Source: Kribbella italica (lineage in GTDB: Bacteria > Actinomycetota > Actinomycetes > Propionibacteriales > Kribbellaceae). Taken from it: DNA of 64,000 nt. Under the pieces are notes generated by a model. That model saw only the letters and a program-made list of their open reading frames with translations, made no database searches and was not told the origin of the DNA. A program made the position numbers and the translations under genes. How positions within the stretch are numbered: the first letter of the stretch is position 1; every line of letters begins with the position of its first letter. The stretch spans positions 4,340,001 to 4,404,000 of the forward strand of contig NZ_JACHMY010000001.1 of NCBI RefSeq assembly GCF_014205135.1. Reading direction: 5' to 3'. Below, piece after piece: positions 1-64,000 of the stretch.

Positions 1-218
1 TCAGGCGGCACCGGCACCACCAGCTCACGCGGCGGGGGCGTCCGGTGCACGAACCCCTCCCGCTGCAGCGCGTCGACGGCCCGCAGGACGTCCGCCTCCG
101 ACAGCCCGACCCGGTCGGCCAGCTCCTGCGCGGTCGTCGAGCCCTGCCGGATCAGCGCCAGGTACGTCGCCTCGTTCTCGGTCCCCAGTCCAGTGGATCT
201 CAGCATGCCCAGCCCCAT
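1..218 (-). CDS. HTH transcriptional regulator, N-terminal part (runs off the window)
   Basis: The frame starts with ATG at 218 and is still open at base 1, giving 72 residues of the N-terminus. It reads MGLGMLRSTGLGTENEATYL and continues as a winged-helix type DNA-binding domain (TTAQELADRVGLSEADVLRAVDALQREGFV). This is the pattern of TrmB-like HTH domains that open many actinobacterial LuxR-type regulators; the rest of the protein is outside the window, so the effector domain is unknown. A second in-frame ATG lies at 206. The gene points away from the sigma-factor gene at 390, so the roughly 170 bases between them should carry both promoters. The helix-turn-helix assignment is fairly sure; the family is an inference. 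Confidence 0.6.
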   Translation of the reverse strand, partial: MGLGMLRSTGLGTENEATYLALIRQGSTTAQELADRVGLSEADVLRAVDALQREGFVHRTPPPRELVVPVPP

Positions 219-389
219 CCGCCCTGACCCCGGCCACCCCGTCGGACCGGCCCGAGGAGTCTAGAAACCGTTTGCCGAGTTGGCACCCCGCCGTCCAGGG
301 GACGACACGACCCCTGGCCGAGGCAACCTGTTCGGACCGGGTCCCGTACTTGTGATCGTCAACTGATCCGGCGACGACGGGACGCGCAG

Positions 390-926
390 ATGCTGGGCAA
401 CCACCTGCTGGGCAAACAGCGGCGGGACCAGGAGTTCTCCGAGTACGTCGCGACCAGGCGGTCGCGACTGGTCGGCACCGCGTACCTGCTCTGCGGGGAC
501 CGCCACCAGGCCGAGGACCTGGTCCAGACCGCGCTGGCCAAGCTGTACGTCGCCTGGCCGCGGGTCCGGCGCTCGGACGGCGCGGACGCCTACGTCCGGC
601 GGATCCTGGTCAACGCCGGGATCGACGCGAGCCGGCGGGCCTGGCGGCGCGAGCACGCGTCCAGCGAGCTGCCGGAGCAGCCGGTGGACGAGGGGCTCGG
701 CCTGGAGGACCGCGACGAGCTGATGGCGGCGCTGAGCACTCTGGCGGCCGGCCAGCGGCGGATCATCGTCCTGCGCTTCTGGCTGGGCCTGTCCGTCGAG
801 GAGACCGCCGCCGACCTGCAGATCACCACCGGCACGGTGAAGAGCCAGTCGTCGAAGGCCCTGCAGAACCTCCGAGGTCAGTTGACCGACCCCCGACTCG
901 CAGAACTGATGGAGGACGCGTCATGA
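390..926 (+). CDS. SigE-family ECF RNA polymerase sigma factor
   Basis: 178 residues. Region 2 is clear (EFSEYVATRRSRLVGTAYLL, then AEDLVQTALAKLYVAWPRV), and region 4 carries the -35-binding helix-turn-helix (GLSVEETAADLQITTGTVKS). Length and motifs match the short actinobacterial 'SigE family' (SACE_1370-type) ECF factors. It would direct core RNA polymerase to a small set of promoters. Its stop overlaps the ATG of the next gene in ATGA (923-926), so the two are translationally coupled. The partner has one membrane segment and probably acts as the cognate regulator. No clear autoregulated promoter could be picked out upstream. Confidence 0.85.
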   Translation: MLGNHLLGKQRRDQEFSEYVATRRSRLVGTAYLLCGDRHQAEDLVQTALAKLYVAWPRVRRSDGADAYVRRILVNAGIDASRRAWRREHASSELPEQPVDEGLGLEDRDELMAALSTLAAGQRRIIVLRFWLGLSVEETAADLQITTGTVKSQSSKALQNLRGQLTDPRLAELMEDAS

Positions 927-1837
927 ACGAGCACGACCTGCAGGAGCGGATGACCCGTACGACGGCCTGGACCGACTCGCTACCCGCCGATCCCGCTGCT
1001 GACCTCGCCCGCGGGCGGCGCCGCTTGCGCCGCCGCCGCGCCGCTGTCGGAGCCGGCAGCGCGTTCGCTGTCGCTCTGGTTGCCACGGGTGGGAGCCTGG
1101 CGAGCACGCACTTCGGCGGTACGACGGACCCAGCAGGGTCCGCACAGGTGGAGCGGAGCCTGCCCGGGGGGAGCGTCTCGCTCCGGGCCGACGGGAGCTA
1201 CGTCATCCAGCAGACGCCGGGCGGGCCGTCGTCCACGTGCACTCCGACGCCGGCGACGGCTCCCGCGACCCGTGGACCGGGCAAAGTCGGACCGATCCTG
1301 CCCGACTCCAACCAGATCGACGTCCTCGCGTCGTACGCCGACCCGGACCGCCGGCACCTGGTCGGCCACTCGGTCGTCGAGATCGTTCCGGGCCAAGGCT
1401 TGTGCGGCGGCCTCGGCGACGGCTCGGCCGGGGAACGCTCCGACTGGAGCGAGGCCGGCGGCCTCGGGTGGGCCGAGGTGACCGTGATCCCCAAGGACCG
1501 GCACGAGCCGCCGAACGACGGCGGCATCCCGCACCCCCGCGCGGACGCCTGCGGCCTGATGGACGACCGGTCGACCTTCACCAAGTGCTGGGTGACCACC
1601 ACCCCGAAGGGCGAGCAGGTCCGCGTCGGCACCCGAGGCAAGCAGGCGTACTGGGCCGGCTACGTCCGTCCCGACGGCCAGTTGGCGATCGCCACCGTCG
1701 AAGGCGACGGCCGCCGAGCCGACCCCGGCACCCTCGGCCCCGACCCGACCAAGGTGACCCCCGTCGAGGAGCCCAGCATCACCCTCGCCCAGCTGGTGGC
1801 CACGGTCACCGACCCCACCCTGGACACCGCCCGCTGA
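923..1837 (+). CDS. Single-pass membrane protein, probable partner of the SigE-family sigma factor
   Basis: 304 residues. The N-terminus (about 1-32) is cytoplasmic and arginine-rich (DLARGRRRLRRRRAAV), followed by one membrane segment near residues 34-55 (GAGSAFAVALVATGGSLAST) and an extracytoplasmic domain of about 240 residues with several cysteines (C in STCTP, GLCGGLG, DACGLM, TKCWV). Start-stop overlap with the sigma gene and this topology suggest an anti-sigma or sensing role, but no ZAS zinc motif is visible, so this is inference. The outer domain is not one I recognise. An inverted repeat that may be a terminator follows about 70 bases after the stop. Confidence 0.7.
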   Translation: MNEHDLQERMTRTTAWTDSLPADPAADLARGRRRLRRRRAAVGAGSAFAVALVATGGSLASTHFGGTTDPAGSAQVERSLPGGSVSLRADGSYVIQQTPGGPSSTCTPTPATAPATRGPGKVGPILPDSNQIDVLASYADPDRRHLVGHSVVEIVPGQGLCGGLGDGSAGERSDWSEAGGLGWAEVTVIPKDRHEPPNDGGIPHPRADACGLMDDRSTFTKCWVTTTPKGEQVRVGTRGKQAYWAGYVRPDGQLAIATVEGDGRRADPGTLGPDPTKVTPVEEPSITLAQLVATVTDPTLDTAR

Positions 1838-1906
1838 CCCACCCGAGGCAGTCCCACCTCCCCGCCCTGGCCTGCGCGCATTCGGCCGGGGCGGGGTTCC
1901 CAAGTC

Positions 1907-1938
1907 GGCGGGAGGCTGGTGGAGTCCGGCCTCCCGCC
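1907..1938 (+). terminator. Inverted repeat, possible terminator after the sigma/membrane-protein pair
   Basis: A perfect 10-bp stem (GGCGGGAGGC at 1907-1916 with GCCTCCCGCC at 1929-1938) and a 12-base loop lie between the stop at 1837 and the next start at 2040. There is no T-tract after it, so it may be a weak or Rho-assisted terminator. Confidence 0.45.
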
Positions 1939-2027
1939 TACGTTCCTCCCGCCGAGTGCCCGTCGTACCAGGGAAGTCGACACGGCCTCGGGAGGCACTG
2001 TGTGCGGGTGGGGCCGCCTCGGGCGGT

Positions 2028-2042
2028 TAGCCTCGGGGCATG
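2028..2042 (+). promoter_or_regulatory. Possible -10 box of a leaderless promoter for the MgtE_N/CBS gene
   Basis: TAGCCT (2028-2033) fits the actinobacterial TANNNT -10 pattern and is followed by six bases and then the ATG at 2040. Transcription starting about seven bases after the -10 would begin on the start codon. There is no Shine-Dalgarno sequence before this ATG, which agrees. No good -35 box is seen at 16-18 bases, so this remains tentative. Confidence 0.4.
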
Positions 2043-3305
2043 AGCGGATCTCCGGCGCGTGTGTACGTGGCCCGGCTGGCCGGGTTGCCCGTGTACGACC
2101 CGAACGGGGACCAGGTCGGCAAGGTCCGCGACGTCGTGGTGATGCTGCGGCAGCAGGACACGCAACCGCCGCGGGTGCTCGGGCTGGTGGTGGAGGTGTT
2201 CACCCGGCGGCGGATCTTCCTGCCGATGACGCGGGTGACCTCGGTCGACGTGGGCCACGTGATCACCACCGGGCTGCTGAACATGCGCCGGTTCGAGCAG
2301 CGGGCGACCGAGGTACTGGTGCTCGGCGAGCTGCTGGACCGGACCGTGACGATCCGCGAGACCGACGCGTCCGCGGTGGTGTTCGACCTGGCGATGGAGC
2401 AGTGGCGGACCCGCGACTGGGTGCTGTCGAAGGTCGCCGTGACCGAGGGCGCCAAGCGGTTCCGGCGCCGCGGGCAGTCGCACGTGCTGGACTGGGCCGA
2501 CGTCAGCGGGTTCGCGCAGACCGAGGAGGCCCAGGGCGCGACCCACATGCTGGCCGCGTTCGACACGATGAAGCCCGCGGACCTGGCCGGCGTACTGCAC
2601 GAGCTGTCGCCCAAGCGGCGCAAGGAGATCGCGTCCGCGCTGAACGACGAGCGGCTGGCCGACGTACTGGAGGAGCTGCCCGAGGACGACCAGGTCGAGA
2701 TCCTGGCCGGGCTCGACACCGAGCGCGCGGCCGACGTCCTGGAGGAGATGTCCCCGGACGACGCCGCCGACCTGATCGCCGAGCTGCCGACCGAGACGGC
2801 CGAGCGGCTGCTGACGCTGATGGAGCCGGACGAGGCCGAGGACGTACGACGGCTGCTCACGTACGAGGAACGCACGGCGGGCGGCCTGATGACGTCCGAG
2901 CCGGTGATCCTGCCCGCGGACGCGACGGTCGCCGACGCGCTCGCCCACGTGCGCAACGCCGAGCTGAGTCCGGCCCTGGCCGCGATGATCTACGTCTGCC
3001 GGCCGCCGCTGGAGACGCCGACCGGCCGGTTCATCGGGATCGGGCACATCCAGCGGCTGCTGCGCGAACCGCCGTCGGCGCTCGTGTCCGGCGTACTGGA
3101 CACGGATCTGGACGGACTGCGCCCGGACGACGGGCTGCAGGCTGTCAGCAAGTACCTGGCGACGTACAACCTGGTCGCCGCTCCCGTGCTCGACGACGAG
3201 GGCCGCCTGCTCGGCGCGGTCACCGTGGACGACGTACTGGACCATCTGCTGCCCGACGACTGGCGCGGATCCGCGCACCTGGAGGTGGACCGGGATGCCC
3301 CGTGA
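2040..3305 (+). CDS. PRC-barrel / MgtE N-domain / CBS protein without a membrane channel
   Basis: 421 residues. Domains in order: a PRC-barrel-like N-terminal half (about 1-165, VYDPNGDQVGKVRDVVVML), an MgtE intracellular N domain of repeated helical hairpins (about 175-285, LADVLEELPEDDQVEIL, AADVLEEMSPDDAADLIAELP), and a CBS pair (about 290-415, GGLMTSEPVILPADATV). In MgtE magnesium channels the N and CBS domains sense Mg2+; here the membrane pore is missing, so the protein is cytosolic. The order MgtE_N/CBS - DUF1003 - Mrp is also found in mycobacteria (Rv1232c to Rv1229c region, from memory). The 3' end overlaps the DUF1003 gene by 11 bases, so the two are probably co-expressed. A Mg-sensing or structural role is inference. 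Confidence 0.85.
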   Translation: MSGSPARVYVARLAGLPVYDPNGDQVGKVRDVVVMLRQQDTQPPRVLGLVVEVFTRRRIFLPMTRVTSVDVGHVITTGLLNMRRFEQRATEVLVLGELLDRTVTIRETDASAVVFDLAMEQWRTRDWVLSKVAVTEGAKRFRRRGQSHVLDWADVSGFAQTEEAQGATHMLAAFDTMKPADLAGVLHELSPKRRKEIASALNDERLADVLEELPEDDQVEILAGLDTERAADVLEEMSPDDAADLIAELPTETAERLLTLMEPDEAEDVRRLLTYEERTAGGLMTSEPVILPADATVADALAHVRNAELSPALAAMIYVCRPPLETPTGRFIGIGHIQRLLREPPSALVSGVLDTDLDGLRPDDGLQAVSKYLATYNLVAAPVLDDEGRLLGAVTVDDVLDHLLPDDWRGSAHLEVDRDAP

Positions 3306-3870
3306 GGACCGCGACGACCGCCGGAGCAACAGGTCCGACGACCGCCGGCCGGCTCGCTCGGAGGAACGCCGGCTGACCCGCCCGGCCGCCGACCGCCTCG
3401 ACGTCCCGCGCGAACTGCGCCGCACGCTGGTCCGGCGCCGCGCGTACGACGCGGACGCCTTCGGCCGGCTGTCGGAGCGGATCGCGCGCTTCCTCGGCAC
3501 CGGGCAGTTCCTGGTCTACATGACCGCGACGATCGTGTTCTGGGTCGTCTGGAACATCTTCGCGCCGGAGAACCTGCGCTGGGACCAGTACCCGTTCATC
3601 TTCCTGACCCTCGCGCTCAGCCTCCAGGCGTCGTACGCCGCCCCGCTGATCCTGCTCGCCCAGAACCGCCAGGAGGCCCGCGACCGCGTCCAGTACGAAC
3701 GCGACCGCGACGTCGACGCCCGCTCCCGCGCCGACATGGAGTTCCTCGCCCGCGAAATGGCATCGCTGCGCATGTCCGTCGGCGAGGTCGCCACCCGGGA
3801 CTTCCTCCGCTCCGAACTACGTTCCCTCCTGGCCGAACTCGACAAGGACCGCGAGGACGACCGGGTCTGA
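3295..3870 (+). CDS. DUF1003 membrane protein
   Basis: 191 residues. The first 60 or so are charged (DDRRSNRSDDRRPARSEERR). Two membrane segments follow (about 78-97, LVYMTATIVFWVVWNIFA; about 108-128, FIFLTLALSLQASYAAPLILLA), then the family's signature NRQEARDR and a long charged helix that may form a coiled coil. This is the DUF1003 layout. The family has no agreed function; neighbours encode an MgtE_N/CBS protein (overlapping by 11 bases) and Mrp, which points to a conserved inner-membrane module. Confidence 0.85.
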   Translation: MPREDRDDRRSNRSDDRRPARSEERRLTRPAADRLDVPRELRRTLVRRRAYDADAFGRLSERIARFLGTGQFLVYMTATIVFWVVWNIFAPENLRWDQYPFIFLTLALSLQASYAAPLILLAQNRQEARDRVQYERDRDVDARSRADMEFLAREMASLRMSVGEVATRDFLRSELRSLLAELDKDREDDRV

Positions 3871-3972
3871 GCTATCGGCCTTGGGGACGGTGATAGTTCA
3901 AGCTCTGGTTAGGGTTGCCTTGCCGGACTCAGGTCACAGTGGACCGTGGTGGGGCGGTTGTGGGTGAGCACG

Positions 3973-3987
3973 TAGCCTGTGTGCATG
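3973..3987 (+). promoter_or_regulatory. Possible -10 box of a leaderless promoter for mrp
   Basis: TAGCCT (3973-3978) is followed by six bases and the ATG at 3985, the same hexamer and spacing as at the MgtE_N/CBS gene. No Shine-Dalgarno sequence precedes the ATG. A -35 box is not evident. Confidence 0.4.
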
Positions 3988-5130
3988 GCTCCCTCTGCTG
4001 ACCAGGTGACCGCTGCGCTCGGGTCGGTCATCGATCCCGAGATCAAGAAACCGATCACCGAGCTGGGCATGGTCGAGTCCGTCGTGGTGAAGACCGACGG
4101 CGTGGTCGCGGTGAAGATCCTGCTGACCGTGTCCGGCTGCCCGATGAAGGACACGCTGCGGCGGGACACGGTCGCCGCGGTGAGTGCGCTCGACGGCGTG
4201 ACCGCGGTGGAGGTCGAGCTGGGGGTCATGTCGACCGAGCAGCGCGCGGCTCTGCAGACCCAGTTGCGGGGTGGGGTCGCGGAGAAGGAGATCCCGTTCT
4301 CGCGGGCGGACTCGTTGACGAAGGTGTTCGCGATCGCCTCCGGCAAGGGCGGCGTCGGCAAGTCGTCGGTGACGGTGAACCTGGCGGTCGCGATGGCGGC
4401 CAAGGGGCTGTCGGTCGGCGTACTGGACGCGGACATCTACGGGCACTCGATCCCCGCGATGTTCGGGATCGCCGACGAGAAGCCGACCGCGGTCGACGAC
4501 ATGATCATGCCGGTGCCCGCGTACGGCGTGAAGGTGATCTCGATCGGCATGCTGAAGCCGAAGCGCGACCAGGTGGTCGCCTGGCGCGGGCCGATCCTGG
4601 ACCGCGCGCTGGTGCAGATGCTGGCCGACGTGTACTGGGGCGACCTCGACGTCCTGCTGCTCGACCTGCCGCCGGGGACCGGCGACATCGCGATCTCGGT
4701 CGGCCAGCGGCTGACCACCGCCGAGGTCATCGTCGTGACGACCCCGCAGGAGGCCGCCGCCGAGGTGGCCGAGCGGGCCGGCACGATGGCGCAGATGGTG
4801 CACCAGCGCGTCGCGGGCGTCATCGAGAACATGTCGTTCCTGCCCTGCCCGCACTGCGGCCCCGAGCACCGCATCGAGATCTTCGGCACCGGCGGCGGCC
4901 TGCGCGTCTCCGAGACCCTCTCGGCCCGCCTCGGCTACCCGATCCCCCTGCTCGGCGAGATCCCGCTCGACGAACGCCTCCGCAGCGGCGGCGACCTCGG
5001 CCAGCCCCTGGCGATGTCCGACCCGGACACCCCCGCCTCCCAGGTCATCGTCGACATCGCCGAACGCCTCGGCGGCAAACCCCGAGGCCTCCTCGGCCGC
5101 CAACTCGGCCTTTCTCCGGTCGGCCGCTGA
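3985..5130 (+). CDS. mrp: Mrp/NBP35-family Fe-S cluster carrier ATPase
   Basis: 381 residues from the ATG at 3985 (a GTG six bases upstream is also in frame). An N-terminal MIP18/DUF59 domain (about 5-90) precedes the P-loop ATPase with the deviant Walker A motif SGKGGVGKSSVTVNLA (about 119-134) and DADIYGHSIPAMFG. A CPHC pair near residue 290 matches the CxxC that binds a bridging Fe-S cluster in ApbC/Nbp35 proteins. It should assemble or deliver [4Fe-4S] clusters in the cytoplasm. It lies 114 bases after the DUF1003 gene and is closed by a strong terminator. Confidence 0.93.
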   Translation: MAPSADQVTAALGSVIDPEIKKPITELGMVESVVVKTDGVVAVKILLTVSGCPMKDTLRRDTVAAVSALDGVTAVEVELGVMSTEQRAALQTQLRGGVAEKEIPFSRADSLTKVFAIASGKGGVGKSSVTVNLAVAMAAKGLSVGVLDADIYGHSIPAMFGIADEKPTAVDDMIMPVPAYGVKVISIGMLKPKRDQVVAWRGPILDRALVQMLADVYWGDLDVLLLDLPPGTGDIAISVGQRLTTAEVIVVTTPQEAAAEVAERAGTMAQMVHQRVAGVIENMSFLPCPHCGPEHRIEIFGTGGGLRVSETLSARLGYPIPLLGEIPLDERLRSGGDLGQPLAMSDPDTPASQVIVDIAERLGGKPRGLLGRQLGLSPVGR

Positions 5131-5141
5131 CAAACCAACGC

Positions 5142-5173
5142 AAAGGGTCGTCCACGTGAGTGGACGGCCCTTT
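5142..5173 (+). terminator. Rho-independent terminator of mrp
   Basis: The 14-bp arms AAAGGGTCGTCCAC (5142-5155) and GTGGACGGCCCTTT (5160-5173) pair with one G-T wobble around the loop GTGA, and the right arm runs into TTTCTGT. It starts 11 bases after the mrp stop. Confidence 0.85.
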
Positions 5174-5189
5174 CTGTCGCACCGACCGA

Positions 5190-5262
5190 GTTGCGGAACG
5201 CGGTTGTTCGGTTGCGGAACGTGCTGGAAACCTTGACGGGGCCTGTGACGGTCGGGTATCTC
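5190..5262 (+). promoter_or_regulatory. Promoter of the GH92 gene with a 21-bp-spaced direct repeat
   Basis: Two identical 11-mers GTTGCGGAACG (5190-5200 and 5211-5221) have starts 21 bases apart, two helical turns. They sit just upstream of a plausible -35 TTGACG (5233-5238) and -10 TATCTC (5257-5262) with an 18-base spacer. Repeats on one face of the helix directly before the -35 are typical of activator sites. The predicted leader is about 155 bases. The regulator is unknown. Confidence 0.5.
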
Positions 5263-5423
5263 TTGCTGACAACGATGTCACACCGCCCGTGACAGCACCG
5301 CCCCGAAACGCTGCGGCGCCCCGCTCGCCCGCACGTCGTCCGCCGCCCTGGACGGCGTGTGCGGAGCGGGGTGCGGCCGCGTGGAGTGCACGGTGCCGTC
5401 CCGACGTCGAAGGACCGCCCGTG

Positions 5424-8400
5424 ATGAAGCACCGTCGTATCGCTGCCGTCCTAGCCGGCTCCCTGATCACCGCGCTGGTCTCGACAGCGCTGGCCTCCGC
5501 AGTGCCGAGCCCTTCTCCCCAGTACGACGGACAGCCGACCACTGCCCCACCCAGCACCACTCCACCAGGCCTCAGAGCGCAGGAGACGCTAGGGCAGAGC
5601 CGGATCACCAGCAGCTCGCCCGACCCGACCGAGCACGTCGACCCGCTGATCGGTACGTCGAACCTCGGTGACGTCTTCCCCGGCGCGGTCACGCCGTTCG
5701 GGATGTTCTCGTTCAGCCCGGAGACCAGTCGCGGCAACCATTTCCGGACCGCCGCGCCCGGTGGCTACCTGTACGACGCGACGCGCATCCGCGGCTTCAG
5801 CCTGACCCACATGTCGGGCACGGGCTGCGCCGGCGGCTCCGGTGACATCCCCATCTTCCCGTACGCCGGTGCGGTGACCACCTCCCCGCAGACCGATGCC
5901 AAGGACGAGGTGTACGCCAGCACGTTCTCCCACGCCAACGAGACCGCCAAGCCCGGCTACTACAAGGTCGGCCTCGACTCAGGTGCCACCGCCGAGCTGG
6001 CCGCCACCACCCGCACAGGCTCCGCCACGTTCACCTTCCCCGCCGACAAGGCCAAGTCCCTCCTGTTCCGGACGGCGAACTCCGAGGTCGGCTCCAGCGA
6101 CGCAGCGGTCACCATCGACCCGGCCAAGCGCACTGTCACCGGCTCGGTGACCAGCGGCAACTTCTGCGGCTACCTGGCGTCGGTAGGCCAGCGCAGCTAC
6201 TACACGCTGCACTTCGTCGCCCAGTTCGACCAGCCGTTCGCCAACCACGGCACCTGGAAGGACGCGGCTGTCAGCCCGGGCAGTACGTCGGCCGGCGGCG
6301 GTTCGACGTACGGGCCGGACGGCTGGATGCCGGCGGGCAAGGGCTCCGGCGCCTACCTCGGCTTCGACAGCAGCACGGTCAACATGCGCATCGGCATCAG
6401 CTACGTCAGCAAGGCCAACGCGGCCGAGAACCTCGCCAAGGAGAACCCGCGCGGCCAGACACTGGCCAAGACGGCCGCCAAGGCCAAGCAGGCCTGGCGC
6501 GACCAGCTGAACCGGATCGAGATCACCGGCGGCGCCACCGCCGACCGGACCACCTTCTACACCGCGCTCTATCACGCCCTGCTGCACCCGAACGTGTTCA
6601 GCGACGTCAACGGCCAGTACTGGGGCTTCGACCATAAGGCGCACAAGCTGAGCCGCGGCCAGAAGAACCAGTACGCCACCTTCTCCGGCTGGGACGTCTA
6701 CCGCTCGCAGGTCCAGCTGCTGGCTCTGCTGGAGCCGCAGCGCGCCGGCGACGTCGCCCAGTCCCTGCTCAACCAGGCCCAGCAGAACGACGGCATCTGG
6801 GACCGCTGGACCCACGCCTCCGGCAGTACGGCGGTGATGACCGGCGACCCGTCAGCGCCTGCCCTGGCGGGGATCCACGCGTTCGGCGGTACCAACTTCG
6901 ATGTACGGACCGCGCTGAAGTCGCTGGTCAAGGCAGCGACCGTCCCGACGGCCAAAGATCTCAGTTCCCAAGGCAAGCCGGTGATGTCGATCGGGCAGCG
7001 CCCCTCGCTCGACAAGTACCTGGCGCTCGGCTACATCCCGACCAAGTCGAACGCCTGGGGCGGCGCGGTCGAGACGCTCGAGGACACCACCGCCGACTTC
7101 GCGCTGGCCGAACTGGCCTCCGCGATCGGTGATCGCAAGACCGCCGCCAAGTTCGTGAAGCGCTCGCAGTACTGGCAGAACGTCTTCAACCCCGAGAACG
7201 GCGGCTACATCCAGAACCGCGACGAGAACGGCGCCTGGCCCGCCTTCACGCCCGCCACGCAGGACGGCTTCGCCGAGGGCAGCAGCGCGCAGTACACGTG
7301 GATGATCCCGCACAACCGCGCCGGCCTGTTCGAGGCGATGGGCGGCAAGGACGTCGTGAACCAGCGGCTGGACGCGTTCTTCAAGGACGCCGACGGCAAC
7401 TGGGCGCTGACCAAGTCCGGTGACCTGCACGCCGAGATGGACAACGAGCCGTCGATCAACACGCCGTGGATCTACAACTACAGCGGTCAGCCCTACAAGG
7501 CGCAGGAGACGCTGCGGCAGGCGATGACCCAGCTGTGGAACACGACCACCGGCGGCATCCCCGGCAACGACGACCTCGGCGCGATGTCGTCCTGGTACGT
7601 GTGGACCGCGCTCGGCCTGTACCCCGAGGTGCCGAGCCGCGCCGAGCTGCAGGTCGCGGCGCCGCTGTTCCCGCGCGCGGTGATCCACCGCGACAAGGGC
7701 CGGACGATCCGCATCAACGCACCGGGCGCGACGACGGCGACCAAGTACGTGCAGAGCCTGAAGGTCAACGGCCGTACGTCGACCAAGCCCTGGCTCGGCG
7801 CGAGCTTCGTCCAGCGCGGTGGCACGCTCGACTTCAAGGTCTCCGCCACAGCCAACCCGGCGTGGGGCTCGGCCGCGAAGGACGCGCCGCCGTCCTGGCG
7901 GACCGGTGAGATCCCGTTCCAGACCTCGACCGACATCGGCCGCCTGGTCGTCGCTCCGGGGACCACCTCCGAGCCCGTGACGATCAAGGCACACCGACTC
8001 AGCGGTACGGCGACCAGCGTCTCGTACACGGTGACAACCCCTGCCGGACTCACGGCCTCACCCGCGAGCGGCTCCTTCACCGTGGACCAGTCCGGCGGCG
8101 CACCCGTGCGCGTGACGGCCGCTGCCGGTACGCCGGACGGGCGCTACCCGGTCACGGTCGCGCCGAAGGCAGCCGACGGGACTGCGCTGCCGCGCCTCGG
8201 GTTCACTGTGGTGGTCGGGCAGCCGAACTCGTTCTCCGTGCTCCGCGAGGGTGTGGCGGCGTCGGACGATGCCAGTGACCACACCGAGGCGGACTTCGAC
8301 GGCGGCGGCGTCAGCTACTCGCGGCAGGCGCTGGCCGCGGCTGGACTCACACCTGGTGGGACGGTGACGAAGGAGGGGCTCACCTTCGTTTGGCCCGGCG

Positions 8401-8792
8401 TACCGGTGGGTGAGCCGGACAACGTCCCGGCTGACGGGCAGGTGCTCGACCTGAACCTTCCGGCCGGGACGACGAAGCTGTCGTTCGTCGGGAGCGCGGT
8501 CAACGGCAACCAGGAGGGCAAGGCCACGCTGAAGTACGCGGACGGTACGACGAGCGAGGTGGACCTGTCGTTCAGCGACTGGACGCTGGGTGGTGGCGGC
8601 GACACCGTGCACTTCGGCAACCTGGTGGTCGCCTCCACGCCGTACCGGAACGAGTCCGGTGGTGGACGGGACAACGTGGCGACCCACCTTTTCGCCACCG
8701 CGCCGGTACCTGTTGCCGCGGGCAGGATTCCGGTTAGCGTGACGCTGCCGAAGAATCGCGACCTGCGGATCTTCACGCTGGCCACCGGTTGA
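5424..8792 (+). CDS. Secreted GH92 alpha-mannosidase
   Basis: 1122 residues from the ATG at 5424 (GTG at 5421 is an equal alternative); AAGGA lies about 8 bases upstream. A signal peptide (KHRRIAAVLAGSLITALVSTALASA) is followed by the GH92 N-domain (VDPLIGTSNLGDVFPGAVTPFG, MSGTGCAG) and the (alpha/alpha)6 catalytic domain with HAEMDNEPS and GNDDLGAMSSWYVW, which hold the acid and base residues known for the Ca2+-dependent family. GH92 enzymes remove alpha-mannose from N-glycans and yeast mannan. The last 350 residues or so are beta-rich modules ending in a sandwich domain common to actinobacterial glycosidases. The cyclophilin gene follows 28 bases later. Specificity (alpha-1,2, -1,3 or -1,6) cannot be read from sequence. 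Confidence 0.92.
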   Translation: MKHRRIAAVLAGSLITALVSTALASAVPSPSPQYDGQPTTAPPSTTPPGLRAQETLGQSRITSSSPDPTEHVDPLIGTSNLGDVFPGAVTPFGMFSFSPETSRGNHFRTAAPGGYLYDATRIRGFSLTHMSGTGCAGGSGDIPIFPYAGAVTTSPQTDAKDEVYASTFSHANETAKPGYYKVGLDSGATAELAATTRTGSATFTFPADKAKSLLFRTANSEVGSSDAAVTIDPAKRTVTGSVTSGNFCGYLASVGQRSYYTLHFVAQFDQPFANHGTWKDAAVSPGSTSAGGGSTYGPDGWMPAGKGSGAYLGFDSSTVNMRIGISYVSKANAAENLAKENPRGQTLAKTAAKAKQAWRDQLNRIEITGGATADRTTFYTALYHALLHPNVFSDVNGQYWGFDHKAHKLSRGQKNQYATFSGWDVYRSQVQLLALLEPQRAGDVAQSLLNQAQQNDGIWDRWTHASGSTAVMTGDPSAPALAGIHAFGGTNFDVRTALKSLVKAATVPTAKDLSSQGKPVMSIGQRPSLDKYLALGYIPTKSNAWGGAVETLEDTTADFALAELASAIGDRKTAAKFVKRSQYWQNVFNPENGGYIQNRDENGAWPAFTPATQDGFAEGSSAQYTWMIPHNRAGLFEAMGGKDVVNQRLDAFFKDADGNWALTKSGDLHAEMDNEPSINTPWIYNYSGQPYKAQETLRQAMTQLWNTTTGGIPGNDDLGAMSSWYVWTALGLYPEVPSRAELQVAAPLFPRAVIHRDKGRTIRINAPGATTATKYVQSLKVNGRTSTKPWLGASFVQRGGTLDFKVSATANPAWGSAAKDAPPSWRTGEIPFQTSTDIGRLVVAPGTTSEPVTIKAHRLSGTATSVSYTVTTPAGLTASPASGSFTVDQSGGAPVRVTAAAGTPDGRYPVTVAPKAADGTALPRLGFTVVVGQPNSFSVLREGVAASDDASDHTEADFDGGGVSYSRQALAAAGLTPGGTVTKEGLTFVWPGVPVGEPDNVPADGQVLDLNLPAGTTKLSFVGSAVNGNQEGKATLKYADGTTSEVDLSFSDWTLGGGGDTVHFGNLVVASTPYRNESGGGRDNVATHLFATAPVPVAAGRIPVSVTLPKNRDLRIFTLATG

Positions 8793-8820
8793 TCCCGAAC
8801 CGCCCTGAAGGAGAACCACG

Positions 8821-9648
8821 ATGAGAGCCACCAGCGTCATCGCCTGCGCCGCCCTGAGCGTCGCCGGCCTGCTCGCCACCACCGGTACGGCGCTGTCCGC
8901 GCCGGCCCCCGCCCCGGCACCGGCGGAGGCCCCGCTGCAGCTGGGAGTCCAGCCGGGCTCTGCCGAGGCCCCGCAGCCCGCCGCGGCGCAGGCGGGCAAG
9001 CCGACCACCCCGACCGGGACCACCACCGGCCCGTGCAAGTACACCGCGACGCCCGACGACCCGTCGCCGCGACCGGTGTCGCTGCCGCCGGACCCGACTC
9101 CGACTCCGTCGAAGGGCGTCGTACGGGTCCTCCTGGCCACCAACCAAGGGCCGGTCCTGCTCACGCTCGACCGCGCCAAGGCGCCGTGCACGGTGCAGAG
9201 CTTCCTGCACCTGGCCAAGAGCAAGTTCTACAACTTCACCACCTGCCACCGGCTCACGCTGTACCCGACCCTCAAGGTCCTCCAGTGCGGCGACCCGACG
9301 GGCTCCGGCGAGCGCGGTCCCGGCTACAGCTACAAGGACGAGCTCCCGACCGACCTGCCACTGTGGCCGAACGACCCGCCGACCAGCGTCGCGCGCCTGT
9401 ACGCCCGCGGCACGCTGGCGATGGCCAACGCCGGCCCGAACACCAACGGCAGCCAGTTCTTCCTCACCTTCGGCGACTCCCGCCTCCGCCCCGACTACAC
9501 CGTCTTCGGCACCATCGACCGCCTCGGCCTCAAGGTCCTCGACCGCGTCGCCGCCGCCGGCATCGTCCCCACCGCCGAAGACCCCGCCCCGGTCGACGGC
9601 GCCCCGAAGCGCAAGACCGACATCCTGCTCGCCCAGAAGCTGTTCTGA
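8821..9648 (+). CDS. Secreted cyclophilin-type peptidyl-prolyl cis-trans isomerase
   Basis: 275 residues with a good ribosome site (GAAGGAG). A signal peptide ends near ALSAPAPA, followed by a proline/alanine-rich linker to about residue 90 and then the cyclophilin fold. Motifs are CHRL (the catalytic arginine, usually FHRV), GYSYKDE, and TNGSQFFLTFG with VFGTI. It isomerises Xaa-Pro bonds and, being exported, probably helps secreted proteins fold; a co-expressed client could be the mannosidase 28 bases upstream. The Phe-to-Cys change before HR is worth noting but recurs, as far as I recall, in actinobacterial relatives. A two-way terminator follows. Confidence 0.9.
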   Translation: MRATSVIACAALSVAGLLATTGTALSAPAPAPAPAEAPLQLGVQPGSAEAPQPAAAQAGKPTTPTGTTTGPCKYTATPDDPSPRPVSLPPDPTPTPSKGVVRVLLATNQGPVLLTLDRAKAPCTVQSFLHLAKSKFYNFTTCHRLTLYPTLKVLQCGDPTGSGERGPGYSYKDELPTDLPLWPNDPPTSVARLYARGTLAMANAGPNTNGSQFFLTFGDSRLRPDYTVFGTIDRLGLKVLDRVAAAGIVPTAEDPAPVDGAPKRKTDILLAQKLF

Positions 9649-9653
9649 CCGAC

Positions 9654-9692
9654 GACGACAGCCCCACAGCTTCCTGCTGTGGGGCTGTTGTC
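9654..9692. terminator. Shared terminator between the convergent cyclophilin and glycosylase genes
   Basis: The 17-base arms at 9654-9670 and 9676-9692 pair with one mismatch around the loop TTCCT. The stem lies between the two stop codons (9648 and 9691), overlapping the glycosylase stop, and could work in either direction. Confidence 0.75.
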
Positions 9693-10356
9693 ATGCCCGC
9701 CGCTTGGGCACGTGCGGCTTGTACTGCGAAACCGTCGGATCCCCCGGGATCCAGAAGCGCCACGGGTTGTCGGCCGCCTCCCGCAACCCCACCCGCGGAC
9801 CGGTCGACGGCACTCCGTCGAAACCCTCTCCGGGAAGCAGCCGTACGGCGGACTTCGGCGACAGCAGGTCGGTGCCGTTGGGCTCTCGACTGCTGATGCC
9901 CAAGGCAACACACAGCCGGGCCGGCCCCCGTGCCAGATCCCAGTCGGGGTTCCGAACCCGCCGCTTGGTGGGCAGCGCAGAGTTGAACTTCTCGACCACC
10001 GGCGCAACAGTCCCCCGGCGGGCCCGCGCCAGCTCAACGCCCTCGATCACCTCACCAGCACGGAACAACACCGCCGACGGCCGACCATCAGGCCCGACGC
10101 TGACGTTCATGCAGTAGTGCATGCCATACGTGAAGTACACGTACAAGAAGCCGGCCGGCCCGAACATCACCGCGTTGCGCGCAGTCTCGCCCCGGAAAGC
10201 ATGCGACCCGGGATCGTTCGGCCCGTCGTACGCCTCGACCTCGGTGATGCGGACGGCGACGGTGCCCTCCTCGGTGGTCCGGCGGAGGACCCTGCCGAGG
10301 AGCCGAGGGGCGACCTCCAGCACCGGACAGGCCAGCTGAGTACGACGAACAGGCAT
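9691..10356 (-). CDS. DNA-3-methyladenine glycosylase (AAG/MPG family)
   Basis: 221 residues. [20 protein letters not shown] carries the family's active-site glutamate region; [11 protein letters not shown] and [11 protein letters not shown] are the other hallmarks of the MPG fold. It flips out and excises alkylated purines in base excision repair. Its ATG lies 32 bases after the argH stop on the same strand, so it is probably read as the last gene of the arginine operon, though an internal promoter cannot be excluded. Length is normal. Confidence 0.93.
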
Positions 10357-10388
10357 GGCTGGACCCTACTGGCCGGGCGGTGGGGAGC

Positions 10389-11810
<1,422 letters not shown>

Positions 11811-11867
11811 TCAAAACACCACGAAAACACGGTCGGTGGGGTCAGCTCAGACAGTTGCTAACAGCAA

Positions 11868-14585
<2,718 letters not shown>

Positions 14586-14589
<4 letters not shown>

Positions 14590-15509
14590 GACGGGATCAC
14601 CTGGGTTCCACTTCCGGCGTCGGTGAAGATCTCCAGCAGCAACGAGTGCGGCACCCGGCCGTCGATCACGGTCGCCCGGGAGACGCCGGACTGGACCGCC
14701 CGCAGGCAGGCCTCCATCTTCGGCACCATGCCCGAGGCCAGCGACGGCAGCAGCTCGGCCAGCTCGGCGGCGTCGATCTGGGTGATGATGTCGTCGCTGT
14801 CCGGCCAGTTGCGGTACAGCCCGGCGACATCGGTCAGGACGACGAGCTTCTCGGCACCGAGCGCGACCGCCAGCGCGGACGCGGCGGTGTCGGCGTTCAC
14901 GTTGTGGGCCTGGCCGTCCTCGTCCGGCGCGATCGTCGACACGACCGGGATCCGGCCGGCGTCGATCAGGTCGATCACGGCTTCGGGGCGGACGTCGACG
15001 ACGTCGCCGACCAGGCCGATGTCGACCGCCTCGCCGTCGATCATCAGCCCGCGCCGCTCGGCGGTGAACAGCCCGGCGTCCTCACCGGACATCCCGACGG
15101 CGAACGGGCCGTGCGCGTTCAGCAGGCCGACCAACTCGCGGCCGACCTTGCCCACCAGGACCATGCCGACCACGTCCATCGCCTCGGGCGTGGTCACCCG
15201 CAGCCCACCGCGGAACTCGCTGTCGATGCCGAGCCGGCCGAGCATCTCGCTGATCTGCGGACCGCCGCCGTGCACGACGACGACCCGGACGCCGCAGTGC
15301 CGCAGGAAGACGATGTCGGACGCGAACGCCTGCTTCAGCTCGTCGTCGACCATCGCGTTGCCGCCGTACTTCACCACGATCGTCTTGCCGTGGAACTCCT
15401 TCAGCCACGGCAACGCCTCGGTCAGGACCGCGGCCTTCTCGACCGCGTTCGCCTGCGCCGCGGCCGCGCTGATCGTCACCGTTTTGGCGCCCTTCTCGAT
15501 CGCGGTCAC
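14586..15509 (-). CDS. argB: Acetylglutamate kinase
   Basis: 307 residues from the GTG at 15509, chosen because GGGAGG lies 7 bases upstream; the frame extends 11 codons further without a better site. [10 protein letters not shown] and the [14 protein letters not shown] phosphate loop are the family signatures, with [17 protein letters not shown] near the nucleotide site. It phosphorylates N-acetylglutamate and is usually the arginine-inhibited step. It is separated from argJ by a 154-base gap containing a nested inverted repeat, the only large gap inside the operon before argR. Confidence 0.96.
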
Positions 15510-15542
15510 TTGGCCTCCCAGCTTGGATGAGGTGCACCACAA

Positions 15543-15631
15543 GGTTTTGGGGCCGCCCGTTCTGGACTGAGGAGGGAGGGAGCGCAGCGACCGACCGACG
15601 AGGGAAGAACGGGCGACAAAGCCCCAAAACC
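15543..15631. repeat. Nested inverted repeat between argJ and argB
   Basis: The outer arms GGTTTTGGGGC (15543-15553) and GCCCCAAAACC (15621-15631) are perfectly complementary, as are the inner arms GCCCGTTCT (15555-15563) and AGAACGGGC (15606-15614). They would form a 20-bp broken stem around a purine-rich loop with GGAGGGAGGGAGCGCAGCGA. The element fills most of the only wide gap in the operon. It may be an intergenic repeat (REP- or MITE-like) or an RNA processing or attenuation structure. Confidence 0.6.
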
Positions 15632-15663
15632 CGCGGCGACGAAGTCGACGCCAAAAGCACAGC

Positions 15664-17948
<2,285 letters not shown>

Positions 17949-17995
17949 TCACTGTAGGCCAGGCGTGTCAGGCCGGTGAGCGAAGGAGGTCGGCG

Positions 17996-18547
17996 ATGGC
18001 ACGGATCAGGTTGGAGCACCGGCGAACCGGGCTGGTGCGGATGATGGAGTGGTACAGCAGGCGGAAGTACGGGCAGGTGCTGGACCCGGGCAAGGTGGCA
18101 CTGCACCATCGCGGCGTGCTGACGACCATGATGGTGATGGAGGGGTCGGCGGCGCGGTGGAAGGGGCTGGACCCGACGCTGAAGGCGCTGGCCACGATGG
18201 TGGTGAGCGCGGAGATCGGGTGCAGCTGGTGCATGGATTTCGGCTTCTGGGAGTACCACCACCAGAAGGTGGATCGAGCCAAGCTGCGGGATGTGCCACA
18301 GTGGCGGGACAGTGACGTCTACTCGGACCTGGAGCGCGCGGTGATGAGCTACGCGGTGGCGGCGACGGCGACTCCGCCGGCGGTGACGGACGAGCAGGTC
18401 GAGCGGTTGCTCGAGGACCTGTCCGAGGCCGACCTGGTCGAGCTGACCGCGCAGATCTCGCTGGAGAACTACCGGTCCCGGATCAACGCGTCGCTCGGGC
18501 TGACCAGCCAGGGGTTCAAGGAGACCTGCGAGTTGAGGCCCGCGTGA
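17996..18547 (+). CDS. Carboxymuconolactone decarboxylase / AhpD-like protein
   Basis: 183 residues, all helical. The AhpD-type redox motif ExxxCxxC is present (AEIGCSWCMDFGFWEYHH). Proteins of this fold act as peroxide-related thiol enzymes or decarboxylases. The stop overlaps the start of the ECF41 sigma factor in GTGA (18544-18547). CMD proteins next to ECF41 factors are a known arrangement, so this protein is likely the target or partner of that sigma factor. Its substrate is unknown. Confidence 0.85.
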   Translation: MARIRLEHRRTGLVRMMEWYSRRKYGQVLDPGKVALHHRGVLTTMMVMEGSAARWKGLDPTLKALATMVVSAEIGCSWCMDFGFWEYHHQKVDRAKLRDVPQWRDSDVYSDLERAVMSYAVAATATPPAVTDEQVERLLEDLSEADLVELTAQISLENYRSRINASLGLTSQGFKETCELRPA

Positions 18548-19440
18548 GCGACGCGGAGCTGGCCGCGGAGTTCGACGAGCACCGGTCGGTGCTCGTCGGT
18601 GCGGCGTACCGGGTGGTCGGGAGTGTGACCGACGCGGAGGACGTCGTCCAGGAGACCTGGCTGCGCTGGTCCGCGGCGGATCGGACCGAGGTGCGCGAGG
18701 TCCGCGCGTACCTGATCCGCATCACCACCCGGCTCGCGCTGAACCGGCTCCGCCAGCAGAAGTCCCGACGGGAGAACTACGTCGGCCCGTGGCTGCCCGA
18801 GCCGATCGTGGCGACGCCGCAGGAGCAGGACCCGGCGGCCATCGCCGAGGTGGCGGACTCGGTGTCGATGGCGATGCTCGTCGTCCTGGAGACGCTGTCG
18901 CCGTTGGAGCGGGCCGCGTTCGTACTGCGTGAGGTGTTCGACCTGCCGTTCGCGGAGATCGGTGACACGCTCGGCCGGTCCGAGGCCGCCGTACGGCAGC
19001 TCGCGCACCGCGCGCGGGAGCATGTGCACGCGCGGCAGCCGCGCCACCGGGTCGACAAGGCGCGGCACCAGGAGCTCACCGACCGGTTCATGGCGGCGTC
19101 CGCGTCCGGCGACTTCGAGCAGGTCGTCGCCATGCTCGCGCCGGACGTCGAGCTCATCAGCGACGGCGGCGGCAAGCGGCGCGCCGCCCTCCGGCCGATG
19201 TACGGCGCCGACAAGGTCGGCCGCTGGCTCGTCGCGGTGGTCAACTCCCCGGAGACCGCCGGGATGGAGTTCGGCACCACCGAGCTCAACGGCGAGATCG
19301 CCTACCTGGCCTACAACGGCAACACGGTCGACACCGCCGGCTTCCTGCAGCTCGACGAGCACGGCCTGATCAGCCACATCTACGTCGTCCGCAACCCGGA
19401 CAAGCTCACCGGGGTTCCAACTCGGGACCAACTAGGCTAG
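18544..19440 (+). CDS. ECF41-type sigma factor (SigJ-like) with a SnoaL-like C-terminal domain
   Basis: 298 residues from a GTG. Regions 2 and 4 are present (GAAYRVVGSVTDAEDVVQETWLRW; LPFAEIGDTLGRSEAAVRQLAHRAREH). The linker has WLPEP, and the C-terminal SnoaL-like domain of about 110 residues carries DGGGK and NPDKL, the three hallmarks of the ECF41 group. In that group the fused C-terminal domain controls activity in place of a separate anti-sigma factor. It overlaps the CMD-protein gene by four bases, the genomic context expected for ECF41. Confidence 0.93.
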   Translation: MSDAELAAEFDEHRSVLVGAAYRVVGSVTDAEDVVQETWLRWSAADRTEVREVRAYLIRITTRLALNRLRQQKSRRENYVGPWLPEPIVATPQEQDPAAIAEVADSVSMAMLVVLETLSPLERAAFVLREVFDLPFAEIGDTLGRSEAAVRQLAHRAREHVHARQPRHRVDKARHQELTDRFMAASASGDFEQVVAMLAPDVELISDGGGKRRAALRPMYGADKVGRWLVAVVNSPETAGMEFGTTELNGEIAYLAYNGNTVDTAGFLQLDEHGLISHIYVVRNPDKLTGVPTRDQLG

Positions 19441-19470
19441 GTGCAACCCAGTCGCATCTAGGAGGTTCTG

Positions 19471-19995
19471 GTGGAATACGTCGTGATCGAAGCGGACGCG
19501 GTGTCGGATCCCGGGTTGCGGGCGGATCTGCTGGACACCTGGATCGCGGCGACGGACGCCGGGGGCAGCGTCGGCTTCACCGCGCCGGCACCGGTGCACC
19601 TGGTCGCCGACACGCTGGACCTGGCGCTGGAGCGGGTGGCGGCCGGGCGTGATCTGCTCGGCGTACTGCACAACGGCGATCGGTACGTCGGCATGGGACT
19701 GCTGGTCGCCAACAGCGGGCAGCTCAGCTCGCACTGGCGGACGGTGCTGCGAGTGATGGTCCACCCGAAGTACCAGGGCGGCGGCGCCGGGCGGCGGCTG
19801 ATGGACGGGCTGCGCTCGTCGGCCGAGCACCTCGGCCTGGAGCAGCTGATGCTCACCATCCGCGACGGCGGCCTGGACGCCTTCTACACGAAGCTCGGCT
19901 ACCGCGTCGTGGGCAGCCACCCCCGCGCGGTCCGCGTCGCCCCGGACGACTACCGCGACGAGATCATGCTGGTCACGGACCTGAGACGCTCCTAG
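19471..19995 (+). CDS. GNAT-family N-acetyltransferase
   Basis: 174 residues from GTG with a strong ribosome site (AGGAGG). The acetyl-CoA loop is HPKYQGGGAGRRLMDGL, near residues 96-112, followed by the end of the GNAT fold (DAFYTKLGYRVVG). It should transfer an acetyl group to a small molecule or protein amine; the substrate cannot be inferred. It starts 30 bases after the sigma-factor stop and has its own ribosome site, so co-transcription is possible but not shown. Confidence 0.85.
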   Translation: MEYVVIEADAVSDPGLRADLLDTWIAATDAGGSVGFTAPAPVHLVADTLDLALERVAAGRDLLGVLHNGDRYVGMGLLVANSGQLSSHWRTVLRVMVHPKYQGGGAGRRLMDGLRSSAEHLGLEQLMLTIRDGGLDAFYTKLGYRVVGSHPRAVRVAPDDYRDEIMLVTDLRRS

Positions 19996-20065
19996 AACGA
20001 AATGTCGAGGGACGACGGCTCGCCCCGACGTCCCGGGCGTCCGACCGACCACGAAGGAGCCTGCG

Positions 20066-20617
20066 ATGCGCGATCTGATCGTCACCGAGAACATCACCCT
20101 CGACGGAGTCGTCGAGGCCAGCGACGACTGGTTCCTGGTGTACGACGCCGGAGCCGACACCAGCGACCTGCTCGAGGTGAGCCGGCAGCACAGTGCGGCG
20201 GCCGACGCGTTCCTGGTCGGCCGCGAGACCTTCGAGTCGATGCGTGGGTTCTGGCCTGAGCAGACCGATGACAAGACCGGCATCACGCAGTACCTGAACG
20301 AGGTGCAGAAGTACGTCGTGTCCAGCACGCTCCAGGACCCCGGGTGGGAGCCCACGACGGTCCTGCGTGGGTGCGACGAGGTTGCTGGCGTCAAGGAGCA
20401 GCCGGGCAAGGACATCACCGTCACCGGGAGCATTGGCCTCGTGCAGGAGCTGGCGGAGCGGAAGCTGGTCGACGAGTACCGGCTGTTCGTCTACCCGGTG
20501 ACGGCCGGGCACGGGCGGCGGCTGTTCGAGGACGGGCGGGAGCTGCGGCGGTTCGCGCTGGTGGAGACGCGGGCGTTCAGCCCCGGCGTGGTGCTGCTGC
20601 GCTACCGGACGAAGTGA
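20066..20617 (+). CDS. Dihydrofolate reductase-like protein (RibD C-terminal fold)
   Basis: 183 residues, ribosome site GAAGGAG. LIVTENITLDGVVEA, FLVGRETFESMRGFWP and the DEYRLFVYPVTAGHGRRLF end are typical of the stand-alone RibD_C reductases of actinobacteria. They bind NADPH, but the physiological substrate is rarely known; a true folate reductase role is unlikely because the chromosomal folA family differs. A terminator follows at 20622. Confidence 0.85.
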   Translation: MRDLIVTENITLDGVVEASDDWFLVYDAGADTSDLLEVSRQHSAAADAFLVGRETFESMRGFWPEQTDDKTGITQYLNEVQKYVVSSTLQDPGWEPTTVLRGCDEVAGVKEQPGKDITVTGSIGLVQELAERKLVDEYRLFVYPVTAGHGRRLFEDGRELRRFALVETRAFSPGVVLLRYRTK

Positions 20618-20621
20618 AGCG

Positions 20622-20655
20622 AGGCCGGGTCCTGCTCCTCAGCGGGACCCGGCCT
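20622..20655. terminator. Terminator between the convergent reductase and surface-protein genes
   Basis: A perfect 11-bp stem, AGGCCGGGTCC (20622-20632) with GGACCCGGCCT (20645-20655), begins four bases after the reductase stop and ends 14 bases before the stop of the minus-strand surface-protein gene. It can serve both genes. Confidence 0.75.
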
Positions 20656-20668
20656 TGCTGCTCTGGGG

Positions 20669-23600
20669 TCAGCGGCGTCGGCGCAGCAGAGTGAGGCCGA
20701 GGGCTGCGAGCAGGCCGCCCATGGTCAGGATGATCGCCGGCGGGCCGCCGGTGTCCGGAAGCGTTGCGGCCGCGGGTGCCGCGCCGCCCGGCTGGTCGGC
20801 CGGCGGCTGCCCGCCGACGGCGATCTTCAGGTGGGACTCGACGGTACGGCCGTCCGAATCGGTGACTCGGTAGGCCGCCTTGGCGATGCCCGAGAACGTT
20901 CGCTCCGGGACCAGGCGGATCGTGCCGTCGGGGAGGACCGTCCACACGCCGACGTTCGGTACGGCGAGACGCGGCACGCAGGTGGCCGTTCCGGTGGCAA
21001 GGCAAACGGTCGTGGGGATCCACGAAGCGCCCTCGGTCGCCGTGTCGTTCAGCAGCGGGTTGACGACGACCGGGTTGCCCGGCGTCGACGTCCCGCCGTC
21101 CGGCGACGCCTTCGCGCTCAGCGGCGCCGTCACCGTGATCTCCAGCCGGGCGGTGTCCGACGTCCCGTTCTTGTCGGTGACCCGGTAGCCCACCGCACGC
21201 GTCGTACCGCTGAATCCGCCGGCAGGGTTGAAGGTCACCGTCCCGGCCGCGGCGACCGTGAACGTCCCCTCCCCCGGGATCGTCACCGTCTTCTTGTCCT
21301 TGCCGTCCACCGGATCCCGGACGACCACCGACCCCGGAACCAGCACCGCCGACGCGTCACCGGGCTTGTCGTTGTCCAGCACCGGAACCACCACGGCCTT
21401 CCCGTACGCCGTCCGCGCGCTGTCGTCGACGGCGACCGGCCGAACCGGCAGCACCGTCACCGCGACGGTCGAGCGCGCCGCGTTCCGGTTGCTGTCCTTC
21501 ACCTCGTACTGCGTCGGCCGGCTCGTCCCCGTGAACGTCGCCACCGGGCTGAACGTGAGCTTGCCCTCAGCAACCACCAGCGTGCCCTGCCCGGGAATCG
21601 TCACCCGGCCGACCAGGTCCCCGTCCAACCCCACCAGCAGCAACGACGCCGGGTCGAGCTTTGCCCCCGGACCAGGCTTGTCGTTGGTCAGCGGATCGAC
21701 GACAACCGCCACACCCTGCTTCGTCTTCACCCGATCAGGCTGCGCGACCGGCTTGGCCTCGACCGTCACCGTCACCGTCGCCGTACCGATACTGCCGTTC
21801 TTGTCGCTCACCTGGTACTTCACCGGCGTCACCGAGCCCGTCGAACCGCCCTCCGGCACCAGCCGCACTCCCCCATCGGGCTGCGCCGTCCACACTCCCT
21901 GCCCGGCGACCCGAAGCGACGACACGGCATCGCCGGTCGCCGGATCGACCACCCGCACCGACGACGGCACCAGCGGCGCGCTCGGATCGCCGGCCTTGTC
22001 GTTGCCGAGCACCGGCACGGAGACCGGAGTGTCGTACGCCGTGGTCGCAGCGTCGTCGACCGCCACCGGCTCGATCCGCGTCACCGTCACGGTCGCCGTC
22101 GCGGCGGCCTTGTTCCCACTCGTGTCGGTCACCTGATACCCGACAGCGCTCCGCCCGCTGAACGCGGCGACCGGCTTGAACGTGATCGCGCCCGTCACGG
22201 CGTCGACCTCGAACGTCCCCTGCCCCGCGATCGTCACCTTCCGCTCCCAGACGCGGATCGACGAGGTGCCGTAGAGCTGGACCGACGTCTTCTCCAGCTC
22301 CGCCGCCGTCCCCGGCACGTCGTTGGCCAGCGGGTCGAACGTCACCTCGCCGTTCTGCTTGGTCGTGACGCTGTCCGGCTTCGCCTCCGGCCCCTTCCCG
22401 ACGGTGAGGAACAGCAGCCCTTCGGCGGTCGTCCCGTTGTCGTCGGTGATCCGGTACGTCGCCGGTGTCGTCACCCCTTGGTAGCCCTTGACCGGCGTGA
22501 AGGTCACCCGCCCGGTCTTGTCGGCGACGTACGTCCCCTCGCGCGGCTGCGTCACCTTCGCCCGGTACACCCCGTCCGCGGGATCCTTCAGCAGCAGGCT
22601 CCCGGCGACCAGCGGCGCACTCGGATCGCCCGGCTTGTCGTTCGCCAGGACGTCGACCGTGATCGCCTGGCCGAACGGCGTGATCGCCGAGTCGTCGGCC
22701 GTGAACGGGTCGATCGGCGTCGTGCTCAGCAGCAACGTCGCGGTCGCGGTCGTCTTGTTGCTGTCGGCAACGAGATAGGTGATCGCCCGGCCCTTGCCCC
22801 GGAACGTCGGCAGCGGATCGAAGATCACCGCCCCGCCGTCCTGCACGGTGTACGTACCCTGCCCGGCCACGGTCACCGACCGCGCGAAGTCCGACCGCGC
22901 CGACGCTTCCCGCAGTACGACGGACGCCGGATCCAGTCGCGCGTCCGTCCCCGGGCTGTCGTTGCTCAGCACGTTGACCGTCACGGTCACGTCCTGCAGC
23001 GTCGACGCCGTGTCCGGCCGCGCGATCGGCGGCGCCCCGACGGTGACCCGCAGCACCGCGGTCGCGAGCGTCCCGTTGTCGTCGGCCACCTGATAGGTCA
23101 GGTCCGTCGCCGACCCGCTGAACCCGGCCGCCGGATCGAAGACCACCACCCCGTCGCGAGCGGTGAAGACTCCTTGCCCCTTCACGGTCACCGACGGCTT
23201 GAACACCCCGTCGGCCGCGTCCTCGAGCCGCAGACTCCCCGGCACCAGCGGCGCGGTCGGATCCCCGGCCTTGTCGTTGCCCAGCACCTTCAGCGTGACG
23301 GCCCTGTCGTACGGCGTCGAAGCGCTGTCGTCCGTCGCGACCGGCGTCACCGGCGTGACGGTCACCGCGATCGTCGACCGCGTCGCCTGGTCGAACCAGT
23401 CCGAGACCCGGTACCGCAGCGTGGTCGCCGTCCCCGTGAACGACGGGATCGGGTCGAACGCCACGGTCCCGTCCGGATCCACGGTCCACCGGCCCTGCCC
23501 CGGAACCGTGACCACCTTGCGCAGCGAGCCGTCGGCCGGATCGATCAGCACCAGGCTGAGCGGATCGAGCCCGGTGCCCGGCCCGGCGAGATCGTTGGCG

Positions 23601-26506
23601 AGGGCATCGAGTTGCAGCGTCACGTCCTGCGGCGTCCGGCCGGTGTCGGGTTTCGCGACCGGCGGTACGGGCTTGGCGATCGTGACCGTCAGGGCCGCGC
23701 CGGCCGGCGTACCGTTCACGTCGGAGACCGTGTACGCGAGCGGCGTCGCGACTCCCGTGAACGACGGCAGCGGGTCCACGTCGACGGTGCCGTCCGGCTT
23801 GGCGGTGAAGGTCGCCTCGCCGGCGACGACCACGACCTGACGCGGCACCTCGCCGATCGGGTCGATCAGCCGCACACTGGTCGGCACCAGCGGCAGCGCC
23901 GGATCGCCCGCGGTGTCGTTGGCCAGCACCTTGACCGTCACGTTCGTGTCGTACGCCGTACTCGCGGTGTCGTCGGTCGCGTCGGGCTGGACCCGGGTGA
24001 CCTCGACGCTCAGCGTGGCCGTGCCGATCGCCTTGTTGCCGTCGGCCACCTGGTACCTGACCGGTGTCGCCTTGCCGTGGAACGCCGGCAGCGGTTCGAA
24101 GAGGATCCGCCCGTCGGGGCGGGTCGAGTACTTGCCCTGGCCCGGGATCTGCAGCGTGGTCCCCGCCTCGCTCCGCCCGGCGGTCGGGAACAGCCGCAGA
24201 CTCTCGGGATCCAGCGCGGAGCCGGTCGGACCAGGCTTGTCGTTGCCCAGCACCGACGCGTACGCCGGAGTGCCCTGCAGCGTCGTCAGGGTGTCCGGGT
24301 TCGCCACCGGCGGCCCCGGGGCGTCGACGCTGACCACGAGTTGCGCGCGGGCGGCGGTCCCGTTCTTGTCCAGCACCCGATAGGTCAGCGCGGTCGTGCT
24401 GCCCTGGAACCTGTCCGCCGGCGCGAAGGCGATCTTGCCCTCGGTCACCTGGAACTCGCCCTGCCGCGCGACGGCGACCTTGCTCACCAGCTTGCCGGAC
24501 CCCGGCTCGACGAGCAGCAGCGACGCCGGGTCGAGCGGAGCGTCCGGCGACCCGGGTTCGTCGTTGTCGAGCACCGGGACCACGGCGTTGGTGTCGAACG
24601 GCGTACTCACCGAGTCACCGAGCGCCTTCGGCGTGACCGGCGTGACGGTGACGACCAGCGTCGACTCGGTCAGCTGGCCGGTGCTGTCGGCGACCCGGTA
24701 CCCGATCGTGGTCGCGACGCCGGTGAACCGCGGCAGGGGGACGAAGTCGACGCCGCCGTCGGGCTTGACCGTGTAGCTGCCTTCCCCCCGCACGACGACC
24801 TTCTTCTTGAAGGCCGGATCCTCCTTGGCCGTGCCGCCGGCCGGGTCGCGCAGTTCCACGGTCTTCGGGTCGAGGGTGACGCCCGGCGCGGCCTTGTCGT
24901 TGGCCAGCGGGGTGATCCCGAGGCTGACGTTCTGCGCGGTGGTCGCGCTGTCGGGCGTGGCGACCGGCCTGGCCGGCAGCTCGACCGTCACGGTCAGCGT
25001 CGCCTTGGCGGTCGCGCCGTTGCTGTCGGCAACGCGGTAGGTGACCGGCTCGGCGACACCGACGAAGCCCGGCACCGGGTCGAAGTCGATCCGGCCGTCC
25101 GGCTTGGCGACGTACTTGCCGCGGCCGACGACGTTGACCATCTGGCGACAGGCCGCACCGTCGATCAGGCACAGCGAGCTCGGCTGCAGCGGCGTGCTCG
25201 GGTCGCCCGCCTTGTCGTTGCCCAGGACATCGGTCGTGACACCGGTGTCGTACGGCGTACTGGCGGTGTCGTTCACCGCGACCGGCGGAGGCGGCGGGGC
25301 GATCGCGAGCGGGTAGTCCTCGACCTCGCCGGAGTCGGCCGCGCCGGTCGGCTTCTCGACCTGGGCGGCCGTGTACCCGGCGCGGATCCGCGCGGTGGTG
25401 AGCCCGGCCGGCCCGAGCTTGGCGAACTTCGCCCAGCTCAGCTGGGTCTCGCCCTGCCCGGCCGCGAAACTCGAGCAGGCCCGCTCGACGGCCTCGAAGG
25501 TGCCGTTGCGATTCAGGTCGATCCAGCCACAGACCTCGCCGGGCTTCGACGCGCCGGTCAGCGCGACCGGCACCGCGTACGACGTGGCGCTGGTGAGCAG
25601 CGGCCCGAAGGTGACCCCGTCGTCGGCCTGGTCAGAGACCGTCGGCCCGGTCTTCGCGTTGGCGACGGCCGCGTTGTCCTCGGTCGCGTCGGCGCCGATC
25701 CGCAGGTCACTGAGCACCGACCAGGCGGCGCCGTACGACGACGGCGCGTCGCCGAAGTCCTCGCCGACCGAGGCGACGATCGAGAAGGCGTCGGCCGAGG
25801 TCTTGGTGTTGAAGGCGGGCAGCTTCGGGTGCCTGGTGAAGAGCGCGGTCAGGTCGAAGCTGAGCTCCTTGGCGATGCCGTTCACCTGGACCGAGCCGCA
25901 GGCCGCGGTCGCGGTGGAGTCGAGGCCGTCGCCGGTGTCGGTGTTCACGCAGTTCGGGCCGGCGTCGTGGTTCGCGGCGGTGATCGTGTCGCTGGTGACG
26001 GCGAGGTTGTTACCCTGGCCCACCTTCCGGAGGCTGACGCCGGGCGTGCCGAGCGTGAGCACGGTGTGCAGCTCGGACTGGCCGCGCGGCTGCCCGTTGA
26101 CGCTCTGGGTGGACGCGCCGCCGATCCCGGCGAGGTGCAGGACCGGGTTGCGGACCGGCTGCGAGAAAGTGATCGTCAGGGCGCCACGGTTGCCGCAGCT
26201 GCCGGTGGCCGCGCAGTCGCCGGTGTTGACCAGGAGGTCCTGCGCCGGCGTGGTCCGCGCGACGGCCGGCCGGAAGGTGTCCGCGGCCGCGCCGTGGTCA
26301 CCGACGGTCGTTGCGTCGAGCAACTCGGTCCGGCCGGTGACGGCGATCGTCTGGGTCAGGCCGGAGCCGGGCATGGTCGCCGTGGCGGTTTGGCTGAAAG
26401 GTGCCGAGGGCACCTGGTAGCCGGCCGCGGGCGTCACCGCGCCCAGCACCGCCGAGGTCAGCAGAATCGCCAGTACCGGTCGGGAAACTCCCGAGCTCCT
26501 GCCCAC
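20669..26506 (-). CDS. Giant sortase-anchored surface protein with 14 CshA-type repeats
   Basis: 1945 residues from the GTG at 26506, chosen for GGGGAGGGG seven bases upstream. A signal peptide (SRPVLAILLTSAVLGAVTPAAG) leads to an N-terminal domain of about 200 residues with paired cysteines, then a GEVED-type domain (GWIDLNRNGTFE, ending DSGEVEDYPL near residue 400). Fourteen repeats of about 106 residues follow (about 25290 down to 20830). Odd-numbered copies read like DDTASTPYDT with NDKAGDP, even-numbered ones like PDTxTTxQ with NDKPG. The C-terminus is LPDTG, a hydrophobic segment and RRRR, a complete sortase signal. CshA-type fibrils mediate adhesion in streptococci; the ligand here is unknown. 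Downstream genes on the same strand encode glycosyltransferase-like proteins. Confidence 0.9.
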   Translation of the reverse strand: MGRSSGVSRPVLAILLTSAVLGAVTPAAGYQVPSAPFSQTATATMPGSGLTQTIAVTGRTELLDATTVGDHGAAADTFRPAVARTTPAQDLLVNTGDCAATGSCGNRGALTITFSQPVRNPVLHLAGIGGASTQSVNGQPRGQSELHTVLTLGTPGVSLRKVGQGNNLAVTSDTITAANHDAGPNCVNTDTGDGLDSTATAACGSVQVNGIAKELSFDLTALFTRHPKLPAFNTKTSADAFSIVASVGEDFGDAPSSYGAAWSVLSDLRIGADATEDNAAVANAKTGPTVSDQADDGVTFGPLLTSATSYAVPVALTGASKPGEVCGWIDLNRNGTFEAVERACSSFAAGQGETQLSWAKFAKLGPAGLTTARIRAGYTAAQVEKPTGAADSGEVEDYPLAIAPPPPPVAVNDTASTPYDTGVTTDVLGNDKAGDPSTPLQPSSLCLIDGAACRQMVNVVGRGKYVAKPDGRIDFDPVPGFVGVAEPVTYRVADSNGATAKATLTVTVELPARPVATPDSATTAQNVSLGITPLANDKAAPGVTLDPKTVELRDPAGGTAKEDPAFKKKVVVRGEGSYTVKPDGGVDFVPLPRFTGVATTIGYRVADSTGQLTESTLVVTVTPVTPKALGDSVSTPFDTNAVVPVLDNDEPGSPDAPLDPASLLLVEPGSGKLVSKVAVARQGEFQVTEGKIAFAPADRFQGSTTALTYRVLDKNGTAARAQLVVSVDAPGPPVANPDTLTTLQGTPAYASVLGNDKPGPTGSALDPESLRLFPTAGRSEAGTTLQIPGQGKYSTRPDGRILFEPLPAFHGKATPVRYQVADGNKAIGTATLSVEVTRVQPDATDDTASTAYDTNVTVKVLANDTAGDPALPLVPTSVRLIDPIGEVPRQVVVVAGEATFTAKPDGTVDVDPLPSFTGVATPLAYTVSDVNGTPAGAALTVTIAKPVPPVAKPDTGRTPQDVTLQLDALANDLAGPGTGLDPLSLVLIDPADGSLRKVVTVPGQGRWTVDPDGTVAFDPIPSFTGTATTLRYRVSDWFDQATRSTIAVTVTPVTPVATDDSASTPYDRAVTLKVLGNDKAGDPTAPLVPGSLRLEDAADGVFKPSVTVKGQGVFTARDGVVVFDPAAGFSGSATDLTYQVADDNGTLATAVLRVTVGAPPIARPDTASTLQDVTVTVNVLSNDSPGTDARLDPASVVLREASARSDFARSVTVAGQGTYTVQDGGAVIFDPLPTFRGKGRAITYLVADSNKTTATATLLLSTTPIDPFTADDSAITPFGQAITVDVLANDKPGDPSAPLVAGSLLLKDPADGVYRAKVTQPREGTYVADKTGRVTFTPVKGYQGVTTPATYRITDDNGTTAEGLLFLTVGKGPEAKPDSVTTKQNGEVTFDPLANDVPGTAAELEKTSVQLYGTSSIRVWERKVTIAGQGTFEVDAVTGAITFKPVAAFSGRSAVGYQVTDTSGNKAAATATVTVTRIEPVAVDDAATTAYDTPVSVPVLGNDKAGDPSAPLVPSSVRVVDPATGDAVSSLRVAGQGVWTAQPDGGVRLVPEGGSTGSVTPVKYQVSDKNGSIGTATVTVTVEAKPVAQPDRVKTKQGVAVVVDPLTNDKPGPGAKLDPASLLLVGLDGDLVGRVTIPGQGTLVVAEGKLTFSPVATFTGTSRPTQYEVKDSNRNAARSTVAVTVLPVRPVAVDDSARTAYGKAVVVPVLDNDKPGDASAVLVPGSVVVRDPVDGKDKKTVTIPGEGTFTVAAAGTVTFNPAGGFSGTTRAVGYRVTDKNGTSDTARLEITVTAPLSAKASPDGGTSTPGNPVVVNPLLNDTATEGASWIPTTVCLATGTATCVPRLAVPNVGVWTVLPDGTIRLVPERTFSGIAKAAYRVTDSDGRTVESHLKIAVGGQPPADQPGGAAPAAATLPDTGGPPAIILTMGGLLAALGLTLLRRRR

Positions 26507-26611
26507 AGTTCCGCCCCTCCCCAAAACGCACGTCCTGCATCGCGTCGGCACCGGGGCGAAACGGGCCAGCGCAGAGACAACGCTCCACGCGGAGTAGATG
26601 TTACGCGGGAA

Positions 26612-28873
26612 TCACCGGGTCAGTTCGTAAATGTGGACGTGCTGCTCACGGTGTCTCAGGTGAGCCAGCTGGGCGAGCCGCGGCGAGACCGGGCCGTCGT
26701 ACAGATCGGCGTACAGCCAGCGCACGGAGTACTGCTCGCGCAGACGGCGCAGGACCTCGGGCGTCGGTGAGTCGATGGCCTCGTTGGTGAGCTGGACGCG
26801 GTCCGGCCAGGGCGACGGCTGGTTTGTGTAGCGCCTGCCGTTGACGCCCTGCCTGCTCATCGCCTGCTGGGTGTAGGCCCAGCCTTCGATCAGCGTACGA
26901 CGGCCGGCGATCCCGCTGACGAGGTAACCACGGGTGTCGCAGCCCGGGCGCTCCGGCCCGGCCGGACGGCACCACGTGTTGCTCGCGACGACATCGTTCG
27001 GCCGGGAGTTGCGCGCCAGCCAGAGCGCCGCGGCGGCTTCGTCGGGATGGACCCGCCAGTGCGGCGACGTGAACGACTTGGACTGGTGGCTGGCGGTCGC
27101 CCGGACGCCGAGTGCGAACGTGCTCGCCGCCGGCACGGCGAGGATCGTTGCCAGGGCAACGACTCCCCCGAGCCCCGCCAGCTGGGACCAGCGCTTCGCC
27201 GCCAGCGGCCACAGCATCGTGAGCACAACAGTCACTGCCAGCACGGCGACCAGCGGACGAGCCACCAGGACGACGCGGTCGAGCTGGTCACCCCTCGGCG
27301 TGACCTTGGCCGCCGTCAGGGCGGCCGTGTAGACGAGGCCGAGTCCAGCCGCCAGTACGCCGACGACGATCGCCGCGCGCCGCCGGTCCTGCAGCTGCTT
27401 GAACCAGAGCGCCGCCAGCCAGCCGGTCGCGGCCAGGCTCATCGGCACGACGCTGCGGACGAAGTACGACTCGCTGGCCGACGGGTGGTCGACCAGGAGG
27501 AACCCGGCCCAACCGGCGACGAGCCCGCCGAGCAGGAACCAGCCGAGCGGGTCCCGTCTGACCTCACGGCGTCCGAGCAGCCCGTAGCCGGCCAGTGCGA
27601 CCGCCTGGGCAACCAGCATCAGGGCGAACACGACCAGTGCGCCGACGACCGACAGGAACCGGCCGGAGGTCAGCGCCGGGAGGAGGAGCCCGCCGCCACC
27701 GGCTGGCGTCGCGTCGCCTGTGGCGGCCCGGTACCCGCCTTGGAGCTTGACGATCGCCAGCAGCTGCAGGCCGGAGCCGCTGGTGCTCCCGGCCACGGTC
27801 AGCAGCGTGCCGACCGCGGCAGCCACGAGCAGTGCACCGGCCGCGATGAAGCGAGCAGGCAGCTTGCGGTCCCGGATCAGGACGAACAGCGCGGACAGGC
27901 CGACCGCACCGACCAGGATCGGCAGGATGGTCGGCTTGGACCCACCACCGACCACGGCGACCGACAGCGCGAGCACCCACAGGCCCTTCGGCTGCCGGCC
28001 GCGGAACAGCAGCTCCACCAGGAACACGGCGGCCGCCGTACCGGCGAGCATGCCGAACGTCTGCGACGGACTGACCAGGCTGAACGGCGGTGCCAGGTCC
28101 ACACCGTTGTCGACGAACAGCGCGAGCTGCGGCGCGGCAACGGCGACGGCCACCAGGACGCCGGTCCACCAGGCGCGGCTGACCGTCCGGGCGAAGGTGG
28201 CGAAGACCAGCAGGCCGACGACCAGCATCGGGAGCAGCCAAAGCCGGTAGAGCACGAGGATCGGCGACAGCCGGGTGATGTCGACGGCGGCGGCCATGTC
28301 CGCGTTGGCGAACCAGTGGTAGTCCAGCTGGAGCCCGGCGACCTGCGGCAGCTGCGGCGGCGCGGATCGGGTCAGCTCGTTCACCATCGACAGGTGGAAC
28401 AGCAGGTCCGGGTAGTACGCCGTACCGGCCGGTGGCATCGGGTGGTACGCGTAGACGCCGAAGGTCGCACCGCCGACCATCACTGCCGCGGCCGCTGCGA
28501 GTCCCCACGTCCAGGCCATCGGCAGCGGCCTGGGCTCAGCGATCCGCCAGTGCCTGCGCAGCCGCGGTACGGCAGCGAACAGCGCGAGCACCAGCGCCGG
28601 CCAGACGACAAGCGCCTGCTGCCAGCCAGCCACGGTGAACAGGGCCCAACCCAGCAGCTGATAGGTGATGCCGACGACGGCGCCCAGGCCCAGGTCCTCG
28701 GCCCAGTTCCCGGTGCTGCGCCAGAGTGCGCGCAGCAGGAGGACGCCGGGCAGGGCAACGCCTGCGCTGAAGTAGACGGCGTACCGGAGGATCGCGGTGA
28801 TCGGTACGTCGACGGACAGCAGGCCCGCGAGCGCGACGACGAGCGGGAGCAACCACGGCATCAGCCGGGTCAT
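26612..28873 (-). CDS. Large polytopic membrane protein, GT-C glycosyltransferase-like (paralogue 1)
   Basis: 753 residues from the ATG at 28873; a TTG at 28927 that overlaps the preceding stop in TTGA is an alternative start. More than ten hydrophobic segments are followed by a soluble C-terminal domain of about 150 residues. The loop motif YYPDLLFHLSMVNELTRSAP with LDYHWFANADMAAA resembles the acidic outer loop of GT-C enzymes that use polyprenyl-phosphate sugars. The C-terminal part (GYLVSGIAGRRTLIEGWAY) is shared with the gene at 29992-32325. Function is not established; a sugar-transfer role in the envelope is inference. Confidence 0.75.
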   Translation of the reverse strand: MTRLMPWLLPLVVALAGLLSVDVPITAILRYAVYFSAGVALPGVLLLRALWRSTGNWAEDLGLGAVVGITYQLLGWALFTVAGWQQALVVWPALVLALFAAVPRLRRHWRIAEPRPLPMAWTWGLAAAAAVMVGGATFGVYAYHPMPPAGTAYYPDLLFHLSMVNELTRSAPPQLPQVAGLQLDYHWFANADMAAAVDITRLSPILVLYRLWLLPMLVVGLLVFATFARTVSRAWWTGVLVAVAVAAPQLALFVDNGVDLAPPFSLVSPSQTFGMLAGTAAAVFLVELLFRGRQPKGLWVLALSVAVVGGGSKPTILPILVGAVGLSALFVLIRDRKLPARFIAAGALLVAAAVGTLLTVAGSTSGSGLQLLAIVKLQGGYRAATGDATPAGGGGLLLPALTSGRFLSVVGALVVFALMLVAQAVALAGYGLLGRREVRRDPLGWFLLGGLVAGWAGFLLVDHPSASESYFVRSVVPMSLAATGWLAALWFKQLQDRRRAAIVVGVLAAGLGLVYTAALTAAKVTPRGDQLDRVVLVARPLVAVLAVTVVLTMLWPLAAKRWSQLAGLGGVVALATILAVPAASTFALGVRATASHQSKSFTSPHWRVHPDEAAAALWLARNSRPNDVVASNTWCRPAGPERPGCDTRGYLVSGIAGRRTLIEGWAYTQQAMSRQGVNGRRYTNQPSPWPDRVQLTNEAIDSPTPEVLRRLREQYSVRWLYADLYDGPVSPRLAQLAHLRHREQHVHIYELTR

Positions 28874-28923
28874 CGGTCGGGCGGAACGCTCCGTCGGACC
28901 GGCGGGAGCAAGGTCGACGAGGG

Positions 28924-29904
28924 TCAAGTCGGTAGGATTTCCCGCTCCAGGGCCTGGTGGCCGCTGTCGTCGAGACTGTCGTAGCCGACCAGGAACTGCG
29001 GCCGTTTCTGACTCGACTGGAACAGGCGGGCGACGTACTCCCCCAGGAGGCCCAGGCACAGCAGCTGGATCGCACCGATCACGGCCACGGCCAGGACGGT
29101 CGACGTCCAGCCAGGGATGCTCTGGCCGGTCAGCTTGATCGCCAGCGCGCCGATCACGAACGCCACCGACAGCAGCCCGCCGAACAGGCCGAGCCAGGTC
29201 GCCAGGCGCAGCGGCGCGGCCGAGAAGGCCGTCACGCTGTCGAACGCGAGCCGGAGCATCTTGCGCAGGTTGTACTTCGTCACGCCGGCGGCCCGCTCGG
29301 CCCGGACGTACCGGACCTCGGCACTCGGGAAACCGAGCCACGGAATCACCAGCCGGAACACGCGACCGTCCTCGGGCAACGCGTTCACCGCGTCCACCAC
29401 CCGCCGCGAGACCAGCCGGAAATCGGCGGCGTCGAAAGGAATGTCGCGGCCGACCAGGCGACACATCAAACGGTAATACATTCTCGCGGTGGTGCGTTTC
29501 GCCCAGCTGTCGCTGGAACGGTCCGACCGGACGCCGTACACGACGTCGACGTCCCGGTCCCGCGCGGTCGCCAGCAGCTCGGCGATCACCTCGGGCGGGT
29601 CCTGCAGGTCGGCGTCGATGGTGACCACGTAGTTGCCGCGAGCCCGGCGGAAGCCCGCCGAGATGGCGGCCTGGTGCCCGGAGTTGCGCAGCAGGCGGAC
29701 CAGGCGCAGCTGGGGCCAGTCGGTCGCGGCCGCGAGCAGCATCGAGGCGGTCGCGTCGCGGCTGCCGTCGTCGACGACGAGCAGCTCGTAGCTGACCCCG
29801 AGTCCGTCCAGCAGCGGCCGCATCCGGTCGAAGAAGATCGGCAGCACCTCTTGCTCGTCGTACATCGGCACGACAACGGACAGGTCAGGAACCTGCTCGC
29901 CCAT
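28924..29904 (-). CDS. Family 2 polyprenyl-phosphate glycosyltransferase (GtrB/DPMS type)
   Basis: 326 residues from the ATG at 29904. The GT-A domain has LSVVVPMYDEQEVLP, VVDDGSRDAT and the catalytic-site DADLQDPPE; two membrane segments near residues 230-255 and 265-290 match GtrB/ArnC-like enzymes. These load a sugar from a nucleotide donor onto undecaprenyl or decaprenyl phosphate on the inner face of the membrane. It sits between two GT-C-like paralogues on the same strand, which could use the lipid-linked sugar outside. No GtrA flippase is seen nearby. Confidence 0.9.
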   Translation of the reverse strand: MGEQVPDLSVVVPMYDEQEVLPIFFDRMRPLLDGLGVSYELLVVDDGSRDATASMLLAAATDWPQLRLVRLLRNSGHQAAISAGFRRARGNYVVTIDADLQDPPEVIAELLATARDRDVDVVYGVRSDRSSDSWAKRTTARMYYRLMCRLVGRDIPFDAADFRLVSRRVVDAVNALPEDGRVFRLVIPWLGFPSAEVRYVRAERAAGVTKYNLRKMLRLAFDSVTAFSAAPLRLATWLGLFGGLLSVAFVIGALAIKLTGQSIPGWTSTVLAVAVIGAIQLLCLGLLGEYVARLFQSSQKRPQFLVGYDSLDDSGHQALEREILPT

Positions 29905-29991
29905 CGAACCCACCCCCAGCTGATTTTCTCTCCACAGTAAACAAGAACGCTCCAAAAGCCCGAAAAGATGCTTCTGCCGGTGAATTGGCAG

Positions 29992-32325
29992 TTAGTTGCC
30001 GGTGATTCGCACCACGGTGACGCCGCGGTTGCGGAACGCCACTTCGACGCCTTCGCCGGTGGCGACGGTGGCCGGGCGCCCGTTCACGCGGTCGACGAAG
30101 AGCCAGCGCACGCCGTACCGATCGCGGGCGCTCCGGATGGCCGAGGGGTCCGGCCGCGAGAACAGGCGGGTCGTCAGCTCCCACCGGTCCCGCCAAGGCG
30201 AGGGCTGCAGCATGTAGCCCTTGCCGCCGATGCCGTGCAGGCTCATCACCTGCTGGGTGTAGCCCCAGCCTTCCAGCAGAGTCCGGCGACCGGCCAGACC
30301 GCTGACGAGGTAGCCCAGTGCGACGCAGTCCCGGCGTTGGGACAAGCAGGCTGTATTGGTCGCGACGACGTCGTCCGGCGCCGAGTGCTGCTGCAGCCAG
30401 CTCGCGGCCTCCTGCTCGTCCGCGTTGTAGAGGCCGTACTTGGCGGAGTAGACCAGTGGCGCCGTCGACTCCCGAGAGCTCCGGGCTTGGTCGACCATGC
30501 TGCTGAACGCCATGCCCATGACGACCAGTACGGGCACGAGCAAGCCCACCCCTGCCAGGTCAGCTCGGGCGGCCACTACCCGGTGCCAGCAGAACCAGGC
30601 GAGCAGGGCGAGCACCACGAAGACGACCACGCCACGAGCCACTGAGAGCACAGCAGTCCAGCCGGTGCCGAGGACTGGCTCCTCGACCCACTGCTGCGCG
30701 GCGAAGATCAGTACGCCGTACAGCAGGCTGGCCACTACTGGTCCGGCGAGATGGTGGACGGCGCGACCGCGGATCGCGACAGTCACCATCCAGGCGGCAG
30801 CGACGGCCGCGAAGGGGACTGCTCCGCGGAGGAAGTAGAACTCGCTCGATGACGGGTGATCCACCAGGAGGAAGGCTGCCCAGGCCGCAGCCAGCGTCCC
30901 GAGCAGGAACCAGGCCGTGGGGTCGGTGCGGGTGCGCCGGGACGCCAGCAACCCCGCTCCGACCAGCAGGCCGACCTGACCGATCAGGACCACGGCCAGC
31001 AGGACCAGCACCGCGCTGACTCGCCCCTCCGCGATCGGCCGCAGCAGGAAGTCCCCGGTCGCAGCGAGGGAGGTGTCGCCGGTTGTCGCCCTGTACGGCG
31101 TACCCATGGTCCGCAGGACAGCCAGTGGTCTCAGACCGGATCCACCGGTGCTGCCGGTGACGGTCAGCATCGCGATCACTCCGGCGATCAGGAGGAACCC
31201 GCAGGCGAGCAGAGACCTGGCGGGGACCCCTCGTTTGCGCACGGCCAGGTAGAGCCCGGCAAGGCCGGCACCACCCAGCAGCAGCGGAAGCACTGTCGGC
31301 TTGGCACCTCCACCGACGACGGCCAGTGCTGTGGCCAGCACCCAGACACCTGGTCGGCCACGGCGGTAGAGGGCCTCGACGAAGAACACCGCGGCCGCCG
31401 TCAGGACGACCAGCGCGAACGTCTGCGAGGGGCTCGGGTAGTAGATCAGGTTGCCGACGACCGAGAGCCGACGGTGGCCGATCAACGCTCCGGACGCCGG
31501 GACCGCCAGGATCGCGACCGCGATCACCGCCGCGATCCACTGCCGGCTGACCTGCCGGGCGAGCGTCGCCGTCAGCAGGACGACGACGGCGGTGAGCGGG
31601 ACGGGCCACAGCCGGAAGAGGACGAGCTCCGGCGACAGGCCGGTGAGGTGCGCGGCCGCGGCCATGTCGGCGTTGGCGAACCAGTGGTAGTCCAGCGGAA
31701 GCCCGGCGACCTGCGGCAACTGCGGCGGCACCGACCGCATCAGCTCATGAACCATCGACAGGTGGAAGAGCATGTCCTGGTGGTACGCCGGCGTGAACTG
31801 CTGGTCGAGGTTGTTCTCGGCGACACCAGGTGCGAGGTGGTACAGCATCGGGCCGGTCAGCACCGCGAACAGCATCACGGCGAGCGAGAGGGCCACACCC
31901 CAGGACCACACGTGCGGCAACGGCGCCGGGGTGGCGATTCGCCAGTACTGCCTGAGCTTCGGCACGACGGCGAAGGCGACGAGCAGCGCAGCCGGCCAGA
32001 GCTTCAGCCAGGGCTGGATGCCGAGCGCGGTGAAGCCGGCCCAGCCCGCGAACTGGTACACGATCCCGACCGCCGCACCGAGCGCGAAGTCCTCCACCCA
32101 GTTGCCGGTACTGCGCCAGAACGCGCGGACCAGTAGAAGCCCGGGCAGCACGACGCCGACCACGAAGTACAAGTCGTAGCCCAGCACCGTCGCAAGCGGG
32201 ACACCCGTGTGAACCGCCCCGAAGACCGCCACCAGCACAGTAAGTGCCCAAGGCAACAATCGGAGGCCACCCCGACCCGTCCACCGCTGAACGACCGGGC
32301 CCGGAAGCTTCTCGACCAGCACCAT
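29992..32325 (-). CDS. Large polytopic membrane protein, GT-C glycosyltransferase-like (paralogue 2)
   Basis: 777 residues from the ATG at 32325; the frame extends further upstream but without membrane or conserved sequence. Layout matches its paralogue at 26612: more than ten membrane segments, the loop motif YHQDMLFHLSMVHELMRSVP and LDYHWFANADMAAA, and a soluble end with GYLVSGLAGRRTLLEGWGYTQQVM. The two flank the GtrB-like gene, suggesting an old duplication in a surface-glycan unit. The 5' neighbourhood holds no other gene for 720 bases, so the promoter of this minus-strand block is probably within 32330-32460. Confidence 0.75.
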   Translation of the reverse strand: MVLVEKLPGPVVQRWTGRGGLRLLPWALTVLVAVFGAVHTGVPLATVLGYDLYFVVGVVLPGLLLVRAFWRSTGNWVEDFALGAAVGIVYQFAGWAGFTALGIQPWLKLWPAALLVAFAVVPKLRQYWRIATPAPLPHVWSWGVALSLAVMLFAVLTGPMLYHLAPGVAENNLDQQFTPAYHQDMLFHLSMVHELMRSVPPQLPQVAGLPLDYHWFANADMAAAAHLTGLSPELVLFRLWPVPLTAVVVLLTATLARQVSRQWIAAVIAVAILAVPASGALIGHRRLSVVGNLIYYPSPSQTFALVVLTAAAVFFVEALYRRGRPGVWVLATALAVVGGGAKPTVLPLLLGGAGLAGLYLAVRKRGVPARSLLACGFLLIAGVIAMLTVTGSTGGSGLRPLAVLRTMGTPYRATTGDTSLAATGDFLLRPIAEGRVSAVLVLLAVVLIGQVGLLVGAGLLASRRTRTDPTAWFLLGTLAAAWAAFLLVDHPSSSEFYFLRGAVPFAAVAAAWMVTVAIRGRAVHHLAGPVVASLLYGVLIFAAQQWVEEPVLGTGWTAVLSVARGVVVFVVLALLAWFCWHRVVAARADLAGVGLLVPVLVVMGMAFSSMVDQARSSRESTAPLVYSAKYGLYNADEQEAASWLQQHSAPDDVVATNTACLSQRRDCVALGYLVSGLAGRRTLLEGWGYTQQVMSLHGIGGKGYMLQPSPWRDRWELTTRLFSRPDPSAIRSARDRYGVRWLFVDRVNGRPATVATGEGVEVAFRNRGVTVVRITGN

Positions 32326-33046
32326 ACCCAGAAGACGGATCCGACCGCCGATGGTGTTGTCCCGTTGACGAAGGCAACTTCCTGTAAGCCCCACGGAACG
32401 CTGCGTGCGGTGTCGGGCCCCTTCGAGCACAACGCCTTCGGACGGATCGGAGTAGCGGGTCATACCTGTCCATGTCCGCAACCACCCCAGACATCACAGC
32501 CAGACTTGCCCGAGCCGGTCAAACGCGCTGAACGAGGTGCCCGCCCGCACCGAGAACGAGCCGCCAGTACCAGCAGCAGCCCGACGTTGCCGGGCTCCAG
32601 CCCAGCCCACCGAGCCAGCCAGGCCGGCACAACAGGGTGGTGCCTAGGTGAAGGCGGGGGTGCGCGAGATGAGCGCGGACACGCGGGCGGTGCGCGGACA
32701 CGCGAGGTGCGTGGAGTGCACGGAGTGCGCAAAGCGCGGGCGCAGGCGGTGCGGGGCGGCGAGGGGCGACGCCAGGCCGCGCGGGTGCGCGGAGACGCGC
32801 GCGGGTGCGCGGCGCGCGCGGGTGCGCGGACACCCGGGGGCGCGGACACGCGCGGAGTGCGCGGGGGTGCGCGAAGCGCCGGGGCGCGAGGGACGCTGGC
32901 GGTGCGCCGAGCCGCGGTGCTGCGCGGGCAGCGGGGTGCGCGGAGTTGGTTCCGCAGGGCTGGTGCACCGCGCGCCGCTGGTGCCGGGGCGCGGGGCTAG
33001 GGGGCGCTGGTGTCGCGAGGGTGGTGGTGGCAGGTGGTGTTGCGGG
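32326..33046. other. 720-base gap: promoter side, then low-complexity DNA
   Basis: From 32326 to about 32640 the sequence is ordinary and likely holds the promoter of the minus-strand membrane-protein block; no box pair is convincing. From about 32650 to 33000 it becomes an extreme GC-rich, G-skewed tract, described separately. Open frames cross the gap on both strands, but their translations are only Arg/Ala/Gly or Pro/Arg repeats without family features, so I do not call a gene. Confidence 0.6.
32650..33000. repeat. G-skewed degenerate repeat tract downstream of the gamma-glutamyltransferase gene
   Basis: The plus strand repeats the word GGTGCGCG exactly at 32659, 32689, 32784, 32804, 32821, 32866 and 32935, with many near copies (GGTGCGTGGA, AGTGCGCGGG, GCGCGGACACGCG). 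Spacing is irregular, so it is a degenerate expansion rather than a clean tandem array. It is immediately 3' of the minus-strand ggt gene and would be its 3' untranslated region. Confidence 0.7.
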
Positions 33047-34591
33047 TCAGGGGTTGGAGACTGCGGTTGCTCCGGTGCGGCGGGGGTCGCCGACTGCTTG
33101 TAGGCCGGTGTCGGGGGACCAGAAGGCGGCGGCTACGCCACCGAAGTACATGGAGTGGGGTGGCATGGGGCGGAGAGGGAGGCTGGTGGTTGCGGCGGTG
33201 AGTTCTAGGTCGTCCTCGTGGTCGACTACGACGTCCGCGCGGACTCGGACGTGGAGGCGGGGGTGTTCGACGGCTTCCTCCAGGGACAGGCCGCCGTGGG
33301 TGTAGAGGGCGTAGGTCTGGGCGATCGCGGTGGGGATCCGGTCCGAGCCTGGGGAGCTGATGGCGAGGACCGCGCCGTCGCTGGCGCGGCGGGCGACGCT
33401 GGGGGCCATGTTCGAGGTGAGGCGGGTGCCGGGGGCGAGGCTGTGCGGGCCGCCGGCCAGCAGCTCCTGCTCGCCGAGGGCGTTGTTGAGCCAGATGCCG
33501 GTGCCGGGCGTCATCACCCCGGAGCCATACCCGGACGAGACCGTGATCGCGCAGGCGTCGCCCTCGTCGTCGACGACGGAGACGGTCGCCGTACTGGGTG
33601 AAGTGAGCGCGCGCAGGTCGCCGGCCGAGGCAAGGTCGAGCAGCTTCTGGCCTTCGAGGCGGCGTACGTCCTCCTCGTCGAGCTCGGCCAAGCGCCGGCC
33701 GAACACAGCATGCTGGACCTCGACCAGACGCTCCAGCTCGGCCGGGTTCCAGGCGCCCTGGGCCGGTACGCCGTCGAGCAGCGCCAGCATCGCCGCGACG
33801 GCGACCCCGCCGACGGCGGGCGGCGGATTGGTCGCGAGGCTCCAGCCGTTCTGCTTGACGACCAGCGCCGGCCGGACGATCGCCTCGTACGCCGCGAGGT
33901 CCTCGGCGGTGAGGATGCCGTCGTTGGTCTGCATGTCGTGCACGAGCAGGCGGGCGAGCTCGCCGGTGTACATGGTCTCGGCGCCGGCCTCGGCGATCAG
34001 CTCCAGGGCCTCGGCCAGCTCGGGGATGACGACGGTGGTGCCGGCCTTGATCACCTGGCCCTCGTCGTCGTGTACGACGCCGTGGCTCGGCTGGTGCCAA
34101 CCGAAGATGATGTCGTGGGTGTAGCCGAGGTAGTACCCCGAGGTGCGGCTCAGCGTGAAGCCCTGCCGCGCGACCTCGATCGCGGGCTTCACGACCTCGT
34201 TCCACGGCGCCTTGCCGGAACGGCGGTGCGCGAGGTCGAGCGCCTTCATGCCGCCCGGCGTCGCGACCGAACCGTGCCCGACCGTGGTCGTCGTACCGCC
34301 GCCGTAGTCGGTGGTCACGTCCCAGATCCCACGCCCGAACCGGTCCTCGGGCAGCCCGCGGCCCGGCATCTCCACCCAGCCGTCGATGGTGACCGGCTCA
34401 CCACCGGCCACCTGCAACGTGACGAACCCACCCGAGGCCGGCGAGACCACCCCGATCTCGTTCACCATCGTGACCAGCGTCGCGGCGATCGCGGCATCCA
34501 CCGCGTTACCGCCCTCCGCCGCCAACCGCACGCCCGCCTCAGCCGCCGTCCGGTTGGGCGCAGCCACCGCCACCCGAGGATGCGCCCCCAT
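33047..34591 (-). CDS. Gamma-glutamyltransferase family protein, no signal peptide
   Basis: 514 residues from the ATG at 34591. AAAEGGNAVDAAIAATLV-type N-terminus, TIDGWVEMPGRG, and the small-subunit region STATVSVVDDEGDACAIT followed by GSGVMTPGTGIWLNNALGE match the family. The Thr of TATVSVVD aligns with the autoprocessing nucleophile of E. coli Ggt (TTHYSVVD); the following His is replaced by Thr. There is no export signal, unlike classical periplasmic or secreted enzymes, so it may act on intracellular glutathione-like or other gamma-glutamyl compounds, or be a cephalosporin-acylase-like relative. Both flanks are low-complexity tracts. Confidence 0.85.
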   Translation of the reverse strand: MGAHPRVAVAAPNRTAAEAGVRLAAEGGNAVDAAIAATLVTMVNEIGVVSPASGGFVTLQVAGGEPVTIDGWVEMPGRGLPEDRFGRGIWDVTTDYGGGTTTTVGHGSVATPGGMKALDLAHRRSGKAPWNEVVKPAIEVARQGFTLSRTSGYYLGYTHDIIFGWHQPSHGVVHDDEGQVIKAGTTVVIPELAEALELIAEAGAETMYTGELARLLVHDMQTNDGILTAEDLAAYEAIVRPALVVKQNGWSLATNPPPAVGGVAVAAMLALLDGVPAQGAWNPAELERLVEVQHAVFGRRLAELDEEDVRRLEGQKLLDLASAGDLRALTSPSTATVSVVDDEGDACAITVSSGYGSGVMTPGTGIWLNNALGEQELLAGGPHSLAPGTRLTSNMAPSVARRASDGAVLAISSPGSDRIPTAIAQTYALYTHGGLSLEEAVEHPRLHVRVRADVVVDHEDDLELTAATTSLPLRPMPPHSMYFGGVAAAFWSPDTGLQAVGDPRRTGATAVSNP

Positions 34592-34917
34592 CAGCCCACA
34601 CACCCGATACGACGGGCGGCCGCACACCCGGCACGGCGAGCACCTGCACACCCAGCACCTGCCGCCCGTCGGCCCAGCACCGGAAGGCGACCCAACCGCC
34701 CCTGCACGGAGACGACTCGGCGTCCTCGGCGACGGCTGCGAGCACACCCGGCCCGACGAGCAGTTGCCCGCTCCCCCGCACCGGCAAGCCGAACCGCCGA
34801 CTCCGCCCCGCCGCGGCAGGCCGCGAACTCGCCCGCACCTGCCACAGACCTGGTACCGGTCGGCCCCGCACCGGCGAACCGATGCGGGGCGACCCCGACG
34901 GCAGTGGCGTTCATCGG
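34592..34917. repeat. 326-base low-complexity gap between ggt and pheT
   Basis: On the minus strand the gap is rich in GGTGCGGG, GGTGCTGG and GGTGTGCG words (plus-strand CCCGCACC occurs three times), a milder version of the tract on the other side of ggt and in the opposite orientation. A 107-codon open frame fits exactly on the minus strand but translates to Arg/Ala/Gly-rich sequence of repeat origin, so no gene is called. No clear promoter or terminator is visible. Confidence 0.5.
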
Positions 34918-37677
34918 TCAGCCGACGCGCTGGACCGCATTGAAGCGGTCGACGGCGACCTGGACGGCGGCCTGGCGGGTGTCGGCGACCTCGTTCTCCT
35001 TGAGGGTCCGGTCCGGTGCGCGGAAGCGGAGCGCGAAGGCGAGGGACTTCTTGCCCTCGCCGATCTGCTCGCCGGTGTAGACGTCGAACAGCCGGATCGA
35101 CTCCAGCAGGTCGCCGGCGCCCTCGGACAGCGCGGCCTCGACGTCGGCGGCCGGTACGTCGGCCGCGACGATCAGCGCCACGTCCTCCTTGGCCACCGGG
35201 TACGACGAGAACGGCTGCGCCGTGACCGTGGCCGGACCGGCCGCGATCAGCGCGTCGAGGTTCAGCTCGACCGCACTCGAACGCGCCGGCAGGCCGAACG
35301 CCTGACACACCTTCGGATGCAACTCACCTGCGTACCCGATGACAACGCGACCGATCGCGACGTCGCCTCCCGCGCGAGCATCGGCCGGGCCGGCGACCGT
35401 CAACTCAGCACAGCGCCCCGGGTGCCACGGCGCGCGCTCTACGTTGCGAACGGCCGGCTCGACGCCGACCGACGTCGCGATCGCGCGCGCGACCTGGACG
35501 GCGTCGGCCCAGCTGACCTGCTGGCCCTTGCCCCACCAGCCGGTGGGCGTCCGCGCACCGGTGAGCACGACGCCGATGTGCAGCGGCTGCTCGGGCAGCG
35601 CGTCGTACAGGGCCTTGAGCTCGGCGTCGGTCGGACGCTGCGCGACGGCCGGCAGTGGCGCCGGCTTGGCGTCCGGGCGCGGGGTGAAGACGAGGCTGGT
35701 CTGGAAGATCGCCAGGTCGGTCGAACCGCGACCGACGTTGCGTTCGGCGGTCCGCAGCAGCGTCGGCAGGAGCGTCGTCTGCATCGACGGCTCCTCGTCG
35801 GACAACGGGTTGACCAGCTTCACCGTCGTACGGCGTACGTCGTCCGCCGGCAGCCCCATCGCGTCGAAATCGGCCTCCCCCACGAACGGGTACGACACGA
35901 CCTCGGTCAGCCCAGCACCCACCAGCGCGGTGGCGACCCGGCGACGCCGACGCTGCGACACCGTCAGCCCCTGCCCACCAGGAGCGGGCGGCAACACCGA
36001 CGGCACGTTGTCGAACCCGAACAGCCGAATGACTTCCTCGGCGAAGTCGTTGGGGTCGCGCAAGTCGGGCCGCCACGACGGCGGGGTCGCCAGCACCAGG
36101 TCGGTGCCGTTGATGGATGAGGTGGGGAGAGAGGTGCCGTCGCCCCGATCCGCGACGGCTTCGCCGCGCGACGACCCGGTGGAGCCGGAGCCCGACAGGG
36201 CACGCGCGGCGTCGGGTCCGCCGAGAACGGGGTCGAGTCCGCCGAGAACGGCGCCGGACACCGTCGCGCCCGCCGAGCCGACGGCGAACGCCGACGCGAT
36301 CGCGCCCGCCGAGCTGACGGCGAACGCCGACGGGGTCGCGTCGGCGGGCGCGAGAGCGACCGCGCAACCCACCGACCGCAGGTGCCGCAGCGTCTCCTCC
36401 ACCGTGATCGACGCACCAGCAACCCGCGCCGCGTGGTCCGCCCGGAAGGTCACCGCCGGGGCCGCCGGATGCGTGTCGATCAAGGTCTCCTCGGCCAGGA
36501 TCGTCCCGCCGGCGAGCTCCGCCAGCAGGTCGGCGACCCGCTGCGCGGCGTACCGCGGGAGCGCCGGGTCGACCTCGCGCTCGAAGCGGCGCGACGCCTC
36601 CGACGACAGCTTGTGCCGCCGCGAGGCGCGCGCGATCACGATCGGGTCGAAGTGCGCCGCCTCGATCACCACGTCGGTGGTCGACTCGGAGATCTCGGTC
36701 GAGGCGCCGCCCATCACGCCGGCGATGCCGATCGGGCCGGAGTCGTCGGTGATCAGCAGGTCCTCGGTGTCCAGCTCACGCGTCTGGTCGTCGAGCGTCA
36801 TCAGCTTCTCGCCGGCCGTCGCGCGCCGGACGACGATGTCGCCGCTCAGCCGGTCCTTGTCGTACCCGTGGATCGGCTGGCCCAGCTCGAGCATCACGTA
36901 GTTGGTGACGTCGACGCCGATCGAGATCGGCCGCATCCCCGACGCGACCAGCCGCTGCTGCAGCCAGCGCGGCGACGGCGCCTTCGGGTCGATGCCGGTC
37001 ACCGTCCGGGTCACGAACACGCTGCACCCGTCGGCGTCCTCGACGCGCACCGGATACCCGCCGGAGCCCGAACCGTTGACCGCCAGCCCGGCCGGATCCT
37101 TCAGCGGCACCCCGTACGCCGTCGCAGCCTCGCGGGCCACCCCGCGGATGGACAAGCAGTACCCACGATCCGGCGTGACCGCGATGTCCAGTACGTCGTC
37201 GCGCAGCGAGAGCAGGTCGATCGCGTCGTCGCCCGGCGTCGCCTCGCCCGGCTTCAGCACCACGATGCCGTGCGTGCCGTCGTCGCCCAGCCCGAGCTCG
37301 GCGCTCGAGCAGATCATCCCGGCCGAGACGTGGCCGTAGGTCTTGCGGGCCGCGATCGCGAACCCGCCCGGCAGCACCGCGCCGGGCAGCACGACGACGA
37401 CCAGGTCGCCGACCTCGAAGTTGCTCGCCCCGCAGACGACCCACTGCGGCTCGTCCTTGCCGATGTCGAGCGAGCACCAGCGGATGGTCTTGCCGTTCTT
37501 CTGCGGCTCCGGCTCGAAGGTCAGCACCTTGCCGACCACCAGCGGACCGGTCAGGTCGGACTCGACGACGGTCTCCACCTCGAGCCCGGCCCGGATCAGC
37601 TTCTCGCCGACCTGCCGGCCGGTCACGTCGTCCGGCAGCTCGACGTACTCACGAAGCCACGACAGTGGGACCCGCAT
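34918..37677 (-). CDS. pheT: Phenylalanine-tRNA ligase beta subunit with an inserted low-complexity segment
   Basis: 919 residues, about 80-90 longer than usual. Domains in order: N-terminal B1, EMAP/tRNA-binding region (about 40-150), B3/B4 editing domain, B5, core, and the C-terminal anticodon-binding domain ([14 protein letters not shown]). The extra length lies inside B5, between VGCAVALAP and [14 protein letters not shown], as an Ala/Ser/Gly-rich stretch built from short repeats. The ATG overlaps the pheS stop by one base (TGATG). With PheS it forms the alpha2-beta2 enzyme that charges tRNA-Phe. Confidence 0.96.
36211..36336. repeat. Tandem 21-bp and 36-bp repeats inside pheT
   Basis: Two 21-bp copies (36211-36231 and 36232-36252, one or two differences) and two directly adjacent 36-bp copies (36265-36300 and 36301-36336, three differences) are in frame. 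The 36-bp unit codes for a 12-residue SAFAV-SAGA repeat. They make up half of the 80-residue insertion in the B5 domain. Confidence 0.8.
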
Positions 37678-38786
37678 CAGATCTCCATCCCGAACTGGCG
37701 GCTGAACCGCACGTCACCCTCGACCATGTCCCGCATGTCCTCCACCCCGTTGCGGAACATCAGCGTCCGCTCCAGGCCCATCCCGAACGCGAACCCCGAG
37801 TACCGCTCGGGGTCGATGCCGCAGGCCTGCAGGACCCGCGGGTTGACCACGCCGCAGCCGCCCCACTCGATCCAGCCCTCGCTGCCGCAGGTGCGGCACG
37901 GGCGATCGGGGTTGCCGACGGAGGCGCCGCGGCAGACGAAGCACTTGAGATCGACCTCGGCCGACGGCTCGGTGAAGGGAAAGAAGTTCGGCCGCAGCCG
38001 CGCCTCCAGGCCCTCGCCGAACATCGACACGACGAAGTGGTCCAGCGTGCCCTTGAGGTGCGCGAGCGTGATGCCCTCGTCCACCACCAGGCCCTCGACC
38101 TGGTAGAAGACCGGCGTGTGCGTCGCGTCGAGCTCGTCGGTGCGGAACACGCGGCCCGGGCAGATCACGTAGATCGGGGGCTTGCGGGTCAGCATCGAGC
38201 GGGCCTGCACCGGCGAGGTGTGGGTCCGCAGGACCGTCCCGGAGCCGGCCGGCTCGACGAAGAAGGTGTCCTGCATCTGCCGCGCCGGGTGGTCGGGCTG
38301 GAAGTTCAGGGCGTCGAAGTTCAGCCACTCGGCCTCGACCTCGGGACCTTCGGCGACGTCCCAGCCGAGCGCGGTGAAGACGTCGGCGACCTGCTCGGAG
38401 ATCAGCGACAGCGGGTGCCGCGCACCGGGCTGCGGGCCGGTCCACGGCAGCGTCACGTCGACCTGCTCGGTGGCCAGCATCCGCTCCTCGTGCTCGGCCT
38501 CGAGCACGGTCAGGCGGCCGGCGTACGCGTCGTTGATCGCCTTGCGGGCCGAGCCGATCCGCTGGCCGGCCTCCTTGCGGCCCTGCGGCGGCAGCGCGCC
38601 GATCTCGCGGTTGGCCAGTGCGATCGGCGACCGCTCGCCGAGGTGGGCCAGCTTGGCTTCCTGCAACCCGGCAAGGTCCACGGCGTGAAGGAAAGCGGAC
38701 ACGGCCTCGTCCCGCGTCCGTTCGACCTCGTCGGCGTGCAACGGAGTCACCTCGACGGGGTCGTAGTTCTTGTTGGGACCGGACAT
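37677..38786 (-). CDS. pheS: Phenylalanine-tRNA ligase alpha subunit
   Basis: 369 residues. The N-terminal coiled coil (about 1-90) is followed by the class II catalytic core: motif 2 ([22 protein letters not shown]), and motif 3 near the end ([23 protein letters not shown]). The [21 protein letters not shown] stretch with cysteines is seen in many bacterial PheS. It binds Phe and ATP. A TAGACT -10-like box lies on the minus strand at 38828-38833, 42 bases before the ATG. No Phe-rich leader peptide or T-box is visible upstream. Confidence 0.96.
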
Positions 38787-38937
38787 GGCTCGCTCTCGGG
38801 TCGCTGGTACCTAACGGGGCTGCTGGCAGTCTAGGAACCCGCGGCGCCCGAGCGTGAATCGGTTGTCCACAGGCCGCGCCGCTGCGCGTTGTTGCGCGGT
38901 CGCGACAAGCCCTGCGCAAGTTCAAGCGCCCGATCTG

Positions 38938-38966
38938 TTGACTCCCCGGGCCGCCGCTCGTAGGGT
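38938..38966 (+). promoter_or_regulatory. Promoter of the beta-propeller pair
   Basis: TTGACT (38938-38943) and TAGGGT (38961-38966) are separated by exactly 17 bases. Transcription would begin near 38973, leaving a leader of about 70 bases with GGGAGG just before the GTG at 39044. Confidence 0.6.
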
Positions 38967-39043
38967 CCCGGTTAATTTCAGCATGCTCCTAAGTCGACTT
39001 CGGCCATGCCCGTAACCAGGGCCCGTCCGTCCCGGGAGGCGTT

Positions 39044-40996
39044 GTGCACCAGCGTTTCGCACCATCGGCGGTCCTCGTCGCCGTCGCCCTGATCCTCACC
39101 CTCACCGCGAACCCCGGCCCGAGCGCGGCCGCCGCACCGCCCCCACCGGCCGCAGTCACGGTGGAGAACCTCGGCCCGGCCTCCGCGGTCACCTCGACCA
39201 GCGTCGCCGAGCAGGTCGGCGACCGGATCTGGACCGCGACCTCCGGGGTCTCCCCCGTCCAGGTCGGCGCGTTCGACCCAGCCACCCGCACGATCGATCG
39301 CAAGATCGCGCTGCCCACCGGCGCCGGCGCCTGGGCGATGACCCATCTCGGCACCGACCTCTACATCGGCCTCTACACGCCGGGTGACGTCTACAAGATC
39401 GACACCGTCACGGGCGCCCTGACGAAGGTCGCGCGGTTCGGCTCGTTCATCTGGTCGATCGCGGCCACTCCGGACGGCCGGATCGTCGCCGGCACCTACC
39501 CGGACGGTGGCGTGCACGAGTACGACCCGGCCACCGGCGCCACCCGCTCGTACGGCGCTGCCTTCCCCGGCGAGCAGTACGTGCGCAGCATCGCGGCCGA
39601 CGAGACCACCATCTACGCGGGCGTCGGCACCAAGGCCCACCTGGTCGCGATCGACCGGGCCAGCGGCGAGCGCCGCGACATCCTGCCCGCCCGGTACGCC
39701 GACCGGACGTTCGTCGCCACTCTCGCGCTGGCCGGCGGCAAGCTGGCCGCGGGCCTGTCCCCGACCGGGACGATGCTGGTGTTCGACACCGCGAACCTGG
39801 CCGAGCCGGTCGAGGTGCAGCCTCCGGGCGGCGACCAGTACGTCACCGCGATCACCGTCGACGAACCCACCGGGGACGTGTACCTGGGCACCCGCCCGTC
39901 CGGCACGCTCTACCGCAGCCGGGGCGGCGAGCTGCAGCGGCTCGGTTCGCCGTACGACGGCGCGTACTTCAACCGGATCTTCGTCGACGGCTCCACGATC
40001 CGGGCCGAGCTGACCAGCGAGGTCGTCACCTTCGACGAGGCGACCGGCACCTTCAGCGGCACCGATCTCGGCGCCGCAGGGCTCCCACCCGCGCCGGAGC
40101 AGGCGATGGGCATCGCCGCGACGCGGGACACGGTGCTGGTCAGCGGCAAGGCGGGGATCCAGGTGCACGCCTTGAAGGCGGGCACGAACCGCCGGGTCTT
40201 CCTGCCGGGCGAGGCCAAGACCCTCACGCCGGTCGGGCGCGACGTCCACCTCGGCGTCTACACGCTGGCCCGGCTCTGGGCGATGAAACCCGACGGCACC
40301 GGGCTGCACGAGTACGGCCGGATCGAGAACGAGCAGACCCGCCCGACCGACGAGGCCTACGACGAGCGGACGCGGACGCTGCTGATCTCGACCGAGCCCG
40401 ACTACGGCAAGTACGACGGAACGCTGACCGAGCAGCAGCTCGGGACCGGGCGGCGCGAGGTGCACCGCGGCGTCGTACCGCATCAGTCGGTCCGGTCGGT
40501 CGGCGCCGACGACGGCATCGCCTACCTCGGAGGTGCGACCCGCAACAGCCTCGGCACCACCCCGCTGTTGCCGGAAGCAACGATTGTCGCCTTCGACCTG
40601 CGCCGTAACCGGACGCTGTGGGAGGTCGCGGCGGTCGCTGGCGCGCAGACGTTCAGCGATGTGGTCCCGTTCCGCGGACGCCTCTACGCCACCACCGACG
40701 ACGGGCGGCTCGCCGTACTCGACCAACGCACGGGCAAGGTGCTCAGCACGCAGACGATCGGCGCCGGCCAGAGCCGGTTGGCGATCGCCCGCGGCCGGCT
40801 GTTCGGTGCGGACAACAAACGCGTCTTCGAAGTCAGGCCGGGACGCGTGCCGGCCGTGAGCACGGTCGTCGACGGACTGGACGCCCAGATCTACAGCTAC
40901 CCACTGATCACGGCCTCCCACTCCGGCGACGCCCTCTACACGATCAAGGGCCGCGACCTGATCCGCATCACCAACCCGGCGGGAGCCCACCGATGA
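39044..40996 (+). CDS. Secreted beta-propeller protein A
   Basis: 650 residues from GTG, GGGAGG four bases upstream. A Sec signal peptide (FAPSAVLVAVALILTLTANPGPSAAAA) is followed by repeated blades of about 45 residues, such as YIGLYTPGDVYKIDTVTGALTKVARFG, IVAGTYPDGGVHEYDPATGATRSYG and YLGTRPSGTLYRSRGGELQRLG. The blade style recalls Vgb/NHL or PQQ-like propellers, and the length would allow two seven-bladed rings. No enzyme signature is visible. Its stop shares ATGA with gene B, a clear paralogue, so the two are likely made together and may pair outside the cell. Confidence 0.75.
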   Translation: MHQRFAPSAVLVAVALILTLTANPGPSAAAAPPPPAAVTVENLGPASAVTSTSVAEQVGDRIWTATSGVSPVQVGAFDPATRTIDRKIALPTGAGAWAMTHLGTDLYIGLYTPGDVYKIDTVTGALTKVARFGSFIWSIAATPDGRIVAGTYPDGGVHEYDPATGATRSYGAAFPGEQYVRSIAADETTIYAGVGTKAHLVAIDRASGERRDILPARYADRTFVATLALAGGKLAAGLSPTGTMLVFDTANLAEPVEVQPPGGDQYVTAITVDEPTGDVYLGTRPSGTLYRSRGGELQRLGSPYDGAYFNRIFVDGSTIRAELTSEVVTFDEATGTFSGTDLGAAGLPPAPEQAMGIAATRDTVLVSGKAGIQVHALKAGTNRRVFLPGEAKTLTPVGRDVHLGVYTLARLWAMKPDGTGLHEYGRIENEQTRPTDEAYDERTRTLLISTEPDYGKYDGTLTEQQLGTGRREVHRGVVPHQSVRSVGADDGIAYLGGATRNSLGTTPLLPEATIVAFDLRRNRTLWEVAAVAGAQTFSDVVPFRGRLYATTDDGRLAVLDQRTGKVLSTQTIGAGQSRLAIARGRLFGADNKRVFEVRPGRVPAVSTVVDGLDAQIYSYPLITASHSGDALYTIKGRDLIRITNPAGAHR

Positions 40997-42999
40997 CGGA
41001 ACACGCAGCAGGGATGGTGTCGCGGCGCACGGTGCTGGCCGGCGGAATCGTCGCCAGTACGGCGGCCGCCCTGACCACAACGCCGGCGCTCGCAGGCCCG
41101 TCCGCCACGACGGCGGCGCTCCCAAGCCCCTCTGCCGCACCGATCGATGGCTCCGCCCTTCCCCGGTTCGGCCCGGCCTGCTCGACGGCAGCGGTGGTCG
41201 CGATGGTCGTGCACGACGGGCGGGCGTACCTGATCACCCGCGGCATCGTGCCGCCGAAGCTGGTCGAGGTCGACCTCGCCACCCGCCGGGTCGTCCGCAC
41301 CACCGACCTCCCGGTCGGCGAAGGCGGCTGGGCGATGACGGTTGCCGCAGGCAAGATCTACGTCGGGCTGTACCCGGTCGCCGACGTCTACTGCTTCGAC
41401 CCGGCGACCGCCGCCCTGACCCGGGTCGGCAGCCTGGCCGGCGCGGGCGGGTTCGTCTGGGACCTGGTGACGGCTCCCGACGGCCAGGTCTTCGCGGTCA
41501 GCTATCCCAACGGCACGGTCTGGCAGATCGATCCGGCCACGCAGGCCCTGACGCGACTCGGCGCCCCGGTGACCGGAGCGCAGTACGGCCGGTACGTCGG
41601 CGCGGCCGGTTCGTCGGTGTACGCGGGCATCTACACGCCGTCCCAGCTGGTCGCCTACGACCGGACCGGCGGCGGATTCCGCGACCTCACACCGGACGCC
41701 GTCCGCGGGCAGACCTTCGGACCGTTCGCGGCCACGACCGACCGGCTCTTCGTGGGCAGCAGCGGCGCCTTGCTGAGCATGGATCTCGACGGCGGGAACG
41801 TTCGCGTGGTGCCGCTGCCGAACGGCCAGACCGGCATCGACGCGATCACGGTCGCCGCGGACGGTACGGCGTACGTGACCACGCGCGGCGCCGGGAGCGT
41901 GTGGTCCTGCGGTCCCGACGACGTGACGCTCACCGCGGTGGCGACGCCGGCGCCGGCCGACGAGCACCGCCGGCTGGTGCTCCTCGACGGCACGACGCTG
42001 CTCGGCGCGACCGGGTCGGGCGTGCTGTGGTGGCTCGACCTCGGCACCGGACAGTTCGAGCTGCTGGACCTGGTCGACGCCGGGTTCGTCCCGGCCGCCG
42101 ACAAGCCGCAGTCCATCGAGCTCGGGATGCCCCACCTGTACGTCGGCGGCCACTGGGTCGTCACCGAGCACTCGCTCACCCGGCGTACCAGCCGCCGGAT
42201 CCGCGTACCGGGCGAGGCCAAGACGCTGACCTGGCGAGACGGCCACCTCTACTCCGCGCTCTACCCGAGCACCGAGGTGGTCCGGATCGACCCACGGACC
42301 ACGGACGTGCACAGCTTCGGGTTCATCGGCCACCAGCAGCTCCGCCCCTGGCAGGCGGCGTACGACGAACGGAGCGGACTGCTCGCGATCGCCTCCGCGC
42401 CGGGGACCGGAAAGCTGGTCGGCGCGCTCACGTTGCTGGACGTCCGGACCGGCCGGATGGACGTCCACCCGAACCTGCTGCCGGACCAGAGCATCATGTC
42501 GGTCTCGATCGTCGACGGCATCGCCTACCTCGGCGGCGACGTGGTCGGCGGTGGCGGCATCACCCCGACCCGGACCTCGGCCGCGATCGGCGCGTTCGAC
42601 CTCCGGCGCCGCCGCCTGCTCTGGACCGCCGAACCGCTGGCCGGCGAACGGTCCATCCAGAGCGTCGCGGTCCACCGCGGCCTCCTGTACGGCGTACTGA
42701 AGCGCACCAGCGGCGGCTGGTTCACCTACAACCTGCGCACCGGCGAGGTGGTGCGCGCGACGGCCAACCTGTCCGGCTACGGCGAGATCTTCGTCCACGA
42801 GGACCGCGTGTACGTCGAGACGAACTTCGGCGGCAACCTCTACCAGCTCGGCCCCGGACTCGGCCAGGCCCGGCTGCTGGTGAACAAGCTCGGCGACGGC
42901 TGGTACACGGTCCCGCAGCTGAGTCCCGTGCGTGGCCGACCGACCCACCACGCGTGGGGCCTGGCCGATCGCGACCTGGTCCAGCTACCGCTGCGGTGA
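40993..42999 (+). CDS. Secreted beta-propeller protein B with a Tat-like signal
   Basis: 668 residues from the ATG at 40993, overlapping gene A by four bases. The N-terminus SRRTVLAGGIVASTAAALTTTPALAGP has a twin arginine and looks like a Tat signal, whereas gene A has none. Blades match those of A (YVGLYPVADVYCFDPATAALTRVG, AVSYPNGTVWQIDPATQALTRLG; both share GEAKTLTxxxxxxxxxLY and an IAYLGG stretch). Function is unknown. Tat export would suggest folding, or a cofactor, before secretion. Confidence 0.75.
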   Translation: MTEHAAGMVSRRTVLAGGIVASTAAALTTTPALAGPSATTAALPSPSAAPIDGSALPRFGPACSTAAVVAMVVHDGRAYLITRGIVPPKLVEVDLATRRVVRTTDLPVGEGGWAMTVAAGKIYVGLYPVADVYCFDPATAALTRVGSLAGAGGFVWDLVTAPDGQVFAVSYPNGTVWQIDPATQALTRLGAPVTGAQYGRYVGAAGSSVYAGIYTPSQLVAYDRTGGGFRDLTPDAVRGQTFGPFAATTDRLFVGSSGALLSMDLDGGNVRVVPLPNGQTGIDAITVAADGTAYVTTRGAGSVWSCGPDDVTLTAVATPAPADEHRRLVLLDGTTLLGATGSGVLWWLDLGTGQFELLDLVDAGFVPAADKPQSIELGMPHLYVGGHWVVTEHSLTRRTSRRIRVPGEAKTLTWRDGHLYSALYPSTEVVRIDPRTTDVHSFGFIGHQQLRPWQAAYDERSGLLAIASAPGTGKLVGALTLLDVRTGRMDVHPNLLPDQSIMSVSIVDGIAYLGGDVVGGGGITPTRTSAAIGAFDLRRRRLLWTAEPLAGERSIQSVAVHRGLLYGVLKRTSGGWFTYNLRTGEVVRATANLSGYGEIFVHEDRVYVETNFGGNLYQLGPGLGQARLLVNKLGDGWYTVPQLSPVRGRPTHHAWGLADRDLVQLPLR

Positions 43000-43058
43000 C
43001 CGGTGTGTGACGGTGCGGCACAATCGATGCATCGTCCGACGACCGAAGGCAGCACGTG

Positions 43059-43661
43059 ATGACGAACGCGGACCTCACCGCTTCAGCGACCGAGGCCAGT
43101 CCAGAGACCGGTGACCCCGCCACCGGCCTGAAGTGGCTGCTGGCCGTTGGCGGGGCGATCGGCTTCCTGGCGGCGTTCGTGCTGACGGTGGAGAAGTTCC
43201 ACCTGCTCACCGACCCGAACTACACGCCGAGCTGCAGCATCAACTCGGTGCTGTCGTGCGGCTCGGTGATGGTGACACCGCAGGCCTCCATCTTCGGCTT
43301 CCCGAACTCGCTGCTCGGCATCGGCGGCTTCGCGATCGTCACCACCCTCGGCGTCCTCCTGCTCAGCGGGGTGCGGTTCCCGCGCTGGATCTGGCTCGGT
43401 CTGCAGGTCGGCGTCAGCGCGGCCGCCGTCCTGATCCACTGGCTGGCCTACCAGAGCATCTACACGATCGGCGCGCTCTGCCCGTACTGCATGGTCGTGT
43501 GGGCGGTGACGATCCCGATGTTCTGGTACGTCACCCTGCACAACTTCCGCGACTCCCGCTGGGTCCGCTCACTCAGCGGCTACCACGCGGTCGTGATCGG
43601 GGCCTGGGCCCTGTTCGTCACCGGCATCATCCTGACCCGCTTCTGGCTCGGGAACGGCTGA
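43059..43661 (+). CDS. Vitamin K epoxide reductase-family membrane protein
   Basis: 200 residues from the ATG at 43059 (GTG at 43056 is equally possible). Five membrane segments; the outer-loop cysteine pair is in SCSINSVLSCGSVM, with PNSLLGIGGF after it, and the quinone-side CxxC is CPYC. These are the four cysteines of bacterial VKOR, which re-oxidises a DsbA-like partner with quinone and so drives disulphide formation in exported proteins. No fused thioredoxin domain is present. The last 93 bases overlap the 3' end of the convergent efflux gene. Confidence 0.92.
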   Translation: MTNADLTASATEASPETGDPATGLKWLLAVGGAIGFLAAFVLTVEKFHLLTDPNYTPSCSINSVLSCGSVMVTPQASIFGFPNSLLGIGGFAIVTTLGVLLLSGVRFPRWIWLGLQVGVSAAAVLIHWLAYQSIYTIGALCPYCMVVWAVTIPMFWYVTLHNFRDSRWVRSLSGYHAVVIGAWALFVTGIILTRFWLGNG

Positions 43662-45125
43662 CCGGCGCGGCAGGACGAACAGCGCGACCAACGCACCGGC
43701 GGCCGCGCCGACCAGACCGGCCGTCATCGCGATCGACATCGCGTCGGTGAACGCCTCGCGGGCCACCTGGACGAACTCCGGACCCAGGGCCAGGGTGTCG
43801 GCGATGGAGTCGCGGGCAGGCACCGAGTCCGGCAGAGCCGCCGAGTACGCCGCCGCCAGCACACTGCCCAGTACGGCGACCGACAGCGCGGCGCCGGTCT
43901 GCTGAACGGTGTCGTTCATCGCTGAGCCGACCCCGCGGTGCTCGGCGGGGACGGCCTGCATCAGCAGCGTGTACGCCGCCGGGCCGGCCAGGCCGCCGCC
44001 GATGCCCATCACCATCAGGCCGGCGATCAGCACCCCGTACCCGGTGTCCATCGTGACCTGGGTCAGGATCCCGAAGCCGGCGGCGATGACGACCAGGCCG
44101 GTCGCGATCAGCGTGCGGTCGGCGAACTTCTTGCCCAGCGTCGCACCGACCCCGTTGAAGAGCATCGCGGACACGGCGTACGGAATGAGGGCGAGGCCGG
44201 CCTTGAGCGGGCTGTAGGCCAGCACGAACTGCAGGTACTGCGTCAGCGCGAGCAGCAGCCCGCCCGCGGTGAACGACAGCAGCACGATCGACAGGCTGGT
44301 CCCGCTGAAGTTGCGGTCCTTGAAGAGCTGCAGCGGGACCATCGGGTGCGGCGTACGGCGTTCCCACAGGGCGAAAGCGACCAGTCCGAGCACGCCGATC
44401 GCGAGGCCGCCGAGCACCCGGCCCGAGCCGAGACCGTCGGCGGGGATCGAGATGATCGCCCAGACCACCGCGGACATTCCGACGACCGACAGCAACGCGC
44501 CCACTGGATCGACAGCCCGCGCGGGTCCCTTCGACTCCGGGATCAGCACGAGCGTCCCGATGATCGCCAGCACCGCGATCGGCACGTTGATCAGGAAGAT
44601 CGAGCCCCACCAGAAGTGCTCGAGCAGGACGCCGCCGATGGTCGGACCGCCGACCACCCCGACCATCGCGACGGTGGACCAGGCGGCCATCGCCTTGCGC
44701 TGCTCCTCCGGCGGGAAGACGGTGAACAGCAACGACAGCGTGCTCGGCATCAGCAGCGAGCCGCCGACGCCCATCAGCCCGCGGCAGGCGATCAGTTGCC
44801 ACGGGTTCGTGGCCAGGGTCGCCAGCAGGGACGCCAGGCCGAACACGACCAGCCCGACGACCAGCATCCGGCGCCGGCCGTACCGGTCGGACAGGCTTCC
44901 GGCGGTCAGCAGCAGACCGGCGAACGCCAGGATGTAGGCGTCGATGATCCACTGCACGTCGGCCGGGGTGGCGGACAGGTCGCGCATCAGCGACGGGATG
45001 GCCAGGTTGAGGACGGTGTTGTCGACCACCAGCACCATCACGCTCAGACACAGAATCAGCAGGATCCACCAGCGCCGGGGATGCCCCGTCTGGCTCGACT
45101 CGAACGATGTACTAGTCACTCGCAC
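43569..45125 (-). CDS. DHA2-family (EmrB/QacA-type) drug efflux transporter
   Basis: 518 residues from a GTG at 45125 (GTG 45119 is also in frame). Fourteen membrane segments expected; the family motifs are LAIPSLMRDLSATPADVQWIIDAYILAF, DRYGRRRMLVVG and the motif C-like GGPTIGGVLLEHFWWGSIFLINVP. It should export hydrophobic compounds using the proton gradient. The charged C-terminal tail is encoded antisense to the end of the VKOR gene. The TetR gene on the other side is divergent, and a palindromic operator covers this gene's start codon, so it is almost surely TetR-controlled. Confidence 0.93.
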   Translation of the reverse strand: MRVTSTSFESSQTGHPRRWWILLILCLSVMVLVVDNTVLNLAIPSLMRDLSATPADVQWIIDAYILAFAGLLLTAGSLSDRYGRRRMLVVGLVVFGLASLLATLATNPWQLIACRGLMGVGGSLLMPSTLSLLFTVFPPEEQRKAMAAWSTVAMVGVVGGPTIGGVLLEHFWWGSIFLINVPIAVLAIIGTLVLIPESKGPARAVDPVGALLSVVGMSAVVWAIISIPADGLGSGRVLGGLAIGVLGLVAFALWERRTPHPMVPLQLFKDRNFSGTSLSIVLLSFTAGGLLLALTQYLQFVLAYSPLKAGLALIPYAVSAMLFNGVGATLGKKFADRTLIATGLVVIAAGFGILTQVTMDTGYGVLIAGLMVMGIGGGLAGPAAYTLLMQAVPAEHRGVGSAMNDTVQQTGAALSVAVLGSVLAAAYSAALPDSVPARDSIADTLALGPEFVQVAREAFTDAMSIAMTAGLVGAAAGALVALFVLPRRSAVPEPEAGQDDAGDEQGPGPDHDRVVAAE

Positions 45126-45156
45126 ACTGTACGACTAACTGGAACAGTGTGCGAGT
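45118..45156. promoter_or_regulatory. TetR operator: perfect 13-bp inverted repeat
   Basis: ACTCGCACACTGT (45118-45130) and ACAGTGTGCGAGT (45144-45156) are perfect inverted copies separated by 13 bases. The left arm overlaps the start codon of the efflux pump and the right arm lies between the boxes of the tetR promoter, so one site could silence both genes. Confidence 0.8.
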
Positions 45157-45167
45157 CGGATTAGAAT
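45139..45167 (+). promoter_or_regulatory. tetR promoter, predicted leaderless
   Basis: CTGGAA (45139-45144) and TAGAAT (45162-45167) are 17 bases apart; the -10 differs from TATAAT by one base. The ATG at 45174 is six bases after the -10, so the mRNA should start at or next to the codon. No Shine-Dalgarno sequence is present. Confidence 0.55.
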
Positions 45168-45173
45168 GAGCCC

Positions 45174-45875
45174 ATGGAATCGATCTGGACCCGGCAGCGG
45201 ACCGCCTCCCCGGCCCGGGAGACACTGAGCCGCGACCAGATCGTGAAAGCGACGATGGAACTGCTCGACGCCGAAGGTCTGGCCGGGCTGAGCATGCGCA
45301 AGCTGGCTGCCCGCCTCGACTCCGGCGCGACCAGCCTGTACTGGCACGTGCAGACCAAGGACGACCTGATCGATCTGGTGATCGACCAGGTGTACGGCGA
45401 GGTCGACGTTCCCGACGCCGAACTGGCCGGCTGGCGGGGCGGCGCACTGCTGCTGGCGCACAGCCTGCGGGCTGTCATCCTGCGGCACGGTTGGCTGCCC
45501 GAGGTGATCTACATCCGCCCGAGCATCGGGCCGAACGCGGTGGTGATGGGGTCACGCGGTCTGGCCCTGTTCACCGCCGCCGGGTTCACCGGCCGCGACA
45601 TCGACTACGCGATGAACGCCGTCCTGTCGTTCGTCTTCGGCAACGTGAGCCCGCACGCCACCTGGCAGGCGACGGTACGACGGTCGGGCTACTCGGTCGA
45701 GGAGCTGAACCGCGAGATCCTCGCCGAGGTCGCCCAGCTCCCCGCGATGGACCCGATGATGCACGAGTCGGTCCAGCGGCGCCGGGTGGTCGACATGGAC
45801 CAACTCCTGAACGAGTCCTTCTCCTACGGCCTCGACAGCCTCCTGGACGGCCTGGAGAAACGCCTCAGCACCTAG
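45174..45875 (+). CDS. TetR-family regulator of the efflux pump (TetR_C type)
   Basis: 233 residues. The HTH is near residues 20-66 (LSRDQIVKATMELLDAEGLAGLSMRKLAARLDSGATSLYWHVQTKDDL), and the rest matches the tetracycline-repressor-like C-terminal domain. It is divergent from the DHA2 pump and separated by 48 bases holding the operator, so autoregulated repression relieved by the pump's substrate is expected. Its TAG stop is interlocked with the stop of the convergent PHP gene in CTAG (45872-45875). Confidence 0.92.
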   Translation: MESIWTRQRTASPARETLSRDQIVKATMELLDAEGLAGLSMRKLAARLDSGATSLYWHVQTKDDLIDLVIDQVYGEVDVPDAELAGWRGGALLLAHSLRAVILRHGWLPEVIYIRPSIGPNAVVMGSRGLALFTAAGFTGRDIDYAMNAVLSFVFGNVSPHATWQATVRRSGYSVEELNREILAEVAQLPAMDPMMHESVQRRRVVDMDQLLNESFSYGLDSLLDGLEKRLST

Positions 45876-46996
45876 CGGTGGATCGGGTTGGTCCACGCCC
45901 GGCCGCCGGTGGCGTCCTGGACGGTGATCCGGCAGTGGGTGCCGCGGAACAAGGCCAGCGGGAGCGCGCCCTCGGTCAGTCCGATGCCTTCGAGAACCTC
46001 CGCGCCGGGGTGACCGCCGCTCAGCAGAATCTTCGTCGCGGGTGAGCAGCGGACGACGACCAGCTCGTCCTCGACGCGTACGTCGTACAGCTCGGGGCCG
46101 GTGCTGGAGTAGTAGTGGCCGGCTTTCAGGGCAGATAGGAGGTCTGTTGGGTCGAGGGACTCGGCGCGGACGTGGACCCACGCCTGGCACGGCGGCGGGT
46201 CCTGAGGTTGGAGGTGAGCATCGTCGGCGGCGTACGTCGTCGGCCGGTGGCCGCGATTGAGCAGTACGTCGGTGAGGTGCCAGCTGTCGCCGCGGTTCTC
46301 GCGGTCGGCCAGGGCGTTGTAGACCTCGACCGCGTGGGCCGCGTCGAGGCTGGTCGCGTCGACGGCGGTGAGCAACGACGCCGACGGGTGGGCCATGCCG
46401 ATGAAGGCGCCGGCCGCTCGCGCTCGGCGGGCGAGCTCGGGGCCGGTCTCGCCCTCGGTCGGCGGCGCGAAGTCGAGCGGCAGACCCGCCGCGATGATGT
46501 GCCACTGCTGGCCGGCCTCCGTCGCCGGCGCGTGCAGCTCGGCGCCGATCAGCGTGGTGAAGGTGTCCGAGCGGAGGTCGCGGGTGTCCGTCACCGGGTA
46601 GTCGTGCTCCGGGCGGAAGTGGTCGGTGATCGCGAGGAAGTCGTAGCCGGCGTTGCGGTAGACCTGCGCGGTGTCGGCCGGTGAGAGTGCGCCGTCGGAG
46701 AGGTTCGAGTGGGTGTGCAGGTTGCCGCGCCAGAACCGGCCAGGCCGGCCGAACGGAAGGCCCCAGCCGGTCGCCGCAGCTTCGCCGGACAGGTCCGGGG
46801 TGGGCACCGCGCTGGGCAGGTCCGGGGCCGGCGCCGCGCTGGGCAGGTCCAGGGCCGGCGCTTCGCCGGGCAGGTCCGAGGCCGGCGCTTCGCCGGACAG
46901 GACCGAGGCCGGCGCCTCGCCAGGCAGGTCCGAGGTGGATGTCGCGCTGGGCAAGCCCAGGGCCGTTGCCGCGGCCTCGCCGGGCGGGGTGCTCAC
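45872..46996 (-). CDS. PHP-domain metal-dependent phosphoesterase with a repeat-coded N-terminus
   Basis: 374 residues from GTG 46996, which overlaps the SpoU-methyltransferase stop in GTGA. The PHP metal ligands are in GNLHTHSNLSDG, AITDHF and MAHPSA. Residues 1-70 or so are a Pro/Ala/Glu-rich linker of nine-residue repeats (GEAPASDLP and variants) unlike the rest. PHP proteins hydrolyse phosphoesters, but the substrate here is unknown. The position after infC-rpmI-rplT-spoU suggests the operon tail. A later start inside the repeats cannot be excluded; the GTGA coupling favours this one. Confidence 0.8.
   Translation of the reverse strand: MSTPPGEAAATALGLPSATSTSDLPGEAPASVLSGEAPASDLPGEAPALDLPSAAPAPDLPSAVPTPDLSGEAAATGWGLPFGRPGRFWRGNLHTHSNLSDGALSPADTAQVYRNAGYDFLAITDHFRPEHDYPVTDTRDLRSDTFTTLIGAELHAPATEAGQQWHIIAAGLPLDFAPPTEGETGPELARRARAAGAFIGMAHPSASLLTAVDATSLDAAHAVEVYNALADRENRGDSWHLTDVLLNRGHRPTTYAADDAHLQPQDPPPCQAWVHVRAESLDPTDLLSALKAGHYYSSTGPELYDVRVEDELVVVRCSPATKILLSGGHPGAEVLEGIGLTEGALPLALFRGTHCRITVQDATGGRAWTNPIHR
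46777..46985. repeat. 27-bp in-frame minisatellite in the PHP gene
   Basis: About seven degenerate copies of a 27-bp unit, typified by GCAGGTCCGAGGCCGGCGCT plus TCGCCGG on the plus strand, run through this stretch. Because 27 is a multiple of three, each copy adds nine residues (GEAPASDLP, GEAPASVLS, GEAPALDLP, SAAPAPDLP, SAVPTPDLS) without breaking the frame. Confidence 0.8.
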
Positions 46997-47805
46997 CGGC
47001 GCTGGGCGCGGGCTGAGGCGTACAGGCAGACAGCCGCCGCGGTGGCGAGGTTGAGGCTTTCGGCGCGGCCGTAGATCGGGACCTTCACCGAGCGGTCGAC
47101 GATTGCGTCGTACCCGTCGGGCAGGCCGTGGGCCTCGTTGCCGAATAGCCAGACAGTCGGCTTGGCGAGTGTGCCGTCGTCGATGCACTCGTCGAGGTCG
47201 ACGCTGCCGTAGCCGTCCGCGGCGAGAACCTGGATGCCCTGGTCCCGCCACGCCTTCGCGGCCGCGGGGACGTCCACGTCGAGCGAGATCGGCAGGTGGA
47301 ACAGGCTGCCGACGCTGGCCCGGACGGCCTTCGGGTTGTGCGGGTCGACGGACTCCGCGGACAGTACGACGGCGTCCGCGCCGGCCGCGTCGGCGGTCCG
47401 GATCAGGGTGCCGACGTTGCCCGGGTCGCGGACCTGGACCCCGACGGCCACCAGCGACGCCGTACGACGGACCGCCTCGTCGAGGGAGACGTCGACGAGT
47501 GAGCAGACCGCGACCACGCCCTGGGACGTGACGGTCTCGCTGAGCGCTTCGACTCCCGCCCGGTTCACCTCGAACCAGGGCACGTCGGCGACCGTCGCCA
47601 GGTCCCGCAGGTCGCGGTGCCGGGTGGCGACGTCCGGCTCGGCGTACACCTCGACGACCCGCTCGCGATGCTCGAGCGCTTCCCGGACGGCCTGGGGGCC
47701 TTCGACCAGGAAGCGGCCGGTCTTGCGGCGGAACGCGCGAGTGGCGAGCCTACGGGCCTGCTTGATCCGCACGGATTGCGCGGTCAGCAGACCAGGGCTC
47801 GCCAC
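46993..47805 (-). CDS. TrmH/SpoU-family RNA 2'-O-methyltransferase
   Basis: 270 residues from GTG 47805, 29 bases after the rplT stop; an earlier CTG or ATC codon is possible but less likely. An N-terminal L30e-like substrate-binding domain (about 20-95) is followed by the SPOUT methyltransferase fold with its knot motifs (VQVRDPGNVGTLIRTADAAGA, VWLFGNEAHGLP, IPIYGRAESLNLATAAAVCLY-like end). It methylates a ribose in 23S rRNA or tRNA using SAM. Its place after rplT is common in actinobacteria. Confidence 0.92.
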   Translation of the reverse strand: MASPGLLTAQSVRIKQARRLATRAFRRKTGRFLVEGPQAVREALEHRERVVEVYAEPDVATRHRDLRDLATVADVPWFEVNRAGVEALSETVTSQGVVAVCSLVDVSLDEAVRRTASLVAVGVQVRDPGNVGTLIRTADAAGADAVVLSAESVDPHNPKAVRASVGSLFHLPISLDVDVPAAAKAWRDQGIQVLAADGYGSVDLDECIDDGTLAKPTVWLFGNEAHGLPDGYDAIVDRSVKVPIYGRAESLNLATAAAVCLYASARAQRR

Positions 47806-47834
47806 TCGAGTGCTGTTACTGGGTGCGGTGATGC

Positions 47835-48221
47835 TCAGGCCGCGGTCGACGGCGCGTTGACGTCCGCCGGCAGAGCGGCCTTGGCCACGACGACCAGCGC
47901 GCTGAACGCGGCCGGGTCGTTGACGGCGAGGTCGGCCAGGATCTTGCGGTCGACCTCGACCTCGGCCAGGCGGAGACCCTGGATGAACCGGTTGTAGGTC
48001 AGGCCCTCCGCGCGGGTCGCCGCGTTGATCCGCTGGATCCACAGCTTGCGGAAGTCGCCCTTGCGCGCCTTGCGGTCACGGTAGGCGTAGACGAGCGAGT
48101 GGGTGACCTGCTCCTTGGCCTTGCGGTACAGGCGCGAGCGCTGGCCGCGGTAACCGCTGGCCTGCTCGAGTACGACCCGGCGCTTCTTGTGGGCGTTGAC
48201 TGCCCGCTTCACGCGTGCCAT
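47835..48221 (-). CDS. rplT: 50S ribosomal protein L20
   Basis: 128 residues, standard length. [38 protein letters not shown] is the L20 signature. It binds 23S rRNA early in 50S assembly and, in several bacteria, represses this operon by binding its mRNA. The ribosome site GGAG lies upstream of the ATG. Third gene of infC-rpmI-rplT. Confidence 0.98.
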
Positions 48222-48300
48222 GAGGTGTTACTCCTTGTACTTCTGCGCCGGCGGGGCTGGACCCACGCGGCGGGGATGTCCGGGGAAAAGGGGGCGAGGC

Positions 48301-48495
48301 TCAGATACCGAGGAGCTTCTTGGCCTTCTTGACGTACGACGGTGCGACCTCGACGGTGCCGGACAGGCGACGCTTGCGCTTGGACGACTTCGCCTCGGCG
48401 AGGTGGCGGACACCGGTCTGCTCACGGCGGAGCTTGCCCGAGCCCGTGACCCGGACACGCTTCTTCATCCCCGAGTGGGTCTTCATCTTCGGCAT
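48301..48495 (-). CDS. rpmI: 50S ribosomal protein L35
   Basis: 64 residues. PKMKTHSGMKKRVRVTGSGKLRREQTGVRHL is typical, and the end is strongly basic. It lies 73 bases after infC and 79 bases before rplT, the conserved order for this translation operon. Confidence 0.98.
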   Translation of the reverse strand: MPKMKTHSGMKKRVRVTGSGKLRREQTGVRHLAEAKSSKRKRRLSGTVEVAPSYVKKAKKLLGI

Positions 48496-48568
48496 GGCTG
48501 TGTTCTCTCGTTTCTTTCGTCGACTCGATCCGGTGGTCCGGCTCCGGCCTCGCGGCCGGAGCGACGGA

Positions 48569-49258
48569 TCACTCCGGGTCGAGGTTGTCGGCCGGACCCT
48601 TCGGCTTCTTGGTGGCGCCGGCTGCTTTCTCGGCCTCGAACTGCTTGAGCTGCGCGGCCCGCTCGAGGCGCTCGGCCTCTTGCTCGGCCTCGTGCTCGGC
48701 CAGCTTCTTGGCCTTCTCGGCTTCCACGTCCACGCGCGCCTCGGACTTCTTCTTGTGCGGTCCGAGCACCATGATCATGTTCCGGCCGTCCTGACGCGGC
48801 GAGGACTCGACGAAGCCGAGCTCGGTGACGTCTTCGGCCAGCCGCTGCAGCAGCCGGAACCCCAGCTCGGGGCGGGACTGCTCGCGACCACGGAACATGA
48901 TCGTGATCTTCACCTTGTCACCGGCACGGAGGAAGCGGACGACGTGACCCTTCTTGGTCTCGTAGTCGTGCGGGTCGATCTTCGGCCGCAGCTTCATCTC
49001 TTTGATGACGGTGTTGGTCTGGTTCCGGCGGGACTCGCGCGCCTTCTGCGCGGTCTCGTACTTGTACTTGCCGAAATCCATCAGCTTGCAGACCGGCGGG
49101 CGGGCCGTGGCCGCAACCTCGACCAGGTCGAGATCGGCTTCCTGTGCCAACCGAAGAGCGTCTTCGATCCGGACGATGCCTACCTGCTCACCGTTCGGTC
49201 CGACCAGACGCACCTCGGGAACGCGGATGCGCTCGTTGACGCGCAGTTCAATGGTGAT
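48569..49258 (-). CDS. infC: Translation initiation factor IF-3 with a rare start codon
   Basis: 229 residues if started at ATC 49258. [25 protein letters not shown] and the C-domain [24 protein letters not shown] are standard; a charged tail of about 45 residues ([15 protein letters not shown]) is an actinobacterial-type extension. AGGAGG (49268-49263) sits just before ATC (4-base gap) and ATT (49252, 10-base gap). The only ordinary start, GTG 49291, lies upstream of this ribosome site, so it would be translated through it. IF-3 rejects non-canonical starts, so an ATC/ATT codon would let the protein limit its own synthesis, as known for infC of E. coli (AUU). Confidence 0.9.
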
Positions 49259-49592
49259 GGGTCCTCCTGGGTTGTTCGAAACTGGTGCCACCTGCTGACC
49301 GCTCCGGAGAACGTCGCCGGGAACGACGAAGGCCTCCGTGCGCGATCCACACGAAGGCCCAATTCCCAGATCGACGACCCACCAACCCCTGACCGCGGGG
49401 TGGTTCGCCGTACGATCGCCGCGGTTGGTCCGGCGATGAAGCCGGGAACCTCGGCGTGACCGGGACCCGCCGACTCTTCGTCGACTGGGTGGGAGGTGGC
49501 CCTCCGCTTAGACTCGAACCGTTGCCGGCCCCCGAGTATTCCGCTCAGGGGTCACCGTCGGACCGAGTCGGTCGCCATGTAAGAGTAACAGC
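49259..49592. other. infC leader and divergent promoter region (334 bases without a gene)
   Basis: The space between infC and the divergent DUF1844 gene must hold both promoters. On the infC side it includes the AGGAGG ribosome site (49263-49268) and a 10-bp hairpin at 49331-49359. No tRNA is present although a GGTTCGAGTC-like word occurs near 49510-49530. No confident -35/-10 pair is seen. Confidence 0.5.
49331..49359 (-). promoter_or_regulatory. Hairpin in the infC leader
   Basis: GGCCTCCGTG (49331-49340) pairs with CACGAAGGCC (49350-49359) over ten bases with one wobble and a nine-base loop, about 70 bases before the infC start. There is no T-tract on the minus strand, so it is not a simple terminator; it could be part of an L20- or IF-3-responsive leader. 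Confidence 0.45.
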
Positions 49593-50012
49593 ATGACCGA
49601 CCCGATCTCCACTTCGCCCGACACCCCCACCGACTCCCCGGCTGTCGAGGAGTCGCGGGTGGACCCGATGTCGACCGTCTCCCGCGACATCGCCGAGGTA
49701 CCGAGCGTGGAGATCATCTCGACCGCGGCCCTGCACCTGATGAGCGCCGCCGCCGTCAACCTCGGCCTGGCCGAGGACCTCCCCGACCACCAGGATCTGG
49801 ACGAAGCCCGCTCCCTGATCGACGCCCTCGCCGGCCTGCTCGACGCCGCGGCCCCGAGCCTCGGCCACCACCACGCCGCTCCCCTGCGCGACGGCCTCCG
49901 CTCCCTGCAGCTCGCCTTCAAGGAAGCCTCCACCATCCCCGACGAGCCCGGCACCGGCCCCGGCGAGAAGTACACCGGCGAAGTCCACCCGAAGGCCGCC
50001 CGCCGCCGCTGA
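49593..50012 (+). CDS. DUF1844 protein
   Basis: 139 residues. The conserved core is EIISTAALHLMSAAAVNLGLAEDLPDHQDLDEARSLIDALAGLLDAAAP, which matches DUF1844 and is helical. The N-terminal 40 residues and the C-terminus are Pro/Thr-rich and probably disordered. The gene is divergent from infC, a position often seen for this family in actinobacteria, but its role is not known. Confidence 0.85.
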   Translation: MTDPISTSPDTPTDSPAVEESRVDPMSTVSRDIAEVPSVEIISTAALHLMSAAAVNLGLAEDLPDHQDLDEARSLIDALAGLLDAAAPSLGHHHAAPLRDGLRSLQLAFKEASTIPDEPGTGPGEKYTGEVHPKAARRR

Positions 50013-50024
50013 GCCCGTGCGCCC

Positions 50025-51623
50025 TCAGGTGGACGGCTGCCAGAAGGCGCACTGGTGCTCACGGCCGGCGTCGACCTGACCAACGGCCTCCGGCGCGAGC
50101 GACTGGCTCGACGCCCCACCCCGGTACGACGGCCAGTGCGGCAGGCCCGGCCCGTTCGGATCGCCCGACCGGGCGAAGTTGGTCCAGTAACGCCGCATCT
50201 GGTCGGCCAGGCGTTGCTGGGCCGGCGTCATCGGCGCGTACGGCCCGAAGTCGAACAGGTAGCCCACCTCCGAGGCGTGGTAGGCACCGGACGGGAATCC
50301 CGGCGGGAACGAGCCTTCGAGAACCGCGGCAGCCGGATCGTCGAAGGAGAAGCTGAACACCTTCGTCCGGCGGGCCAGCTCCCGGTCGGTCCGAAGAGTC
50401 GGGCAGACCCAGCTGCTGTCCGTCCCCACCGCCGCCCAGGCAAGCAGCGGCGACGGGTACGCCGTGGCCGGGTAACGCTCCTCGACCGCCTTCGCCCCGG
50501 CGCCGAAACTCTTGACCAGACTGGCCCGGTACGCCGGAACGTCCATGTCCCCGGCGAACTGGGCGAAGTACCGGTGCTCGTCGTGGGTGTTGCCCTGCAG
50601 CACCGGCACCCGGTGGAACGCTCCGGCGCGGACGGCACGCACGGGATCGACCGGCAGGATCGGCGTGCCATAACCGGGCGAGGTGAAATCGCCGTTGCGG
50701 TTGAGCAGCGCGGCCGCGTCGTCCAGCGCGCGCAGGCAGGCCAGCGCCGAACAGCCGAGTTCCCGGCCGGCCTCGCGCCCACGGGCCGCGAGTTCGGAGT
50801 TCGGGGCCCAGTACCTGATCGGCTCGGAGTCCGGGACCATGACGTTGCGCGGCCAGTTCTGGCGGCACGAACCGCTCTGGACCACCGCGCGCTGGAACAA
50901 CCCGGCCGACGCCGGTGAGACCAGTTGCGCGCAGACCGCCGCGCCGCCCGACGACTCGCCCATGATCGTCACGTTCGACGAGTCACCGCCGAAGGCCCGC
51001 GCGTTCTGGCGGACCCATCGCAGCGCGGCCTGCTGGTCGGCCAGACCGAAGGTGCCGGACCCGGCCAGGCCCGGGTAGCCGAAGAAGCCGAAGATCCCCA
51101 GCCGGTAGTTGACCGTGACCACCACCGCGTCGCCGATCCGGCTCAGCGACCGGCCGTCGTACTCCGAGCCTTGGCCGGACGCCCAGGCACCGCCGTGGAA
51201 CCACACGATCACCGGCCGGCCACCGGCAGTACGCCGTACGGCGGGTCGCTCGTCCGGCGTGGTCACGTTGAGGAACAGGCAGTCCTCGGCGGACTCCGGG
51301 TCCAGGCCTCCGGTGGCCCCGAGCTGCGCGCACTTGGCGCCCGGCCGGGTGGCGTCGCGGACTCCCGGCCACGCGGCATGCGGTCGGGGCAGCGTCCACC
51401 GCGCCGGGCTCGCGGCGTACGGGATGCCCTGGAAGACGCTGGTCCCGCCCTCGGAGAGACCTTCCACCCGGCCCTTGTCCGTCGGCACGACGACCCGCAC
51501 CGCCGCCTGCGGGTGCGCCTGATCGGCGGCGGACCCGGCAACCACCGCGAGACTGACAGCAAGCGCGGCAGCCGTCGCGATCGCGACGGCGCGCAGCGCC
51601 TTGGAGCGTCCGGAAACAGTCAT
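50025..51623 (-). CDS. Secreted type-B carboxylesterase
   Basis: 532 residues. A signal peptide (KALRAVAIATAAALAVSLAVVAGSAADQA) precedes the alpha/beta-hydrolase domain. The oxyanion-hole loop is VWFHGGAWASG, the nucleophile elbow GESSGGAA, and EDCLFLNV is the family's N-terminal signature; the histidine lies near the end in AYHASEVGYLF. It should cleave carboxylic esters outside the cell. Its 5' side carries an 18-bp direct repeat with 21-bp spacing, suggesting activator control. Its stop lies 13 bases from the convergent DUF1844 stop. Confidence 0.92.
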   Translation of the reverse strand: MTVSGRSKALRAVAIATAAALAVSLAVVAGSAADQAHPQAAVRVVVPTDKGRVEGLSEGGTSVFQGIPYAASPARWTLPRPHAAWPGVRDATRPGAKCAQLGATGGLDPESAEDCLFLNVTTPDERPAVRRTAGGRPVIVWFHGGAWASGQGSEYDGRSLSRIGDAVVVTVNYRLGIFGFFGYPGLAGSGTFGLADQQAALRWVRQNARAFGGDSSNVTIMGESSGGAAVCAQLVSPASAGLFQRAVVQSGSCRQNWPRNVMVPDSEPIRYWAPNSELAARGREAGRELGCSALACLRALDDAAALLNRNGDFTSPGYGTPILPVDPVRAVRAGAFHRVPVLQGNTHDEHRYFAQFAGDMDVPAYRASLVKSFGAGAKAVEERYPATAYPSPLLAWAAVGTDSSWVCPTLRTDRELARRTKVFSFSFDDPAAAVLEGSFPPGFPSGAYHASEVGYLFDFGPYAPMTPAQQRLADQMRRYWTNFARSGDPNGPGLPHWPSYRGGASSQSLAPEAVGQVDAGREHQCAFWQPST

Positions 51624-51673
51624 GCCCTGACCCTGCCGCGAGGGCCTGGTCCGGCGAGTCCGCCGATGGTCGG

Positions 51674-51712
51674 GTGCCGGGCGACCAAAGACGCGTGCCG
51701 GGCGACCAAAGA
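51674..51712 (-). promoter_or_regulatory. 18-bp direct repeat upstream of the esterase gene
   Basis: GTGCCGGGCGACCAAAGA occurs twice without change (51674-51691 and 51695-51712). The starts are 21 bases apart, so both copies face the same side of the helix. They end about 50 bases before the esterase ATG at 51623, in the position of an activator site. The regulator is not evident nearby. Confidence 0.6.
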
Positions 51713-51729
51713 TGGACCGGCGCCGGCCG

Positions 51730-51766
51730 CCGGCCGGCTGGTGGAAAGGTCCACCGAGCCGGCCGG
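51730..51766 (-). terminator. Terminator of the sugar ABC-transporter operon
   Basis: CCGGCCGGCT plus GGTGGA pairs with TCCACC plus AGCCGGCCGG, giving 16 bp with one bulged base and the loop AAGG. It lies 24 bases beyond the stop of the last permease gene (51790) on the minus strand. Confidence 0.75.
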
Positions 51767-51789
51767 TGCGATCTCGGCTGAACGGCGTA

Positions 51790-52710
51790 CTAGCCCTTGA
51801 CCGCGCCTTCCTCGACGCCCTTGAAGAAGAAGCGTTGCAGGGCGGCGAAGACGATCACGATCGGGATGAAGGCGATCATCGTGCCGGCGGCGATCAGGCG
51901 GGGGTTGTTGCTGAAGGTGCCGGACAGGTACTGCAGGCCGACGGTCAGCGTGTACTTGTCGGGGTCGGTGAGCACGATCAGCGGCCAGAGGAAGTCGTCC
52001 CAGGCGCCGATGAAGGCGAAGATCGCGACCACGCTGATCGTGCCGCGCACGCTCGGCAGCGCGATGTAGCGGAAGCGCTGCCAGACGTTCGCGCCGTCGA
52101 CGATCGCGGCCTGGTCGACCTCGATCGGGAGCGAGCGGAACGCGTTGTACATCAGCAGCACGTTCAGCGCGCCGATCATGCCGGGCAGGGCGACCCCGAA
52201 CAGCGTGTTGGCCAGACCGAACTCCCGGACCGTCACGTACTGGGAGATGATCGTGACCTCGCCCGGCAGCACCAGCGTCGCCAGGAACAGCCCGAGCACC
52301 AGCTTGCGGCCCTTGAACTGCAGCCGCGACAGCGCGAAGCCGGCCAGCGACGAGCCGATGATGTTGCCTCCGACAACCAGTACGGCGACCTGCAGCGAGT
52401 TGCGCATGTAGTCCCAGACCGGGATGGTGTCGGCCACCGCGCCGTAGTGCTCCAGCGTCGGCTGGCCCGGCAGCAGCCGCGGGATCCGGGTGTAGATGTC
52501 CTCGCCCGATCCCTTCAGCGACGTGGACAACTGCCACAGGAACGGCCCGATCGTGATCAGCAGCACGAACACGAGCAGGACGTAGCGGACCACCTTCTCG
52601 GTCGGCGACATCGCGTTGAAGCTGAACGTGCCGCGTCTGCGCTTGCGTACCGGCGTACCGGGTTCGTCCGGTACGGCGACCGGCCGGGCCGGATCGGTCA
52701 CCACGGTCAT
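51790..52710 (-). CDS. Sugar ABC transporter permease (MalG/LacG type)
   Basis: 306 residues from the ATG at 52710, overlapping the stop of the other permease in ATGA. Six membrane segments; the EAA loop that docks the ATPase reads EVDQAAIVDGANVWQRFRYIALPSVRG. With the MalF-type protein it forms the membrane channel of a CUT1-type importer. No ATPase gene is in the operon, as is common where a shared MsiK-like ATPase serves several importers. Confidence 0.95.
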   Translation of the reverse strand: MTVVTDPARPVAVPDEPGTPVRKRRRGTFSFNAMSPTEKVVRYVLLVFVLLITIGPFLWQLSTSLKGSGEDIYTRIPRLLPGQPTLEHYGAVADTIPVWDYMRNSLQVAVLVVGGNIIGSSLAGFALSRLQFKGRKLVLGLFLATLVLPGEVTIISQYVTVREFGLANTLFGVALPGMIGALNVLLMYNAFRSLPIEVDQAAIVDGANVWQRFRYIALPSVRGTISVVAIFAFIGAWDDFLWPLIVLTDPDKYTLTVGLQYLSGTFSNNPRLIAAGTMIAFIPIVIVFAALQRFFFKGVEEGAVKG

Positions 52711-53585
52711 GCGTCCGCCGCCTTCCGGTTGAGCCGGGCCAAGGCCAGCATCGGGACGACGGTGACGAAGAACAGCACGATCGACAGCGCGGACGCGTAC
52801 CCGAGGTTGCCCTCGAAGCCCTGGCTGTACTGCTGGATCAGCATCACCACCGACGAGTCGCGGCCGCCGGGACCGCCGTTGCCGCCGCTGAGGATGAACA
52901 GCTCGGAGAAGACCCGCAGGGCCGACACCGAGATCAGGATCGCGATCAGGATCATCGTGCCCCGGACGCCGGGGATGGTGATGTTCGTGAACCGCCGGAA
53001 CGCACTCGCGCCGTCGACCGCGGCCGCCTCGTGCAACTCCCGGCCGACGTTCCCGAGCGCGGCCAGGTAGATGATCATGTAGTAGCCGAGCCCCTTCCAG
53101 ATCGTCAGGCTGATCGCGCTGAACAGCAGCAGCCACTGGTCGGACAGGAACGGCAGCGGCCCGGAGATCACGCCGAGCTTCTCGGCCATCCCGTTGACCA
53201 GGCCGCGGTCGTCCAGGATCCACTGCCAGATCAGCGCGACGACGACCGCGGAGGCCACCACCGGGGTGTAGAAGGCGGTCCGGAAGAACGTGATCCCAGG
53301 CAGCTTCTTCTCGACCAGGACCGCCAGCGCCAACGGCACGATCGTCAGGAACGGCAGGCAGACGACCATGTAGATGACGCTGTTCAGCAACGCGTAGCGC
53401 AGTTGCTCGTCGTGCAGCAGAGCCTCGAAGTTCTTCAGCCCGACGAAGGTCCCGCCGCCGATCGGCCGGGCGTTGGTGAACGACAGGATCACGGTGTTGA
53501 TCGACGGCCACAGGTTGAACACCAGCAACCAGGTGAGGGCCGGGACGACCAGCACCCACGGGGAGAACCACCGCTGGTAGCGCAT
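52707..53585 (-). CDS. Sugar ABC transporter permease (MalF/LacF type)
   Basis: 292 residues. Six membrane segments, EAA loop ELHEAAAVDGASAFRRFTNITIPGVRG. It starts four bases after the stop of the binding-protein gene and overlaps the next permease, so all three are translated as a unit. Confidence 0.95.
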   Translation of the reverse strand: MRYQRWFSPWVLVVPALTWLLVFNLWPSINTVILSFTNARPIGGGTFVGLKNFEALLHDEQLRYALLNSVIYMVVCLPFLTIVPLALAVLVEKKLPGITFFRTAFYTPVVASAVVVALIWQWILDDRGLVNGMAEKLGVISGPLPFLSDQWLLLFSAISLTIWKGLGYYMIIYLAALGNVGRELHEAAAVDGASAFRRFTNITIPGVRGTMILIAILISVSALRVFSELFILSGGNGGPGGRDSSVVMLIQQYSQGFEGNLGYASALSIVLFFVTVVPMLALARLNRKAADA

Positions 53586-53589
53586 CGCG

Positions 53590-54882
53590 TTACTGCGCCA
53601 GCAGCTGGTCGGCCTTGGCCACCGCGGCGTCCAGCGCCTTCTGCGACGTCACCTTGCCGGAGATCGCCAGCGAGATCTGCTGGTTGATGAAGTCGTTGGT
53701 GGCGCCGCTGATCACGGCCGGCTGCAGCGACTTGGCCTTGGCCAGCGACTCGAACGCGAGCACCTTGGCGTCGCTTTCCGGCGTACCGTCGGACTTGGAG
53801 AAGTACGGGTCGTTCGCGGACGCCTTGGTGGACGGGAAGATGTTCACGATCTTGGCGAACGCGGCCTGGTTCTCGGCGTTGGTGACGAACTTGGCCAGCG
53901 CGATCGCGGCGGCCTGGTTCTTCGACTTGGCCGAGACCGACAGACCCTGCACGTACAGCGGCGGGGTGTCCAGCGCCGGCGACGGGACGACCTTGCCCTT
54001 CAGCGACGGGTTGTCCTTCTGGAAGTCCACGATCGCGTTGCCGCCACCGGTGGTCCAGGCGACCTTGCCCTGGGTGAAGAGCTTGGAGTTGCCCAGGTAC
54101 TCCTGGGTCAGGATGTCGCGCGGCAGGTAGCCGTTTTTGTACGCGTCGGCGTACTTGTCCAGCAGGGCGACCGCCTCGGGAGTGTTGAAGGTGAACTTCT
54201 TGCCGTCGTCGCTGATCACCTTGACGCCGGCGTTGGTGAAGTCGCCGATGCCGGGCAGCCGGCTCATCAGGTACTCCTTGCCGCCGGACTTGTCGTGCAT
54301 CACCTTGGCGGCCGCGAGCAGCTCGTCGAAGGTCTTCGGCGGGTTCTTCGCGTCCAGACCGACCGCGGCGAACTTGCTGGAGTTCCAGTAGTCGATGTCG
54401 GTGTTCAGGTACCAGGGGTAGCCGAAGGTGCCGTCGACACCCTGGTACTGGTACGCCGTGACGCCGCCCTCGACGTAGTCGGTCTTCACGGCCGGGTCGG
54501 CCGCGGCGACGTCGAGCAGCAGGCTCTGCTTGGCCAGCGGCAGCGCGAACTCCGGCGGCAGGTTGGTCACGTCGGGCAGCTGGCCGGCCGAGGCCTGGCT
54601 GAGCACCTTCTTGTCGTACCCGTCGCCCGGCTGGTCCAGCCAGGTCACCTTGGTCCCGGGGTACTTGGCCTCGAAGGCCTTGATCACGCCCTCGATGTAC
54701 GACGTGAACTTCGGCTTCAGCGCCCAGGTCTGGAAGCTGACCTCGCCGGTCACCTTCGCGTTCGCGTCGACGGTCGGCTGGGCGCCGGACGAAGACTCCT
54801 CGGACGATCCGAGGCCGCAACCGGCCAGGGTGAGCGCCGCGACGGCGAGAGCTGCCACCGGGGCGAGACGACGACTACGCAT
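53590..54882 (-). CDS. Extracellular sugar-binding lipoprotein
   Basis: 430 residues; AGGAG eight bases before the ATG. The lipobox LTLAGC near residues 17-22 predicts lipid anchoring at the cysteine. The rest matches family 1 solute-binding proteins (VSFQTWALKPKFTSYIEGVIKAFEAKYPGTKVTWLDQPGDGYDKKVLS). It captures an oligosaccharide for the two permeases. The neighbouring clan GH-A glycosidase, which seems to share the same operator, hints at a beta-linked mannan- or glucan-type ligand, but this is inference. Confidence 0.94.
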   Translation of the reverse strand: MRSRRLAPVAALAVAALTLAGCGLGSSEESSSGAQPTVDANAKVTGEVSFQTWALKPKFTSYIEGVIKAFEAKYPGTKVTWLDQPGDGYDKKVLSQASAGQLPDVTNLPPEFALPLAKQSLLLDVAAADPAVKTDYVEGGVTAYQYQGVDGTFGYPWYLNTDIDYWNSSKFAAVGLDAKNPPKTFDELLAAAKVMHDKSGGKEYLMSRLPGIGDFTNAGVKVISDDGKKFTFNTPEAVALLDKYADAYKNGYLPRDILTQEYLGNSKLFTQGKVAWTTGGGNAIVDFQKDNPSLKGKVVPSPALDTPPLYVQGLSVSAKSKNQAAAIALAKFVTNAENQAAFAKIVNIFPSTKASANDPYFSKSDGTPESDAKVLAFESLAKAKSLQPAVISGATNDFINQQISLAISGKVTSQKALDAAVAKADQLLAQ

Positions 54883-54900
54883 GGAATTCTCCTGAAGTGA

Positions 54901-54949
54901 TAAACCGGTATAGCTCCTGCACTATCCACATCGTAGAATCCGCTGTCAA
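54901..54949 (-). promoter_or_regulatory. ABC-operon promoter with a LacI-type operator
   Basis: On the minus strand a perfect -35 TTGACA (54949-54944) and -10 GATAGT (54926-54921) are 17 bases apart. The near-palindrome TAAACCGGTATA (54901-54912) lies directly after the predicted start of transcription, where a bound LacI-family repressor would block polymerase. The divergent lacI-type gene has a TAGAAT box at 54934-54939 within the same stretch. Confidence 0.7.
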
Positions 54950-54976
54950 GGGTGGGGACCGACCAGGAGGTGGCCG

Positions 54977-55993
54977 ATGGCCAGACCGACGATCGCGGAC
55001 ATCGCGGACCGCGCGGGCGTGTCCAAGGGCGCGGTGTCCTTCGCGCTGAACGGGCGGCCGGGGGTGAGCGAGGCGACGCGCGCGCGGATCCTGGCGATCG
55101 CCGAGCAGATGGCCTGGCGGCCGCACAGCGCGGCGCGCGCGCTGGGTGCTTCCCGGGTCGACTCGGTCGGGCTGGTGATCGCGCGGCCTGCGCGGACGCT
55201 CGGGGTGGAGCCGTTCTTCGCGCACCTGGTGTCGGGGCTGCAGTCCGGGCTGTCGGCGCACTCGATCTCGCTGCAGCTGCTGATCGTCGAGGACACCGAG
55301 GCGGAGATCGAGGTCTACCGGCGGTGGAACTCCGAGCACCGGGTGGACGGGGTGATCCTGGTCGACCTGACCGTCCGGGACCCGCGGATCGACGAACTGA
55401 AGGCGTTGGAGCTGCCGGCGGTGGTGATCGGCGGGCGCGGCGGGAAGGGCGCGCTGCCGTCGGTGTGGGCGTCCGACCGGGATGCGATGCTCGCGGTGGT
55501 GGAGTACCTGGCCGCGCTCGGGCACCGGCGGATCGCGCACGTCGCCGGTACGCCGAACTTCCAGCACACGCAGCGGCGGATGCGCGCGCTGCGCGACGCG
55601 GCGCCGCGGCTCGGGCTGGTGGAGGCGCCGTCACTGGCCACGGACTTCAGCGACGCCGAGGGCGCGGCGACGACGCGGAAGCTGCTGTCGCAGGCCGTCC
55701 GGCCGACCGCGATCGTGTACGACAGTGACGTGATGGCCGTCGCAGGGCTCGGCGTCGCGATGGAGATGGGCGTCTCGGTCCCCGGCGAGCTGTCGATCGT
55801 CGCCTTCGACGACTCGATCCTGACCCAACTGATGCACCCGGCCCTGACCGCGCTGTCCCGAGACACCTTCGAGTTCGGCCGCCAGGCGGCGGAGGTCCTG
55901 CTGGAGGTCATCGCCGACCCGACCGCCACCATCAACCGCCGCACAGCGGACCCGGTACTCACGGTGAGGGAATCAACAGCCCCGCCCGCCTGA
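54977..55993 (+). CDS. LacI-family repressor of the sugar-uptake locus
   Basis: 338 residues, ribosome site AGGAGG. The N-terminal HTH and hinge read ARPTIADIADRAGVSKGAVSFALNGRPGVSEATRARILAIAEQM, with the minor-groove leucine region in SAARAL; the rest is a periplasmic-binding-protein-like effector domain ending in SLSRDTFEFG-type sequence. It is divergent from the importer operon. Operators of matching form occur at the importer promoter and at the glycosidase promoter, so both are probably its targets. Confidence 0.94.
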   Translation: MARPTIADIADRAGVSKGAVSFALNGRPGVSEATRARILAIAEQMAWRPHSAARALGASRVDSVGLVIARPARTLGVEPFFAHLVSGLQSGLSAHSISLQLLIVEDTEAEIEVYRRWNSEHRVDGVILVDLTVRDPRIDELKALELPAVVIGGRGGKGALPSVWASDRDAMLAVVEYLAALGHRRIAHVAGTPNFQHTQRRMRALRDAAPRLGLVEAPSLATDFSDAEGAATTRKLLSQAVRPTAIVYDSDVMAVAGLGVAMEMGVSVPGELSIVAFDDSILTQLMHPALTALSRDTFEFGRQAAEVLLEVIADPTATINRRTADPVLTVRESTAPPA

Positions 55994-56090
55994 GGAGAAT
56001 CGGCCCTCCCAATCTCTCGCCGCCGGCAGCGGCGGGACGTTCCAGGGACGTCACCCGGCGGGACAGCGGCGGCCGGCCATCAGACGCTGT

Positions 56091-56119
56091 TTGCCCGATC
56101 CTCTAAACCGTTTTAGCAT
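56091..56119 (+). promoter_or_regulatory. Glycosidase promoter with the same LacI-type operator; predicted leaderless
   Basis: TTGCCC (56091-56096) and TAGCAT (56114-56119) are 17 bases apart. The 14-bp near-palindrome CTAAACCGTTTTAG (56103-56116, six of seven pairs) lies between and over them. The ATG at 56127 is seven bases after the -10, and no ribosome site is present. Confidence 0.65.
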
Positions 56120-56126
56120 CATCTCC

Positions 56127-57293
56127 ATGCTCTCGGATCCCGCCACGCCCCGGTTCGGCGCGAACTACGTTCCCTCGGCCGGCTGGTTCTACAGCTGGCT
56201 GGACTACGACCCGGCGGCGGTCCGCCGGGACTTCGCCGACCTGGCCGGGATCGGGCTCGACCACGTGCGGGTGTTCCCGGTCTGGCCCTGGATCCAGCCC
56301 AACCGGGCGATCATCCGGCAACAGCCGATCGACGACCTGCTGGACACCATCGACGCGGCCGCCGAGCACGGGCTGAGCGTGGCGGTCGACCTGATCCAAG
56401 GGCACCTGTCGAGTTTCGACTTCCTGCCGTCGTGGGCGCTGACCTGGCACAAGGCCAGCCTCTTCGAGGACCCCACAGTGCGCGACGGCCTCACGGCGTA
56501 CTGCGAGAAGGTCGCCGCCGCGGTCGCCACTCGGCCGAACGTCTTCGCGATCACCCTCGGCAACGAGGTCAACAACCTCTGGCCGGACAGCCCGACCACG
56601 CCCGAGGCCTCGACCGCCTGGGCGCGGGAGTTGCTGACCACGGTGAAGAAGGCCGCGCCGGACGTGCTCGCGTTGCACTCGGTCTTCGACGACGCCTGGT
56701 ACAAGCCAAACCACCCGTTCAGCCCTGTCGACGTGGTCGACCTGGGCGAGCTGAGCACCGTCCACTCGTGGGTGTTCAACGGGGTCTCCCGAGTGGACGG
56801 GCCGCTCGGCCCCGCGACCCTCACGCACGCCGACTACCTGGTCGAGCTCGCCGCCGCGGCCTCGCTGGACCCGACCAGGCCCGTCTGGCTGCAGGAGATC
56901 GGCGTACCGGGTCCTGACATCCCGGTGGATCTCCAGGCCGAGTTCGTACGCCGTACCGTCGAGCAGGTCGTGCACAACCCGGCCCTGTGGGGCATCACCT
57001 GGTGGTCGTCCCACGACATCGACCGCAGGCTGCTGGACTTCCCGGACCGCGAGTACGACCTCGGGCTGTTCACCGTCGACCACCGGGCCAAGCCGGCCGC
57101 GATCGCCTTGGCCGAGGTGATCGCTGAGGTTCGCTCCGGTGGGGTGCAGCCGGCAGAGGCGACCACGCTGACGGCGCCGTACAACTTGCGCACCGACCTG
57201 CACCGTCGCGCGGAGATCGCGCCGGGCAGTGCGTTTCACCTTGAGTGGGTCAAGGCGCGCACTCAAGGGCCGGTCCGGATCGCACTGCCGTAG
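56127..57293 (+). CDS. Clan GH-A glycoside hydrolase (GH5-like), cytoplasmic
   Basis: 388 residues from the ATG at 56127. The TIM-barrel acid/base glutamate is in TLGNEVNN (E147) and the nucleophile in WLQEIGVPG (E257), with HSWVFNG before it, the layout of clan GH-A beta-glycosidases such as GH5 mannanases and glucosidases. There is no signal peptide, so it probably acts on oligosaccharides already imported by the adjacent ABC system. The family within the clan and the substrate are uncertain. Expression should follow the LacI repressor. Confidence 0.82.
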   Translation: MLSDPATPRFGANYVPSAGWFYSWLDYDPAAVRRDFADLAGIGLDHVRVFPVWPWIQPNRAIIRQQPIDDLLDTIDAAAEHGLSVAVDLIQGHLSSFDFLPSWALTWHKASLFEDPTVRDGLTAYCEKVAAAVATRPNVFAITLGNEVNNLWPDSPTTPEASTAWARELLTTVKKAAPDVLALHSVFDDAWYKPNHPFSPVDVVDLGELSTVHSWVFNGVSRVDGPLGPATLTHADYLVELAAAASLDPTRPVWLQEIGVPGPDIPVDLQAEFVRRTVEQVVHNPALWGITWWSSHDIDRRLLDFPDREYDLGLFTVDHRAKPAAIALAEVIAEVRSGGVQPAEATTLTAPYNLRTDLHRRAEIAPGSAFHLEWVKARTQGPVRIALP

Positions 57294-57320
57294 CCGGCCG
57301 ACACACGGGCGGGCGGATGG

Positions 57321-58049
57321 TCAGGCTTTCTGGTCGATCAGGACCTGGATGCCGTCCAGGATCCTGGTCAGGCCGAACTCCAGGTCGTCGTCGAGCTCGT
57401 CCTCGTACTCGTGGTGGGTGTAGAGCCTGGTGAGCATCGGGTAGTTGCCTGCGGCAAGCCGCGGGACCAGGAAGGCGCCGACGTGCTCGGCCTGGACCGG
57501 GACCTGTTCGCTCGCTCCGAGCTGGCGGGCCAGGTTGGCGTAGCTGCGGACGAAGCCGTCGAGCAGCAGCACGCAGCCGAGGTTGTCGTGCATGCTCAGG
57601 CCGGTCGAGTCGAGTGACTGCAGCAGGGTCTCGACCCAGCTGAGCAGGTTGGGCGTGACCGGGGCGCCGCGGATCGGGAAGTCGAGCAGCCACGGGCGTT
57701 CGGCGTACAGGGCGATCTGGGCGTTGACCCACGCGGTCGCACCGGCGCGCCAGTCGCCGGTGCCGAGGTCCGGCGCGGGGCCGAAGGCGGCGTCGAGGAC
57801 CAGGACCAGCAGCTCGTCCTTGGAGCGCACGTAGCGGTACATGGCGTTCGTCGTGACGCCGAGGTGGGCCGCGATCTTCTGCAGCGAGATCGCCTCGAAG
57901 CCGTCGCGGTCGCCGAACTCGATGCCGGTGGCCACGAGCTGGTCGACGCTCAGCGCCGGCTTGGGCCCACGCCGCTGGACCGGCAGCACGCCCCAGGACA
58001 GGGCGAGCCCGGGCGGCAGCTGGGTCCGGTCGTCACTCACGGGCACCAT
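57321..58049 (-). CDS. TetR-family regulator
   Basis: 242 residues from ATG 58049; GTG 58040, four codons in, has AGGATGG just before it and may be the true start. The HTH is in KPALSVDQLVATGIEFGDRDGFEAISLQKIAAHLGVTTNAMYRYVRSKDEL, followed by a TetR_C-like ligand domain. It is divergent from the ABC export operon that starts at 58205. The gap holds CGAACC (58069-58074) and GGTTCG (58088-58093), a possible operator, and the regulator probably controls that operon. Confidence 0.9.
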   Translation of the reverse strand: MVPVSDDRTQLPPGLALSWGVLPVQRRGPKPALSVDQLVATGIEFGDRDGFEAISLQKIAAHLGVTTNAMYRYVRSKDELLVLVLDAAFGPAPDLGTGDWRAGATAWVNAQIALYAERPWLLDFPIRGAPVTPNLLSWVETLLQSLDSTGLSMHDNLGCVLLLDGFVRSYANLARQLGASEQVPVQAEHVGAFLVPRLAAGNYPMLTRLYTHHEYEDELDDDLEFGLTRILDGIQVLIDQKA

Positions 58050-58204
58050 CCTGGCTCAGATCGGACCGCGAACCGAGCTTCGGTGCCGGTTCGGGGTGCT
58101 AGCTCCACCTCGACAACGGGACGCAGACCCCTCGGAGTGAAACTGTTCAATCCCTACGCTATTTCTTGTCGGCCGATGAGCGGCCCTCGAGCAAGGAGCC
58201 CACC

Positions 58205-58636
58205 ATGAGCACCCTGACCGCCACCCTCGGCCCGCTGCTGTCCCCCGACGAGCTGGAGCTGACCGACACCGACCGGCGCGCCGCCCACGAGAAGATCGAC
58301 TCCGCGGCCCGGCTCGGCGGGCTGTCACCGCAGCAGGCGGCCGACCGGCACGACCTGGTCGGCGTCGCCAGGACCCGCGGCGAGCTGCGCCGGGTCTTCG
58401 ACGGCTTCGCCGACGCCGTACCGCCGTACGGGCTGACGCTGGCGCTGCGGATCGCGGCCGTCGGCTGGCTGGCGGTCTGCGCCGTGCAGTTCGTCGTCTG
58501 GCTGACGCTGGCCGCCTTCGGGCACTTCGACGGCCCGTGGTGGCTCTGGTCCGACCTCGGACTGGGTGCTGCCGTCGGCGTCCTGTGGAGGACCAACGAG
58601 TCCTACCACCGCAAGTCCCAGCTGCGGGCCCTCTGA
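58205..58636 (+). CDS. DUF1707-like small membrane protein
   Basis: 143 residues from the ATG at 58205 with AAGGAG upstream. The N-terminal part (LTDTDRRAAHEKIDSAARLGGLSPQQAADRHDLVGVARTRGELRRVFDGF) is a short helical domain like DUF1707 (SHOCT-type), and two membrane segments follow (LRIAAVGWLAVCAVQFVVWLTLAAF and WLWSDLGLGAAVGVLW). Its stop overlaps the ABC ATPase start (TGATG at 58634). It may be an accessory part of the exporter. Confidence 0.75.
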   Translation: MSTLTATLGPLLSPDELELTDTDRRAAHEKIDSAARLGGLSPQQAADRHDLVGVARTRGELRRVFDGFADAVPPYGLTLALRIAAVGWLAVCAVQFVVWLTLAAFGHFDGPWWLWSDLGLGAAVGVLWRTNESYHRKSQLRAL

Positions 58637-59364
58637 TGACGGCCCCGGTCCAGCTGACCGACGTCCGCAAGGTGTACGGCACCGGTCCCGGTGCCGTCAC
58701 CGCCCTCGACGGAGTCAGCTACGGCTTCGCCGAGGGCTCGTTCACCGCGGTGATGGGCCCGTCCGGCTCCGGCAAGAGCACGCTGCTGCACTGTGCTGCC
58801 GGACTGGACTCCCCGTCCGCCGGTGAGGTCCACCTGGCCGGTACGGCGTTGCGCGGGCTCGGTGAGACCGCCCTGACCGAGCTGCGCAGGCAGCACGTCT
58901 CCTTCGTCTTCCAGGCCTTCAACCTGATGCCCGCGCTGACCGTGCGGCAGAACGTCGTACTGCCACTCACGCTGGCCGGGCAGCGCCCCGACAAGGCGTG
59001 GGTCAACGAGGTGATCCAGCGCGTCGGCCTGGCCGAGCGCACCGGGCACCGGCCGGGTGAGCTGTCCGGCGGCCAGCAGCAGCGGGTGGCCATCGCCCGC
59101 GCCCTGGCCGGGCGGGCCGCGATCACCTTCGCCGACGAGCCCACCGGCGCCCTGGACACCCAGACCGCCGGGGACGTGCTCGCACTGCTGCGCGAGCTCG
59201 ACCAGACCGTCGTGATGGTCACCCACGATCCCGTCGCCGCGTCGTACGCGGACACCGTGGTGTTCCTGGTCGACGGCCGGATCGTGTCCCGGATGCCGGC
59301 GCCGACCGCGTCGTCGGTGGCGGCCGAGCTCGCCCAACTCTCCCGTCTGAAGGTGTCCCGATGA
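58636..59364 (+). CDS. ABC transporter ATP-binding protein (MacB/LolD type)
   Basis: 242 residues. Walker A GPSGSGKST, signature LSGGQQQRVAIARAL, Walker B AITFADEPTGALD and the switch histidine in VTHD are intact. It energises the permease encoded next, whose ATG overlaps its stop in ATGA. Such pairs export peptides, antibiotics or lipoproteins; a TetR regulator next door favours an inducible resistance role. Confidence 0.94.
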   Translation: MTAPVQLTDVRKVYGTGPGAVTALDGVSYGFAEGSFTAVMGPSGSGKSTLLHCAAGLDSPSAGEVHLAGTALRGLGETALTELRRQHVSFVFQAFNLMPALTVRQNVVLPLTLAGQRPDKAWVNEVIQRVGLAERTGHRPGELSGGQQQRVAIARALAGRAAITFADEPTGALDTQTAGDVLALLRELDQTVVMVTHDPVAASYADTVVFLVDGRIVSRMPAPTASSVAAELAQLSRLKVSR

Positions 59365-61820
59365 TCCGGCTCGCACTGTCCAGCCTGCGCTTCCGTACGG
59401 CGGCGTTCCTGGCGATCTTCGTCGCCGTGCTGCTCGGCAGCTCCCTGATGGCCGCCGCCGGCGGTCTGCTCGAGACCGGCCTGCGGCTGAACGCGGCGCC
59501 GCAGCGCCTGGCCGACGCGCCGATCGTGGTGACCGGGCGGCCGGCGTACCACCCGCCGAACGGGAGCGGCTCGGTGGCGTATCCCGAACGGCACGCGATC
59601 GACGTCGCACTGGCCGACAGGCTGGCCAGTACGCCGGGCGTCGCGAAGGTGGTTCCGGACGTGTTCGTCCCGGCGGCCGTGGCGCCGGGCGACGAGCTGA
59701 ACGGGCACGGGTGGGCGTCGGCCGCGCTCGCGCCGTACAAGCTGGTCAGCGGGCGGGCACCTGCCGTCGGCGAGGTCGTACTCGATCGTCGGCTGGTCGG
59801 GTCGGCACGGGTCGGGTCCACGGTCGGCCTGATCGTGAAGGGCGAGCCGCGGGACTTCGTGCTCGCGGGTGTGGCGGAGGGCGCGGTCGACGTACCGGCG
59901 ATCTTCTTCGACGACCGGGAGGCGCGCGAGCTGTCGCCGCGGCCGGGGCTGGTCGACGCGATCGGGGTCTTTCCGGCCGCGGGGGTGCCGGTGAAAGGCC
60001 TGGCCGAGCAGCTCGACCTGCCGACCGGGGCGGTCGCGCTGACCGGGGACGACCGCGGTGCGGCCGAGTTCGCGGGGATCGCGACGAGTCTGCCGCTGAT
60101 CATCCTGTCCGGGGTGTTCGGCGGGATGGTCGGCGTGGTGATGGCGCTGGTGGTGTCCGCGACGATCGGGCTGTCGGTCCGGCAACGGCGTCGTGAGCTG
60201 GCCCTGCTGCGCGCGAGTGGAGCGACGCCGGAGCAGGTGCGGAAGATGGTGGTCGCGGAGACGATGCTGGTGTCGTCGCTCGCGCTGGTGCTCGGCCTGC
60301 TGCTCGGGCGGACCGCGGGCGAGTGGATCTTCGGGATGCTGACCGGCGGCGGGATCGTCCCGGCGGCCCTGCGGTTCGACCAGGGCGTGCTCCCGTTCGT
60401 GGGCTCGGCGCTGCTGACGCTGGTGATTCTGCGCGTGACGGTCGGGATCGCGGCCGGCCGGGCGGCGCGGATCCGGCCGATCCAGGCGCTCGCCGAGGCC
60501 GCCGTACCGCCGGTGGCTGTTGGCCGGGTGCGGCTGATCATCGGCGCGGTGTTCGCGGTCGGGACGGTCGGGATCGGGGTGTCGACGATCTTCATGAGCC
60601 CCGCGAACGCGGCGGCGATCGGTGGGCCGGCGGTGCTGACCGGGTCGATCGCGGTCGCCGTCCTGGGGCCGCTGGTGATCCGCCGGGCGCTGACGCCGCG
60701 GGTCACGGAGTTCCTGTCGTCGCGCGGTCCGACCGGAGCGCTCGCGGTGATCAACCTGCGGGTCCGGGCGGTGCAGTTCGCGGCGATCCTGGTGCCGATC
60801 GTACTGGCGTCGGCGATTGCCCTGGGCAACATTTACTCGCAGACGACGCAGCAGAAGGCGGCGGTCGAGGCCTATACGGACAACCTGTACGCCGATGTGG
60901 TGGTGACCGGCGCTGGCGGGTTGCCGGGTGGAGTGGTCGAGGCTGTTCGTCGTACGGAGGGTGTGTCGGCGGCATCGGAGCTGGTCCGGAGCAAGGGGTG
61001 GATCGAGGAGCCGTACGACAGCTCGCACACGAGCGATCCGTGGCCGCTGCTCGGCGTGAACGGGCCGGTGTACAAGGGGAAGGTCAAGGCGGGGTCGCTG
61101 GACGACCTGACCGGGGAGACGGTCGCGCTGCCGCCTGGGGTGGCTCGCCGTCTCGAGGTCGGGGTCGGGTCGACGATCGGGGTGAGACTCGGGGACGACG
61201 CGCTCGTGAAGGTGCGGGTGGTGGCGCTGGCCGAGGGGACGTCCGGGTACGAGTCGCTGCTGCTGCCGTCGGCGTTGCTCGCGGCACACACTTCGACCGG
61301 GCTGCCCTCGCAGGTTCTGGTCCGTACGTCGTCGCCCACGGCGGTGATCGCGGCGCTCGACCTCGGGAAGTGGCCGGGGGCAACGGTTGGCTCGCGGGAC
61401 GTGCTGGGCACCGACCTCGACACCGGCCTCGGCGTGGACGCGTGGATCGCCTACCTGCTGGCGGGCATCGCGATCGCCTACACCGCGATCGCGTCGATCA
61501 ACACGATCGCCGTCGCGGTGCTCGACCGGCGCCGGGAGTTCGGCCTCCAGCGTCTGACGGGTTCGACTCGTCGCCAGGTCCTGCGGATGCTGTACGTCGA
61601 GCACCTGGTGATCGCCGCACTCGGCTTGGCACTGGGACTGGTCGCCGCCGCCTTCACGGTCCTCCCCATCGCTGTCGCCACGCGAGGCTGGCCCATCCCG
61701 TCGGGCCCGTGGTGGATCGCGGTGGCCTGGGTGGGCGTGGTACTGCTGCTGGTCCTCCCGACCACGGCCATCACCAGCCGCCTGGCGATGAAGGGCAAGC
61801 CGATCGACGCGGTGGTCTAG
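59361..61820 (+). CDS. FtsX-like ABC permease
   Basis: 819 residues. Two FtsX modules: one membrane segment at the N-terminus, a long outer domain, three segments near residues 245-370 (LIILSGVFGGMVGVVMALVVSATIGLSVRQRRRELALLRASGATPEQV), a short linker, then a second module with three final segments (AYLLAGIAIAYTAIASINTIAVAVLDRRREFGLQRLTGSTRRQV). It is the membrane part of the exporter. The TAG stop is interlocked with the stop of the convergent gene in CTAG (61817-61820). Confidence 0.93.
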   Translation: MIRLALSSLRFRTAAFLAIFVAVLLGSSLMAAAGGLLETGLRLNAAPQRLADAPIVVTGRPAYHPPNGSGSVAYPERHAIDVALADRLASTPGVAKVVPDVFVPAAVAPGDELNGHGWASAALAPYKLVSGRAPAVGEVVLDRRLVGSARVGSTVGLIVKGEPRDFVLAGVAEGAVDVPAIFFDDREARELSPRPGLVDAIGVFPAAGVPVKGLAEQLDLPTGAVALTGDDRGAAEFAGIATSLPLIILSGVFGGMVGVVMALVVSATIGLSVRQRRRELALLRASGATPEQVRKMVVAETMLVSSLALVLGLLLGRTAGEWIFGMLTGGGIVPAALRFDQGVLPFVGSALLTLVILRVTVGIAAGRAARIRPIQALAEAAVPPVAVGRVRLIIGAVFAVGTVGIGVSTIFMSPANAAAIGGPAVLTGSIAVAVLGPLVIRRALTPRVTEFLSSRGPTGALAVINLRVRAVQFAAILVPIVLASAIALGNIYSQTTQQKAAVEAYTDNLYADVVVTGAGGLPGGVVEAVRRTEGVSAASELVRSKGWIEEPYDSSHTSDPWPLLGVNGPVYKGKVKAGSLDDLTGETVALPPGVARRLEVGVGSTIGVRLGDDALVKVRVVALAEGTSGYESLLLPSALLAAHTSTGLPSQVLVRTSSPTAVIAALDLGKWPGATVGSRDVLGTDLDTGLGVDAWIAYLLAGIAIAYTAIASINTIAVAVLDRRREFGLQRLTGSTRRQVLRMLYVEHLVIAALGLALGLVAAAFTVLPIAVATRGWPIPSGPWWIAVAWVGVVLLLVLPTTAITSRLAMKGKPIDAVV

Positions 61821-62317
61821 GTAGTGGGGTGGGCCCAGCCGAAGGCGCCGTCCTCCAGGCGGACGACCTGGAGGCCGGCGGCCAGGCGCTGGACGTCGTC
61901 GGTTTCGATGACGGCGGGGGCCGGGCCTGCCACGTCGAGGACGATGGCCGCGGCACCTTCCTGGACGGCGGCGGTGGCGACCAGTTGCGTCTGAGCGGGC
62001 ATCGGGCGGGCCTCGGGGCTCCAGCGGGCGAGCGACGCCGTACTGGTGAACGCCAGCAGCGCGTTCCGCCCGTCCTGGCCCTGGAGGAGGGCCACCGCCA
62101 TGTCGGAGGTCTTGTCGTGGGCCAGGCCCTGGTCGTCGTACTCGACCTCGCCGAGCATCGCCACGACCGGCACCAGCAGCCTGGCCGAGGTCAGCGCGTG
62201 CAGGATCGCGCCGAGGTCCTGCCGGGCGAGCGCCTCGGCCAGGGCGGCGTCCGCCGTACCGTCGTCGTTGTCGAACCCGGTGAAGGCCAAGCGTTTGTCC
62301 GGCTGCACACCGACCAT
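61817..62317 (-). CDS. SseB-like protein
   Basis: 166 residues. The LLVPVVAMLGEVEYDDQGLAHDKTSDMAVALLQGQDGRNALLAFTS stretch matches the N-terminal SseB domain found widely in actinobacteria, where its function is not known; the name comes from a Salmonella/enhanced-serine-sensitivity annotation and does not imply secretion. It is convergent with the FtsX gene, and the two stop codons share CTAG. Confidence 0.8.
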   Translation of the reverse strand: MVGVQPDKRLAFTGFDNDDGTADAALAEALARQDLGAILHALTSARLLVPVVAMLGEVEYDDQGLAHDKTSDMAVALLQGQDGRNALLAFTSTASLARWSPEARPMPAQTQLVATAAVQEGAAAIVLDVAGPAPAVIETDDVQRLAAGLQVVRLEDGAFGWAHPTT

Positions 62318-62397
62318 TGTCCCCGGACACCGGTTTCAGGGTGTGCTCAGGGCTGTTCCCGGCTTGGTTCCGGGCGGGTCTGTGCGAGCCTGGGTGT

Positions 62398-62904
62398 GTG
62401 CCTGACTTCAATGATCTGACGCTGCTGCCGTTCTGTGCGGGTCTCACCCTGCTCGGCCTGATCGGCTCGTGGGCCGCCTGGCGGCGCCGCGGGGCGGCGG
62501 CCGGCGTACGAGGCGTGGCCTGGTCCCTGCTACCGGTCTCGCTCTACCTGACCGGCCTGCTGGAGCTGGTCTGGGACGTCGTCCGCTCGGCGGTCAGCTG
62601 GGTCTCGCACCTGATCTTCTCCCCCACGGTGTGGGCCGGGGTCGCGCTGTTCGGCGTCTCCGTCGTCCTGTACGTCGTGTCCGGTGTGGCCAAGGCCCGC
62701 CGGAGCCCCGCGGCGGAGAAGCCGGCCAAGACGAAGCCCACGGCCGCCACCGGTGAACTGACCAGCACCGGACCGGCCCCCGCCTCGGCCTCCGCCCCTG
62801 CCACCCAGCCGGCCAAGGCCCCGAAGGGCGCCAAGGCGAGCCGGCAGGAGTCGTCGGAGTTCGACGAGATCGAGGACATCCTGAAGCGTCATGGAATCAA
62901 CTGA
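62398..62904 (+). CDS. Small two-to-three-helix membrane protein with a conserved-looking acidic tail
   Basis: 168 residues from GTG 62398. Membrane segments lie near residues 8-27, 42-60 and 80-100, followed by an Ala/Pro/Lys-rich cytoplasmic linker and the end SSEFDEIEDILKRHGIN. I recognise no named family; tails ending in an amphipathic ILKRHGI helix recur in actinobacterial small membrane proteins as far as I recall. GAGCCT six bases before the GTG may be a -10 box (leaderless). The stop lies inside the next gene, which starts 14 bases earlier. Confidence 0.7.
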   Translation: MPDFNDLTLLPFCAGLTLLGLIGSWAAWRRRGAAAGVRGVAWSLLPVSLYLTGLLELVWDVVRSAVSWVSHLIFSPTVWAGVALFGVSVVLYVVSGVAKARRSPAAEKPAKTKPTAATGELTSTGPAPASASAPATQPAKAPKGAKASRQESSEFDEIEDILKRHGIN

Positions 62905-63568
62905 CAGCCCCACCCCTGACACCGTTGCCCCTGCCACGCTGACCGTCGACAGCCTGCTGGACCACGTCCAGGCCGCTCCGGCCCGACTCGGGCGGACCCG
63001 CCTGATCGGCGTCGACGGTCCGGCCGGCTCCGGCAAGACCACCCTGGCCGCCCGTTTCGCCGCGCGTGCGGAGGCGCGCGGACTCCGGTGCCAGGTGCTC
63101 CACATGGACGACCTGTACGACGGTTGGGACGGCGCCGTCCGCGGCTTCGGCCTGCTGCGCGACCACGTGCTGCAGCGGATCGCCGACGGCCGCGAGGGCC
63201 GGTACCGGCGCTACGACTGGATCCAGGGCGCGTACGCCGAGCTGCACGTCGTACCGACCACGCTCGACCTGCTGATCGTCGAGGGCGTCACGTCCTGCGA
63301 CCGCGACGCCGACCACTGGCAGTCGCTGCGGGTCTGGATCGAGACCAGCAACGAGGTCCGCCTGGACCGCGGCATCGAGCGCGACGGCGAAGCCCTCCGC
63401 GACCGCTGGCTGGACTGGATGCGCTGGGAACGCGACCACTTCGCCAGCCAGCACACCCGCGACCGGGCCCACGTCATCGTCGACGGCAACCCCACTCATC
63501 CCCACGACCCCGACACGGACCTCGTCACCAAGTCGGTCCACCTGGACCACGACTCCGCGGCTTCGTGA
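62891..63568 (+). CDS. Uridine kinase-like P-loop protein
   Basis: 225 residues. Walker A GVDGPAGSGKTTLAARFA near residues 40-57, HMDDLYDGWDG (the substrate-side aspartate region of the uridine/phosphoribulokinase family) and LLIVEGVTSCDRDADHWQ. It should phosphorylate a nucleoside or small alcohol with ATP; uridine is only the family label. The start overlaps the end of the small membrane-protein gene by 14 bases, so the two are coupled. Confidence 0.85.
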   Translation: MESTDSPTPDTVAPATLTVDSLLDHVQAAPARLGRTRLIGVDGPAGSGKTTLAARFAARAEARGLRCQVLHMDDLYDGWDGAVRGFGLLRDHVLQRIADGREGRYRRYDWIQGAYAELHVVPTTLDLLIVEGVTSCDRDADHWQSLRVWIETSNEVRLDRGIERDGEALRDRWLDWMRWERDHFASQHTRDRAHVIVDGNPTHPHDPDTDLVTKSVHLDHDSAAS

Positions 63569-63639
63569 GCCGCGCATTGTGACGAATCCGAAGGCCGGAC
63601 AGGCTCTGCTGGGGCTCTGGTTCGGGTGAGGATGGACGT

Positions 63640-64000
63640 ATGAGCGTTTTGCCATCGGGCGAGCAGTGGACCATTCGGGCCGGGGAGTACGCCGGGACCG
63701 TGGTGAGTGTCGGCGGTGGGTTGCGCGGGCTCTCGTACGGCGACCGCGAGGTGCTCGTCGGGTACGGCGAGGACGAGGCGGCGCACGCCGGGATCGGGCA
63801 GCACCTCTTCCCGTGGCCGAACCGGATCACCGACGGCAGGTACACCTTCGACGGCTCCGACCAGCAGCTCCCGCTGACCGAGCCGACCCGGGCGAACGCC
63901 ATCCACGGCCTGACCCGCTGGGCGAACTGGGAGCGGATCGACGACGGCCTCGACGAGTCCCTGGTGGAGGTCGCGTACCGCCTGCACGGCCAGCCGGGGT
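63640..64000 (+). CDS. Aldose 1-epimerase family protein, N-terminal part (runs off the window)
   Basis: 120 residues are visible from the ATG at 63640. GIGQHLFPWPNRITDGRYTFDG, QLPLTEPTRANAIHGLTRWANW is the galactose mutarotase signature, with the substrate-binding Arg and first catalytic His. It interconverts alpha and beta anomers of aldoses. The second histidine and the catalytic glutamate lie outside the window. Confidence 0.9.
   Translation, partial: MSVLPSGEQWTIRAGEYAGTVVSVGGGLRGLSYGDREVLVGYGEDEAAHAGIGQHLFPWPNRITDGRYTFDGSDQQLPLTEPTRANAIHGLTRWANWERIDDGLDESLVEVAYRLHGQPG

Follow-up and report, generated by a model that had tools for sequence, protein, structure and literature searches.

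Multi-component transmembrane glycosylation systems occur in Gram-positive bacteria, and the available part of one report describes CsbB-GtcA-YfhO and GtlA-GtcA-GtlB (PMC8035078). The same text mentions further GT-A/GT-C pairs of unknown function in Bacillus subtilis, and a single GtcA that serves two systems in Listeria (PMC8035078). In Streptococcus mutans, the Pgf machinery consists of PgfS, PgfM1, PgfE, and PgfM2, the first two of which modify two adhesins, Cnm and WapA; according to the accessible sections of that paper, pgf homologues mostly adjoin surface-protein genes (PMC5856776). The gsf cluster of Actinoplanes was considered as a published relative of the locus studied here and was set aside, since its transmembrane enzyme is stated not to be GT-C in the portion of the article at hand (PMC13390465). 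Among the matches listed for the mostly open-access literature on Kribbella fibrils or wall glycans, on CshA glycosylation, and on teichulosonic acid synthesis, no publication on this Kribbella locus was found.

Results

Organization of the locus

The window, a 64,000-nt stretch of Kribbella italica spanning 4.34-4.40 Mb of an 8.9-Mb, one-contig genome, carries four consecutive minus-strand genes coding for a surface fibril, a sugar loader, and two large membrane proteins (Table 1), as the initial annotation had described. Gene starts were taken from a simple codon-score caller, and positions may be off. The open frame of the fibril gene covers 20669-26551, and a start at 26506, which is preceded by a GGGGAGGGG stretch, appears likelier. 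A scan of 20400-34800 for sigma-70 promoters and terminators was uninformative (0 promoter-like sites; 5 terminator-like sites vs. a mean of 3.9 in shuffles).

Table 1. Features of the fibril and glycosyltransferase locus in the window.
Feature	Coordinates	Strand	Basis
CshA-type surface fibril gene	20669..26506 (open frame reaches 26551)	-	TIGR04225 and PF19076, 14 stretches each
Promoter-like element of the fibril gene, CGTAAC-N17-CGTT	26579..26605	-	Exact match in window; conserved among loci
GT-C A, predicted membrane glycosyltransferase, conserved member of the pair	26612..28873	-	AlphaFold2 model, GT-C structural matches, one clade of 36 locus proteins
GtrB-like putative polyprenyl-phosphate sugar loader (GT2)	28924..29904	-	PDB sll0501, E 1.1e-68; Pfam Glycos_transf_2, E 2.2e-30
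GT-C B, lineage-specific paralogue of GT-C A	29992..32325	-	45% identity over whole length; groups with G047 partner

Two further observations concern the surroundings. On the plus strand, positions 18035-19440 hold a CMD-domain gene followed, with a 4-nt overlap, by a sigma-70 (region 2 and 4) gene; the two adjoin the fibril gene on the opposite strand in most relatives, and we take them to resemble an ECF41-type unit. Short GCGCACC-like repeats occupy 32500-33040, between the ggt gene and GT-C B, and this interval has no evident gene.

The GtrB-like enzyme

The closest PDB match of GtrB was sll0501, followed by ArnC, and the homology extended over residues 5-307. As a homologue of these solved transferases, GtrB is probably a membrane-linked GT-A enzyme that makes a polyprenyl-phosphate sugar, in line with the loader role first proposed for it. 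Its top NCBIfam match was PgfS, at 198.4 bits, far below the cut-off of 500. No GtrA gene is present among the four genes, as had been noted, and three GtrA-family (PF04138) genes are located elsewhere in the genome. The missing local flippase had been taken to set the locus apart from the Gtr model; that reading was rejected, given these genes and the sharing of GtcA by two Listeria systems in the available text of that report (PMC8035078).

Family and predicted fold of GT-C A and GT-C B

GT-C A and GT-C B are 45% identical in a 764-column alignment and are paralogues from end to end. The two had been thought to share a C-terminal domain; the paralogy is confirmed, and the sharing reaches beyond the C-terminus over the whole length. 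Neither protein reached the cut-off of any family in the Pfam and NCBIfam libraries. A PDB sequence search with the GT-C alignment gave one match, a designed channel, which at E 0.33 was dismissed as chance, and the same search with P0004 alone gave no match.

The AlphaFold2 model of GT-C A, made from a 31-sequence alignment, had a mean pLDDT of 89.1 and a pTM of 0.91. Five Foldseek rows fell at E < 0.001, namely DPY19 (three), AglB, and AftA. VIA-align gave Z scores of 15.4 for yeast OST, 12.5 for EmbB, 11.9 for both ArnT and DPY19, 11.8 for AftA, and 11.5 for Pmt4, where values under about 13 may, as the tool warns, reflect merely a common arrangement in helical proteins. These matches mostly begin near residue 112, and the rows shown at Z >= 8 were GT-C enzymes, complexes containing one, or PIG-U, which we take to be akin to GT-C. 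The C-terminal part alone matched the C-terminal domain of an AglB (3vu0_A; Z 8.6, rmsd 2.3 over 110). Residue D156 in the first outer loop was invariant in 31/31 sequences and, going by general knowledge of GT-C enzymes, is presumably the catalytic aspartate. The model predicts a GT-C fold for GT-C A, the one of the two paralogues that was modelled. Oligosaccharyltransferases (STT3/AglB/PglB) carry a WWD/WWE motif in the C-terminal domain. Membership of this group was rejected, because WWD or WWE occurred in 0/31 sequences.

Conservation of gene order in Kribbella

Gene order was compared in 38 Kribbella genomes, that is, the window together with stretches of up to 20 kb from 37 others. With small variations, the order is pheS, pheT, ggt, GtrB, GT-C A, fibril, the opposite-strand acetyltransferase, sigma, and CMD genes, and argC. 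The fibril gene directly follows GT-C A in 36/38 genomes, window included, which is more than chance. One of the two exceptions, G020, has the pair and lacks a CshA match genome-wide; the other, G051, has the fibril gene near argC and carries the pair elsewhere. A GtrB gene ahead of GT-C A was called in 35 genomes; the GtrB match in G042 covers residues 2-281 only, and the G001 locus is broken across contigs. The two genes of the pair have a 4-nt overlap in 28/35 loci, and in the window they are separated by a gap of 50 nt.

GT-C B was found at the locus in only 2/38 genomes, the window genome and G047, which makes the four-gene form rare. One four-gene operon as the conserved form was rejected on this ground, and the proposal that the four genes make up one unit is not supported either. 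In a tree built by a quick method from 63 of 125 sequences (identity to A or B of 35% or more), the 36 locus GT-C A proteins formed one clade with a support of 100, and GT-C B grouped with its G047 partner, also with a support of 100. Among the best 80 of 216 GT-C loci, 27 of the first 28 are labelled Kribbella, and those that lie at the fibril locus have a common gene order. The 28th, L160 (NZ_JAAGLV010000009.1), is labelled Streptomyces sp. SID13031, has the gene order and sequences of Kribbella, and is probably mislabelled.

The initial annotation had asked whether the fibril and glycosyltransferase genes are conserved together and whether the predicted fold has a GT-C core. Inside Kribbella, both were observed, for GT-C A in each case. 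The co-occurrence does not discriminate, because unrelated neighbors are equally conserved: ggt is kept at the same place in 36/37 loci, and pheT in 35/37. Within one genus, co-occurrence alone cannot tell whether two genes encode enzyme and substrate or are long-standing neighbors.

Partial rate correlations were calculated for the 25 loci in which all eight genes were long enough (28 gene pairs; argC and argJ left out). The correlation between GT-C A and the fibril was 0.47, tied with ggt-sigma as the highest of the 28. GtrB-fibril ranked third (0.43) and GtrB-GT-C A fifth (0.33); fibril-acetyltransferase reached 0.40. This covariation gives mild support to a link between the pair and the fibril.

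The CshA-type fibril

The fibril protein comprises a signal peptide, a cysteine-bearing N-terminal region, a GEVED domain, 14 CshA repeats, and an LPDTG-type tail. The 14 repeats were matched by TIGR04225 (E 5.9e-186, 605 bits vs. a cut-off of 60) and PF19076 (E 9.3e-165), and at E 0.001 no other place in the genome gave CshA repeat matches. The C-terminus ends in LPDTG, a hydrophobic segment, and RRRR; its LPXTG anchor score of 15.1 bits lies just under the cut-offs of 20 (Pfam) and 15.9 (NCBIfam). A CshA-specific match was not found in the N-terminal region, whose model had a mean pLDDT of 67.9. A carbohydrate-binding module, 8wae_B, headed the rows for this model (Z 9.7; rmsd 2.8 over 105 residues), many beta-sandwich rows were tied with it, and the result was set aside as evidence.

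No Ser/Thr-rich stretch was found in the fibril (maximum 14 Ser/Thr per 40 residues). It contains 8 D/E-x-N-x-S/T sites, compared with 0.9 in shuffles; such sites number 6-12 across 37 Kribbella fibrils and 0-6 in six CshA proteins of other genera. The enrichment was rejected as proof of N-glycosylation, given those other-genus counts and the nature of the motif as a recurrent turn of the repeat. D-x-N-G-S/T turns recur in alternate CshA repeats of the fibril (P0001, residues about 725, 941, 1154, 1367, 1580, and 1790); they match the bacterial N-glycosylation sequon by letter, and some CshA proteins from outside Kribbella have this turn too.

A conserved promoter-like element ahead of the fibril gene

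In most loci, an element made up of CGTAAC, 17 nt, and CGTT sits 5 or 6 nt past the GT-C A stop. CGTAAC is present in 36/36 loci, and both boxes occur at a spacer of 17 in 34/36. The latter count combines the exact match of the window with those from 38 stretches (L093-L130), where 33/34 exact matches lie between GT-C A and the fibril gene. An inverted repeat, GCGTAGA...TCTACGC in many genomes, partly overlaps the element. L118 (G044) and L121 (G019) keep CGTAAC, but neither the CGTT box nor the inverted repeat survives there ahead of the fibril gene; the ungapped consensus of the element omits these two loci, which have no second box. The upstreams of GtrB contained CGTAAC in 0/35 cases.

The remaining exact match belongs to G051, in which the pair is absent from the fibril locus. 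It lies upstream of a lipoprotein-like gene (L129:4378-5289) that precedes the fibril gene and codes for a 303-residue protein that matched nothing in Pfam at E 0.001. The element is absent after GT-C in G020, a genome that lacks the fibril. Where fibril and pair are apart, the element thus travels with the fibril and not with the pair. The fibril gene appears to have a control element of its own, and we infer that it acts as a promoter.

The element resembles the sigma-BldN motif, given as CGTAAC-N16-CGTTGA in the accessible text (PMC2375139): CGTAAC is exact in 36/36 loci, and the CGTT box follows at 17 rather than 16 nt in 34/36. In Streptomyces venezuelae, BldN activates the chaplin and rodlin genes; the available part of the same report confines convincing BldN hits to morphologically complex genera and counts Kribbella flavida among the simpler actinomycetes (PMC4255298). 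That restriction and the spacer that is off by one weaken the BldN name, as does the frequency of the pattern in the window, which with one mismatch allowed is not above chance (2 found vs. 2.07 expected). A whole-genome search for the element with CGTTR gave 6 matches, the fibril's included, vs. 2 for the reversed control; the other five places are known as open frames only, and no regulon was read from them. What carries weight is the conservation of the element; BldN is a lead.

Relatives of the enzymes elsewhere

The genome contains 11 GT-C family members, both locus copies counted. Seven of them lie between 6.9446 and 6.9957 Mb (51 kb), and two are in neither locus. This stretch is a nonulosonate cluster; within it or at most 4 kb away are a GtrB 85% identical to the locus GtrB, the only NeuB of the genome, one GtrA, two DegT aminotransferases, and a Polysacc_synt_2 protein. 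A close GtrB occurs only once in G051 (79%), next to a GT-C gene and in a cluster that also contains Polysacc_synt_2, DegT, and cytidylyltransferase genes.

Among 39 non-Kribbella loci, a GtrB of 57-61% identity directly precedes GT-C in 10, and none of these 10 has a fibril-like gene; in the other 29, a close GtrB was not called beside GT-C. G037, from another family of the order, also has the pair with a 4-nt overlap. Outside Kribbella the surroundings of the pair are varied, and within the best 80 of 216 loci the GT-C family was found in many actinomycete genera and on one Chloroflexi contig. Conversely, no GtrB or GT-C was found near six CshA loci in the stretches fetched from five genomes of other genera; these are 5 of the 23 other-genus genomes with a match, and two of the loci (G072) are at contig ends with one side readable. 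Co-occurrence of fibril and pair was thus seen within Kribbella; outside it, pairs occur without the fibril and CshA proteins without the pair.

Discussion

Our results suggest that GtrB and GT-C A form a module acting most likely on a wall glycopolymer, with GT-C B as an extra and the fibril as a separately controlled neighbor, and we give this reading about an even chance. In the proposed mechanism, GtrB would load a sugar onto polyprenyl phosphate at the inner face of the membrane, a flippase encoded elsewhere would turn the lipid-linked sugar over, and GT-C A would transfer the sugar to an acceptor outside the membrane. That acceptor would most likely be the cell-wall glycopolymer of Kribbella (teichulosonic or teichuronic acid), given that both GtrB and GT-C A have close relatives in the nonulosonate cluster. 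Teichuronic or teichulosonic acid is the main wall polymer of Kribbella according to the available text (PMC6113628). GT-C B may be an additional transferase, specific to its lineage, that could draw on this lipid-linked sugar as well, and the CshA fibril would be a gene under its own control located behind the pair in this genus. The module is supported by the homology of GtrB to solved polyprenyl-phosphate sugar transferases, the GT-C A model with its invariant D156, and the frequent 4-nt overlap of the two genes. The pairs without a fibril in 10/39 non-Kribbella loci, the G051 GtrB in a nonulosonate cluster, the G020 pair without CshA, and the fibril's own element also argue for it. The acceptor had been left open between the fibril and a cell-wall glycan, and the evidence leans toward the cell-wall glycan.

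The place of the fibril behind the pair in 36/38 genomes, the two correlations of 0.47 and 0.43, and the PgfS match of GtrB speak against this reading, as do the 29/39 other-genus loci in which no close GtrB was called beside GT-C. By analogy with the action of PgfS and PgfM1 on Cnm and WapA, a pair recruited from the wall-polymer cluster might instead glycosylate the fibril. The adjacency in 36/38 genomes, the ranks of the trio in the rate correlations (first, tied, third, and fifth of 28), and the PgfS match would fit this, as would the neighborhood of surface-protein genes and pgf homologues in the accessible sections of the Pgf paper (PMC5856776). However, the fibril gene has a separate conserved promoter-like element and its product has no Ser/Thr-rich stretch, G020 keeps the pair without a CshA protein, and pair and fibril occur independently in other genera. 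No epimerase was found among the window genes adjoining the pair, and the locus retains ggt and pheT as well. We regard fibril glycosylation as possible but rather doubtful. An elaborated form, in which a nonulosonate-cluster-related pair was recruited to glycosylate the fibril, possibly at the D-x-N-G-S/T turns, with the fibril under a BldN-like developmental sigma factor, seems quite improbable; if true, it would mean a glycosylated fibril coat of aerial hyphae. The pair might also act on some other acceptor, such as a polysaccharide, a glycolipid, or secreted proteins, next to a fibril that is an old neighbor in a stable gene order. The stable pheS-to-argC order, the varied surroundings of the pair outside Kribbella, the spread of the family over many actinomycete genera and a Chloroflexi contig (best 80 of 216 loci), and the two family members in neither locus agree with such an acceptor. 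We consider it unlikely, as seven family members and a closely similar GtrB in the nonulosonate cluster favor the wall glycopolymer.

The GT-C family is likely to provide last-step enzymes that decorate the wall glycopolymer in Kribbella. Its proteins reach no family cut-off in Pfam or NCBIfam, yet eleven copies are present in this genome. The conserved BldN-like element makes a link between the fibril and actinomycete development testable.

Comparison with known systems

The GT-C A model combines a GT-C core with a C-terminal globular domain, like AftA, Emb, ArnT, PMT, and the oligosaccharyltransferases, and differs from them in the 9-15% identity of the matches quoted and in having no WWD/WWE. 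CshA of Streptococcus gordonii has tandem CshA repeats, which the Kribbella fibril shares, and an LPxTG-type end, which the LPDTG tail of the fibril resembles. Unlike it, the fibril has an N-terminus without a CshA-specific match, an actinomycete host, and a BldN-like element upstream.

The Kribbella locus resembles the Pgf system of S. mutans, as described in the available text (PMC5856776), in grouping an adhesin gene with genes for a GT-A enzyme and a large membrane protein. Unlike Pgf, it has no PgfE-type epimerase among the window genes adjoining the pair, the neighbors being gamma-glutamyltransferase, RibD_C, acetyltransferase, sigma, and CMD genes; the fibril gene has its own promoter-like element, and the score of GtrB is far from the PgfS cut-off (198 vs. 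500 bits). With CsbB-GtcA-YfhO and GtlA-GtcA-GtlB, as presented in the accessible part of the report (PMC8035078), the Kribbella pair would share the combination of a membrane-linked GT-A loader with a GT-C transferase, and its flippase gene may likewise sit elsewhere and be shared. It differs from both in a GT-C protein that falls below the Pfam and NCBIfam cut-offs and in the CshA fibril gene behind the pair.
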